From Saprospiraceae bacterium (GTDB lineage: Bacteria; Bacteroidota; Bacteroidia; Chitinophagales; Saprospiraceae): 45,179 nt of DNA. The notes below the pieces were generated by a model. It did not search any database. It had not been told where the DNA came from and saw nothing but the letters and a program-made list of their open reading frames with translations. Where the stretch lies: positions 1 to 45,179 of the forward strand of contig JAHDBF010000006.1 of the NCBI GenBank assembly GCA_020630525.1, given 5' to 3'. Positions 1-45,179 of this stretch are shown in pieces (the first letter of the stretch is position 1; every line of letters begins with the position of its first letter). A program made the position numbers and the translations under genes.

Positions 1-3000
1 GTTAAAGTCATATGTACACATCCATTACTATCTTCAATAATAACAGAGTACATTTCTCCATCTAAGATAATATCTCCAGCGACATTTGGCGAAGACGCAG
101 AGACCATATAAGGTGCAGTACCTCCTGTAACAAGCGTAAGATCTATTTCTAACATTCCAGTGACACAATTATAATTTGCTACCCCACCCATAACAACATC
201 AGTTACTTGAATATCTATACTTGCTACTGATACACAATTGGTGGTTGGATCAGTTAATTCAAACCAATAAGAAAAAGTTGTTCCATTGGCTTGAGCAACC
301 ATTGTTGGATCAACTATTGCAATACCTGTTCCTGCTGGGTCATCATCGTACCAAACAAAAGTTCCCGTTCCGATAGTAGCTTCAAAACTGGTAAGATCAT
401 ATGGCCCTGAATCGGCACAAAATACATTTGGTGTTTGCGGCATAATGACTGGTAAATCATTAACTATTGGACTAAAACAAACAAAATCCGAACACATTGT
501 GACATCATCCGTAAATTCTACACAGTACATATCTCCAGAAACAGGTGTAACTATAGCAGGATTTGGAATTACTACTCCTGTAGTTGTTGGATCATTATCA
601 TACCAAACGAAAGTGCCAGCATCACCTGTAACAGCCGCCTCTAATGCATTTAAATCTAACATATCTTGAGCGCATATTGTAGCAGATGGTGCAACTAAAA
701 TTGGTGCTGCTTGTTCTGTTACATTTATACTTATGGTAGAAATACAACCAGTAAGCATATCTGTAAATTCAACCCAAAATTCTGTCCCATTTATTGCTGG
801 ATCATATGGTGAAAACAAAGTTGAAGTTAACACAATGCCTCCTTGGTCAGGATCAGCATCATACCATACAAAGGTTCCAGCGTCAGTTGTTATATCAGTG
901 TTATAATCTGTCAATTCCAAGTCATCACCTTCACAAATTATTGGTGCGGCTAGCAACAGAATAGGTAATTCATCGTAAGTAAATGTCGAACAAATAGTAT
1001 TTACACAACCTGTCGTTCCATCTGTAAATTCTGCACAATATAGTTCAGAACCAATAGGAATAACAGCAGTAACACTTGATAATTCTGCACCGACTCCTTT
1101 TTCGCCACCCAAGTACCATACAAAAGTTCCTCCTGTAGCAATATCTGCTTCTACTGATGACAAATCAAATGCTTCTCCTTTACAAATAGGACCTAAAGTT
1201 GGCGCAATTAAAGCAGGCAATGGATCGACTGTAATATTTACACAAGTTTCTGTTAGACAATCGCCAGATTCACAGAAACTATATGATACACAATATTGTG
1301 TTGTTCCAACAGCTGGCACTAATGCTAAAGGATTTGGAATTTCTATCCCTCCAGCACTTGGTCCTTCGTACCAAGTATAATTTCCATTTGCTGCTATAGT
1401 AGGATTTGGATTAAAATCATTCAAATTAATTACATCACCATCACAAATAGCAGCTGGCTCAACGATAGGTTCTAAAGTTACTTGTGGTAATAATCTCACC
1501 GCAACAGATCTACCTAGTACATCACATTCAGGACATATAGTCGGGAAAGAAGTATTACAAACTACATCAACAGTAAAATCGTATGCCATAAAATCATTAT
1601 CATTTCCTCCTGGGCAAAAATCTTGAATATTTACCGTAACGATATTTATCTGTTCTCCAGTTGGATTCATTGTCCAACCATTCTCTGCATAACACACATT
1701 TTGTTGTGAGTCATGAACGTCATTAATGTTTGGAAAACTAGAAAAAATTCCCCCAGGTAAACCATCTATTAAACCAAATAACGAGGATTCTTGAATAGGA
1801 TCTTCTCCTGCAGCACATATTCCAAAACCAATACCTGCCCCATCATTCGTTTGGTCATCAACGCACATCTCAACGTTATAAGTCACTAAATTTGGACAAT
1901 AAGGTACTTGCGGAATTGATAAAGAAGTACCACTGATACCTGGTGTCATATATATTCCTGCAACAAAATCCATACCTGCAGGAGTTTCTATAACACCACT
2001 CTCATTAACTGCTTGATACCCTTGACATGCAAAGGACAAAAATGGCGTTACATAAACCAATTCACCACAAGGGTCTGTTGGTGTCAACAAAACTGAACCA
2101 TCATTTACATATGTTTCTGGAGTTATAGATCCAGGAGCTGCAAAAGCACCATTTGCCCCATTTAGACTTGCCGCCAATAAATCAGCAGTTGTTGCATAAG
2201 CAGATGCAGGATCAGGTGTAATTGCATATCCTACCTCATAACCCAATGTTGTTACTAATGCACTAACATTTGCTACGTTAAAAGACTCTCCCCAACATAC
2301 TACTGTTTCTGTCGAAGTAGCATCTCCAGGATAATCATTACAAACAGGACAAGTTACGGTTACACTTCCTGTTGCTTGGCAAGCAGCAGGTGCACCAGGT
2401 ATGGATACGGTATAATTCACAGCCGCTGAATTTCCAGGTAGTGGATCTACAGCGCCAGCAATATCAATCATTAATCCTCCACAAATATCGACAGGTGTGG
2501 CTGAACAATTTTCAAATACAAAGTCAACTCCGAGTTCTGGAATTGGAAATACATTAATTGGATCACTGTTAAGCATTCCAATATTACCAGTAGGTCCATC
2601 ATTTAAGCACGTTAAAACTACAGTATAAGTGTTTGTTGTAGCATTACATCTATTTGGAGCGAATACGGTATGAACATAATTAACCGTTGTTCCTCCAGCG
2701 ATTGGGGTTCCATTTTCATACCATTGAACACTATAATCCAATCCTTCAACTCCTGAATCCACTGTTGCGTTTAATGTAATGTTGGCTCCTGAACATTCAT
2801 CAGTAGCAATTGGATCAATGCTTACTAAAGAAGGACATACAGCACAATTTTGAGTATATTCCCCAAGGTTAGTACTACAATTTGGATCGTTTGAATCAAG
2901 CAATTTTATATTGATAATGTCATTACTGGAAAATGGACCAAAAGTATATGGACCACCTGTTGTATTAATATCCATTAATGTCTCTCCACTTGAAAGTACG

Positions 3001-4355
3001 ATCTCAATAGTCTCAGAATCTCCTAAATCATCGATCACAACGTTTATTGTAAATTCTCCATTTACATCACAGTCAGAAACTGTCACAGTAGCACTTGCCG
3101 GAGTACAATCACCAAGACAATTTATAATACTGCTTAGTTGAACATCACAAGCCGTATTCCCATTTGATATGGTATAAATTACTGATGTCCCATTATCACC
3201 AGGAGTAAATGCGGTTTGTCCACTAATTACATAAGCTGGACAAGGAGGATATGATATTTCTATACTACATCCAGGATCTTGTGTGTTTGTCGTATTGTCA
3301 ATTACCACAGAATTAAGATCAATATCTGGATAAACCAGCACTGAAATCATGTGATCCATTACAACAATACTTCCATCATTTGTACAAGTTAGGGTCAGTA
3401 AATAATCTTCTTGAGATGGATCACAACCCAAATTCTCTAAGGTAATCATTGGATTTGGGCTATTTTGATTTGAAGCATCAATACCATTTCCACTCCATAA
3501 ATACGTTACGTTGGGTGCACCGTCTGGGTCCAATGTAGCACTTAAATCAAACATTCCTCCACTACAAATCTCTGTTTCTGAAGCTTGCGCATCAACAAAA
3601 GCAGGACATCCTCCAATTACACAAATCTCTACTGGATCTCCGCATTCTAAAGCAGAAGTCGTAATCTGATCAATACAAATTTCGCTTGCCCCATCAATCG
3701 TATAAGAAAACGATCCAGCTCCTGCATCTGAAAGTGTAATAGACCAGTCTCCATTGGGATCTACATTTAAGCCCAATAAGCTTAATGGAATAGGTGAAAG
3801 CCCATTAATTAAATCTATACCGAAAGTTAAGGGCCCTTGGACTACTCCATCTGGTTGAGTTACAGAGAGGCTTACATCTCCAGCACCTGCCAAATTAATG
3901 CCTAATGCGCCACTGTAAACTGCTCCTTCAATATAACAAAGCCCTGCTATGTTAAAATTTAGATCAATGCTAGAGCCTGCAGGAACACTTCCTGTAAGCG
4001 GAATGCCCAAAGTGTTAAAAGGAACACATTGTTGCGGTATTACAGTCCCCTGTGGTATGCAAGGTGTAAACTCAAAACAGCCTAAATTATTACAATCTGG
4101 AGTAAATATAAAATCTCCAGTTTGTCCAGAAGTCCATTGTATAATGGATGAAGGCACTGTAGCATTATTGTATGTTGTACTTGTTATATCTACGTTTCCA
4201 CCATCACAAGCTAATTGAAAACTATTGCCACCTAAATCTATTAGATTAGCATTTCCACTTGCATTTCCTGTCACACATTGCGCATTCGCATGAATGTTGT
4301 ATAGAAAAACAGTAGCGAAAAACAGCACACAATTTTTACAAAAAGTATTTTTCAT
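1..4355 (-). CDS. Giant secreted cysteine-rich protein with Ig_7-like repeats (3' end outside window)
   Basis: This open frame runs without a stop from an ATG at 4355 to the left edge, giving at least 1451 residues; the C-terminus is missing. The N-terminus (MKNTFCKN, then a hydrophobic stretch ending ANAQC) is a signal peptide. The chain is rich in Cys, Thr, Asp and Gly, with few Lys. Within about 190-1470 there are five repeats of roughly 84-87 residues, each with a G-T-F-V-W-Y core and a C-x-(E/D)-(F/L) strand. They resemble Ig_7 (CHU_C-associated) domains. At the left edge a segment with 'EDSNGC' resembles SprB-type repeats. Such proteins in Bacteroidota are usually exported by the type IX secretion system and displayed on the surface. 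A role as adhesin or matrix protein is inference. The start is supported by the signal peptide and by an AACCAACTAGA leader just upstream. A 289-bp gap separates it from the gene to the right. Confidence 0.85.
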   Translation of the reverse strand, partial: MKNTFCKNCVLFFATVFLYNIHANAQCVTGNASGNANLIDLGGNSFQLACDGGNVDITSTTYNNATVPSSIIQWTSGQTGDFIFTPDCNNLGCFEFTPCIPQGTVIPQQCVPFNTLGIPLTGSVPAGSSIDLNFNIAGLCYIEGAVYSGALGINLAGAGDVSLSVTQPDGVVQGPLTFGIDLINGLSPIPLSLLGLNVDPNGDWSITLSDAGAGSFSYTIDGASEICIDQITTSALECGDPVEICVIGGCPAFVDAQASETEICSGGMFDLSATLDPDGAPNVTYLWSGNGIDASNQNSPNPMITLENLGCDPSQEDYLLTLTCTNDGSIVVMDHMISVLVYPDIDLNSVVIDNTTNTQDPGCSIEISYPPCPAYVISGQTAFTPGDNGTSVIYTISNGNTACDVQLSSIINCLGDCTPASATVTVSDCDVNGEFTINVVIDDLGDSETIEIVLSSGETLMDINTTGGPYTFGPFSSNDIINIKLLDSNDPNCSTNLGEYTQNCAVCPSLVSIDPIATDECSGANITLNATVDSGVEGLDYSVQWYENGTPIAGGTTVNYVHTVFAPNRCNATTNTYTVVLTCLNDGPTGNIGMLNSDPINVFPIPELGVDFVFENCSATPVDICGGLMIDIAGAVDPLPGNSAAVNYTVSIPGAPAACQATGSVTVTCPVCNDYPGDATSTETVVCWGESFNVANVSALVTTLGYEVGYAITPDPASAYATTADLLAASLNGANGAFAAPGSITPETYVNDGSVLLTPTDPCGELVYVTPFLSFACQGYQAVNESGVIETPAGMDFVAGIYMTPGISGTSLSIPQVPYCPNLVTYNVEMCVDDQTNDGAGIGFGICAAGEDPIQESSLFGLIDGLPGGIFSSFPNINDVHDSQQNVCYAENGWTMNPTGEQINIVTVNIQDFCPGGNDNDFMAYDFTVDVVCNTSFPTICPECDVLGRSVAVRLLPQVTLEPIVEPAAICDGDVINLNDFNPNPTIAANGNYTWYEGPSAGGIEIPNPLALVPAVGTTQYCVSYSFCESGDCLTETCVNITVDPLPALIAPTLGPICKGEAFDLSSVEADIATGGTFVWYLGGEKGVGAELSSVTAVIPIGSELYCAEFTDGTTGCVNTICSTFTYDELPILLLAAPIICEGDDLELTDYNTDITTDAGTFVWYDADPDQGGIVLTSTLFSPYDPAINGTEFWVEFTDMLTGCISTISINVTEQAAPILVAPSATICAQDMLDLNALEAAVTGDAGTFVWYDNDPTTTGVVIPNPAIVTPVSGDMYCVEFTDDVTMCSDFVCFSPIVNDLPVIMPQTPNVFCADSGPYDLTSFEATIGTGTFVWYDDDPAGTGIAIVDPTMVAQANGTTFSYWFELTDPTTNCVSVASIDIQVTDVVMGGVANYNCVTGMLEIDLTLVTGGTAPYMVSASSPNVAGDIILDGEMYSVIIEDSNGCVHMTL
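190..1470 (-). repeat. Five tandem Ig_7-like repeats (protein level)
   Basis: The conserved Trp codon of the F-V-W-Y core lies near 351, 603, 864, 1116 and 1371, so the spacing is 252-261 bases. The copies are diverged at both DNA and protein level, which suggests old duplications. The outer boundaries given are approximate. Confidence 0.7.
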
Positions 4356-4583
4356 TCTAGTTGGTTGTATAAGCAGCTAAATTAAGGAAAAAGTCAATAA
4401 AAACGGGTATCGATAGGCGATGTAATTTGAAAATTATTACCAAAATAAAATAAGTTTTTTCTCAGCTTTATTTTATATCTGTATTGAGGGATTAATTTTA
4501 GTTTAGGAATGCTTCTCTTTCCTTTGTAAATATCTGTAATTAAATAAATTATACATTACAGAATAATACAATGTATAAGGAGC

Positions 4584-4620
4584 AATAAAAAAAGAGCCTT
4601 CTCGTATGAGAAAGCTCTTT
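4584..4620 (-). terminator. Rho-independent terminator of the 662-aa secreted protein gene
   Basis: On the minus strand AAAGAGC pairs with GCTCTTT, and after one mismatch a further five base pairs close a four-base loop. A T-rich run follows (TTTTTTTATTG, including the end of the stem). It lies 25 bases after the stop codon at 4645, so it fits the end of that transcript and separates it from the giant gene to the left. Confidence 0.8.
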
Positions 4621-4644
4621 CATTAATTTTAAAACTTATTTTTT

Positions 4645-6633
4645 TTAATTTCCTCCAGAAACCGACTTAATTGATATTGTTCCATGACTTGCATCACATG
4701 GAATACAAATTCCAGGTACTGTAGATATTGTTGTAACGCTACTTGTTGTTCCTTCAAAATCACATAAACATCTTATATCCACTGTTACTGAATTCATTTG
4801 ATCATAGCTTGGTGCTACTGATCCCCAATTTAATCCACCGTCTGTAGAATATTCGATAGCAGATCCAGTTGGGCAAGATGTGCCACTATAATCTATAACG
4901 CCACCACTTAAAGTTGCATTATCTGCTTCACAAATACTTTCTGTTACTATTGGCGCTGCAGGAGCTACACTTAAGTCTGCTGTACAAGTAGGACATACAT
5001 CTGGAACAGTAGTTATACTAGTGATCGGACTAACAGTAACCATATCTTCATCACATAAACATCTTACAGATACTGTAATTGCATCTGTTTGATTATAATC
5101 AATTGTTGTTATACCCCAAGTTACACCATTATCATCAGAATATTGTAATGTTGATCCTGCTGGACAAACTACACCACTATAATCAATAATACCACCGCTT
5201 AAAGTTACATCATCAGCTTCACAAACACTTTCTGTTACTATCGGTGCAGCAGGAGCTGCACTTACATCTACTGTACAAACCGCGCAAGCTACAGCACAAT
5301 CAATTGGAGCAATTCCTGATGTACCAACAAAACAACCAATTGGGTCATTAAAAGATGTAAAATCATAGGTCAAAGTGGCATCTACATCGTCAGTCGCAGG
5401 GCATACATTTGGCGTACCAGCTACTCCTGGAATATTTTGACACATTGTACCATCTCCTGCCATTAAAACAGCAGATCCAGCTCCACCACTACAATCAGGT
5501 GCAGTTATAATTTCTGTTAACATTGGATAAGTAGTCCACATTGCATCATTTGGAATTGCAATCGGCATATTTGTTAATGTACACATAACTGTAGGCGTAT
5601 TGGTTTCGTCAGCCGACGCACAAGCCATATTATTAGCAGTCACATCATAACATATTTGAGTATCTCCTGCGACAGCAACACTTGCCCCATTAACAGTTAC
5701 ATCATCTGCCGCTGCATCAAAATCTACACATATTGTTACAGCAGCATTGTGGCAGAATTCTGTAGCGCTTGCGCCTACGGCCGTTACTGTTGGGCATGAA
5801 GCACAAGACATTAAACAATCTACCGTTATATTATCAGACACATTACCAGTTACACAACTTGCAGCTGCAGCCTCTGTAATTGTAATTTGGGTCCCGTCCG
5901 CTAAAGCTCCGATTGAAAACGTTGAAAAATCATAGACTAATGTTCCGTCAGTGTCTGTAGTAGACGGACAAGCATTCGATATACCAGCGGTTCCAGCTGT
6001 TGAAGTGCATTCTGTTCCATTTACTGAAAGTACTGCTGACCCATTATCTCCATCGCATACAGGATCAGTAACTATTACTTCATAAGAAGGGTAAACAGTT
6101 AAAGGAGGCAATTGCCCATTAAGTGTTGTCAAAAGATCTAAAAATCCAAAAATAGTTCCAGTATTGATATCACAACCCTGTTCAGAAACAGCTAATGGTT
6201 GGGATATATTTAAATCATAGCCGAGTGTACATCCACCAGAAGGCGTAATGGCATTAATTGCTAATTGAGTTTCTGTAATATTGCAATCAGTAGCTTCAGG
6301 CGTTGTAACTTCAATGCATACTTGATCTCCTGCTGCATTCCCAACTAAAGCGACAGTTTCTCCAAGAGAAGGTGTCAAAGAATAATCTAACGTAATCGTA
6401 GATGGATCACCTTGTCCATTCCAATCTAAGCAAAGTAATTGTGTAGTTCCTCCAAGACAAAGTCCTCCAGCAATACCTGCAAGAGTTGCATCACTTACAC
6501 ACACTGAAGGACAACTAGCATCACAACCAGCTGGCGCTGTACATTGTGCTAACACCTCATTGATGTATATATTGCTCAACATAAATAATATTAGAGCATA
6601 AATAGATTTACTGATGTTGGTAGAATAAATCAT
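4645..6633 (-). CDS. Secreted cysteine-rich repeat protein with C-terminal tag (662 aa)
   Basis: The function is not recognised. An N-terminal signal peptide of about 29 residues ends VLAQC. The N-terminal half has two diverged copies of a segment marked by 'TYP...D..C.G..GSAVL' and 'YDF(S/T)(T/S)F'. Residues about 453-549 and 550-646 are two 97-residue repeats sharing 'APAAPIVTES(V/I)CEAD' and 'RCLCD'. The last 16 residues (DASHGTISIKSVSGGN) resemble the end of the 977-aa protein at 7996-10929. No classical T9SS C-terminal domain is evident. The ATG at 6633 is supported by the signal peptide and an AACCGACCTGAATTT leader. It follows the aminotransferase gene by 112 bases and ends in a clear terminator. 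A surface or extracellular structural role is inference. Confidence 0.85.
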   Translation of the reverse strand: MIYSTNISKSIYALILFMLSNIYINEVLAQCTAPAGCDASCPSVCVSDATLAGIAGGLCLGGTTQLLCLDWNGQGDPSTITLDYSLTPSLGETVALVGNAAGDQVCIEVTTPEATDCNITETQLAINAITPSGGCTLGYDLNISQPLAVSEQGCDINTGTIFGFLDLLTTLNGQLPPLTVYPSYEVIVTDPVCDGDNGSAVLSVNGTECTSTAGTAGISNACPSTTDTDGTLVYDFSTFSIGALADGTQITITEAAAASCVTGNVSDNITVDCLMSCASCPTVTAVGASATEFCHNAAVTICVDFDAAADDVTVNGASVAVAGDTQICYDVTANNMACASADETNTPTVMCTLTNMPIAIPNDAMWTTYPMLTEIITAPDCSGGAGSAVLMAGDGTMCQNIPGVAGTPNVCPATDDVDATLTYDFTSFNDPIGCFVGTSGIAPIDCAVACAVCTVDVSAAPAAPIVTESVCEADDVTLSGGIIDYSGVVCPAGSTLQYSDDNGVTWGITTIDYNQTDAITVSVRCLCDEDMVTVSPITSITTVPDVCPTCTADLSVAPAAPIVTESICEADNATLSGGVIDYSGTSCPTGSAIEYSTDGGLNWGSVAPSYDQMNSVTVDIRCLCDFEGTTSSVTTISTVPGICIPCDASHGTISIKSVSGGN
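4696..5277 (-). repeat. Two 97-residue tandem repeats in the 662-aa protein
   Basis: Each unit starts C-T-(V/A)-D and carries APIVTES, LSGG(I/V)IDYSG, W-G and RCLCD. The copies are clearly related but diverged, unlike the near-identical duplication at 8071-9121. Confidence 0.8.
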
Positions 6634-6745
6634 AAATTCAGGTCGGTTATTATTGTAAACAAATAAATTACAAATATAAAAAAATTAATGTATGGGAGAT
6701 AATCTTTCGCAAATGTTGTAAGGATTTAACCTATTTAGGCCACAT

Positions 6746-7888
6746 CTATTTAATCAAATATGATGATATTAAGTTTGAAATATTCAAAATATCAGAATTT
6801 GTCAATTCAACATATAATGGTAGCCTTAATAAACAATTACTAGTAGTTATTGAATTTGGCAATTCTTCTCTGTCGTATAAATCAACAAAATAAGGATTCT
6901 TATGTAAAGGGGTGTAATGCGGGAAAGCTTTGATATGCATTGAATTCAAATACTTTTCCAAATTCAACCTTTGCTCTTTGGATTTGCAAAATATATAAAA
7001 AAGATGGGCATTGCCTATTGCGTATTCTGGAATTTCTGGAAATCTAATTTTATCAATTGCCTCCAATCTATGCAATAATTTATAATATAAATTCCAATGC
7101 GCTATCCTCTTTTTTTGAATGTATTCTAATTCTTCTAGCTGTGCCAATAAATAAGCAGCCACTAATTCTGAAGGCATAAAAGAAGAACCGATATCTATCC
7201 AATTGTAATAAGGTATTAAGCCTTTTTTAAATTGAACGCGATTGGTTCCTTTTTCCCAAATTACCTCAGCTCTATTTATAAATTTTTCATCGTTTATAAT
7301 CAGTAAACCACCTTCACCACATTGAATATTTTTAGACTCATGAAAAGAAAAAGCCGCTAAGTGCCCAATTGACCCAAGATATTTCTCTTCATGTTTTGCA
7401 TCAATGGCATGGGCTGCATCTTCGATCAAGATAATATCATTTTCGTCACAAATATGCCTTAGTTTAATGGTATTGGCGCTAATCCCTCCATAATGTACCG
7501 TGACAATAGCTTTGGTATTGGGAGTAATTAGGCGCTCAACTTTATCTACATCTATATTTGGATGATTTGGTAAACTATCCGCAAATACTATTTTTGCGCC
7601 ACGCATCAAAAAGGGATTTACAGAAGAAGGGAAAGAATAAGAAGGCACTATTACCTCGTCTCCATTTTTAACATCTACCAAAAGAGCGCACATCTCTAAC
7701 GCATCAGTACAAGAACTCGTTAATAATACTTTTTTGAATCCAAATTTATTTTCAAAATAATCGTGACACAATTGAGTGTATTTACCATTTCCTCCAAGCT
7801 TTTTTGAATTCATTACGTCATTGACATATTCTGCGCATTTGGATGCTGAATACGGAATGTTAAATGGAATAGCTTTAGTATTTCTCAA
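6746..7888 (-). CDS. wecE: WecE/RffA-like dTDP-sugar aminotransferase (DegT/DnrJ/EryC1 family)
   Basis: A PLP-dependent aminotransferase of the sugar-nucleotide type. WecE converts dTDP-4-keto-6-deoxyglucose to dTDP-4-amino-4,6-dideoxygalactose. The 380-aa length is typical. Family features in order: IPFN near the N-terminus, LLTSSCTDALEM (about 55-66), GDEVI-PSYSF, VHYGG, the cofactor-binding IEDAAH (Asp157), the Schiff-base lysine in SFHESKN (Lys186), GEGG, EKGTNR and DIGSS. The start is TTG at 7888: the frame holds no ATG between the upstream stop and this point, and the TTG places IPFN where WecE proteins begin. No other nucleotide-sugar gene is visible in the window. It lies between two genes for large secreted proteins, just downstream of a terminator, so it may have its own promoter. 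A role in glycosylating surface proteins or polysaccharide is inference; the exact sugar is unproven. Confidence 0.88.
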   Translation of the reverse strand: MRNTKAIPFNIPYSASKCAEYVNDVMNSKKLGGNGKYTQLCHDYFENKFGFKKVLLTSSCTDALEMCALLVDVKNGDEVIVPSYSFPSSVNPFLMRGAKIVFADSLPNHPNIDVDKVERLITPNTKAIVTVHYGGISANTIKLRHICDENDIILIEDAAHAIDAKHEEKYLGSIGHLAAFSFHESKNIQCGEGGLLIINDEKFINRAEVIWEKGTNRVQFKKGLIPYYNWIDIGSSFMPSELVAAYLLAQLEELEYIQKKRIAHWNLYYKLLHRLEAIDKIRFPEIPEYAIGNAHLFYIFCKSKEQRLNLEKYLNSMHIKAFPHYTPLHKNPYFVDLYDREELPNSITTSNCLLRLPLYVELTNSDILNISNLISSYLIK

Positions 7889-7936
7889 ACTAGCTTCTTT
7901 TTTATTTACTAACGGAAATAAATTTCCTAAAAATAA

Positions 7937-7976
7937 AAAAGAGAGACTTTATTACTATCAACAAAGTCTCTCTTTT
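7937..7976 (-). terminator. Rho-independent terminator of the 977-aa secreted protein gene
   Basis: GAGAGACTTT (7941-7950) pairs perfectly with AAAGTCTCTC (7963-7972) around a 12-base loop. Flanking A and T runs extend the stem by four pairs. Read on the minus strand the stem ends in a long T run (TTTTTTATTTTT). It lies 20 bases after the stop codon of the 977-aa gene and just upstream of the aminotransferase start. The A/T flanks might also allow weak termination in the other direction. Confidence 0.85.
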
Positions 7977-7995
7977 GATCATACATTTATTAAAA

Positions 7996-10929
7996 TCAAT
8001 TTCCTGTACCTGCAGGTATAGACTTTAATGATATTATTCCACTGTTTGGATTACATTCAACTGGGGGAACACATTCTGCAGTAGTAATGCAATCTTCATT
8101 TCCTAAGGCATAACAAAATGGTGGAATATCAACTACTAAAAAGCCTGCTGGCAGATTGATTAAAACTCCTAGATCAAAACCTGTTACTCCTTCTCCCGGT
8201 GGACCTATTAATGCAATTACATCTGCTGCAGTCAACGCTGCTCCCGCTCCGGCTAATGCTCCATACAATACTGACAATTCATTTACTGGACAAACTACTA
8301 ATCCTGAACTACAAAGCAAACCGCCAGTTTGCGCATCCACATTGGCAATTATATCTGTTAAGCCTTCATGATTTATCGCTTGTATACATGCATCTCCATT
8401 TGCAGTATTTTCTGCTAAAGCTGCGGTTTCTGCTTCTGCAAGTGAACCGAATACATTTATTATTGTTCCATTCGGACCATCTGTTACTATATATTCAGTA
8501 ATAAATGTTCCAGTCGTATTTTCCATTTCATCACTAATAAAAGTACATGTTCCTGCAGTATGATTAATGGTAGGTGCCATTGCCATACAACTATTATCTA
8601 TACATTCCGCAGTAGTAATGCAATCTTCATTTCCTAAGGCATAACAAAATGGTGGAATATCAACTACTAAAAAGCCTGCTGGCAGATTGATTAAAACTCC
8701 TAGATCAAAACCTGTTACTCCTTCTCCCGGTGGACCTATTAATGCAATTACATCTGCTGCAGTCAACGCTGCTCCCGCTCCGGCTAATGCTCCATACAAT
8801 ACTGACAATTCATTTACTGGACAAACTACTAATCCTGAACTACAAAGCAAACCGCCAGTTTGCGCATCCACATTGGCAATTATATCTGTTAAGCCTTCAT
8901 GATTTATCGCTTGTATACATGCATCTCCATTTGCAGTATTTTCTGCTAAAGCTGCGGTTTCTGCTTCTGCAAGTGAACCGAATACATCTATTATTATTCC
9001 ACTTGGACCATCTGTTACTATATATTCAGTAATAAATGTTCCAGTTGTATTTTCCATTTCATCACTACTAAAAGTACATGTTCCTGCCGTATGACTAATG
9101 GTTGGTGCCATTGCCATACAATCTATTGGGCAAGCTGGCGTTGCAATAGTATGTGTCATCATACAACCATTGGTCGTTGTAACAGATATTTCTACTGTTC
9201 CTGCCAAGTCACCTGGCTGAGCAGTATACATTGACCCATCCCAGTTAGAAATATCTGCACCTCCTGTTGCATTAGATGCTGTCGCAGAAAAACCATCACC
9301 TGTACAATTTATAACTGGTGTATTTACACAATTTATCAATCCATCTAATGGATCTTGTGCGGCTGGGAATGTAGTCAAACTATAAGTCCCTAATGTTATC
9401 AACATATCATCGTTAGCCCCACTATCATCTATTCCATCTGCTCCAAAACAATTTATAGTTGCTGTCATCATCTCTAATAAATCTGTACAACTAGCATCAT
9501 TTAAGTTTGTTGGAACAGTACTATAGGTTATACTATTATCTGTATTCGAATCTGATAGTGCGACTATAACGCTAGCATCTGCTTCCAATGCTGTTTGCCA
9601 TGTAGTAATCTCATCTGTCAATGAACCGCTACAAATTGATGCTGCACCGTTTATTGGTGTTACCGCTGGACATCCTGCTGGACAAGCTGGCGTTGTAATA
9701 GTTACAACATCTGTACAAGGTGATCCTACGATACTGCTAGTTATCATAATATCAATTGTTCCTGCTAAATCTCCAGGCAAAGAAGTGTACACACCTGTTG
9801 AAGCATTCCAATTTGAAAGCATTGCTCCACCTGTTGGATTAGAAGCCACACCTAAAATATCTGAGCAAAAAGTGGTGATTGTATTGGTACAAAGAACTTC
9901 TGCTTCATTTGGTGTTTGTATAGCAGGATATACTATTAATGTAAACACTCCTGCTAATATATAGACATCGTCACCACCACCTACGACTCCGTTAGGTCCG
10001 TAGCACAATATATAGGCAAAGGTGATTTGATTCTCTAGGGCGCAACTTGTAGGTGCAGTATGTATCCCGTCTGCCGTTCCAATGACTGGCGGAATTGCTT
10101 CTGTTGGATTCATTGTAGTAGAATAAATAATAGTTGCATCTGTATTTATATCTGCTACTGCAGCGATTATTGTAGGATCAGCCTCAAGGTTATTCTGCCA
10201 ATCTATTATTTCATTGGCAAGACCTCCTGAACAGATTGTCGCAGAATCATTTTCTGTTAAAACATCTGGACAACATCCTATTTTCTGTACACAACAGCCT
10301 GGATTTAAGAAATCTGAATTATAACATCCATCATTAGAAAAATCACTGATATTAGCCCCCGCCACTGGGATTGTAGAAGGAGGATTGGCAGAATCATAAT
10401 TCAGTGCATAAATAAAATAATCGCCATTTGATTCATCAATTCCAAAATTTCCTGAAGTATTTGTTTCTACGACAAGACCAGTTTCGTCTGTTAAAAAATA
10501 TTGTAAAAGGTCACCAGAAACAGTTCCTGGATTGTATGTTGCCGATATTAAATCTGAACTACATAAACACTCCAAAAATATTGGACTTCCCATAAAATCG
10601 TTGGTACATCCTACAATGTCTGCTGGATTATTGCCTACTTGCGGTGGTACATTTGTTGGAGGATTAGTTGAATCATACACCAAATATAAAAATTGTGTTA
10701 CGGATCCAACTTCTGCTCCAGTTAAAGTGACAGAACTGCCACCTAAAATAACTGCAGCAATATTCCCTGCTTCATCAAGTTGTAAGTAATATTCTGTATC
10801 ACCTCCTATTGCTCCGCTGTTGGTTACTGTAAATGAGCAAGTCTGCGCGACAGCAAAACTCGACATAAATACAGCAATTACAGAGAACCAAAAGTTTCGT
10901 AATTTATTTATTTTATAATTTTTTGTCAT
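7996..10929 (-). CDS. Secreted cysteine-rich protein with a near-identical 177-residue internal duplication (977 aa)
   Basis: The function is not recognised. The signal peptide (about residues 1-28) ends SSFAVAQ. The N-terminal part has two related segments with 'YDS(T/A)NPP'. The middle has two diverged units starting ICSG(G/S)L, each with W-(Q/x)-(N/T)-x-LEAD, 'GDLAGT' and a closing 'TPACP'. The C-terminal third holds two almost identical 177-residue units (CMAMAPTI... to ...DCITTAEC). The protein ends NSGIISLKSIPAGTGN, similar to the end of the 662-aa protein. No classical T9SS domain is seen. ATG at 10929 is chosen because it gives a complete signal peptide. It lies 41 bases after the preceding minus-strand gene, without a terminator between them, so the two probably share a transcript. 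A perfect hairpin terminator follows it. Confidence 0.85.
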   Translation of the reverse strand: MTKNYKINKLRNFWFSVIAVFMSSFAVAQTCSFTVTNSGAIGGDTEYYLQLDEAGNIAAVILGGSSVTLTGAEVGSVTQFLYLVYDSTNPPTNVPPQVGNNPADIVGCTNDFMGSPIFLECLCSSDLISATYNPGTVSGDLLQYFLTDETGLVVETNTSGNFGIDESNGDYFIYALNYDSANPPSTIPVAGANISDFSNDGCYNSDFLNPGCCVQKIGCCPDVLTENDSATICSGGLANEIIDWQNNLEADPTIIAAVADINTDATIIYSTTMNPTEAIPPVIGTADGIHTAPTSCALENQITFAYILCYGPNGVVGGGDDVYILAGVFTLIVYPAIQTPNEAEVLCTNTITTFCSDILGVASNPTGGAMLSNWNASTGVYTSLPGDLAGTIDIMITSSIVGSPCTDVVTITTPACPAGCPAVTPINGAASICSGSLTDEITTWQTALEADASVIVALSDSNTDNSITYSTVPTNLNDASCTDLLEMMTATINCFGADGIDDSGANDDMLITLGTYSLTTFPAAQDPLDGLINCVNTPVINCTGDGFSATASNATGGADISNWDGSMYTAQPGDLAGTVEISVTTTNGCMMTHTIATPACPIDCMAMAPTISHTAGTCTFSSDEMENTTGTFITEYIVTDGPSGIIIDVFGSLAEAETAALAENTANGDACIQAINHEGLTDIIANVDAQTGGLLCSSGLVVCPVNELSVLYGALAGAGAALTAADVIALIGPPGEGVTGFDLGVLINLPAGFLVVDIPPFCYALGNEDCITTAECIDNSCMAMAPTINHTAGTCTFISDEMENTTGTFITEYIVTDGPNGTIINVFGSLAEAETAALAENTANGDACIQAINHEGLTDIIANVDAQTGGLLCSSGLVVCPVNELSVLYGALAGAGAALTAADVIALIGPPGEGVTGFDLGVLINLPAGFLVVDIPPFCYALGNEDCITTAECVPPVECNPNSGIISLKSIPAGTGN
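8071..8590 (-). repeat. Direct repeat, copy 2 in protein order (531-bp period)
   Basis: This 520-bp stretch matches 8602-9121 with about ten mismatches by eye. Nearly all mismatches lie in the last 130 bases on the right; the first roughly 390 bases differ at about one position. It encodes the more C-terminal of the two 177-residue units. Confidence 0.95.
8602..9121 (-). repeat. Direct repeat, copy 1 in protein order (531-bp period)
   Basis: Partner of 8071-8590, offset by exactly 531 bases (177 codons), so the reading frame is kept. The identity at DNA level, including synonymous positions, points to a recent duplication or ongoing gene conversion. Confidence 0.95.
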
Positions 10930-10970
10930 ACCTAATTTTTTAGTTTGTTCAATTAATTAATTAGATATGA

Positions 10971-13811
10971 TTAACCTTTAGACCATGTACCGTTGGTGAT
11001 GGTGCATGATGTAACTACACAGGCGGATGCATCGACAGCGACTTCGATAGAACAACCTTCTGAATCAGTAACTGTGACCATTAATGGATTGGCATTGCTT
11101 GTGCTTATAAAACTTATAGTCCCACCTGTTGATGTTCCTGAAATATCGGTACCTGCAACGGTAAAGAGGTAATCAGAACCATCAAAACAAGGCATACCAC
11201 CTGATATATCAAAAGTTATTGAACAATCTGCGCCTGCAACTGGTGCTACAGGAGTAGCTGTCATTTCTGTTAAAAATACTACAGGTGCTGGCTCTCCCAT
11301 AACTGCGGAAGGACAAATATCACCCCAAGTATTGTCTGCATTATTGCCATCAACAAGCGGTGATAAATACACTACTGAACATGTTGGAATAGAAGTGCTT
11401 CCATCGTTTATATAACCTGCAGTGCCACCAGGTGCATCGGATTCATATATAGTGATTGCAGATATATCTGTTGGAGCTGTTGGAGAATTGTGTATTGCAT
11501 ATCCTATAGTCATACATCCTGGGTAATCGCAAGAAGTCTCTGCTACGCAGTACGAAGTTGGAGGACATTCTGTTGCAGAACTAGAAGGAGTTAATACTTC
11601 TCCATTGCAAAAGATTGCTGGTCCTTCAGCAGCAGGATCGGTTGTCGCATTTGTAACAGTTTCTCCATCAGGATCGACATAAGATATTTCGCCAGCAGTC
11701 ACTTCTATTTCGTTAATTTCCAAAGTATATGGCCCAGCTGCGGCAGCGCCTGCGGCATCAACTTGAATTGCTAACACTTCTCCTGGAGTTAAGCAACATT
11801 TAGTAGTAGGTCCACATGTTGAGCATCCATTGACACAAGGATTTAATTCACAAGAGCCAGTAGTAGATTCATATATTCTTGATGCTAATCCACCATAGCA
11901 CCCTGCAGTTGTTCCATCAAAAGTATTATACACATTATAATTTAAAGCTGTGTTTGCAGTTAAATTAATTTCTACAGAGCCTGAGTTTGGCACAGTAAAG
12001 TAATGCCATGTGGTCATTCCTCCACCATTTATTGGTTCTCCAGCAAATTTCTCTATGCATGCATTAGAATTATCTCCATCAAGAGATAATGCACCGCAAG
12101 ATCCTATGGCATTTACTGGAACTTCGTAGGAAGCATCAGCCAGTGCCAAACACATATTGTCATTTCCAGGTCCTACAATTCCAGTCCCGAGTTGGTCACA
12201 TCGAGCAGCATCTACGCAAGGAGGATGACCTCCAGGATAAGCAACAGATTGGTCATAAATCCAAACGTTCATATTACCTGCTGCAACAGTAGGTTCATCA
12301 AAAACAACATAGTAAGTATATCCGGGTTCTAGACAACTTGCATCTATTTCAGCAATATCATTACCTAGAGCGCCGCCATCACTAAATGCAATAGCTGTTA
12401 AATTGGCGCAGGAAAGTGTTGCATCCGTTCCAGGTGCAAATGCGGGATCATATTCAAATAAAGCCATTTGTTCTCCTTGCAAGGACATATTGGCTTCTAT
12501 ACTTACTTGCCCACTTGCAGGAGCAACGAATGAAATCCAAACTGATGATTCTGCAATATCTCCATTAGGATCTACTCCAGTTAAATCATACACATGTGGA
12601 TCGTCAACAATTATTTCATCATCAAAAGCACAACCTCTATCAATGCTAAAATCTTCAGTAGTAGTTGCGTTGTCACTAATGGTTGTACTTGCAGCATTAG
12701 CTGTAGCATCTATTGCTCCACAAGGGATATCATATGTAGGTCTATTACTTGTAAGTTCAGTGTCTTCTGAGCAAATAGCAATATCTAACTGACCTAATTC
12801 ATTTGCATCATCAGAGCTTACCGCTATGTAATATACTTCACCAGGAATCAGGCCATTTGCACCTGCCAATAAATCATTACAATCTAGTTCGAGATCTGCC
12901 TGTGATGAAGTAGAGAGTGGACCACCTAAATCGGCAAAGGCACCATCTTGTGCATTTAAGTATGCATATTTTGAATAAGGTTGAGGATTACATGCCACAA
13001 AGCCATCACAGCCATATCCATCAACTGCATGATAAATGACGAACTCAGTTCCTATCTGGGTGTTGCCATTAGGGTCGGTAGTAATAGAAATAGCACCTGC
13101 TGGCATTGTAAATGCAAACCATGCAGTTCCCCCTACACTCATGTTTAGTACGCCTGGATCATAAATTTGTCCTGGAGGGTCTAATACAAGTTCATCCGCC
13201 TCATAAGTTTGATCTCCACACCAAGCCCACTCTGTAACAGAGCAATCAGCAGTCAATAACGGTGCATCACAAATGTTATCCGGTACTGTAGGTAAACTAG
13301 GCGCACCATCTACCGTGACAGAGACAGTGATCGAATAATCTGCTTCTGCACATGATGTACCACCAGGACCATTCGTTCCAAAACCATTAAATGTTGTTGT
13401 TCCAGGAGCTAAAGGGATCATTTCATTTTGTGTACCATTTGTTCCTTGTCCATCACTATCGCAGTTAGTAAATCCCAATCCACCATCATCTTCACATCCT
13501 TTCCATTCAAATAAAAGCATATTTGGTATACATGCATTGTACATCTCCGAAAATATTTGCGCTGGGACATTTGGCGCACTTTGACTAGTCCCATTAAGTT
13601 GTTCATATTGAAAACTTAAGGGAAAACCATTTCCATCGACATCAGGACCATCTTGTACACTAATGGCCCATAAGTTATCAGAATCTCCGAATAAGTCACA
13701 ATCTGCATTTAAGGTTGTCGAACCACCAGTTACAGTAACTGTGACTGTTGCTTGGCCAAAAATAATGCAGGAAAGTGCAGAAAATATTGGTATAAATATA
13801 AATTTTTTCAT
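10971..13811 (-). CDS. Secreted protein with PPC-like beta domains (946 aa)
   Basis: The specific function is not recognised. The start is ATG at 13811, giving MKKFIFIPIF... and a signal peptide ending IIFGQ. A longer in-frame start at 13862 would only add 17 residues in front of this signal peptide and overlap the upstream gene. Three segments with 'WFAFTMP', 'WISFVAP' and 'WHYFTVP' followed by beta strands and 'Y(Y/T)(I/Y)(A/V)V' look like bacterial pre-peptidase C-terminal (PPC)-like domains. A SprB-like segment ('GGMPCFDGSDYLFTVAGTD', 'VTVTDSEGC') is near the C-terminus. The protein ends CTITNGTWSKG, without a clear T9SS domain. It starts one base after the stop of the 164-aa gene, so translation is probably coupled, and the 977-aa gene follows 41 bases later. 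A surface or adhesive role is inference. Confidence 0.85.
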   Translation of the reverse strand: MKKFIFIPIFSALSCIIFGQATVTVTVTGGSTTLNADCDLFGDSDNLWAISVQDGPDVDGNGFPLSFQYEQLNGTSQSAPNVPAQIFSEMYNACIPNMLLFEWKGCEDDGGLGFTNCDSDGQGTNGTQNEMIPLAPGTTTFNGFGTNGPGGTSCAEADYSITVSVTVDGAPSLPTVPDNICDAPLLTADCSVTEWAWCGDQTYEADELVLDPPGQIYDPGVLNMSVGGTAWFAFTMPAGAISITTDPNGNTQIGTEFVIYHAVDGYGCDGFVACNPQPYSKYAYLNAQDGAFADLGGPLSTSSQADLELDCNDLLAGANGLIPGEVYYIAVSSDDANELGQLDIAICSEDTELTSNRPTYDIPCGAIDATANAASTTISDNATTTEDFSIDRGCAFDDEIIVDDPHVYDLTGVDPNGDIAESSVWISFVAPASGQVSIEANMSLQGEQMALFEYDPAFAPGTDATLSCANLTAIAFSDGGALGNDIAEIDASCLEPGYTYYVVFDEPTVAAGNMNVWIYDQSVAYPGGHPPCVDAARCDQLGTGIVGPGNDNMCLALADASYEVPVNAIGSCGALSLDGDNSNACIEKFAGEPINGGGMTTWHYFTVPNSGSVEINLTANTALNYNVYNTFDGTTAGCYGGLASRIYESTTGSCELNPCVNGCSTCGPTTKCCLTPGEVLAIQVDAAGAAAAGPYTLEINEIEVTAGEISYVDPDGETVTNATTDPAAEGPAIFCNGEVLTPSSSATECPPTSYCVAETSCDYPGCMTIGYAIHNSPTAPTDISAITIYESDAPGGTAGYINDGSTSIPTCSVVYLSPLVDGNNADNTWGDICPSAVMGEPAPVVFLTEMTATPVAPVAGADCSITFDISGGMPCFDGSDYLFTVAGTDISGTSTGGTISFISTSNANPLMVTVTDSEGCSIEVAVDASACVVTSCTITNGTWSKG

Positions 13812-13812
13812 T

Positions 13813-14307
13813 TTAGTTGGTTTGGTCTTTGACAATGATTGAATCCCATAATCTGTATTCATTATTCCACTTAAAGATTGGTGAAATAAAAATTGAGTAT
13901 TTCATAGTGCTTCCGTTGTCGCAAATGAGTTCTACGACACTACTTTGTCCATTACCTCTAAATTTATGTTTGACTTGTTTGATATGGGATTTTTTAAACC
14001 CTTTTGACTTTAATTGTTGAGATACTTTTATAAAGTCGTTTTGTAATCTGACTCGAATGTCATTTTGAAATTTCACATGATTTTTCATCATATTTTGAGT
14101 CCTCTTATTCTTCATGAATTCTGAGCCTCTCATTGACATAATATCTAATGTGTCTGGAATATAAGATGATAGTGAAGTATAATCATCCGCATTGATGAGA
14201 TCAATGATTTCCTTGGCTACGATATCAAATTCTGATGTTGCAGATTCTGTTTGTGTATGTCCAAAAGTATAAGACATGACGAAACAAAAAATCAAGATAT
14301 TTTTCAT
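13813..14307 (-). CDS. Small exported protein of unknown function (164 aa)
   Basis: Not recognised as a named family. The preferred start is ATG at 14307, which gives MKNILIFCFVMSYTFGHTQ, a signal peptide; an in-frame start at 14328 only adds seven residues. The mature part is about 145 residues, first helical and Asp-rich (FDIVAKEIIDLINADDY), then basic (about 55-110), then a predicted beta region with 'SVVELICDNGSTMKYSIFISP' split across strands and 'YRLWDSIIV' at the end. That pattern resembles small exported alpha/beta proteins of Bacteroidota. It is the first gene of the minus-strand block and is separated by one base from the 946-aa gene, so both should be co-expressed. A leader AAACCACCTGAAA precedes the ATG. 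Confidence 0.75.
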   Translation of the reverse strand: MKNILIFCFVMSYTFGHTQTESATSEFDIVAKEIIDLINADDYTSLSSYIPDTLDIMSMRGSEFMKNKRTQNMMKNHVKFQNDIRVRLQNDFIKVSQQLKSKGFKKSHIKQVKHKFRGNGQSSVVELICDNGSTMKYSIFISPIFKWNNEYRLWDSIIVKDQTN

Positions 14308-14358
14308 TTTCAGGTGGTTTTTAATCAAATTAGTTTAAACTATAACCTACATTAGGCT

Positions 14359-14378
14359 AAACAATTTCCGAATTGTTT
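14359..14378. repeat. Inverted repeat AAACAATT-TCCG-AATTGTTT in the divergent intergenic region
   Basis: A perfect 8-bp stem with a four-base centre, followed on the plus strand by three more T residues. It lies between the divergent start codons at 14307 and 14465. It could be an operator for a dimeric regulator, or a weak terminator-like hairpin of an upstream RNA. No experimental support is available from sequence alone. Confidence 0.5.
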
Positions 14379-14400
14379 TTTACAAGGTTCTAATATTGTA

Positions 14401-14436
14401 AATAGTAAATATATAAACAAATTTGTATTTGCTATT
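14401..14436. repeat. Imperfect inverted repeat AATAGTAAATA ... TATTTGCTATT
   Basis: The 11-base arms match with one mismatch around a 14-base centre that contains most of the palindrome ACAAATTTGT (14417-14426). It lies 29 bases before the TTG start of the gamma-carboxylase-like gene. The region is AT-rich, so chance is possible, but it is a reasonable candidate operator or promoter-proximal site. Confidence 0.4.
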
Positions 14437-14464
14437 AATAAAAAAACTAAAAAAGTAGATCGTC

Positions 14465-15694
14465 TTGTTTAATTTTAAACATAGCCATATAACATTCCTA
14501 ATAATCTTCTCTGGTTGTTTGATTTTTGAATCATATCGATGGTTTGATTGCTGGACTAACTTTGGTAAATCGACAGAAATCCAATTTAAGTTTGACTTAT
14601 TTAATGCTGTACAAATAGCGCCAACGCTTATTATGCAGCTTCTTTCTATTTTAATGGGTTTATTGGCGATCGGGATACTAATTAGAGGTATTATTTCTAG
14701 TATTTCATTAATTAGTTATTTGGTTATCTATGTATACTTTATTTTGGTCGAAGTAAGTAATTATAATAATCATTACTATTTAGTTGCATTATTCTTATTT
14801 ATATTTATAATTAGCTCATTCAGAAATAATTATGACAATGTTAATAGAAGTAAATTTATTCAGCATTTAAATCCTTCTACTGTTTATCTTCTTATTTTTC
14901 AGACAATCTTGGTATATGTATATGGTGGAATTGCGAAATTAAATTCGGATTGGCTTTCAGGTAATGTAATGCGTTCAGTATTTGAATCAGGAGCGATAAA
15001 AAGTTATGGGGTATCTATAGATTTTTTAGTTCCATTTTATACTTACTCGGGATTGCTGATAGATTTGATTATTGCTCCGCTTTTACTTTTCAAGCCGTTA
15101 CGAAAATTTTCAATATTTATATTAATCATCTTTCATACAATTAATTTTTTAACCTTGAATATTGGCATATTTCCAATATTGATGATAGGTGTCATTTTTT
15201 TGTTTTTAAACATTCCAAAATTAGAGGACTTTTCTTTTTACACATATAGCTTAGTTCAAAAATCAATTATTGCTATATTTATAATTATTCAAATTGTACT
15301 TCCTACGGTGCATTATTTTATTCCAGGAAATGTAGATTGGACTGGGGAAGGGAAATTCGTCAGTTGGCGAATGAAAACACCGCATAAGACCGTTCATGAA
15401 TTTGAGGTTTTTGTTTTTGATAATGTTACCAACGTAGAGTATCGACCAAATGTAAAGATATCAGATCAACAGTTGAATGCCTTAATTTACTATCCAACTT
15501 TATTGCCACAATTTTTAAAAGGATTGATCAACAAAATTCCAAATAAAAACGCTTGTGATATACGATTTGAGTTAAATATAATAACGAGTATGAATGGCCG
15601 AGAAAAGCAAGCAGTGTATGATCGTAACTTTAGCATTTGTAAATTAAAAAATTACAGCTTTCGCCATAATGAATGGATTCTTCCGTTAGAATAA
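14465..15694 (+). CDS. Vitamin K-dependent gamma-carboxylase (VKGC/GGCX) homologue, HTTM-domain membrane protein
   Basis: A multi-pass membrane protein of 409 aa matching the core of GGCX. In GGCX this enzyme oxidises reduced vitamin K and carboxylates protein Glu residues. Visible family features in order: 'FESYRWFDCW' near the N-terminus, NNHYYL (His103, at the position of human His160), 'YGGIAKLNSDWLSG' (Lys158, at the position of the catalytic Lys218 in human 'GVKKLDADWVEG'), 'GLLIDL', 'FHTINFLTLNIGIFP', then a C-terminal soluble part with 'SWRMKTPHK' and 'MNGREKQAVYDRN' that aligns with the lumenal region of GGCX. The start is TTG at 14465; an in-frame stop lies at 14456 and the next Met is far inside. 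The downstream LuxR-type gene begins 15 bases after the stop, so they form one operon. The substrate is unknown; bacterial members may act on other proteins, peptides or lipids. Confidence 0.82.
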   Translation: MFNFKHSHITFLIIFSGCLIFESYRWFDCWTNFGKSTEIQFKFDLFNAVQIAPTLIMQLLSILMGLLAIGILIRGIISSISLISYLVIYVYFILVEVSNYNNHYYLVALFLFIFIISSFRNNYDNVNRSKFIQHLNPSTVYLLIFQTILVYVYGGIAKLNSDWLSGNVMRSVFESGAIKSYGVSIDFLVPFYTYSGLLIDLIIAPLLLFKPLRKFSIFILIIFHTINFLTLNIGIFPILMIGVIFLFLNIPKLEDFSFYTYSLVQKSIIAIFIIIQIVLPTVHYFIPGNVDWTGEGKFVSWRMKTPHKTVHEFEVFVFDNVTNVEYRPNVKISDQQLNALIYYPTLLPQFLKGLINKIPNKNACDIRFELNIITSMNGREKQAVYDRNFSICKLKNYSFRHNEWILPLE

Positions 15695-15709
15695 AAGAAT
15701 CGAAGTACT

Positions 15710-16762
15710 ATGAAATTTAAAAAAGGTTTGTCTCTTGTAATTGTATTATTTTCAATTAGTGTAGTTTTTGCAAACTATAAAATAAGTGGCAAGATTAACT
15801 TTAATGAAGATTGGCAACCACAAATTTTCTTAGCATCAGTGGAGAAAATCGATGATTACTATAGTGCTTTTCCAGACCTGATAATAGATGCTACGGATAT
15901 TTTAGAAGATGGAAGTTTTGTCCTAACTGGAAATAATTTACCAAAAGAAAAAAAATTCTACAGACTATACTTAATCAAATCGAATAATACAGAATTTGAT
16001 GCCTGTCTGTATGTGGATGGAGGAGATCATAATTTTATTCATTTAGTATTAGACAATAATTCTCATGTAGAAATATCTGTTGATTCTACCCTTTCTCCTC
16101 CATTTGCAGGATATCAAATCGCGGGAGATCTAGACAATAAAATGATGGCTTCATTATCAAAAATTGTCTTTCCGAGTTTTTATTTTTCTCAAATTAAATT
16201 CCCTGGAGAACTAAGACTCTCTAAAGAAAAACTTAATAATGACTTAATTACATTTAGCGATACTTGCCAACACATCATGCCCTCTCTAGCTGCAGTAATA
16301 AATACAGATTTTGACAACTTTTACATTGCAAACCAAGGTTTTTATAATTCATTCAAAGATCGGCTTGAATTAGCATTACCAAATAATAGCTACCTTTCTG
16401 ACTATAAGAAAAAACTAGAATACCATAATCCCAATGAACCAACAAATATTGACATCAAAAACATATTGATATTATTGTTTTTTGGAATGTCTGTTATATT
16501 AGGAATGAAAGTAGTTAAATTGAAAAATCTTGTGTTTCAGTTAGAACAATTGAATCAAAGCAAGGTCAAAAAATTGGATGGTCTCACTCAAAAGGAGAAA
16601 GAAATTTTCAAACTTATTAAAGCACAAAAATCCAATAAGGAAATCGCAAGTATGTTGTTTATTGAACTAAGCACAGTAAAAACGCACATCAATAATCTCT
16701 ATGCAAAAATGGGATTTAAAAACAGGAAGGAAGCAGCAAATTTTACAGGAGAAATCGATTAA
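15710..16762 (+). CDS. Membrane-anchored LuxR-type transcriptional regulator (350 aa)
   Basis: A one-component regulator. The N-terminal hydrophobic segment (about 1-21, ending VVFA) is a signal peptide or anchor. Residues about 22-245 form a predicted periplasmic domain beginning YKISGKINF, a pattern seen in Bacteroidota regulators of this layout. One transmembrane helix follows (about 250-266), then a short coiled coil (about 268-288). The C-terminal LuxR helix-turn-helix (about 290-346) shows LTQKEKEIFKLI, SNKEIA and STVKTHINNLYAKMG. An extracytoplasmic signal is probably passed through the membrane to the DNA-binding domain; the signal is unknown. It follows the VKGC homologue by 15 bases. 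Its stop codon overlaps the convergent tamB stop by four bases. Targets may include the divergent secreted-protein block (inference). Confidence 0.85.
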   Translation: MKFKKGLSLVIVLFSISVVFANYKISGKINFNEDWQPQIFLASVEKIDDYYSAFPDLIIDATDILEDGSFVLTGNNLPKEKKFYRLYLIKSNNTEFDACLYVDGGDHNFIHLVLDNNSHVEISVDSTLSPPFAGYQIAGDLDNKMMASLSKIVFPSFYFSQIKFPGELRLSKEKLNNDLITFSDTCQHIMPSLAAVINTDFDNFYIANQGFYNSFKDRLELALPNNSYLSDYKKKLEYHNPNEPTNIDIKNILILLFFGMSVILGMKVVKLKNLVFQLEQLNQSKVKKLDGLTQKEKEIFKLIKAQKSNKEIASMLFIELSTVKTHINNLYAKMGFKNRKEAANFTGEID

Positions 16763-19700
16763 TTTTTATTAGGATTAATGTCTGTATTTATAGAAGCTTT
16801 TATGTCTTTTTTAAATGCTTCTTTAAATTTTTCTAAGGTACCAAATTCTCTTCTAAAATTTATACCTACACCATATTTCCATTCTCTATCTGCAATGATT
16901 TCGTCAAAATCATTTTTACCATAAACCCTCAATTTTAATCTTCTATCTTGTGTAAGTGCATACTCTAACGTATAGTTATAAAAGACATAATTATTGATTC
17001 CGATTGTTGATTCTCGGACATAGTTTGTTCCTAGGTCAATCGACCATCGATCGTTTTTAAATTTAGGTTTAAAATTGACTTGTATTTCATCTGGAGCTAG
17101 GCCTGTATTATCAAAAGCGCCATCGACAATTTCTGCATTTTTACTGAAGCCAATTTCAAAATCTATACCTCGTAATAATCCATCTTCTATCAAAGCTTCC
17201 TCTATCAATCCAGACACTAAATATGACAATTGCTGAGAAACAAACTCACTTAATGTGTTGTAGCCAGTCCGTAGTAGATTACTACCAGAGACAAAAGAAG
17301 TTCCTAGAGGGTTATTGGTGGGCAGAAAACTACCGAATAAAAGAAGACCTGCAACTTGGTCATTCATATCAGTAGGATTTTGTCTTAAAATAGTCATTTT
17401 GTTATTTGCAAAAGAACGTATTTCTCCTTGTAATTCAGGAAAGTTAATATCAAAATTGATATCTGGATTATATAATGTCCCACCTATTAGCAAACTCAAA
17501 TCAACCCGTGTTTTTTGGCTAGCTTCAATGTATTGATTTTGGTTATCCTCAGATATATACTCTGCTAAAAATACATTTACTGGAGAATCTATTCCTATGT
17601 ATTCTGCCTCAATATTTAAGTTTGCATTTATGGGATCACCAGTCCAAGTTACTGTTCCACCGCGCTTTACTTTAAATGGTTTTGCAACGATCCCCAATGC
17701 AGTAAAAAGATATTCTCCTGATTCAACTATATAGTCTCCGAAAACATCAAATGTACCATCACGCTTTATGACCATTCTGATGTTTCCTCTTCCGTTTCCA
17801 AAAATAACATCGTTGAGTTGCTCATTGAAAATTATTTTTACATCCGCTTCAGGTGTCATAGATAAATTGATTTCTACATTGGTTCCTGAAAGCAATCTTT
17901 CTTCTCGAACCAATGTGTCTTTATTAAAATCCAATAATGTACCTGCATCAACAAACTGGATTAAACTTTCATCATAGTTTTCGTCAGAAGACTCTACTGG
18001 AATATTAAGAACGGTACCAATACCTGTTGTTGCATTGATGACAATATCTACTTGAGAAAAAGGGCCAGAAAAGGTAATATTACCAGACCCAATACCAGTT
18101 CCGAAATAAGAGGAGTTATCCGCTTTAGTGGTTTCTAGCATTAAAAACTTATCTGAGTCAATGGATAAATTTAATTTTAAATCTTTAAAAAATTCATGTG
18201 TTATTCCACCCGTCAGGGTTGCGACATTTCCGTATTTATCATTTACAATTCCACCAGTAACGTCTATTATTTTTTCATTAACACGTATCTCTTGATTATC
18301 AAAAGTTAGGTAGTTTCCTATGTAATCTACTTTCACTCCACAATCCTTCATTACACCTTTTCCTCTGAATGCGATATCAGGTATTTTACCTCTAATTTCA
18401 CAGTTTAAATCAAAGCTTCCTTTTGTATCAGAAATACCATCTTTGATGATATATTCAAAAAAGTTAGTTGGAAAATTTTCTGCTATTAAATCTCCATCTA
18501 GTGTAAATTTTTCTTTGTCAAACAAGACATCTAACATTACTTTTTGTTGGATACTATCATTTATTATGTCTAAATCAAGTAATAAATTTTCGTCCAAATT
18601 TTGGGTAAGGTATGCTGAAACATTTCCATAAGGATCACCATTTAAAAACAGTTGATCCATATTAATGGAGCCATTTATTGACATATTTCCAAATGCATCA
18701 TTCACTTGTAAAACAACATCTAAAGGTCCAGAAAAAAAGATATTTTCATAATTTATAATTGGATTGAGCAGCTTGAAATCTAGGTCTAAAATATTCACTA
18801 AAAAATCTTTGCCACCTCTACTATCAATGGTAATTGATCGAGTCTCATCTTGCAGCGCAAAATTTGAAAAATGTACTTCTTTATGACCAATTTGAATTAA
18901 GTTTTCAGGATCAAAATTCCAATCGGTACCGAGGATATGACAAAGGTTTTGATCCATTTTTAAATTTATTTTGTCCTCCTCCGGAATAGCTTTACATATT
19001 AAATCAACATTGGCAAACGTATCTAACAAGTGATCGGCGACAATGTTAAGTAATAAAGTATCTTCTTCTATTGTAGTTTTTATAGATAAAAATTCGCGTG
19101 CTTTTCCATTAAGATATAGGCTGTCTCCGACAAGATGGATTAATGTTTTTTCTTTAGTTGAATTGGTACTAAATCCAATATTTGAAATGGCATTTTTATT
19201 AAATTGCAGCGTATCTAATTTTGTATTTACATTTAGTAGTTCTTGTTCAGAATTGAGGTTTCCTTCTAATTCTAAATTTGTTAGAAAAATATCTGGCAAA
19301 TTTAAAAATGCCAATAAATTTTTAGAATCATCAACATGTATTTCGAAATCAAAATTCTGCTTGTCTGAGACCTCTCGTTTTGATATCTTAAGATACTCGG
19401 CCCAAGCTGGGTGCTGAGCAGCAATCAAGCTTTTTAGGTCAGGAACAAGCTTATTGAAATTTATTTTTCCATCCAGCTTTACATCTAATTCTTCAGAATC
19501 AACGGTGATTAATCTTTGTTGATTTATCGCTGGAGATGAGAAAATATAGATACTATCAAACTCACTTTCTTTTCCATTTAAAGAAACAAGAAAGTCTGTA
19601 AAAGTAGCGTCACCTTCAAAGTCATCCAAGTTGCTTCCTTTAACTGAGACTGTTAAGCCTCCAGAAAAATTTAATGAATCTTTTGAGAGATTTAATTCTT

Positions 19701-21606
19701 TTAAATTAAGCTTATCAACCTTAGCTTCAAAATCACCAACTACCTTGTCGTCAATAAAACTAAAGTCTCCTTCAAAATTCAAATCTACATTAGGGTCATT
19801 AATATTCAATTTTCCTTTGAAGAGGTTTTTTTCCAATTTTCCTTCTAGCGTTAGGTCATTATAAGTGTAGTCCTTAAACGTAAAAGAATATAGTGTTCCA
19901 GATAAGTCTGCCTTCGCAGTATTAAGCGTAAGACCCACTCCGTTATTTACATAAGTTTTAAAATTAACACTTCCAAAATCATTGTTTTCAGACCAAGTTG
20001 CTAAATCAAAATTCACCAATTCTAAATTTCCGCTATACCCTGCTTTGTCTCGTCCATCAGATAAGTTTAACTGCATATCTGTTTTTGCTCTACCCAGACT
20101 TGTATTTAAGTCTCCGAATGCAACAAAATTGTAAAGAAAACCATCAAATCTTCCTGTAAAACTCAGATTGTTCAGTTTTTTAAAGTTGGCAGGAAGATTA
20201 AAATTTGGAATAATTTCTTCTAAATGAGAGATACTCGTACGGAGGCTATCTACCTGAACATTTATCGTGGTTTTATCTGGATCGGTTATATTACGCGCTC
20301 TAAAAAAACCATTAAACTTTAATCTATTAGATATTCTAAATTGAAGATTTTGAGTTGAAAAATTATTGACTCTACCTTTGACAACACCATCCAAAATTAT
20401 CGTCTCATACAGGTTACGTTGCACCACTTCTGATTCTATGAGATTAGGTACTAAGTATGCAATTTCTTTCAGAGAAAACTTGGCATTATCAAAGGCGACA
20501 TCTAAGAAAACTCTATTGTTAAAATCTTCAAAATCTGATCTACTTCTAAACTTAAGTTTGCTTTCTACTTTGAGAATTGATTGGTTGGTTTTTAATACAA
20601 ATTTTTGAAAAATTATTTCTTTTTGATGAATATGCACACCACCACAATTCATCTCTTCAATTTCCAATTCGTCATTTAGTTTTCCTTGAAATTTATCTAA
20701 ATTAAAGTCTATATTTTCTAAGTCTTCTATTACAAAATTAGAAACATCAAGTTGAATCTCTTTGGCATCAAAATTATTATAATTTATGGCTTCCTTTGAC
20801 TTTTCTTCTCCTTCTGTATCAATACTAAATAATCCCGATACAATGTGTAACTCATTTAATGACAACGTAGGTCTATTTGTATTTGAAGAATTGGAAATTT
20901 GTGTTTTTTGATTAATTATTGAATCTTGTTCTGCATTGATTATTTTCTTTTTATGTATTCGTATTTCGGGTTTTGTCAAAGTAATATTATCAAGATAAAA
21001 CTTATTATTTTTTAAATCGATCGCTGCAATATCTATAATTGCGTGTTGTAAATTTATGCTCAAGTTTGAATTTTGGGCGTAAGCATTAAACTTACTGTTT
21101 TGCAACTCAAGTTTTGATAATTGCAATTCAAAAGCACTTGAATTTTCATTAATATTTGTGGAATCCTTGGGTTGGAATTTTTCTATTATTTTATCGAAGT
21201 TGGTCTTCCCAGAAATGCTGTCTGTTCTGAGGTTGAAATTTAAATCTTTTATAAAAATATAATCCAAATCCACTCTGCTATAAACCAAGCTCGTTAAATT
21301 ATTTTTCAAAGATGAATTTATTGTTTTTGCAGACAGGATTGTATCTCCATTATTCTCAATAACAGACAGATCCCACAATTTTAGTCCTTTCCTAAAATCA
21401 AGAGATATACTATCAAGAGAAACTTTTGCATCTATCTTTTCTGATAATTTTTTAGTTGCAATGGAAGTAGCCCAATTTTGTACTTTTGGTCGAGTCAAAA
21501 GGAATGCACAAAGTAAAAACAAGCATATGACAATGAAAATTAAGCCCAAAATATACTTAAATACTTTAGGCAGTGTAGGCTTGTTATATTTTTCTTTTTC
21601 TTCCAA
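16759..21606 (-). CDS. tamB: TamB-like translocation and assembly module / inter-membrane transport protein (1615 aa)
   Basis: The protein has an N-terminal membrane anchor (about 15-38) followed by a very long repetitive beta-structure and a C-terminal DUF490/TamB domain. The last 400 residues carry family features such as 'VSGEY'-like 'VESGEYLFTALG', 'PVNVFL', 'DINFDINFPEL', 'GLLLFGSFLP' and a final beta-barrel-like stretch ending FRREFG. Proteins of this family span the periplasm and are implicated in outer membrane protein assembly and phospholipid transport. The start is TTG at 21606, because a stop codon (TAA) lies immediately upstream in frame and no early ATG exists. The 3' end overlaps the convergent LuxR-type regulator gene by four bases. 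No TamA/Omp85 partner is visible in the window. Length is at the upper end for the family but common in Bacteroidota. Confidence 0.88.
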   Translation of the reverse strand: MEEKEKYNKPTLPKVFKYILGLIFIVICLFLLCAFLLTRPKVQNWATSIATKKLSEKIDAKVSLDSISLDFRKGLKLWDLSVIENNGDTILSAKTINSSLKNNLTSLVYSRVDLDYIFIKDLNFNLRTDSISGKTNFDKIIEKFQPKDSTNINENSSAFELQLSKLELQNSKFNAYAQNSNLSINLQHAIIDIAAIDLKNNKFYLDNITLTKPEIRIHKKKIINAEQDSIINQKTQISNSSNTNRPTLSLNELHIVSGLFSIDTEGEEKSKEAINYNNFDAKEIQLDVSNFVIEDLENIDFNLDKFQGKLNDELEIEEMNCGGVHIHQKEIIFQKFVLKTNQSILKVESKLKFRSRSDFEDFNNRVFLDVAFDNAKFSLKEIAYLVPNLIESEVVQRNLYETIILDGVVKGRVNNFSTQNLQFRISNRLKFNGFFRARNITDPDKTTINVQVDSLRTSISHLEEIIPNFNLPANFKKLNNLSFTGRFDGFLYNFVAFGDLNTSLGRAKTDMQLNLSDGRDKAGYSGNLELVNFDLATWSENNDFGSVNFKTYVNNGVGLTLNTAKADLSGTLYSFTFKDYTYNDLTLEGKLEKNLFKGKLNINDPNVDLNFEGDFSFIDDKVVGDFEAKVDKLNLKELNLSKDSLNFSGGLTVSVKGSNLDDFEGDATFTDFLVSLNGKESEFDSIYIFSSPAINQQRLITVDSEELDVKLDGKINFNKLVPDLKSLIAAQHPAWAEYLKISKREVSDKQNFDFEIHVDDSKNLLAFLNLPDIFLTNLELEGNLNSEQELLNVNTKLDTLQFNKNAISNIGFSTNSTKEKTLIHLVGDSLYLNGKAREFLSIKTTIEEDTLLLNIVADHLLDTFANVDLICKAIPEEDKINLKMDQNLCHILGTDWNFDPENLIQIGHKEVHFSNFALQDETRSITIDSRGGKDFLVNILDLDFKLLNPIINYENIFFSGPLDVVLQVNDAFGNMSINGSINMDQLFLNGDPYGNVSAYLTQNLDENLLLDLDIINDSIQQKVMLDVLFDKEKFTLDGDLIAENFPTNFFEYIIKDGISDTKGSFDLNCEIRGKIPDIAFRGKGVMKDCGVKVDYIGNYLTFDNQEIRVNEKIIDVTGGIVNDKYGNVATLTGGITHEFFKDLKLNLSIDSDKFLMLETTKADNSSYFGTGIGSGNITFSGPFSQVDIVINATTGIGTVLNIPVESSDENYDESLIQFVDAGTLLDFNKDTLVREERLLSGTNVEINLSMTPEADVKIIFNEQLNDVIFGNGRGNIRMVIKRDGTFDVFGDYIVESGEYLFTALGIVAKPFKVKRGGTVTWTGDPINANLNIEAEYIGIDSPVNVFLAEYISEDNQNQYIEASQKTRVDLSLLIGGTLYNPDINFDINFPELQGEIRSFANNKMTILRQNPTDMNDQVAGLLLFGSFLPTNNPLGTSFVSGSNLLRTGYNTLSEFVSQQLSYLVSGLIEEALIEDGLLRGIDFEIGFSKNAEIVDGAFDNTGLAPDEIQVNFKPKFKNDRWSIDLGTNYVRESTIGINNYVFYNYTLEYALTQDRRLKLRVYGKNDFDEIIADREWKYGVGINFRREFGTLEKFKEAFKKDIKASINTDINPNKN

Positions 21607-21722
21607 TTACTTCAATAGAAAATTAACGTGATAAGAGTATAGTTAAGCGCAAATATTTATTTTTTAACTAAAATTTAGTGTTATAATTCACTAAAATGAA
21701 TTTGAATAATATCGCTAAGGTA

Positions 21723-22529
21723 TTAATTAAATTGTTGATATAATTTGATTGCTTGCTTTGCTTCTCTTACATCGTGAACGCGTAAGATATTTGCTCCATT
21801 TTCTAATGCTTTAAGATGCAAAGCAGTGGTGGCAGGCAACGTATCTTCTTTTTGGATATTTAACAATTTTGATATACTACTCTTTCTGCTTACACCTAAC
21901 AATATTGGTTTTTCTAAAACCTTAAACACTGAAAGCTCACTTAATAATTGAAAATTTTGATCTACAGTTTTGCCAAACCCAAAGCCAACATCAATGATGA
22001 CATTATGGATATTTTTTGCTTTTAATTCAGACAACTTATTTATGAAATATTTTAAGACATCCATTGTTACATTTTCATAAGACGGTTGATCTTGCATGTT
22101 TTCGGGTAAATTTTGCATATGCATTAATACATATGGACATTGATATTTTGAAACGACTTTTATCAGTTCTGGATCTATTGAACTACTGCTAATGTCATTG
22201 ATGAAATCTGCATCATTTTCAAGGCAGAATTCTGCGACATTGCTGTGCACTGTATCGATAGAAATTAAAACTTCAGGAAAATTCTGTCTTATTTTTAGGA
22301 ACACTTCTTTGATTCTATCGAGCTCTTTATGTTTTGATATGATCTCCGCACCAGGACGAGATGACATTCCGCCTATATCAATGATATCTGCTCCTTCTGA
22401 GATCATTTTTTGCGTTTGAATCAATGCATTTTCAACGTTATTATACACTCCGCCATCATAAAATGAGTCGGGAGTTAAATTTAAAATACCCATTACCAAA
22501 GGGGAATCAAAAGACAACATTCTTTTCAT
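21723..22529 (-). CDS. folP: Dihydropteroate synthase
   Basis: FolP condenses 6-hydroxymethyl-7,8-dihydropterin pyrophosphate with p-aminobenzoate in folate synthesis; it is the sulfonamide target. The 268 residues hold the full motif set: GILNLTPDSFYDGG at the N-terminus, GADIIDIGGMSSRPGA, SIDT, NDISS, a DVGFGFGKT loop followed by QN, GVSRKS, and LRVHDV near the C-terminus. ATG at 22529 opens with MKRMLSFDSPLVMGILN. It lies 116 bases upstream of tamB in the same direction and is divergent from the M23 peptidase gene, with 142 bases between their starts. Co-transcription with tamB is possible, since no terminator is visible between them. Confidence 0.95.
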   Translation of the reverse strand: MKRMLSFDSPLVMGILNLTPDSFYDGGVYNNVENALIQTQKMISEGADIIDIGGMSSRPGAEIISKHKELDRIKEVFLKIRQNFPEVLISIDTVHSNVAEFCLENDADFINDISSSSIDPELIKVVSKYQCPYVLMHMQNLPENMQDQPSYENVTMDVLKYFINKLSELKAKNIHNVIIDVGFGFGKTVDQNFQLLSELSVFKVLEKPILLGVSRKSSISKLLNIQKEDTLPATTALHLKALENGANILRVHDVREAKQAIKLYQQFN

Positions 22530-22671
22530 CTTACAAATCTACTCCCAATTAATCAATTGATTTGTCAATTTTATGTCGAATTTCCTGTTTAAATTTAATA
22601 CAAGTTCAGTGATATTCCTTATATTTAACGCCATCAACTTCCTGAATTTACACTAACCACTAATTTTACTT

Positions 22672-23946
22672 GTGAAGACACTTAAAAATTACATGTTTGA
22701 TGTACGTGTTATTTTGGGCTTAGGATTGGTTGCTCTATTGACTATCTCTAGCTATAACCCCGAAATACCTTCAAAAAACAAAACTACAGAAGCTCCAAAA
22801 CAGAGCAAAACACTTTTTGGATTTAATATAGACAATTACATCATAGATGAATACCCCATTCATCAGAATCAATTCTTATCAAATGTCCTGAGTTACGAAG
22901 GAATAAAATTTGAGAAAATTGTTCAACTAGAAAATAACTCAAAAGACATTTTTCATACGAGAAATTTTAAAGCTGGTAAATCATTCCACCTTATAAGAGA
23001 AGATGAATGTGCAGACCCAGTATGTATGATTTATGAACCAGATGCATTCTCTTATGTTCAATACTTTTTTAATGAAAAAGCGACTGTAAGAAAGGTGCAA
23101 AAACAAGTTGATAAAATTACTAAAACTGCCTCAGGTGAAATTACTGGTTCGCTCTGGGACGCTATGATATCGCAAGATTTATCGCCTGCATTAATTGACA
23201 AAATGGAAGATGCGCTTTCTTCAAGTGTTGACTTTTATCATACTAAAAAAGGAGATAAATTTTATTTAATTTTTGAAGAACAGTTTGTCGAAGGAAAGAA
23301 AGTCGGTGTTGGGGATTTATTGGGTGCTAGCTACGAAAATGACAATGGTAAGCACTATGCAGTGTATTTTGAAAATGAAAGATATCAAGGTCATTATGAC
23401 ATGGATGGTTCTCCAACAAAACGTAAATTCTTAAGAGCACCTTTAAAATATTCTAGAATATCATCCAGATTTAACAGAAAAAGACATCATCCGATAAAGA
23501 AAAAAACCATTCCTCATTTAGGAACAGACTATGCTGCCCCACATGGCACACCTATTTTTAGCGTTGCTGACGGTGTAGTACAAAGGGTTAGTTACACCAA
23601 AGGAAACGGTAAATATGTGCATATTAAACACGACAAAACTTATGAAACTAAGTATTTTCATATGTCAGGTTATGCAAAAGGCATCAAAAAAGGCGTAAGA
23701 GTAAAGCAAGGTCAAACTATTGGTTACGTCGGACAAACTGGTTTGGCAACTGGTCCGCATGTATGTTTTAGATTTTGGAAAAATGGTCAACAGATTAATC
23801 ATCTGAGAGAGAATTTTCCGCCAGCTGATCCACTTCCTGAATCAGACATGGAAGAATTTTATAAAACTAGAGATGAGATAAAAGCAGCATTGGATTTGAT
23901 ACCAGACCCTAATCCAAGAGAAACTGTTGCTTTATTGGCAGAATAA
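22672..23946 (+). CDS. M23-family (LytM-type) metallopeptidase with HxC in place of HxH
   Basis: A predicted envelope peptidase or peptidase-like protein (424 aa). A hydrophobic N-terminal segment (about 11-24) serves as signal or anchor. A middle domain of Bacteroidota M23 proteins covers about 45-260. The M23 domain (about 262-390) shows HLGTDYAAP (His282, Asp286), YFHMSG (His330) and TGPHVCFRF (His363, Cys365). In LytM-type enzymes the second His of HxH binds zinc; here it is Cys. I believe related Bacteroidota proteins carry the same change, so it may be a family variant with Cys as ligand, or a non-catalytic regulator. The start is GTG at 22672; an ATG at 22693 is an alternative that keeps the hydrophobic segment. 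The neighbour downstream, the histidine kinase gene, is convergent and only 22 bases away. Confidence 0.88.
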   Translation: MKTLKNYMFDVRVILGLGLVALLTISSYNPEIPSKNKTTEAPKQSKTLFGFNIDNYIIDEYPIHQNQFLSNVLSYEGIKFEKIVQLENNSKDIFHTRNFKAGKSFHLIREDECADPVCMIYEPDAFSYVQYFFNEKATVRKVQKQVDKITKTASGEITGSLWDAMISQDLSPALIDKMEDALSSSVDFYHTKKGDKFYLIFEEQFVEGKKVGVGDLLGASYENDNGKHYAVYFENERYQGHYDMDGSPTKRKFLRAPLKYSRISSRFNRKRHHPIKKKTIPHLGTDYAAPHGTPIFSVADGVVQRVSYTKGNGKYVHIKHDKTYETKYFHMSGYAKGIKKGVRVKQGQTIGYVGQTGLATGPHVCFRFWKNGQQINHLRENFPPADPLPESDMEEFYKTRDEIKAALDLIPDPNPRETVALLAE

Positions 23947-23968
23947 TGTTAGACTAATTTATTGAAGG

Positions 23969-25030
23969 TTAAGCTTTTTTTAGAGTAAAGCCAAACGTAG
24001 ATCCAACGCCAAATGTACTTCTTACATTTATCGTTTCATGATGAGCTTCGATAATATGTTTTACAATAGATAATCCTAGTCCTGAACCACCTTGACTACG
24101 AGAGCGACTGGTATCAGCTCTATAGAATCTATCAAACAAATGCTTCATATGTTTTTCTTCGATGCCGATACCGTTGTCTGAAGCTTCTACGAGAACCTTT
24201 GACTCTAGATCATAAAAACTGATCTTAGTAGTCCCACCTTCTTTGCCGTATTTTATTGAATTGGACATTAAATTGATAAGCACTTGTCTAATGCTTTCTT
24301 GATCCCCTTTTACAGTGTAACTCTTATTAGCGCCTTCCTTAAATTCTAATTTTATTGATTTTTCATCTGCGGCAGACTTAAGGTCAAGCAGCACTTCTTG
24401 GACCAGTTTTTTAATATCAAAGGTGATCTCTTCCAATATCATACCTCCTGATTCCAACTTATTAATCAATTCTAAATCTTCGACAATTACTTGCAGTCTT
24501 TCTATATTTTTAGCGGCTCTTGTAAGATATTGAATGTTAATAGATTCGTCATAAATTCCACCATCAAGTAAGGTATGAATATATCCTTGTATGGTAAAAA
24601 TTGGTGTTTTTAGCTCGTGCGAAATATCACCAACATAAGATTTTCTATATTCTTCTAATGTTTTCAAATAGGAAATTTCTTTGGTTGTTTTTTCTGCCCA
24701 TTTAAATACTTCAGCATTCACATCATCAAGTGAAGTTTTCAGTGCATTAACGACTGGCTTTGAGTCATTTCCTGGGAGTTTTGATTCACTAATGATTTTG
24801 TAAATCACTTTCAATTTTCTAAAAACAAAACTTTCTAAAAAGTATCTTACAACTAAAAAGAATGCAATCAATAGTATGATTTGGAAAACAAAAAATACAA
24901 CTCCTTTAGAAATCTGAACATCAAGCGTTCCTATAAAAAAAAAGAATATTATACAGAAAACTAGATTAATCGTAAAAATAGCTATCGCTAAATACAGCGA
25001 TATCTGTCGAATGGTCAAATTTTTAAACAT
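23969..25030 (-). CDS. PhoR-like sensor histidine kinase
   Basis: Membrane-bound kinase of a two-component system (353 aa). Two transmembrane helices (about 11-33 and 43-63) are separated by only about ten residues, so there is no real periplasmic sensor domain. A linker of about 65 residues leads to the H box GDISHELKTP (phospho-acceptor His138), an N box with INLMSNSIKYG, the G1 motif DNGIGI, an F box (LFDRFYRADTSR) and the G2 motif GGSGLGLSIVK. The ATG at 25030 lies 3 bases after the stop of the response regulator gene, so the two are one unit. The lack of a sensor domain suggests that it senses the membrane, a partner protein, or an intracellular cue. PhoR-like by layout; phosphate control is not shown. 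Confidence 0.9.
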   Translation of the reverse strand: MFKNLTIRQISLYLAIAIFTINLVFCIIFFFFIGTLDVQISKGVVFFVFQIILLIAFFLVVRYFLESFVFRKLKVIYKIISESKLPGNDSKPVVNALKTSLDDVNAEVFKWAEKTTKEISYLKTLEEYRKSYVGDISHELKTPIFTIQGYIHTLLDGGIYDESINIQYLTRAAKNIERLQVIVEDLELINKLESGGMILEEITFDIKKLVQEVLLDLKSAADEKSIKLEFKEGANKSYTVKGDQESIRQVLINLMSNSIKYGKEGGTTKISFYDLESKVLVEASDNGIGIEEKHMKHLFDRFYRADTSRSRSQGGSGLGLSIVKHIIEAHHETINVRSTFGVGSTFGFTLKKA

Positions 25031-25033
25031 ATC

Positions 25034-25720
25034 TTAAAAATCGAATTTGTATCCGACACCTTTCATAGTTTGGATGTAGTGACTGCCTATTTTTTCTCTC
25101 AATTTCCTGATGTGTACATCTATAGTACGGTTGCCGACAATAACATCAATACCCCAAACTTTTGCCAGTATTTCTTCTCTCTGAAATACTTTTCCAGGTC
25201 GAGAGGTCAGTAATTTCAATAGTTCAAATTCTTTTTTTGCCAATGGAATTTTCCGCCCTGCAATCGTAACTTCGTATTGTTCAAAATCAATTTCTAAATC
25301 ACCATAAATAGCTTTACTCGATGCAACTCCAGTTTTTAATGATGGATGACGCCTCAACAGCGCCTTTACCCTACTGAGTAAAACTTTTGGTTTTATTGGT
25401 TTAGAAATAAAATCATCACCGCCACTTTCCAATGCTGAAATATGTGTAAATGACTCCGATCTAGCTGTCAAAAAACATATTATAATATCTTGAGTCCCTT
25501 GCATAGAACGGACAATTTCGCATACCTCGATACCGTCCATTTCTGGCATCATAATATCTAAGATAATGAGGTGCGGTGCAAATTCTTTAACCTTTTGAAT
25601 GGCATCTACCCCATTTGGAGCAGTTTGCACTTCATACCCTTCTTTTTTTAGATTGTATTCTAAAATTTCAGTAATATCAATTTCGTCATCAACTACTAAA
25701 ATTTTTGTTTTATCTGCCAT
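25034..25720 (-). CDS. OmpR/PhoB-family response regulator
   Basis: A DNA-binding response regulator (228 aa). The receiver domain (about 5-120) has the acidic pair VVDDE, the phospho-acceptor Asp55 in LIILDIMMPEMDG, a Thr in FLTAR, and the conserved Lys in ISKPIKP. The C-terminal winged-helix domain (about 135-228) has LTSRPGKVFQREEIL, NRTIDVHIRKLREKIG and GVGYKF, typical of OmpR/PhoB. It directly precedes the histidine kinase gene and lies 69 bases downstream of the DUF4296 lipoprotein gene in the same direction. Whether it belongs to the sixA transcript cannot be settled by reading. Confidence 0.92.
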   Translation of the reverse strand: MADKTKILVVDDEIDITEILEYNLKKEGYEVQTAPNGVDAIQKVKEFAPHLIILDIMMPEMDGIEVCEIVRSMQGTQDIIICFLTARSESFTHISALESGGDDFISKPIKPKVLLSRVKALLRRHPSLKTGVASSKAIYGDLEIDFEQYEVTIAGRKIPLAKKEFELLKLLTSRPGKVFQREEILAKVWGIDVIVGNRTIDVHIRKLREKIGSHYIQTMKGVGYKFDF

Positions 25721-25789
25721 AATAATTTTCTTAAACTCGAATTAAAACATAAATACGATATATCCAAAGTTCCAAATATTATACAATTA

Positions 25790-26125
25790 TTAATTCTTTT
25801 TAAATTCTCCAATTCTTGAGATTACAGAATCCATTACAGAAATATACTTTTCAGGTGATTTTTGTAATTCTAAAATATCTTTTTTTACATCCTCCAAATT
25901 CACATCATGGATTTTTTCCAATTCAAATTTCAATTTATTTACCAATGAATCTCGATTAGAAGATTTTTGAATATTTACCATTTGTTCTGCAAATTCCATA
26001 TCTGCAATTATGTGAATAAGTTCTTTTTCAGAATGAATCAATTTTGGTTCATATGCTTTGTCGGAATCACAAGATGAAACAATAATTAATAAAAAAGTAC
26101 CTAGAACAAGAATAAAATTTTTCAA
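25790..26125 (-). CDS. DUF4296 lipoprotein
   Basis: A small predicted lipoprotein (111 aa) of a family found mainly in Bacteroidota. The signal peptide ends in the lipobox VSSC, so Cys19 would be lipidated. The mature part shows the DUF4296 pattern with 'IIADMEFAEQMV' followed by helices and 'SPEKYISVMDSVISRI' at the C-terminus. The start overlaps the end of the sixA gene by four bases (ATGA), which indicates translational coupling. The function of the family is unknown. Confidence 0.82.
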   Translation of the reverse strand: MKNFILVLGTFLLIIVSSCDSDKAYEPKLIHSEKELIHIIADMEFAEQMVNIQKSSNRDSLVNKLKFELEKIHDVNLEDVKKDILELQKSPEKYISVMDSVISRIGEFKKN

Positions 26126-26619
26126 TAGAATAAGGCTTTTGGTATATAAATGGAATTAACCTGAGTATTGTTTTCTTGTACCTCATTCCAACGATTAGCG
26201 CTAGATTGCAATAAAGCGACACCACAGGTTGGTAAATTATCTAATACAGAATCATGGAAGTTATTTACCATATAAGTCATGGTCGGGTTATGCCCAAATA
26301 AGGCAATACAATTATACTCGTCTAAAGTTTCATTAATCACATGCATCAAGTCATCTATATCACTATGATACATGCTTTTTCTGATATCAATATCAGTATC
26401 TAGTGCCATCGTCGAGTGAAATATTTTAGCTGTTTCTAGAGCTCGATTGGCATAACTAGAGTAAATTAATTGCGGAATTTGACTTAAGTTCTCTGTAAGG
26501 TATTTTGCCATTTTAGGCGCATCATGCATACCTCTTTTATTCAAAGGTCTTTCATAATCTTTTAATCCTATATTAGACCAACTGCTTTTTGCGTGACGAA
26601 CTAAAATTATTTCTTTCAT
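26122..26619 (-). CDS. sixA: SixA-type phosphohistidine phosphatase
   Basis: Histidine phosphatase superfamily member of 165 aa, the size of SixA. The catalytic motif is LVRHAKSSW (Arg8, His9), followed by DYERPLNKRG, 'SSYANRALETA', and the second catalytic His in LFGHNPTM. E. coli SixA removes phosphate from histidine in signalling or phosphotransfer proteins. Here it heads a minus-strand run of sixA, DUF4296, response regulator and histidine kinase genes, so action on a phosphorelay is conceivable (inference). It is divergent from the SWIM-domain gene, with only 56 bases between their starts. Confidence 0.88.
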   Translation of the reverse strand: MKEIILVRHAKSSWSNIGLKDYERPLNKRGMHDAPKMAKYLTENLSQIPQLIYSSYANRALETAKIFHSTMALDTDIDIRKSMYHSDIDDLMHVINETLDEYNCIALFGHNPTMTYMVNNFHDSVLDNLPTCGVALLQSSANRWNEVQENNTQVNSIYIPKALFY

Positions 26620-26675
26620 TTTATTTTAATGCTGCTTTATTCCTCGTAAAATTAATCTATATTTGACAGGTACGG

Positions 26676-28340
26676 ATGATTATGGCTGATCAATTAGGAA
26701 GTATTGAAACAATTTTTTCAGAAAAGCTCTATATGAGCACTGAAGAATTATTTGATGCAAATAAATTAAATGTCGAATATGTTAAGAAAGGAAAAACTAC
26801 ATTTACCTTATCTATAACAGATTCCAAAACTAATTTAGTGCATCTAAGACTTAAATCGAAAGTGATTGAGCGTAAATGTGATTGCGTATTTTTTGATAAA
26901 AGCAAAGAATGTACGCATGTCCTTTATGCATTGCTGCATCTCCGTCGTGACTTAAATGACAAAAATTCTGAATTATCCATAAAGGCATCAAAGCCTAGGA
27001 AGTCATCATCCAATCCTTCTTCTTTGAATACACGTACAATACTCAATGAAATCCCGATCGAATTACTTTCGGATTTCGTAAAAGCCTATTCTGCTAAAGA
27101 TGCCTCTTTTAGATTAGCTCTTAAGACATACTTTGCCAATCAAATAGATTTAGAAGATAATTTTGAAAAATACGGTTCATTGTTTACTACCGTTGTGTTG
27201 CCAAAAACACATAGGCATGAGCAAATGACAGTATCAGAAAAGAAAGATTTTCATAGATTACTGGAAAGTCTTATTGATACCGCCAAAGATTCTATCGCGC
27301 TAGAGCAATACCGTGAAGCGATGTACATATTGTTGCAATGTTTTGATAAGATTTTCTATGTTAGAAAAAACTACACCAATGCTGCAACGAGATTGGAAAA
27401 ACAAGAAAGTGAATTTCTAGAAATATTAAAACAACTAACCGGTAGTGGCATTCCTCCAGAATTGCTTTCTGAGATGAAGACAAAAATTTTAGACTTAACT
27501 ACTAGATCTTACTTCATTCCTGCAAAAAATAATCCTTTAGCATTACTCATTGAGTTAGGAATGATTGAAAAAACAGAACTTGATGAACAAATAAATGTAT
27601 TTATAGGTAAAGCCAAAGAAAGAAATGAACATGCTCCTTTCTTTTTAGACTTGTCTATTCTCACATTCCAAATAAATGATAAATATTTAGATTTACTATT
27701 AGAAAATTTGGCATTATCCAAAATCATTGATCGGATAATTAGTATGGATTATGACCAGTTTCCAGATTTTCCTTTGCTAATCTCAGAACATCTTATCAAC
27801 TCCAATCGATCAAATAAAAGATTGGATCATTTCTATGTCATCAAATTAATGGAAGCAGAAAAGCTAGATTTAGCCTTTGATGCAATGAAGTCATTCCACG
27901 AAAAACACAAAGACATCAGTCACTCTTTACGACAGATAAAACTAATGGATGACGATTCTAGATTTAACAACAAAGAAAGAATCATTGCAATTTTTGATGA
28001 TTTAGAAGTAAGTGGAAAATTGAAATTACTTGAAGAATTGGACGAAGTAAAGCTTTTAGCGAATATCCTCAAAGAAGAACCCAATCTAGAATTACTTTGG
28101 AAATACGACGCTATGATTGGTGAATATGATGAAGATCTGTTATCCGAGATTTACACAATGACCATGTCAAAACACCTTAATGAATTCATTGGACCTCAAG
28201 GAACTCAATCACTCAATGATTCGCTGCTTAGATTAAATTCTTACGGCTTTAAAAAAATTGCATTAGGGCTAAAAAAATCTATGAAAGAAGAGTTTGATCA
28301 CAGAAAAAATCTAACGGATAATTTAATTAGTGTTAGATAA
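26676..28340 (+). CDS. SWIM zinc-finger protein of unknown function (554 aa)
   Basis: The only recognisable domain is an N-terminal SWIM finger with the pattern C-x-C-x8-C-x-H (Cys68, Cys70, Cys79, His81). SWIM fingers bind DNA or proteins and occur in bacterial helicase-associated and MuDR-like proteins. The rest (about 120-554) is a helix-rich region without a motif I know, with leucine-rich segments that suggest an alpha-solenoid. No helicase gene is next to it. The start could be ATG at 26676 or 26682; the second removes two residues. No signal peptide is present, so it is cytoplasmic. Confidence 0.8.
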   Translation: MIMADQLGSIETIFSEKLYMSTEELFDANKLNVEYVKKGKTTFTLSITDSKTNLVHLRLKSKVIERKCDCVFFDKSKECTHVLYALLHLRRDLNDKNSELSIKASKPRKSSSNPSSLNTRTILNEIPIELLSDFVKAYSAKDASFRLALKTYFANQIDLEDNFEKYGSLFTTVVLPKTHRHEQMTVSEKKDFHRLLESLIDTAKDSIALEQYREAMYILLQCFDKIFYVRKNYTNAATRLEKQESEFLEILKQLTGSGIPPELLSEMKTKILDLTTRSYFIPAKNNPLALLIELGMIEKTELDEQINVFIGKAKERNEHAPFFLDLSILTFQINDKYLDLLLENLALSKIIDRIISMDYDQFPDFPLLISEHLINSNRSNKRLDHFYVIKLMEAEKLDLAFDAMKSFHEKHKDISHSLRQIKLMDDDSRFNNKERIIAIFDDLEVSGKLKLLEELDEVKLLANILKEEPNLELLWKYDAMIGEYDEDLLSEIYTMTMSKHLNEFIGPQGTQSLNDSLLRLNSYGFKKIALGLKKSMKEEFDHRKNLTDNLISVR

Positions 28341-28533
28341 TAAATAATAATTATCGTTGATTTATTTTGAACAAGAAAGTGAAAGCAAATTTATAGATAC
28401 TTATTTCGCATAAACTTTTTATCAGAATCTAAAAAATTATTGGATCAAATCTAAATAGCGTATTTAAACTTTCCTATTTTCATCCTCGGTTTCTCCAACC
28501 TCATTTATCATAGATTATTGAATATTCGTAATA

Positions 28534-29910
28534 ATGAAAATTATACATACAATTTTAATTACATTTAGTAGCATAATAATGTTATCCATATTTTCATCTT
28601 GCGAGTCGACCTCAACTCAAAAGACAGAAACAAAAAATACAGCAGAAGTTTTTAGACATACAGCTCCTCCATCACAAGGGTACAAAGGTGCACATTTACC
28701 ATTGTGGGCAAAAAACATAAATGTCTACTCCGTAAATATCAGGCAATTTACTGTAGAGGGAACTTTTAAATCCTTTAAAAACAACCATTTAGATAGATTG
28801 AAAAAGATGGGTGTCGATGTAATTTCCTTGATGCCAATATTCCCGTTTAGCGAAAAAAACAAACAAGGAAGTTTAGGGAATCCATTAGCGGTAAATTATT
28901 ATAAAGCGGTAAATGCTGAAATGGGAGATATTAAAGAATTTAAATCAATGGTCGACTCGATCCATAGAGCTGGAATGAAAGTAATATTAGATTGGGTCCC
29001 AAATAATACTGGCACAGACAATGCCTGGACAAAAGATCATCCTGATTGGTATTTACAAGTAAACAACAATTCTGATGTTGCAATTTTAAATTACGAGAAC
29101 AAAGCCATGCGAGATAAAATGATTGAAAGCATGTTGTTTTGGGTAGAAAAAATGAAAATAGATGGATTTAGACAATATGGATCTAAAAATATTACCAACA
29201 AATTTTGGCAAGAAGTAAAAAATGGCTTAAAAAAATATCCGAAACTACTTTTATTGTCCGATGATGAAAATGTCAGTTGTAGAAACCAAGAACTTATTCA
29301 TGCAACAAATAGCTCTTCTTTTAGTAATCTTTTATTACAAATAATGAAAGGCAAGAAGAATGCAAATGACATTGCAAAATGGTACAAACTAGATAAATCA
29401 TCCTATGAAAAAGGTTTTCATACACTCTCCATTCCTTCTATGAGTGATATCAAAACGGAAAGCAACAATAACAAAATCCAAAAACTTTTTGCTGTCTTGG
29501 CTTCTACATTGACTGGAACTCCACTCCTATCTTCTGGACAAGAAGAACCGATTACTAGTACAATAGATACATTTAAAAAAGACAATATCGATTGGAACTC
29601 GTTTCAAGATGAAACATTTTATAAAAGTCTCTTTAATTTAAAACATAGAAACAAAGGGTTATGGAATGGAACGTATGGTGTAGAAACTGAATTTTTATAT
29701 GATGCTAATGATGTGCTTATTTATCGAAAAAAGAACGATGGTCACTATGTAATTGTAGCATTAAATTTTTCTTCAAAACTTCAACGTGTTCCATTTGAAC
29801 ATGAAATTGATAACGCTATAGAAATATTTTACAATAGAAAATATACGCACAAACCTGGTAAAAAACTCAGTATCGAACCTTATGGATATCTTGTCTTAAG
29901 CAGTTTTTAA
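28534..29910 (+). CDS. GH13 alpha-amylase-like lipoprotein, probably catalytically inactive
   Basis: A 458-aa lipoprotein with lipobox IFSSC (Cys23). The fold is clearly GH13: 'NINVYSVNIRQFT', 'GDIKEFKSMVDSIHRAGMKV', 'LDWVPNNTG', 'DGFRQYG', 'LTGTPLLSSGQEE' and a C-terminal beta domain ('GHYVIVALNFSS'). The catalytic positions are altered. Region I has Asn158 where active enzymes have His (DVVPNH). Region II has Tyr215 where the nucleophile Asp of GFRxD is expected. The acid/base Glu region reads LLSDDENV (Asp243). Region IV reads IPSMSD instead of a NHDE-like motif. The overall length and secondary features remain intact, so it looks like a pseudoenzyme rather than a decayed gene. It might bind glycans or have a new activity (inference). 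It is monocistronic, with a convergent ABC gene 21 bases downstream. Confidence 0.87.
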   Translation: MKIIHTILITFSSIIMLSIFSSCESTSTQKTETKNTAEVFRHTAPPSQGYKGAHLPLWAKNINVYSVNIRQFTVEGTFKSFKNNHLDRLKKMGVDVISLMPIFPFSEKNKQGSLGNPLAVNYYKAVNAEMGDIKEFKSMVDSIHRAGMKVILDWVPNNTGTDNAWTKDHPDWYLQVNNNSDVAILNYENKAMRDKMIESMLFWVEKMKIDGFRQYGSKNITNKFWQEVKNGLKKYPKLLLLSDDENVSCRNQELIHATNSSSFSNLLLQIMKGKKNANDIAKWYKLDKSSYEKGFHTLSIPSMSDIKTESNNNKIQKLFAVLASTLTGTPLLSSGQEEPITSTIDTFKKDNIDWNSFQDETFYKSLFNLKHRNKGLWNGTYGVETEFLYDANDVLIYRKKNDGHYVIVALNFSSKLQRVPFEHEIDNAIEIFYNRKYTHKPGKKLSIEPYGYLVLSSF

Positions 29911-29931
29911 CACCAATTAGTTTATAAAAAA

Positions 29932-31593
29932 TCAATCACTTACTGCTGCCAATAGTCTTTTAGAATATGCATTTTTAGGATTTAGATATACTTCGTCAGC
30001 ATCACCTATTTCTGCAATTACTCCATCGTTCATCACTAAAATTCTGTCAGAAATAAATCTTGTAGCAGCGAGGTCATGAGCAATAAATATCATGCTTAAG
30101 TCCATATCTCTTCTAAGATCTAAAAGAAGATTTATAATCTGTGCTTGGACCGAAACATCCAATGCTGAAATACATTCATCACAAATCAAAAGTTTAGGTT
30201 TTAAAGCTAATGCACGTGCTATAACAATACGCTGTCGTTGTCCTCCAGAAAACTCATGAGGAAAACGATCGTAATGTGCGCTATCTAGTCCCGTTTTTTC
30301 TAGCAACTCACACACGTAATTTTTGACCTTAGATTTTTCTACCATACGATGTGCAATGACTGGCTCACCTATCGCATCACCAATCCGCATTCTTGGATTT
30401 AATGACCCATAAGGATCTTGGAAAATCATTTGAATATTTCTTCTAAATGATTTTAATTCTCTTTTTTCATAAGTAGAAATATCTGTTTCTTTAAAAAATA
30501 TTTTACCAGAATCTGGAGCCAATAAATTTGCGAGCATTTTTCCAAGTGTAGATTTTCCACAACCTGACTCTCCAACAATGCCAAGAATTTCTTTCTCTTT
30601 CAGGTTAAAACTTACGCCATCAACGGCCTTAGTATATGACAATGGTTTTCCTCTCCAATTTTTTTCTTTTGGATACCATTTTTTTAAATTATTGACTTTT
30701 AATATTTCACTTCCAAACTCAATTTTTTCCACTATTTGTTGATCCATTTTCTTTCCATCCATAAAATCTTGGACAGTTGGAAGTCTATAATTTCCAAAAT
30801 TATTTTGTGGCCTGCAAGCAATTAGTCCTTTTGTATAATCTTGTTTTGGATTATTAAAAATCTCTTGAGCAGTTCCTTGTTCTACCAACTGACCTTTGTA
30901 CATAACTAATACATGATTACATAGTTTCTTTACCAGACTCAAATCGTGTGAAATAAAAATTGTTGCTGTACCCAATTCACTTTGAATTTCACGAAGCAAT
31001 TCTAAAATTTCTTTCTGTACAGTAACATCCAATGCAGTTGTTGGCTCATCTGCAATCAATATGTCTGGATCGGCTGACACTGCCATTGCAATCATCACAC
31101 GCTGAATCTGACCACCAGAAATTTGGTGTGGATAAGCATTATAAATACGTTCTGGATCAGGAAGTCTTACCTTTTCAAATAATGAAATTACCTTTTGTTT
31201 TGCCTCTATCTTATTTAAATTGGTATGCAATAATATCATCTCTAAAACTTGCGCACCACATTTCATTGTAGGATTAAGAGAGGACATTGGTTCTTGGAAA
31301 ATCATAGCAATCTTATTGCCTCTGTAATGTCGTATTTCAGATTCGGATAAAGTATTTAGATCGACACTTTCTTCAGATGAAAATAAAATCTGCCCAGATA
31401 TTTTACTTGACTTTTGAGGCAGTAGTTTCAATATAGCATAAGCCGACACAGATTTTCCAGAACCAGACTCTCCTACTATACCTAATATTTCTCCTTTACT
31501 TATCGAAAAATCTATACCCTTTACAGCTTTAAAAATTTTACCTTGATTAACAAAACTGGTTTGTAGATTTTTTACTTGTAAAAGACTGCTCAT
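29932..31593 (-). CDS. Fused double-ATPase subunit of a peptide-type ABC transporter (DppD-DppF / YejF-like)
   Basis: Two complete ATP-binding domains in one chain of 553 aa. Domain 1 (about 5-260) has Walker A GESGSGKS (41-48), the signature ISGGQIQRV and Walker B ILIADEPTTALD. Domain 2 (about 290-550) has Walker A GESGCGKS, the signature FSGGQRQRIVIA and Walker B LLICDECISALD. The order and the 'RMRIGDAIGEP' segment match the oligopeptide/dipeptide (Opp/Dpp, YejF, GsiA) group that energises import of peptides or similar solutes. No permease or binding protein genes lie next to it, as is usual in Bacteroidota for this fused form. ATG at 31593; the upstream small exported protein gene ends 11 bases before, so they are probably co-transcribed. 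Confidence 0.92.
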   Translation of the reverse strand: MSSLLQVKNLQTSFVNQGKIFKAVKGIDFSISKGEILGIVGESGSGKSVSAYAILKLLPQKSSKISGQILFSSEESVDLNTLSESEIRHYRGNKIAMIFQEPMSSLNPTMKCGAQVLEMILLHTNLNKIEAKQKVISLFEKVRLPDPERIYNAYPHQISGGQIQRVMIAMAVSADPDILIADEPTTALDVTVQKEILELLREIQSELGTATIFISHDLSLVKKLCNHVLVMYKGQLVEQGTAQEIFNNPKQDYTKGLIACRPQNNFGNYRLPTVQDFMDGKKMDQQIVEKIEFGSEILKVNNLKKWYPKEKNWRGKPLSYTKAVDGVSFNLKEKEILGIVGESGCGKSTLGKMLANLLAPDSGKIFFKETDISTYEKRELKSFRRNIQMIFQDPYGSLNPRMRIGDAIGEPVIAHRMVEKSKVKNYVCELLEKTGLDSAHYDRFPHEFSGGQRQRIVIARALALKPKLLICDECISALDVSVQAQIINLLLDLRRDMDLSMIFIAHDLAATRFISDRILVMNDGVIAEIGDADEVYLNPKNAYSKRLLAAVSD

Positions 31594-31604
31594 TTTCTAA
31601 CTAT

Positions 31605-32084
31605 TTAAAATCTTAAACTTAATGAAAATCTATCAATCGAGAGATTTAAGTCAAGACGTTGATTATGAATATTTTGACTCGAAGCCTCTTTTTGTTTTGA
31701 ATTATAAATATTGATTGCTTTGATTACAGATCTGTTACCAGAACTATTCGTGATTAATCCCAATACTACTAATCCAGCTCCAGCAACTACTCCAGTATAA
31801 TTTATTTTTCGTCCACTCAAAATTGGCCCCAACCCATGATAACCCATTATTCCGCCGCCAATTCCGCTAAAGATCATGGCAGTAGTTTTGGCAGTCCGCA
31901 CAGTTCGCAAAACATATTTTGTTTCGGGAATATCTACCATTTCTAATACTTGTCTCTCAGATAAGCTTTTGCCTTCCGAGCTAATAAATCCGATTTTCCC
32001 ATTTTCTCGCTTGATTTCAATGCTTTGTCCAACTAATGCGAACGAATAAAGAACTACACATAATAATATTAATATTCTTTCCAT
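31605..32084 (-). CDS. Small exported protein with glycine-rich hydrophobic hairpin (159 aa)
   Basis: The family is not recognised. ATG at 32084 gives MERILILLCVVLYSFALVGQS, a signal peptide; an in-frame TTG at 32108 would add eight residues. The mature part begins with a short beta segment (IEIKRENGKIGFISSEGK), followed by two hydrophobic Gly-rich stretches (about 70-85 and 95-115, with SGIGGGIMG and GVVAGAGLVVLG) that look like a glycine-zipper membrane hairpin. The C-terminus ends in alternating hydrophobic residues (LNLSIDRFSLSLRF), as in outer membrane strands. It precedes the ABC ATPase gene by 11 bases. Confidence 0.7.
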   Translation of the reverse strand: MERILILLCVVLYSFALVGQSIEIKRENGKIGFISSEGKSLSERQVLEMVDIPETKYVLRTVRTAKTTAMIFSGIGGGIMGYHGLGPILSGRKINYTGVVAGAGLVVLGLITNSSGNRSVIKAINIYNSKQKEASSQNIHNQRLDLNLSIDRFSLSLRF

Positions 32085-32267
32085 TTGATTATTATAAATT
32101 TTTGACAATATACATTAATTCATCATTAGAATAAAGCAGCACAAAATTTAATCAATTAAGCAACTTTAAGGGTAATCATCTTAATTTTGTATTAATATCA
32201 AAAATAGTAGCATTAAACAATCCCTTTTTCGCATTTAAAGCGTTTATCTTAAAACGAATACTCTAAA

Positions 32268-35200
32268 ATGAAAAAATTAATAAAATTCTTAGCAGTCATA
32301 TTGATTGTGATTATTATTGCTTTAGCATTGATTCCATTTTTATTTAAAGATCAGATATTAGCAAAAGTTAAGGATTATGCTAATGAAAACATCAATGCCA
32401 CCTTAAATTTTTCAGATGTAGATTTAACGGTTTTGAGTTCGTTTCCCAATGCTGCATTTAGTCTACAAGATATTTCTCTAGTTGGGAAAAATGAATTTGA
32501 AGGAAAAACACTATTCGCAGCAAAGGATTTTACTATTGAAACCAATATTGTCAATCTCATAAAAGATAGGTCAAAAATAGTGGTCAATGAGTTTCATCTC
32601 ATCAATCCTGAAATCAATGTTTTAGTGACAAAAAATGGAAATGCAAATTATGACATAGTAGAACCAAGTGAAAATACAAACAGTGAGTCTTCAGATCTTA
32701 TAATGGCTTTAGATGCGTATTCGATTAGAAATGCTAACATTAGTTACCACGACCGGGTTAGCAAATTATTTTTAGACATCAAAGATTTTACACAATCCGG
32801 ATCTGGAAATTTTACTTCCGAAATTTTTGACTTGAATACAAAAAACGAAATTGGTTCTACAAGTTTAAAAATGGATGGCATTCCTTATATTCATAACATG
32901 GCGATCGCTGGCCCACTTGATGTAAATGTAGATCTACCCAATTCAAAGTACACCATTAAAAATAATTCTTTAGCATTTAATAATTTAACTTTAGATACAA
33001 AGGGATTTGTACAAATGAAAAAAGAGGATATTGTAATAGACTTAAATATGGTATCAAAGGAAGGTGATTTGAAAAATTTCCTTGCGCTAATTCCTGGTAT
33101 CTATAGTGCAGAATTACCAAACATTAAAACATCAGGAACAACGGATATAGGTGCCGTTATAAATGGAGTATATAACGAAAAGAAAAATAGTTTCCCAGCA
33201 ATAGACATATCAATAGACGCAAAAAATGGCAGCCTTTCTGGTCCTGACATACCAGAACCATTAAACAACATAAACTTTACACTAAATGCAAAAGCAGATA
33301 ATAGTTCTTGGTCAGACTTGCGCGTCAATATTCCGCAATTTGATTTCGAAATGGCGGGAAATAAATCTAGTGGAAACATTGACATCACAAACTTAATGCA
33401 AGACCCAAAAGTAAAAGGACAAGGGATCATTAACGCGAATTTAGCTAGTCTTTCTGGTATTATCAATGACCCTACTACCAATATCAAAAGTGGAACACTA
33501 AAGGGTGACTTTAAAATTGAAGCAAGCCAATCTGATCTAGAAAAAGAAAAATATGAAAACGTCATTTTTGACGGCAATATGCAATTAACAAACTTTAATG
33601 CTGATTACGACGCTTACAAAGACATCAACATTAAAAACATGAATGCATCTTTTAATCCCAAAAAATTATCCATCAGTGAAACAGAGGGTAAAATAGCGCA
33701 GAGTGATTTTAAAACTGATTTAAAAGTAGAAAATCCATTGGCTTATTTTATGACAGATAAAAGCATGAAAGGAGACTTGACATTTTCCTCTAATTATCTA
33801 GACCTTACTCCTTATATTTTAGAAGAGACTGAAACCAATGTTGATACCACTGAATCAGCATCATTTGATGAAAGTCTAGTAAGAGAAAGTGATTTTAAAT
33901 ACAATATAGACATTAAAGAGATCAATTATCCAGAATATAAAATTACTGATGTAAAATCTGAAGGTAAACTTTCAGCGGAAGATATTGTAATGAATAATTC
34001 ATCAATCACACTAAATGAAAACACCATAATCTTTGATGCTAAAGTAAATAACGGATACGACTATGCGATGAACGGAGAAAAACTCAATGCAGATATAAAT
34101 ATAAAAGGAGGCACCATTGATCTAAATGATTTTATGTCTGATGGAGAAGCCACTGATGAACAAGCAGGACTGCTGTATCTACCAACAAATATAAACTCAA
34201 CAGTAACTGGCTCTTTTGATAAAATCATATATGACAAATATGATCTATCAAATACACGTGGGACAATTAAACTTGACAATGGTAAGGCAGAATTCAAAAA
34301 TTTCTTTGCTAAAATATTTGATGGTGAAATAAATTTTGATGGAAATTACAATTCTAATGTTGAAGGTAATCCAACGTTCGACATGAAGTATAATCTCGCA
34401 AATTTCAAATGGGGAAAGACATACGAAGCCATTAATACTTTCCAAGTATTAGCACCAATTGGAAAATTTATCGATGGATTATTTAATATGGACTTGTCAT
34501 TTGGTGGAACAATGAAAGACGATATGCTCCCTGACCTGAACACCATTTCTGCTGATGGATTTATACATACACTGGAAGGAACAATTAAGGGTTTAACGCC
34601 TTTAGAAAAAATTGGAAATCAGTTAGGCATTGATAAATTAAAATCATCTTCAATCACCGATACAAAAAACTGGTTTGAAATTAAGGAAGGAAAAGTATTT
34701 ATCAAACCATTCGATTTTGAAATTGATCAAATGAGCTTCAACGTTGGAGGAAGCCATAGCATAAGCCAAGAATTAAACTATGTAATGAAAGCATCTATTC
34801 CCAGAGAAATGCTAAAAAAAGGTCAAGTAACTGGACTTGCTGAACAAGGGCTTAGCTTCTTAGAGCAACAGGCACAAAATAATGGAGTTAACATTGGCTT
34901 AGGTGATTACATAAATCTAGACATTAAAATCCAAGGATCGATTACCAATCCAAAAATAAATATTACGCCTACCGGTTCAGGAGGAAAAAACCTTAAATCT
35001 GTAGTCACAGATCAAATTGACAATGTAAAAGAAACCGTAAAAGACACAATTAAAAAAACAGCAGATAAAGCGATTGATGAAGCTAAAGATAAAGTAATTG
35101 AAAAAACTGACGAAGTGGTAGATATGGCAAAAGCCAAAGCCCAAGAAGAAACGGATAAAGCAGTGAACAAAGGAAAAGAAATAGCAAAAGAAAAAATAAA

Positions 35201-35375
35201 TGAAGTTTTAGACTCTACCATTTCTGGAGCTATCTCTGATACATTAGCCTCTAAAGTTACAGATAAAGTTGATGACATTTTGGGTGAAAAAGCAGGTAAA
35301 GAAGTCGACAAATTAAAAGATAAACTCAAAGATTTTAATCCTTTCGGAAAAAAGAAGAAAGGTGGAGGGAAGTAA
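32268..35375 (+). CDS. AsmA-family protein with a long charged helical C-terminal tail (1035 aa)
   Basis: An inner-membrane-anchored periplasmic protein. The N-terminal helix (about 4-25) is followed by the AsmA start pattern 'LNFSDVDLTVLSSFPNAAFSLQDISLVG'. A long repetitive beta region continues to about residue 900, with the AsmA C-terminal part around 'ISADGFIHTLEGTIKGLTPLEKI' and 'FNVGGSHSISQELNYVMKASIP' (segments read separately). Residues about 905-1035 are lysine-, aspartate- and alanine-rich, predicted amphipathic helix with LEA/apolipoprotein-like spacing, ending in FGKKKKGGGK. AsmA proteins belong with TamB to the bridge-like lipid-transfer group, so a role in outer membrane lipid supply is likely. 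ATG at 32268 is followed directly by the anchor. It is divergent from the small exported protein gene. Confidence 0.88.
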   Translation: MKKLIKFLAVILIVIIIALALIPFLFKDQILAKVKDYANENINATLNFSDVDLTVLSSFPNAAFSLQDISLVGKNEFEGKTLFAAKDFTIETNIVNLIKDRSKIVVNEFHLINPEINVLVTKNGNANYDIVEPSENTNSESSDLIMALDAYSIRNANISYHDRVSKLFLDIKDFTQSGSGNFTSEIFDLNTKNEIGSTSLKMDGIPYIHNMAIAGPLDVNVDLPNSKYTIKNNSLAFNNLTLDTKGFVQMKKEDIVIDLNMVSKEGDLKNFLALIPGIYSAELPNIKTSGTTDIGAVINGVYNEKKNSFPAIDISIDAKNGSLSGPDIPEPLNNINFTLNAKADNSSWSDLRVNIPQFDFEMAGNKSSGNIDITNLMQDPKVKGQGIINANLASLSGIINDPTTNIKSGTLKGDFKIEASQSDLEKEKYENVIFDGNMQLTNFNADYDAYKDINIKNMNASFNPKKLSISETEGKIAQSDFKTDLKVENPLAYFMTDKSMKGDLTFSSNYLDLTPYILEETETNVDTTESASFDESLVRESDFKYNIDIKEINYPEYKITDVKSEGKLSAEDIVMNNSSITLNENTIIFDAKVNNGYDYAMNGEKLNADINIKGGTIDLNDFMSDGEATDEQAGLLYLPTNINSTVTGSFDKIIYDKYDLSNTRGTIKLDNGKAEFKNFFAKIFDGEINFDGNYNSNVEGNPTFDMKYNLANFKWGKTYEAINTFQVLAPIGKFIDGLFNMDLSFGGTMKDDMLPDLNTISADGFIHTLEGTIKGLTPLEKIGNQLGIDKLKSSSITDTKNWFEIKEGKVFIKPFDFEIDQMSFNVGGSHSISQELNYVMKASIPREMLKKGQVTGLAEQGLSFLEQQAQNNGVNIGLGDYINLDIKIQGSITNPKINITPTGSGGKNLKSVVTDQIDNVKETVKDTIKKTADKAIDEAKDKVIEKTDEVVDMAKAKAQEETDKAVNKGKEIAKEKINEVLDSTISGAISDTLASKVTDKVDDILGEKAGKEVDKLKDKLKDFNPFGKKKKGGGK

Positions 35376-35480
35376 GCTGTTTTAACTTATAATGCAGTTA
35401 ATTTTTTCTACTTAGGAATGAATAGTACAAAAATCAGAAACAAATATTTCAATATTCCAAAATAATCCTATATTTACGGC

Positions 35481-35540
35481 ATGATAAATAATAAGACAAA
35501 TTGGTGGTGGCAAAAACTTAACTCAGAAAAACGGGATTAA
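35481..35540 (+). CDS. trpL: trp operon leader peptide with three consecutive Trp codons (19 aa)
   Basis: ATG at 35481 opens a 20-codon frame (including stop TAA at 35538) reading MINNKTNWWWQKLNSEKRD. Codons 8-10 are TGG TGG TGG. This is the signature of ribosome-mediated attenuation: when charged tRNA-Trp is scarce the ribosome stalls at these codons and termination downstream is prevented. It lies 20 bases before the terminator stem and 75 bases before trpE. Three Trp codons in 19 are far above the normal use of this rare residue. No clear Shine-Dalgarno sequence is seen. Confidence 0.9.
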   Translation: MINNKTNWWWQKLNSEKRD

Positions 35541-35571
35541 GCTGTCATTCGCATTTGTCAAAAGCGGCTTG
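35538..35571 (+). promoter_or_regulatory. Candidate antiterminator pairing of the trp attenuator
   Basis: AAGCTG (35539-35544) can pair with CGGCTT (35565-35570), which is the left arm of the terminator stem; wobble pairs extend this slightly on both sides. A second pairing, GACAAAT in the leader coding region with ATTTGTC (35553-35559), may act as the protector helix. These pairings compete with one another and with the terminator, as expected for attenuation. The exact secondary structures are inferred by eye. Confidence 0.5.
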
Positions 35572-35598
35572 TTGGATTTCCCGGCAAGCCGCTTTTTT
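35561..35598 (+). terminator. Intrinsic terminator of the trp attenuator
   Basis: AAAGCGGCTTG (35561-35571) pairs perfectly with CAAGCCGCTTT (35585-35595). G-U and G-C pairs can extend the stem inward, and a T run (TTTTTT, 35593-35598) follows. It is placed between the Trp-codon leader and trpE, 17 bases before the trpE start, so it controls read-through into the operon rather than ending a gene. Confidence 0.92.
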
Positions 35599-35615
35599 AA
35601 TTTTAGCACGAGAAT

Positions 35616-36968
35616 ATGAATATCAAAGTACATAGTAAATCTATTATCGGAGACCTTTATACACCAGTGAGTTTGTTCCTAAAAGTCAGGCAGCAATATC
35701 ATCAAGCACTATTGCTGGAAAGTTCTGATTATAGCAGTAAAGAAAATAGTTTATCCTTTCTTTGTTTTGATCCTATAGCAAGCTTTGTTAAAAACGAAGA
35801 AGAAATTATTAGCAAAGAAAATGTGATAAATGAATTGTCAAACTTTATTGATGATATAAAAATTGAATCAGACCAACTGGGAGATAAATACAATGGTGTA
35901 TTTGGGTTTACATGCTTTGAGGCGATTCAAAATTTTGAAGATATCTCATTCAGCACAAAGAAAAAAAGAGACCACATACCAGTAATACGTTATGATTTTT
36001 ATCGATACATTTTGGTGTTTGATCATTATTACGAAAAACTATACATCATAGAAAATGTAATAAAAGGCACACAACCTAACATAGATGGAATCATTCAGAT
36101 GCTAAGTTCAAAAAATGATCAGGCTTTTAGATTTAAGGCAAAAGGAGAACAAAAACAAGGTATGTCTGATGATCGATTTAAGGAAATTGTAACCACATGT
36201 AAGCAACATTGCAAAAGAGGTGATGTTTTCCAAATCGTTCCATCAAGAAGATTTAGTCAAAAATTCCAAGGTGATGAATTTAATGTTTATCGAGCATTGA
36301 GATCAGTAAACCCAAGTCCATATCTATTTTACTTTGATTATACCGAATTCAAAATTTTTGGATCTTCACCAGAAGCACAATTGATTATCAAAGACAATGA
36401 AGCAGAGATTCATCCCATTGCTGGAACATTTAAAAGAACAGGTAATTTTGATGTAGACTTAGTCGAGGCACAAAAATTATTGGATGACCCAAAGGAAAAT
36501 GCAGAGCATGTCATGTTGGTAGACCTTGGCAGAAATGATTTATCTCGAAGTCTCAGAGATGTAAAAGTTAAAGAATATAAAGCAGTACAATTTTTTAGTC
36601 ATGTAATTCACTTGGTTTCAAAACTTACAGCCAAAGTAACTCCTGGGATAAAACCATATCAAGTGTTTGCAGACACTTTTCCTGCAGGTACATTGTCTGG
36701 CGCACCAAAACTACGTGCAATGGAAATTATTGACGAATTAGAACCTCATCATCGATCTTATTATGGTGGTGGATTAGGTGCCATATTTTTTAATGGAAAT
36801 CTTAATCACGCAATTATGATACGTTCATTTTTAAGCAAAGACAATACGCTCCATTATCAAGCAGGTGCAGGTATCGTTATTGATTCTGTAGAAGAAAAAG
36901 AATTGGCAGAAGTAAACAACAAACTTGCTGCATTGAGAAAATCACTATCAATCGCAGAAACATTTTAA
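35616..36968 (+). CDS. trpE: Anthranilate synthase component I
   Basis: TrpE converts chorismate and ammonia (from TrpG) to anthranilate, the first step of tryptophan synthesis. The 450 residues are of normal length. The N-terminal LLLES (32-36) is the Trp feedback-binding motif, so the enzyme is probably inhibited by tryptophan. The chorismate-binding domain has 'GDVFQIVPSRRF', 'GSSPEAQL', 'HPIAGTFKR', 'LVDLGRNDL', 'FPAGTLSGAPK' and 'GGGLGAIFFNG'. ATG at 35616 follows the attenuator directly. Its stop overlaps the trpG start (TAATG), so the two subunits are translationally coupled. Confidence 0.97.
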   Translation: MNIKVHSKSIIGDLYTPVSLFLKVRQQYHQALLLESSDYSSKENSLSFLCFDPIASFVKNEEEIISKENVINELSNFIDDIKIESDQLGDKYNGVFGFTCFEAIQNFEDISFSTKKKRDHIPVIRYDFYRYILVFDHYYEKLYIIENVIKGTQPNIDGIIQMLSSKNDQAFRFKAKGEQKQGMSDDRFKEIVTTCKQHCKRGDVFQIVPSRRFSQKFQGDEFNVYRALRSVNPSPYLFYFDYTEFKIFGSSPEAQLIIKDNEAEIHPIAGTFKRTGNFDVDLVEAQKLLDDPKENAEHVMLVDLGRNDLSRSLRDVKVKEYKAVQFFSHVIHLVSKLTAKVTPGIKPYQVFADTFPAGTLSGAPKLRAMEIIDELEPHHRSYYGGGLGAIFFNGNLNHAIMIRSFLSKDNTLHYQAGAGIVIDSVEEKELAEVNNKLAALRKSLSIAETF

Positions 36969-37543
36969 TGATGAAAAAAATATTAATCTTAGACAACTAC
37001 GATTCCTTCACTTATAACCTTGTACATGCAGTTTATGATGTCTTAGGAATAGAACCTGATGTAATAAGAAATGACGCTTTAAAAATTGAAGAGGTAGATA
37101 AATACGAATATATTATTTTTTCTCCAGGGCCTGGCATTCCAGATGAAGCAGGATTGTTAAAACAAATTATTAAAGCATATATTGGAAAGAAAAAAATGCT
37201 AGGTGTTTGTCTCGGTCATCAAGCGATTTATGAAGTATTGGGTGGTAGTCTAGAAAACTTAGACAAAGTCTATCATGGCATTCAGTCAGAAATAAAAATT
37301 ACTAAACCAGACTGCAAAATACTTAAAGGTTTACAATCTAGTTTTAAAGCAGGAAGATACCATTCTTGGGTAGGAACAGAAGTTACCCTTCCAAAGGAAT
37401 TGGAGATTACTTGTACAGAAAACCAAGGCCAGATTATGGGTTTTCAACATAAGACGCTACCTATCTATGGAGTACAATTTCACCCAGAATCAATTCTTAC
37501 GCCAGAGGGAAACAAAATTCTTTCTAATTTTTTAAATCTATAA
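36968..37543 (+). CDS. trpG: Anthranilate synthase component II (glutamine amidotransferase)
   Basis: TrpG releases ammonia from glutamine for TrpE. This 191-aa protein is a class I amidotransferase with DNYDSFTYNL at the N-terminus, the oxyanion-hole motif SPGPGIP, the nucleophile elbow GVCLGHQAI (Cys81) and the His/Glu pair FHPES (His172, Glu174). It is a stand-alone subunit, not fused to trpD. A second in-frame ATG three bases on is an equally possible start. It shares one base with the trpE stop and is followed by trpD after a single base. Confidence 0.97.
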   Translation: MMKKILILDNYDSFTYNLVHAVYDVLGIEPDVIRNDALKIEEVDKYEYIIFSPGPGIPDEAGLLKQIIKAYIGKKKMLGVCLGHQAIYEVLGGSLENLDKVYHGIQSEIKITKPDCKILKGLQSSFKAGRYHSWVGTEVTLPKELEITCTENQGQIMGFQHKTLPIYGVQFHPESILTPEGNKILSNFLNL

Positions 37544-37544
37544 C

Positions 37545-38540
37545 ATGAAAGACTTACTTACGCAATTATTTCAACACAATACTTTAAGCAAAGAACAGGC
37601 AAAACAGATACTTCTTGAAATTTCTGAAGGAAAACACAATGAAGTACAAGTAGCGGCATTTATGAGCGTATACTTGATGCGTAATATTTCTGTAGAAGAA
37701 TTGGCGGGGTTTAGAGCTGCATTATTAGAGTTGAGAATTCCATTGGATTTTGGAGATATAGATGCCATAGATTTATGTGGAACAGGAGGCGATGGTAAAA
37801 ACACTTTTAATATCTCAACCTTGACTTCACTCATCGTTGCAGGTGCTGGCTACAAGGTAATAAAACATGGAAATTATGGCGTATCATCAGTATGCGGTTC
37901 TTCTAATGTATTAGAATCATTGGGTTATAAATTTACAAACGATAAAGGGAAGCTGGAACAACAATTAACGGATTCTAATATATGTTTCCTCCATGCGCCA
38001 CTCTTTCATCCAGCCATGAAATTTGTTGGCCCCATAAGAAGGAGCTTAGGCGTAAAGACATTTTTTAACATGCTAGGACCATTGGTCAATCCAGCACAAC
38101 CTAACCATCAAATGACAGGCGTATTTAGCCTTCATTTACAACGATTATATCAATATCTTTTTGAAGAATCAGATACTAAATTTACCATCATATACGGCCT
38201 AAGTGGTTTTGACGAATTATCTTTAACCGACAAATCTAAAGTAATTACTAGAGAAAGTACAAATTTGATTGATGCTTCTAATTTTGGGTTAAACTATATT
38301 GACCTAAATGAAATTTCCGGTGGAGACACCATTGAAGAAGCTGCACAAATTTTCACTAAAGTATTAACCAATGAATCCACTGAAGCAAGAAAAAATGTAG
38401 TCCTAGCCAATGCCGCTTTAGCGATACAAACATTCGACAAACAAAAAAGCTTAACCGACTGTTTTAATATTGCTAAAGAAAGTCTAGAATCAAAAAGGGC
38501 GTTAGAAGGTTTTAAAAATATAATTTCACTAAGTAACTAA
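37545..38540 (+). CDS. trpD: Anthranilate phosphoribosyltransferase
   Basis: TrpD transfers phosphoribose from PRPP to anthranilate. The 331-aa chain has the glycine-rich PRPP loop CGTGGDGKNTFNIST, the anthranilate/PRPP segment 'KHGNYGVSSVCGSSNVLESLG' (seen in parts), and 'GPIRRSLGVKTFFNMLGPL'. Tyr replaces the usual Arg in KHGN(R)xxSS, a form I believe is common in Bacteroidota. The gene follows trpG by one base and abuts trpC with no spacer (TAA-ATG). Confidence 0.96.
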   Translation: MKDLLTQLFQHNTLSKEQAKQILLEISEGKHNEVQVAAFMSVYLMRNISVEELAGFRAALLELRIPLDFGDIDAIDLCGTGGDGKNTFNISTLTSLIVAGAGYKVIKHGNYGVSSVCGSSNVLESLGYKFTNDKGKLEQQLTDSNICFLHAPLFHPAMKFVGPIRRSLGVKTFFNMLGPLVNPAQPNHQMTGVFSLHLQRLYQYLFEESDTKFTIIYGLSGFDELSLTDKSKVITRESTNLIDASNFGLNYIDLNEISGGDTIEEAAQIFTKVLTNESTEARKNVVLANAALAIQTFDKQKSLTDCFNIAKESLESKRALEGFKNIISLSN

Positions 38541-39323
38541 ATGAATATCTTAGATAAAATAGTAGTTGACAAGAAAGCTTATTTGGTGGAAGCAAAAAAA
38601 GAAAAAGAATTAAACTTTTTCAAAGATCATCCGCTTGCTGAAAGAAAAACTATCTCTCTTAAAAATAAACTAAACAATCTACCTGCTGGAATAATTTCAG
38701 AATTTAAAAGAAGGTCTCCTTCTAAGCAAGATATCAATGTTACTGCAAAAGTAGAAGATATAGTTCCGCTTTATCAAAATGGTGGAGCAACCGCAATCAG
38801 TGTTCTTACAGATACTCAATATTTTCATGGAGAAACCAGTGATCTTATTGCTGCAAGAAAGTTGGTTGATATTCCACTATTGCGCAAAGATTTTATAATA
38901 GATCCTTATCAAATATATGAAGCAAAAGCTATTGGTGCAGATCTGATTTTATTGATTGCCTATTGTTTAGAAAAATCACAAGCAGAAGAGCTAACAGCTT
39001 TAGCGCATGATTTAGGTATTGAAGTATTGTATGAAATACACAATGAATCCGAGCTAGAAAAAATGCCTTCCGACATAGATATTTTAGGTGTAAATAATCG
39101 CGATCTCACAAACTTTAAAGTAGATTATAATTACGCAATTGACATCTATAAAAATCTACCAGAATCTTATTGCAAAATATCAGAAAGTGGCATCTCAAGT
39201 ATCGAGAGTTATGTTGCATCAATAAAAGCGGGATATAAAGCATGTTTAGTTGGTGAATTTTTAATGAAAGAAAATGATCCTCAAAAAACTATTCAAACTT
39301 TACTAAAAGAAGCGATCAAATGA
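38541..39323 (+). CDS. trpC: Indole-3-glycerol phosphate synthase
   Basis: TrpC closes the indole ring from CdRP with loss of CO2. The 260-aa TIM barrel shows the N-terminal catalytic IISEFKRRSPSK (Glu54, Lys56), 'ISVLTDTQYFHG', the general acid Lys in LLRKDFIIDPYQIYEAK, 'LGVNNRDLTNF' and 'ISESGISS'. It is not fused to trpF, unlike the E. coli enzyme. Its last four bases overlap the trpF start (ATGA). Confidence 0.97.
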   Translation: MNILDKIVVDKKAYLVEAKKEKELNFFKDHPLAERKTISLKNKLNNLPAGIISEFKRRSPSKQDINVTAKVEDIVPLYQNGGATAISVLTDTQYFHGETSDLIAARKLVDIPLLRKDFIIDPYQIYEAKAIGADLILLIAYCLEKSQAEELTALAHDLGIEVLYEIHNESELEKMPSDIDILGVNNRDLTNFKVDYNYAIDIYKNLPESYCKISESGISSIESYVASIKAGYKACLVGEFLMKENDPQKTIQTLLKEAIK

Positions 39324-39931
39324 AAGTAAAAGTTTGTGGTTTAATAAATCCAGAAAACGTCACTGAACTAAATTCATTGAAAATTGATTTTATAGGTTTA
39401 AATTTTTATAAACCATCTTCCAGGTTTTTAGATGAATCTAATTTAGCCTATTTTAAGCATTATAAAGAAACGAAAAAAGTAGGCGTTTTCGTAAATGAAA
39501 ATATTGACAAATTATTAATTACTGCAGAAAAATTTGCCTTAGATTATATTCAGTTACACGGCAATGAAAGTCCATCATATACAGACACCGTTAGCAATCA
39601 TTTCAAGACTATAAAAGTGTTTTCAATTTTAGAAGAAAAAGATTTTGAATCAAGTTCCGCTTACAAAAATTGTGATTATTTTTTATTTGATACGAAAACT
39701 AAAAATCATGGCGGAAGTGGTAAGAAATTTAGTTGGGAACTGCTTTCAAACTATAAAGGAGAAACCCCATTTTTACTGGCAGGAGGTATTAAGCCAAACG
39801 ATACATCAGCCATAAAGTCTATAAAACATCCTAAATTTGCAGGTATCGACATAAACTCAGGATTTGAAACAAAGCCTGGCATTAAGGATATAAACGCAAT
39901 AGAATCATTCTTAAAAGAATTAGCAATATGA
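39320..39931 (+). CDS. trpF: Phosphoribosylanthranilate isomerase
   Basis: TrpF carries out the Amadori rearrangement of phosphoribosylanthranilate. This 203-aa TIM barrel has the catalytic Cys in VKVCGL (Cys6), '[12 protein letters not shown]', 'VGVFVNE', 'IQLHGNE', the general-acid Asp in FLFDTKT, the phosphate loop 'LAGGIKP' and 'GIDINSGFE'. It overlaps trpC and trpB by four bases on either side. Confidence 0.95.
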
Positions 39932-41139
39932 ATGAGCAACAAAATAAATATCATCCAAATCAATCTGGATATTTTGGAGAATTTGGAGGAGCTTTCATTC
40001 CCGAAATGCTTCATGCCAACGTAGAAAATCTAAGAAGTAGATATGAAGAAATCATAAAAGAAGAAAGCTTCCAAAAAGAGTATAATGCATTACTTAAAGA
40101 TTATGTCGGCAGACCTACTCCACTCTACTTTGCCAAAAGATTATCGGAAGAGATCGGTGCACAGATATATTTAAAAAGAGAAGACCTTTGTCATACTGGT
40201 GCACATAAAGTAAACAATACCATCGGACAAATTTTACTAGCGCAACGACTAGGGAAAACTAGGATAATAGCAGAGACAGGAGCAGGTCAGCACGGAGTAG
40301 CAACGGCAACCGTATGCGCTTTGATGGGATTGGAATGTATCGTCTATATGGGTGAAGTAGATATCGCAAGGCAAGCACCAAACGTCCAACGAATGAAGAT
40401 GCTTGGTGCAACTGTTAGACCAGCTTTATCAGGAAGTAAGACATTAAAAGATGCCACCAACGAAGCAATCAGAGATTGGATAGACAATCCTGAAGATACG
40501 CATTACATTATTGGATCAGTAGTAGGTCCTCATCCTTATCCAGATATGGTAGCCCGTTTTCAAGCAATCATAAGCGAAGAAATGAAATGGCAATTAAAAG
40601 AAAAAACAGGTAAAGAAAATCCAGACTATATAGTTGCCTGTGTTGGTGGAGGAAGTAACGCGGCTGGTGCATTTTATCATTATCTCAATGATGAAGACGT
40701 TCAATTAGTATTGGTAGAAGCAGCAGGTGAAGGCGTTGATTCTGGGAAGTCAGCAGCTACATCCATCTTGGGTTCTCAAGGTGTTATTCACGGTAGTATG
40801 ACATTATTAATGCAAGATGAATATGGTCAGATAGTGGAACCACATTCTATTTCTGCAGGATTAGATTATCCAGGAATTGGACCGTTACATGCGCATCTTA
40901 TTAAGTCTAAACGGGCAAGCGTATATGCTGCTACTGATGCAGAAGCGATACAATCCGCATTTCACATCACGAAAATAGAAGGCATAATTCCAGCCTTAGA
41001 AACAGCGCATGCATTTGCCATTCTCCCAAAGATGAATCTTAAATCAGAAGATGTGGTAATCGTAAATTTATCTGGCAGAGGAGATAAAGATTTAAATACG
41101 TATATGCAGTTCCAACCAAACAACAAAACTGATGAATAG
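39928..41139 (+). CDS. trpB: Tryptophan synthase beta subunit
   Basis: TrpB joins indole and serine to form tryptophan, using PLP. The 403 residues are of TrpB1 type. Visible are '[15 protein letters not shown]' at the N-terminus, the PLP lysine in HTGAHKVNN (Lys94), '[14 protein letters not shown]', '[13 protein letters not shown]', the phosphate loop GGGSNAAG, and 'LSGRGDKD' near the end. The start overlaps trpF by four bases and its 3' end overlaps trpA by eight, consistent with equal synthesis of both subunits. Confidence 0.98.
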
Positions 41140-41896
41140 ACTAACCAAATTATTTAGTGAAAAGAAAAGCAATATACTTAACATATATTTTACTGCTGGT
41201 TTTCCTGAGCTAAATGATACAGGAAAAATCATCGAGACATTAGCAGAGAGCGGCGCTGATTTGATAGAGTTAGGTATGCCATATTCTGATCCATTGGCTG
41301 ATGGGACAACCATTCAAGATTCATCGAGTATTGCATTAAAGAATGGGATGGAACTTGATACTCTATTTAAACAAGTTACAGAAATCCGAAAGACAGTTGA
41401 TATTCCGATCATGCTCATGGGTTACTTTAACCAAGTTATGCAGTTTGGCGAAACTAAGTTTTTTGACAACTGCGTCAATGCAGGCATCGATGGTTTAATC
41501 ATTCCAGATTTACCTATGGATTATTATCAGATACACATCCAGTCATTACTTGAAGAGCGAGATATAAAAATGACATTTTTAGTTACTCCTCAAACTTCGG
41601 ACGAGCGAATTAAACAAGCTGATAAATTAAGTTCTGCATTTTTATACATTGTTGCAAAATCTAGTATTACTGGAAAAACTACTGACATATCCAATAATCA
41701 ATTAAACTATTTTGATAGATTGAAAGCGATGAATCTTACTGCACCGCAATTGATAGGATTTGGGATTCATGATAAAACTTCATTCGATCAAGCTTGTAAA
41801 TTTGCCAATGGAGCTATCATTGGAAGTGAGTTTATAAGACTACTTAAAAGAGAAGGACTTAGTGGTATAAAAGAATTTATAGAAAGTATAAAATGA
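41132..41896 (+). CDS. trpA: Tryptophan synthase alpha subunit
   Basis: TrpA splits indole-3-glycerol phosphate into indole, which is channelled to TrpB. This 254-aa TIM barrel has '[12 protein letters not shown]', the catalytic Glu and Asp in [15 protein letters not shown] (Glu46 and Asp57, matching E. coli Glu49 and Asp60), 'LIIPDLPM', and 'IGFGIHDK'. It starts eight bases inside trpB and ends in an ATGA overlap with the topoisomerase gene. Confidence 0.97.
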
Positions 41897-44289
41897 AAGT
41901 TTGTATTGCAGAAAAACCTTCCGTAGCTAGAGAAATTGCTTTTGTAATCGGAGCTACCAAAAGAAACGATGGATTCTTTGAAGGAAATGGCTATGCTGTT
42001 ACTTGGACGTTTGGTCATTTTTGTAGTTTATACAACCCACATGAATACAAGCCAGAATGGAAACGCTGGGACTTAAGGCAACTCCCCATGTTGCCAGAAA
42101 AATTCCAAACAAGATTGATAGATGACAAAGGCGTAAAAAAACAGTTTTCTGCTATTAAAAAACTATTTAAAAAAGCAACGGTCGTAATTAATTGCGGTGA
42201 TGCAGGTCAAGAAGGAGAACTGATCCAACGTTGGGTTTTAAACGAAGCTAAATACAAAGGACCAGTGCAGCGACTTTGGATTTCATCTCTGACCAGGGAA
42301 GCAGTGGCAGAAGGATTTAAAAATTTAAGGCCTGCTAGTGAATTTGATAGATTATATTTTGCAGGTAGTGCGAGGGCGATTGGAGATTGGCTCCTAGGCA
42401 TGAATGCGACAAGATTGTACACAGTAAAATATGGCGGTGGAAAAACAGTTTTATCGATTGGACGTGTACAGACTCCTACATTAACGATGCTGGTAAAACG
42501 TCACAAAGAGATTGAATCTTTTGTCTCTACCCCATTCTGGGAACTGTATGCAAACTATCGTGATACGGATTTCAAATATGAAAAAAGTAGATTTACCGAT
42601 AAAGAAGAAGGAGAACAAATTTTACAAAAAATTAAAGATAAACCACTAAGTGTTCTTACAATTGTTAAGAAGAACGGAAAAGAGTATGCGCCCAAACTTT
42701 TTGACCTTACAGGATTACAAGTTAACTGCAATAAACGTTTTGGATTTACTGCTGACCAAACTTTAAAGATTGCCCAAAAGCTATACGAACAAAAAATAAT
42801 AAGTTACCCAAGAGTAGATACCACCTTTTTACCTAATGATGTTTATCCTAAGGTAAAAGGCATTCTCCAAAAAATAAATGGTTATGACGAGCATACTAGA
42901 TTATTGCTTAGTAAACCCATAAAAAAATCTAAGCGCGTATTTAATGACAAAAAAGTAACGGACCACCATGCGATAATCCCTACTGGAGTTAATGGAAATT
43001 TATCTGGTGATTTTTACAAAGTGTATGACGCTATAGTAAGGAGGTTTTTAGCAAATTTTTATCCTGAATGTGAAGTAGCAAACACCACTGTTAATGCAGA
43101 AATAAACGCATTAAAGTTTACAACAAAAGGAAAAGAAATATTGTCCGAAGGATGGAGAGTATTATATCCAAAACAAAAGAGCAACAAACAAGATAATGAC
43201 AGAGATAATGTCAAAATTTTGCCTGCATTTACAGAAGGAGAATCAGGTCCGCACAATCCTAAGCTCATAGAAAAACAAACCAAACCACCTCAATACTATA
43301 CAGAAGCAACACTACTGAGAGCAATGGAAACCGCAGGAAAAACGGTAGAAAAAGAAGAGCTACGGGATCTCATGAAAGAAAATGGAATCGGTCGACCTTC
43401 TACACGTGCAAGCATCATCGAGACTTTATTTAAAAGAACATACGCCTACCGTTCTAAAAAACTGGTGTTGGCTTCTGACTTAGGAATTCAACTTATTGAT
43501 ACAATAAGTAACCCATTGCTAAAGTCTGTCGAACTGACTGGGGCATGGGAAAAGAAAATTAGACAAATAGAATCTGGAGAATATAACCCAGCAGTGTTCA
43601 TCAAAGAAATGAAACAGATGACGCAAACAATTGTTAATGAAGTCAAGTCATCAAATGCGCCTTCTAAAATTGATCTCTCGGCAATACCAGACCGATATGC
43701 ATCAAAAAAATCAAAGTATAACAAAAAGAAAAACGCATATCCAAAAACAAAAAATACAACAACTAAATCAAATACTGTAACCAAGAAAGCACATTCATCT
43801 AAAAGTAAAACTGATGAAAATAATGGATGCCCGAAGTGTAAAAATGGGCGTATCATAAAAGGTAAAGCCGCATATGGATGTAGCAATTGGAAAACGGGTT
43901 GCGAACTAAGAATTCCATTTACATTCTTAAAAAAGAAAATCTCTGACAATCAAATCAAAAGGCTAATCAATAAAGGTTGTACCGTTAACCTAAAAGGATT
44001 TTCTTATCAAAACCAAAAAGCAGAAGGGCTTATTAGATTTGACGATAACTATGCATTGGTATTTGAACCAAAACGAACAACACAGGAAGTTCCAAAATCT
44101 ACAAACTCAAATACGCTAATTTGTCCTAAATGTAAAAAAGGAAATATCATCAAAGGCAACACTGCATACGGTTGTACCAACTGGAAAACAGGTTGTAATT
44201 TTACCTATGCTTTTACGGATATTAGAATCAAGGCAAATGGTAGAACATTAACTAAGGCATTGGTAAAGGAAATTATTTATGGAAAGTAG
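41893..44289 (+). CDS. topB: DNA topoisomerase III (type IA) with C-terminal zinc-ribbon repeats
   Basis: A type IA topoisomerase of 798 aa that cuts and rejoins one DNA strand through a 5'-phosphotyrosine. The N-terminal Toprim domain starts [12 protein letters not shown] (Glu7) and holds 'VINCGDAGQEGELIQ' (Asp103, with Gly105 where E. coli TopB has its second Asp). The active-site Tyr305 lies in IISYPRVDTTFL; 'DHHAIIPTG' and 'GIGRPSTRASIIETL' follow. After a Lys/Ser/Thr-rich linker (about 605-645) come two copies of a zinc-ribbon-like unit (CPKCK-(N/K)-G-(R/N)-IIKG...GC(S/T)NWKTGC) at about 646-675 and about 741-768. The start overlaps trpA by four bases, so it is read as the last cistron of the trp operon, although the function is unrelated. 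Confidence 0.94.
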   Translation: MKVCIAEKPSVAREIAFVIGATKRNDGFFEGNGYAVTWTFGHFCSLYNPHEYKPEWKRWDLRQLPMLPEKFQTRLIDDKGVKKQFSAIKKLFKKATVVINCGDAGQEGELIQRWVLNEAKYKGPVQRLWISSLTREAVAEGFKNLRPASEFDRLYFAGSARAIGDWLLGMNATRLYTVKYGGGKTVLSIGRVQTPTLTMLVKRHKEIESFVSTPFWELYANYRDTDFKYEKSRFTDKEEGEQILQKIKDKPLSVLTIVKKNGKEYAPKLFDLTGLQVNCNKRFGFTADQTLKIAQKLYEQKIISYPRVDTTFLPNDVYPKVKGILQKINGYDEHTRLLLSKPIKKSKRVFNDKKVTDHHAIIPTGVNGNLSGDFYKVYDAIVRRFLANFYPECEVANTTVNAEINALKFTTKGKEILSEGWRVLYPKQKSNKQDNDRDNVKILPAFTEGESGPHNPKLIEKQTKPPQYYTEATLLRAMETAGKTVEKEELRDLMKENGIGRPSTRASIIETLFKRTYAYRSKKLVLASDLGIQLIDTISNPLLKSVELTGAWEKKIRQIESGEYNPAVFIKEMKQMTQTIVNEVKSSNAPSKIDLSAIPDRYASKKSKYNKKKNAYPKTKNTTTKSNTVTKKAHSSKSKTDENNGCPKCKNGRIIKGKAAYGCSNWKTGCELRIPFTFLKKKISDNQIKRLINKGCTVNLKGFSYQNQKAEGLIRFDDNYALVFEPKRTTQEVPKSTNSNTLICPKCKKGNIIKGNTAYGCTNWKTGCNFTYAFTDIRIKANGRTLTKALVKEIIYGK

Positions 44290-44341
44290 AATTTGAATTA
44301 TACTTCATTGAACCAAAAGTTATTTAATCGGTTCTAACTTT

Positions 44342-45097
44342 ATGGTTACCATTATTATATACAGCTTTATTTTTTCTATTGGATTAAATCTCGCTTTAGG
44401 GCTTGTTGCATATTTATTGCAGACAGATAAAATCACAGATATCAGTTATGCAATGAGTTTTCTTATCATATCAATTGTCGGATTTTCTTTTTCATCCAAG
44501 GACCAAGTCGACATTGCAATTCTGATGCTTATTACTGCTTGGGCAATTCGCCTAGGTTATTATTTGATGAGTCGGATTAAGTTGATCGGTAAAGATGATA
44601 GATTTGATTCTTTTCGTGGAAGTCTAAAAGGATTTTTAGGATTTTGGTTTTTGCAGGGTTTGTCGATTGGAGTTATAAGCATCTGTTTTTTGACCTTATA
44701 TAGTATTGACGATAAGCCTATGGATGCTTTTGCGATTTTCGGAATTGTAGTAGCCTCTATTGGATTAATTATAGAAACAGTAGCGGATTATCAAAAATTC
44801 AAATTTAAGAAACAGCATCCTTCAAAATTTATGCAAACTGGCTTATGGTCAATAATTAGACATCCCAATTATCTAGGTGAAATTTTATTTTGGTTTGGTA
44901 TTTTTATTATGGGTACAAGCGTATTTCTCAATGCGTATTTTATAGCAATAATAAGTCCTTTATGGATTACCTTATTACTTCTTAAGGTCAGCGGAATCCC
45001 CTTGTTAGAAAAACAATGGAAAAAGAAATATAACCAAAATAAAGCTTGGAAAAATTATTACAATAATAGTTGGAAGATGATTCCCTATGTATGGTAG
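44342..45097 (+). CDS. DUF1295 membrane protein (steroid 5-alpha-reductase / isoprenylcysteine methyltransferase-like fold)
   Basis: An integral membrane protein of 251 aa with about six or seven hydrophobic helices. The C-terminal signature includes 'TGLWSIIRHPNYLGEILFWFG' (read in two parts) and 'LLKVSGIPLLEKQW', which is the DUF1295 pattern. This superfamily contains NAD(P)H-dependent reductases and SAM-dependent methyltransferases, where the RHPNY segment binds the cofactor. The substrate is unknown. It lies 52 bases after topB in the same direction, so read-through from the trp-topB operon is possible, and a hairpin follows 21 bases after the stop. Confidence 0.85.
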   Translation: MVTIIIYSFIFSIGLNLALGLVAYLLQTDKITDISYAMSFLIISIVGFSFSSKDQVDIAILMLITAWAIRLGYYLMSRIKLIGKDDRFDSFRGSLKGFLGFWFLQGLSIGVISICFLTLYSIDDKPMDAFAIFGIVVASIGLIIETVADYQKFKFKKQHPSKFMQTGLWSIIRHPNYLGEILFWFGIFIMGTSVFLNAYFIAIISPLWITLLLLKVSGIPLLEKQWKKKYNQNKAWKNYYNNSWKMIPYVW

Positions 45098-45113
45098 CAC
45101 TGTAAGATTTTTA

Positions 45114-45154
45114 CAAAAAAAGAGGCTGCTACACTAATCAATAACAGCCTCTTT
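45114..45154. terminator. Probable bidirectional hairpin terminator
   Basis: AAAGAGGCTG (45119-45128) pairs with CAGCCTCTTT (45145-45154) in a perfect 10-bp stem. On the plus strand, where it would end the DUF1295 transcript, only TTT-G follows, so termination may be modest. On the minus strand the stem ends in a run of seven or more T, which suggests it mainly serves a minus-strand gene to the right of the window. Confidence 0.7.
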
Positions 45155-45179
45155 GTCATAGGACATTTGGTTTATATCT

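Follow-up and report, generated by a model that had tools for sequence, protein, structure and literature searches.

The window, a stretch of 45,179 nucleotides from a Saprospiraceae bacterium (contig JAHDBF010000006.1), contains a putative sensor region upstream of trpE which, according to its sequence and ORF list, comprises a 19-codon ORF with three tandem TGG codons and a strong terminator, followed by trpEGDCFBA. The features of this region are listed below.

35469-35476, forward strand: promoter-like -7 box TATATTTA, with one mismatch to the consensus TAnnTTTG, 4 nt 5' of the leader ATG
35481-35540, forward strand: leader peptide ORF of 19 codons encoding MINNKTNWWWQKLNSEKRD, with ATG at 35481 and stop codon at 35538-35540
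35495-35501, forward strand: 5' strand of pairing P1, GACAAAT, just 5' of the Trp codons, pairing with 35553-35559
35502-35510, forward strand: TGG TGG TGG, the inferred sensor from the sequence; at least three Trp in a row at 84 of 100 loci
35517-35524, forward strand: 5' strand of pairing P2, CTTAACTC, pairing with 35533-35541 (35536 bulged) and masking the tail
35532-35536, forward strand: antiterminator tail CGGGA, pairing with 35579-35583 (P 0.87-0.99 with the ribosome stalled at Trp)
35538-35545, forward strand: stretch containing the AAGCTG of an earlier note, pairing with 35564-35571 nested in the tail helix (P 0.5-0.8); specific to the window
35553-35559, forward strand: 3' strand of P1, ATTTGTC, 3' of the stop codon, from folding and the P1 swap test
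35560-35598, forward strand: intrinsic terminator from sequence and folding, a 16-bp hairpin (35560-35596) with a T-run (35593-35598, T6)
35579-35583, forward strand: tail target UCCCG, the end of the terminator loop and the beginning of the 3' arm
35616-41896, forward strand: trpE, trpG, trpD, trpC, trpF, trpB and trpA, from ORFs and NCBIfam matches

The trpE ORF starts with the ATG at 35616. Among the seven genes, which extend to 41896, trpD, trpB, trpA and the trpG/pabA subfamily reached the NCBI cut-off in an NCBIfam search, and trpE, trpC and trpF each had their own model as best match but below the cut-off. The topoisomerase III gene topB (41893-44289) shares 4 nt with the end of trpA and possibly belongs to the trp transcript.

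The earlier note, written from the letters of the window, had described a leader with three Trp codons and a terminator stem with a T run, and both were confirmed at the positions listed above. It had also proposed RNA folding of 35470-35620: this segment folds at -48.2 kcal/mol (z -5.7), a stability attained by 0/200 shuffles, and the inner 35 nt of the terminator give -24.5 kcal/mol.

A mini-ORF containing WW was found upstream of trpE at 100 of 110 Bacteroidota loci, compared with 3/110 when the same stretches were read on the opposite strand. These loci comprise 30 from the window's genome and its relatives, obtained by a TrpE search of 60 genomes including the window's own, and 80 named Bacteroidota loci (the best 80 of 587), with weaker, mostly pabB-like TrpE matches left out of the conservation counts. 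The mini-ORF was present at 29 of the 30 loci from the TrpE search, the exception (L028) having only 167 nt of upstream sequence, at all six trpE upstreams of the window's genus (own genome and five relatives; L002-L006 and L152), and at 5/5 further trpE upstreams from the same 60 genomes. Non-conservation of the Trp codons in relatives, named beforehand in the earlier note as an observation that would speak against its reading, was thus not seen, with two members of the genus (L003 and L005) encoding CWW where the others have WWW. The ten misses comprise loci with short upstream sequence (L028, L044 and L048), a leader reading WHWHH (L034), mini-ORFs with a single Trp (L051 and L066), and loci at which, read by eye, the end of trpB apparently lies directly upstream (L079 and L095); sequence inspection upstream of trpE revealed no mini-ORF at L093 and L112. 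The single-Trp loci, both from Cytophagaceae MAGs, have a mini-ORF reading GWQG followed by a terminator-like hairpin upstream of trpE, and perhaps represent a decayed or less sensitive attenuator. The leaders are followed by a hairpin before T-rich sequence in 25/29 cases by a strict rule and in 100/100 by a permissive one. TrpE likeness between loci (for example 84% for L011 and L076 and 78% for L014 and L103) suggests that the window's family is the Saprospiraceae, even though the window's own TrpE shows a likeness of only about 54% to its nearest neighbour among the named loci.

When the leader ends were read beside the hairpins, the sequence around the stop codon was found to be complementary to the terminator loop and the first bases of the 3' arm, for example in L013 (CCGAGUGA with UCACUCGG), in L006 from the window's genus (UAGGAAUU with AAUUCCUA), and in many flavobacterial loci (GUCGUGA with UCACGAC). 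This tail:apex pairing was scored as the best ungapped helix that the segment 3' of the Trp codons can form with the loop ±5 nt. Across 100 loci, own pairs had a mean of -12.17 kcal/mol versus -8.46 kcal/mol for swapped pairs (z -14.9, 0/5000 permutations); the same swap test gave z -7.5 for 29 near relatives and z -13.9 for 77 loci with distinct targets, and was weak inside the genus (237/5000 permutations, n=5). Against shuffled tails, z was -25.4 for all loci, -9.8 for near relatives and -4.8 for the genus, where the helix measures 5-8 bp in all five members tested and is shortest, at 5 bp, in the window. The tail is directed at the loop and 3' arm at 69 of the 100 loci, at the 5' arm at 12, at the loop at 8 and elsewhere at 11. 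With the loop ±5 nt as target, own pairs came first, alone or tied, at 13/100 loci (median rank 0.11), since related loci have targets in common. The same restriction masks pairing with the lower 5' arm, which seems to be in use at several Mucilaginibacter and Chitinophagaceae loci; a wider test, in which the target was the entire hairpin and the tail still included the Trp codons, gave z -11.7 with own pairs in the top 5% at 18/100 loci.

A MAFFT alignment was used to follow the pairing column by column in 14 loci, hand-picked for a common tail register from 45 loci themselves hand-picked from the 100, with the window's genus left out. Eight tail:apex pairs were standard in 92.0% of cells, falling to 28.6-49.1% on sliding by 1-3 positions. 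There were 12 cells with double changes, compared with 3.7 (sd 2.2) in shuffles that ignore kinship (0/500), and the covariation score was 0.408 versus 0.282 in shuffles of the same kind (0/500). Cruder measures on the 14 loci were unremarkable, with 4 pairs showing a double change (reached by 49/500 shuffles) and 10 pair types (356/500). In the alignment of all 45 loci, tail registers differ between orders and several tails are misplaced (e.g. L006 and L007); the alignment of the five genus members was judged by eye only. On this comparative evidence, the conserved antiterminator appears to be the pairing of the leader tail with the terminator loop and the start of the 3' arm, with compensatory changes behind it.

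The position of the tail relative to the ribosome is also constrained. At the 69 loci with a loop and 3'-arm target, the tail begins 23-36 nt past the start of the first Trp codon, and it ends at most 12 nt from the stop codon at 66/69 of them. If a stalled ribosome is assumed to reach 14 nt beyond the first base of its A-site codon, the tail would lie beyond a ribosome stalled at the first Trp codon, and its end is near enough to the stop codon that a ribosome which has finished the leader should cover it.

Two further pairings were examined by the swap test. P1, which joins the strand before the Trp codons to the post-stop strand, was stronger in own than in swapped combinations (z -10.5, n=93; z -8.4 in 27 near relatives), and pairing of the Trp codons themselves with the post-stop strand gave z -3.4 (n=93) and 0.0 in the near relatives (n=27). 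P2, which joins the segment after the Trp codons to the tail, gave z -6.8 (n=93) and was weak in near relatives (z -1.7, 142/3000, n=27); in folding of the window with no ribosome, P2 forms and hides the tail. The post-stop strand with the terminator 5' arm gave z 0.0 (n=93).

This last pairing had been put forward as the antiterminator in the earlier note, as AAGCTG (35539-35544) against CGGCTT (35565-35570). It would correspond to a classic attenuator of the E. coli type, in which the post-stop strand and the 5' arm do the work and the tail:loop match is incidental. Both motifs are present and able to pair: in the Trp-stalled state of the window, the AAGCTG stretch (35538-35545 with 35564-35571) folds together with and nested in CGGGA:UCCCG (P 0.5-0.8), and when the entire hairpin serves as target AAGCTG/CGGCTT ranks first (-12.0), ahead of CGGGA/UCCCG, which scores -10.8 in the restricted test. 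The pairing of the post-stop strand with the 5' arm also shows a mild excess over shuffles in 29 near relatives (z -2.4) and in the genus (z -1.8, n=5), and most His leaders of the phylum aim at the 5' arm (17/29). Over 100 loci, however, it is no better than shuffled (z -0.2), and in the genus alignment AAGCTG is limited to the window, L006 having AGCT there, whereas the tail:apex helix is kept in all five genus members tested and covaries strongly. The shuffle test over 100 loci and the genus alignment speak against AAGCTG/CGGCTT as a conserved antiterminator; it is at most a local addition, and the E. coli-type arrangement is considered unlikely for this locus.

The 5' arm itself may nonetheless contribute to antitermination. 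The swap test is blunt for this arm because it hardly varies, the tail with the 5' arm giving z -1.9, and in the folding model described below the 5' arm likewise pairs with upstream sequence (mean 0.99), with pairing of the loop and 3' arm higher at just 41/100 loci. The terminator stem GGCUUG/CAAGCC (35566-35573 and 35583-35590 in the window) is near-invariant in the 45 aligned loci, which span several orders; this is unexpected, since the two arms of a terminator stem can covary freely, and by the shuffle test upstream pairing of the 5' arm offers no explanation.

The alternative states were compared in a model that folds only the RNA outside the ribosome and the polymerase, the standard setting exposing the first 5 nt of the 3' arm. 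For 100 loci, the tail side and the terminator were at 0.86 and 0.10 with a stall at the first Trp codon, at 0.04 and 0.91 with the ribosome at the stop codon, and at 0.26 and 0.68 with no ribosome; in controls, the tail side was at 0.31 with the upstream sequence shuffled and at 0.41 with it swapped. For the window, tail side and terminator were at 0.98 and 0.01 in the stalled state and at 0.00 and 0.98 at the stop codon. A mutually exclusive antiterminator freed by a Trp stall was thus found in silico. With 8 nt of the 3' arm out, the tail side was ahead at 33/100 loci for a stall at the first Trp codon and at 58/100 for a stall at the last; with 10 nt out, the corresponding counts were 10/93 and 21/93. 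In the model, the terminator therefore wins once most of the 3' arm has emerged, so that capture by the tail must act early, at hairpin nucleation, or persist kinetically. In a study of a riboswitch, terminator nucleation was placed near the apical loop once there is room for about 4 base pairs outside the polymerase (PMC10687018). The E. coli trpL control (NC_000913.3) gave the 5'-arm antiterminator in the stalled state (P 1.00, loop and 3' arm 0.03) and the terminator at the stop codon, and turned to the terminator at the same point (0.98 at 8 nt out). Support for the three-state switch and its kinetic timing comes from this model.

The tail:apex pairing could also be a loop-strand pseudoknot that coexists with the lower stem of the terminator and makes termination stronger or sets its timing. 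The tail occupies only the loop and the top of the 3' arm, leaving the lower stem free, and in the window the complete terminator is more stable than the tail helix (-24.5 versus -10.8); pseudoknots that combine the tail helix with the lower stem are beyond the scoring of the folding program. The position of the tail argues against this role, since a finished ribosome should cover it when tryptophan is plentiful and termination is wanted, and it is free when read-through is wanted, and we regard a pseudoknot favoring termination as improbable.

It is more probable that the tail acts against termination, in the following manner. RNA polymerase would start at or beside the leader ATG, with a ribosome following. 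When Trp-tRNA is ample, the ribosome would pass the three Trp codons and halt at 35538, where its body would cover the tail (35532-35536), so that the terminator folds unhindered and transcription stops short of trpE. Under a shortage of Trp-tRNA, the ribosome would stall on the Trp codons and open P1, a stall at the third Trp codon additionally covering part of the 5' strand of P2; with P1 broken and the 5' strand of P2 partly covered, the tail, whose first base lies 30 nt past the start of the first Trp codon, would thus be exposed. The tail would then capture the terminator loop and the first 3'-arm bases as the polymerase releases them, and the hairpin could not nucleate at its tip during passage of the polymerase over the T-run, allowing trpE to be transcribed.

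Control by a TRAP-like or TrpR-like protein or by a T-box, with the leader peptide an accident, was dropped as very improbable: nothing was found in its favor, profile searches of the 220-contig genome assembly gave no match to TRAP (PF02081) or TrpR (PF01371), a covariance search gave no match to the T-box RF00230 in the genome and none at the gathering score in the window, and the leader and its pairings are kept across the phylum. Ribosome-mediated attenuation at this trp operon, as the earlier note had proposed, is therefore well supported, given the Trp codons kept in relatives and the lack of TRAP, TrpR and T-box matches in the genome. Comparison of sequences establishes the leader, the terminator, P1 and the tail:apex pairing; the dependence on tryptophan, the transcript start and the ribosome edges are what we infer from them. 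Most likely, the region is a tryptophan-sensing, ribosome-mediated transcription attenuator with a tail:apex antiterminator. A broader reading, which we hold with somewhat less assurance yet still favor, is that such "apex capture" operates across much of the Bacteroidota, with a strand at the stop codon seizing the emerging loop and 3'-arm bases and winning nucleation rather than the whole stem, and that some lineages, including this genus, couple it with a leaderless or nearly leaderless mRNA that loads the ribosome as the ATG emerges.

The function is that of an ordinary Trp attenuator of a kind known in the phylum, whereas the antiterminator differs from the textbook one. Attenuators in Bacteroidetes/Chlorobi are reportedly also mentioned by Vitreschak and colleagues (2004). 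The earlier note had valued the locus as a clear case in a group outside the best-known ones, but trp attenuation in Bacteroidota was already known (RF01692; PMC2864571, PMC6414381, PMC9723704). Bacteroid-trp is listed in Weinberg 2010 (PMC2864571) and has been reported from F. psychrophilum (PMC6414381), and strong clues for leader-peptide attenuation at amino-acid operons have been described in the latter species (PMC9723704). Like the window, RF01692 (Bacteroid-trp) has a leader with tandem UGG codons 5' of trp genes in Bacteroidetes, and a stem linking the Trp-codon region to a downstream strand, which is post-stop in the window. By our reading of its alignment, the model ends at GGCUUGUC, the terminator 5' arm; the loop, the 3' arm and the tail:apex pairing therefore fall outside it. 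No Rfam family reached its gathering score in the window. At a relaxed threshold, RF01692 matched 35461-35573 with 21.6 bits (E 5.7), below the 49-bit gathering cut-off, and the other relaxed-threshold matches were taken as chance. RF01692 exceeded the cut-off in 1 of 60 relatives, under stricter filters that lose some weak matches, and recognized 14/20 mostly flavobacterial loci and 1/20 others. All 14 matched loci belong to the class whose tail pairs with the loop and 3' arm, and locus L007, from a genome in the window's family, combines 49.2 bits to RF01692 with the same pairing, providing continuity with accepted members. No account of the tail:apex pairing was found in the mainly open-access literature covered. 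The results turn an RNA family known at the level of a table entry into a mechanism that can be put to the test in trp operons throughout a large phylum, among them those of lineages missed by the current model.

E. coli trpL shares with the window a leader peptide with Trp codons, alternative hairpins and a terminator before trpE, and resembles the Bacteroidota set in the model in its three states and late turn to the terminator. It differs in that its CGGGC pairs with the 5' arm, whereas the conserved partner in Bacteroidota is the loop and 3' arm; the window in turn lacks a Shine-Dalgarno-like site and possibly a 5' UTR. An antiterminator aimed at the tip of the terminator and not at its 5' arm would bear on the kinetic decision of terminator folding. 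His leaders were sought by permissive rules upstream of hisG in 38 of 86 hisG matches (L113-L150), the genome search having given no hisG match in the window's genome; a His run was found at 30/38 loci and a hairpin after it at 29/38, several of which are doubtful (e.g. L145, L147 and L148). As in the trp leaders, complementarity between tail and terminator tip exceeded that of swapped pairs (z -6.3, n=29), but the target was the 5' arm and loop at 17/29 loci and the loop and 3' arm at 4/29, in contrast to the 69/100 trp leaders directed at the loop and 3' arm.

Translation in this group had been said in the earlier note not to rely on strong Shine-Dalgarno sites, and the leaders fit this view: an SD-like tetramer occurs in 2 of 100, and the window's leader is without one. 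In F. johnsoniae, where the TAnnTTTG box occupies -12 to -5, transcription starts 4-5 nt downstream of it (PMC6847099); because of this distance, the TSS in the window is predicted at about 35481-35482, giving a nearly leaderless mRNA. A TAnnTTTG box was present at most 80 nt upstream of the leader ATG at 62 of 100 loci, compared with a mean of 6.1 in shuffles. With the last ATG before the Trp run used as leader ATG, the box-ATG spacing was at most 5 nt in 12 of these 62, at most 8 nt in 26 and at most 11 nt in 29; a spacing of 4-5 nt was observed for 12/62 exact-box leaders. Published shares of short 5' UTRs are 13% in F. johnsoniae (at most 10 nt; PMC6847099) and about 3.7% in B. thetaiotaomicron (under 10 nt; PMC7366714), with 5.5% leaderless in F. 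psychrophilum (PMC9723704), and the comparison with trp leaders is only suggestive, as the published counts refer to genes with mapped or predicted TSSs. The locus also raises the question of how attenuation is timed where initiation does not use Shine-Dalgarno sites, possibly via a transcript start at the AUG. Within the genus, L004, L005 and L006 have an exact box at the 4-nt spacing of the window and L003 is without one; L152, read by eye, shares both box and spacing if an upstream in-frame ATG is taken as the start of its leader.
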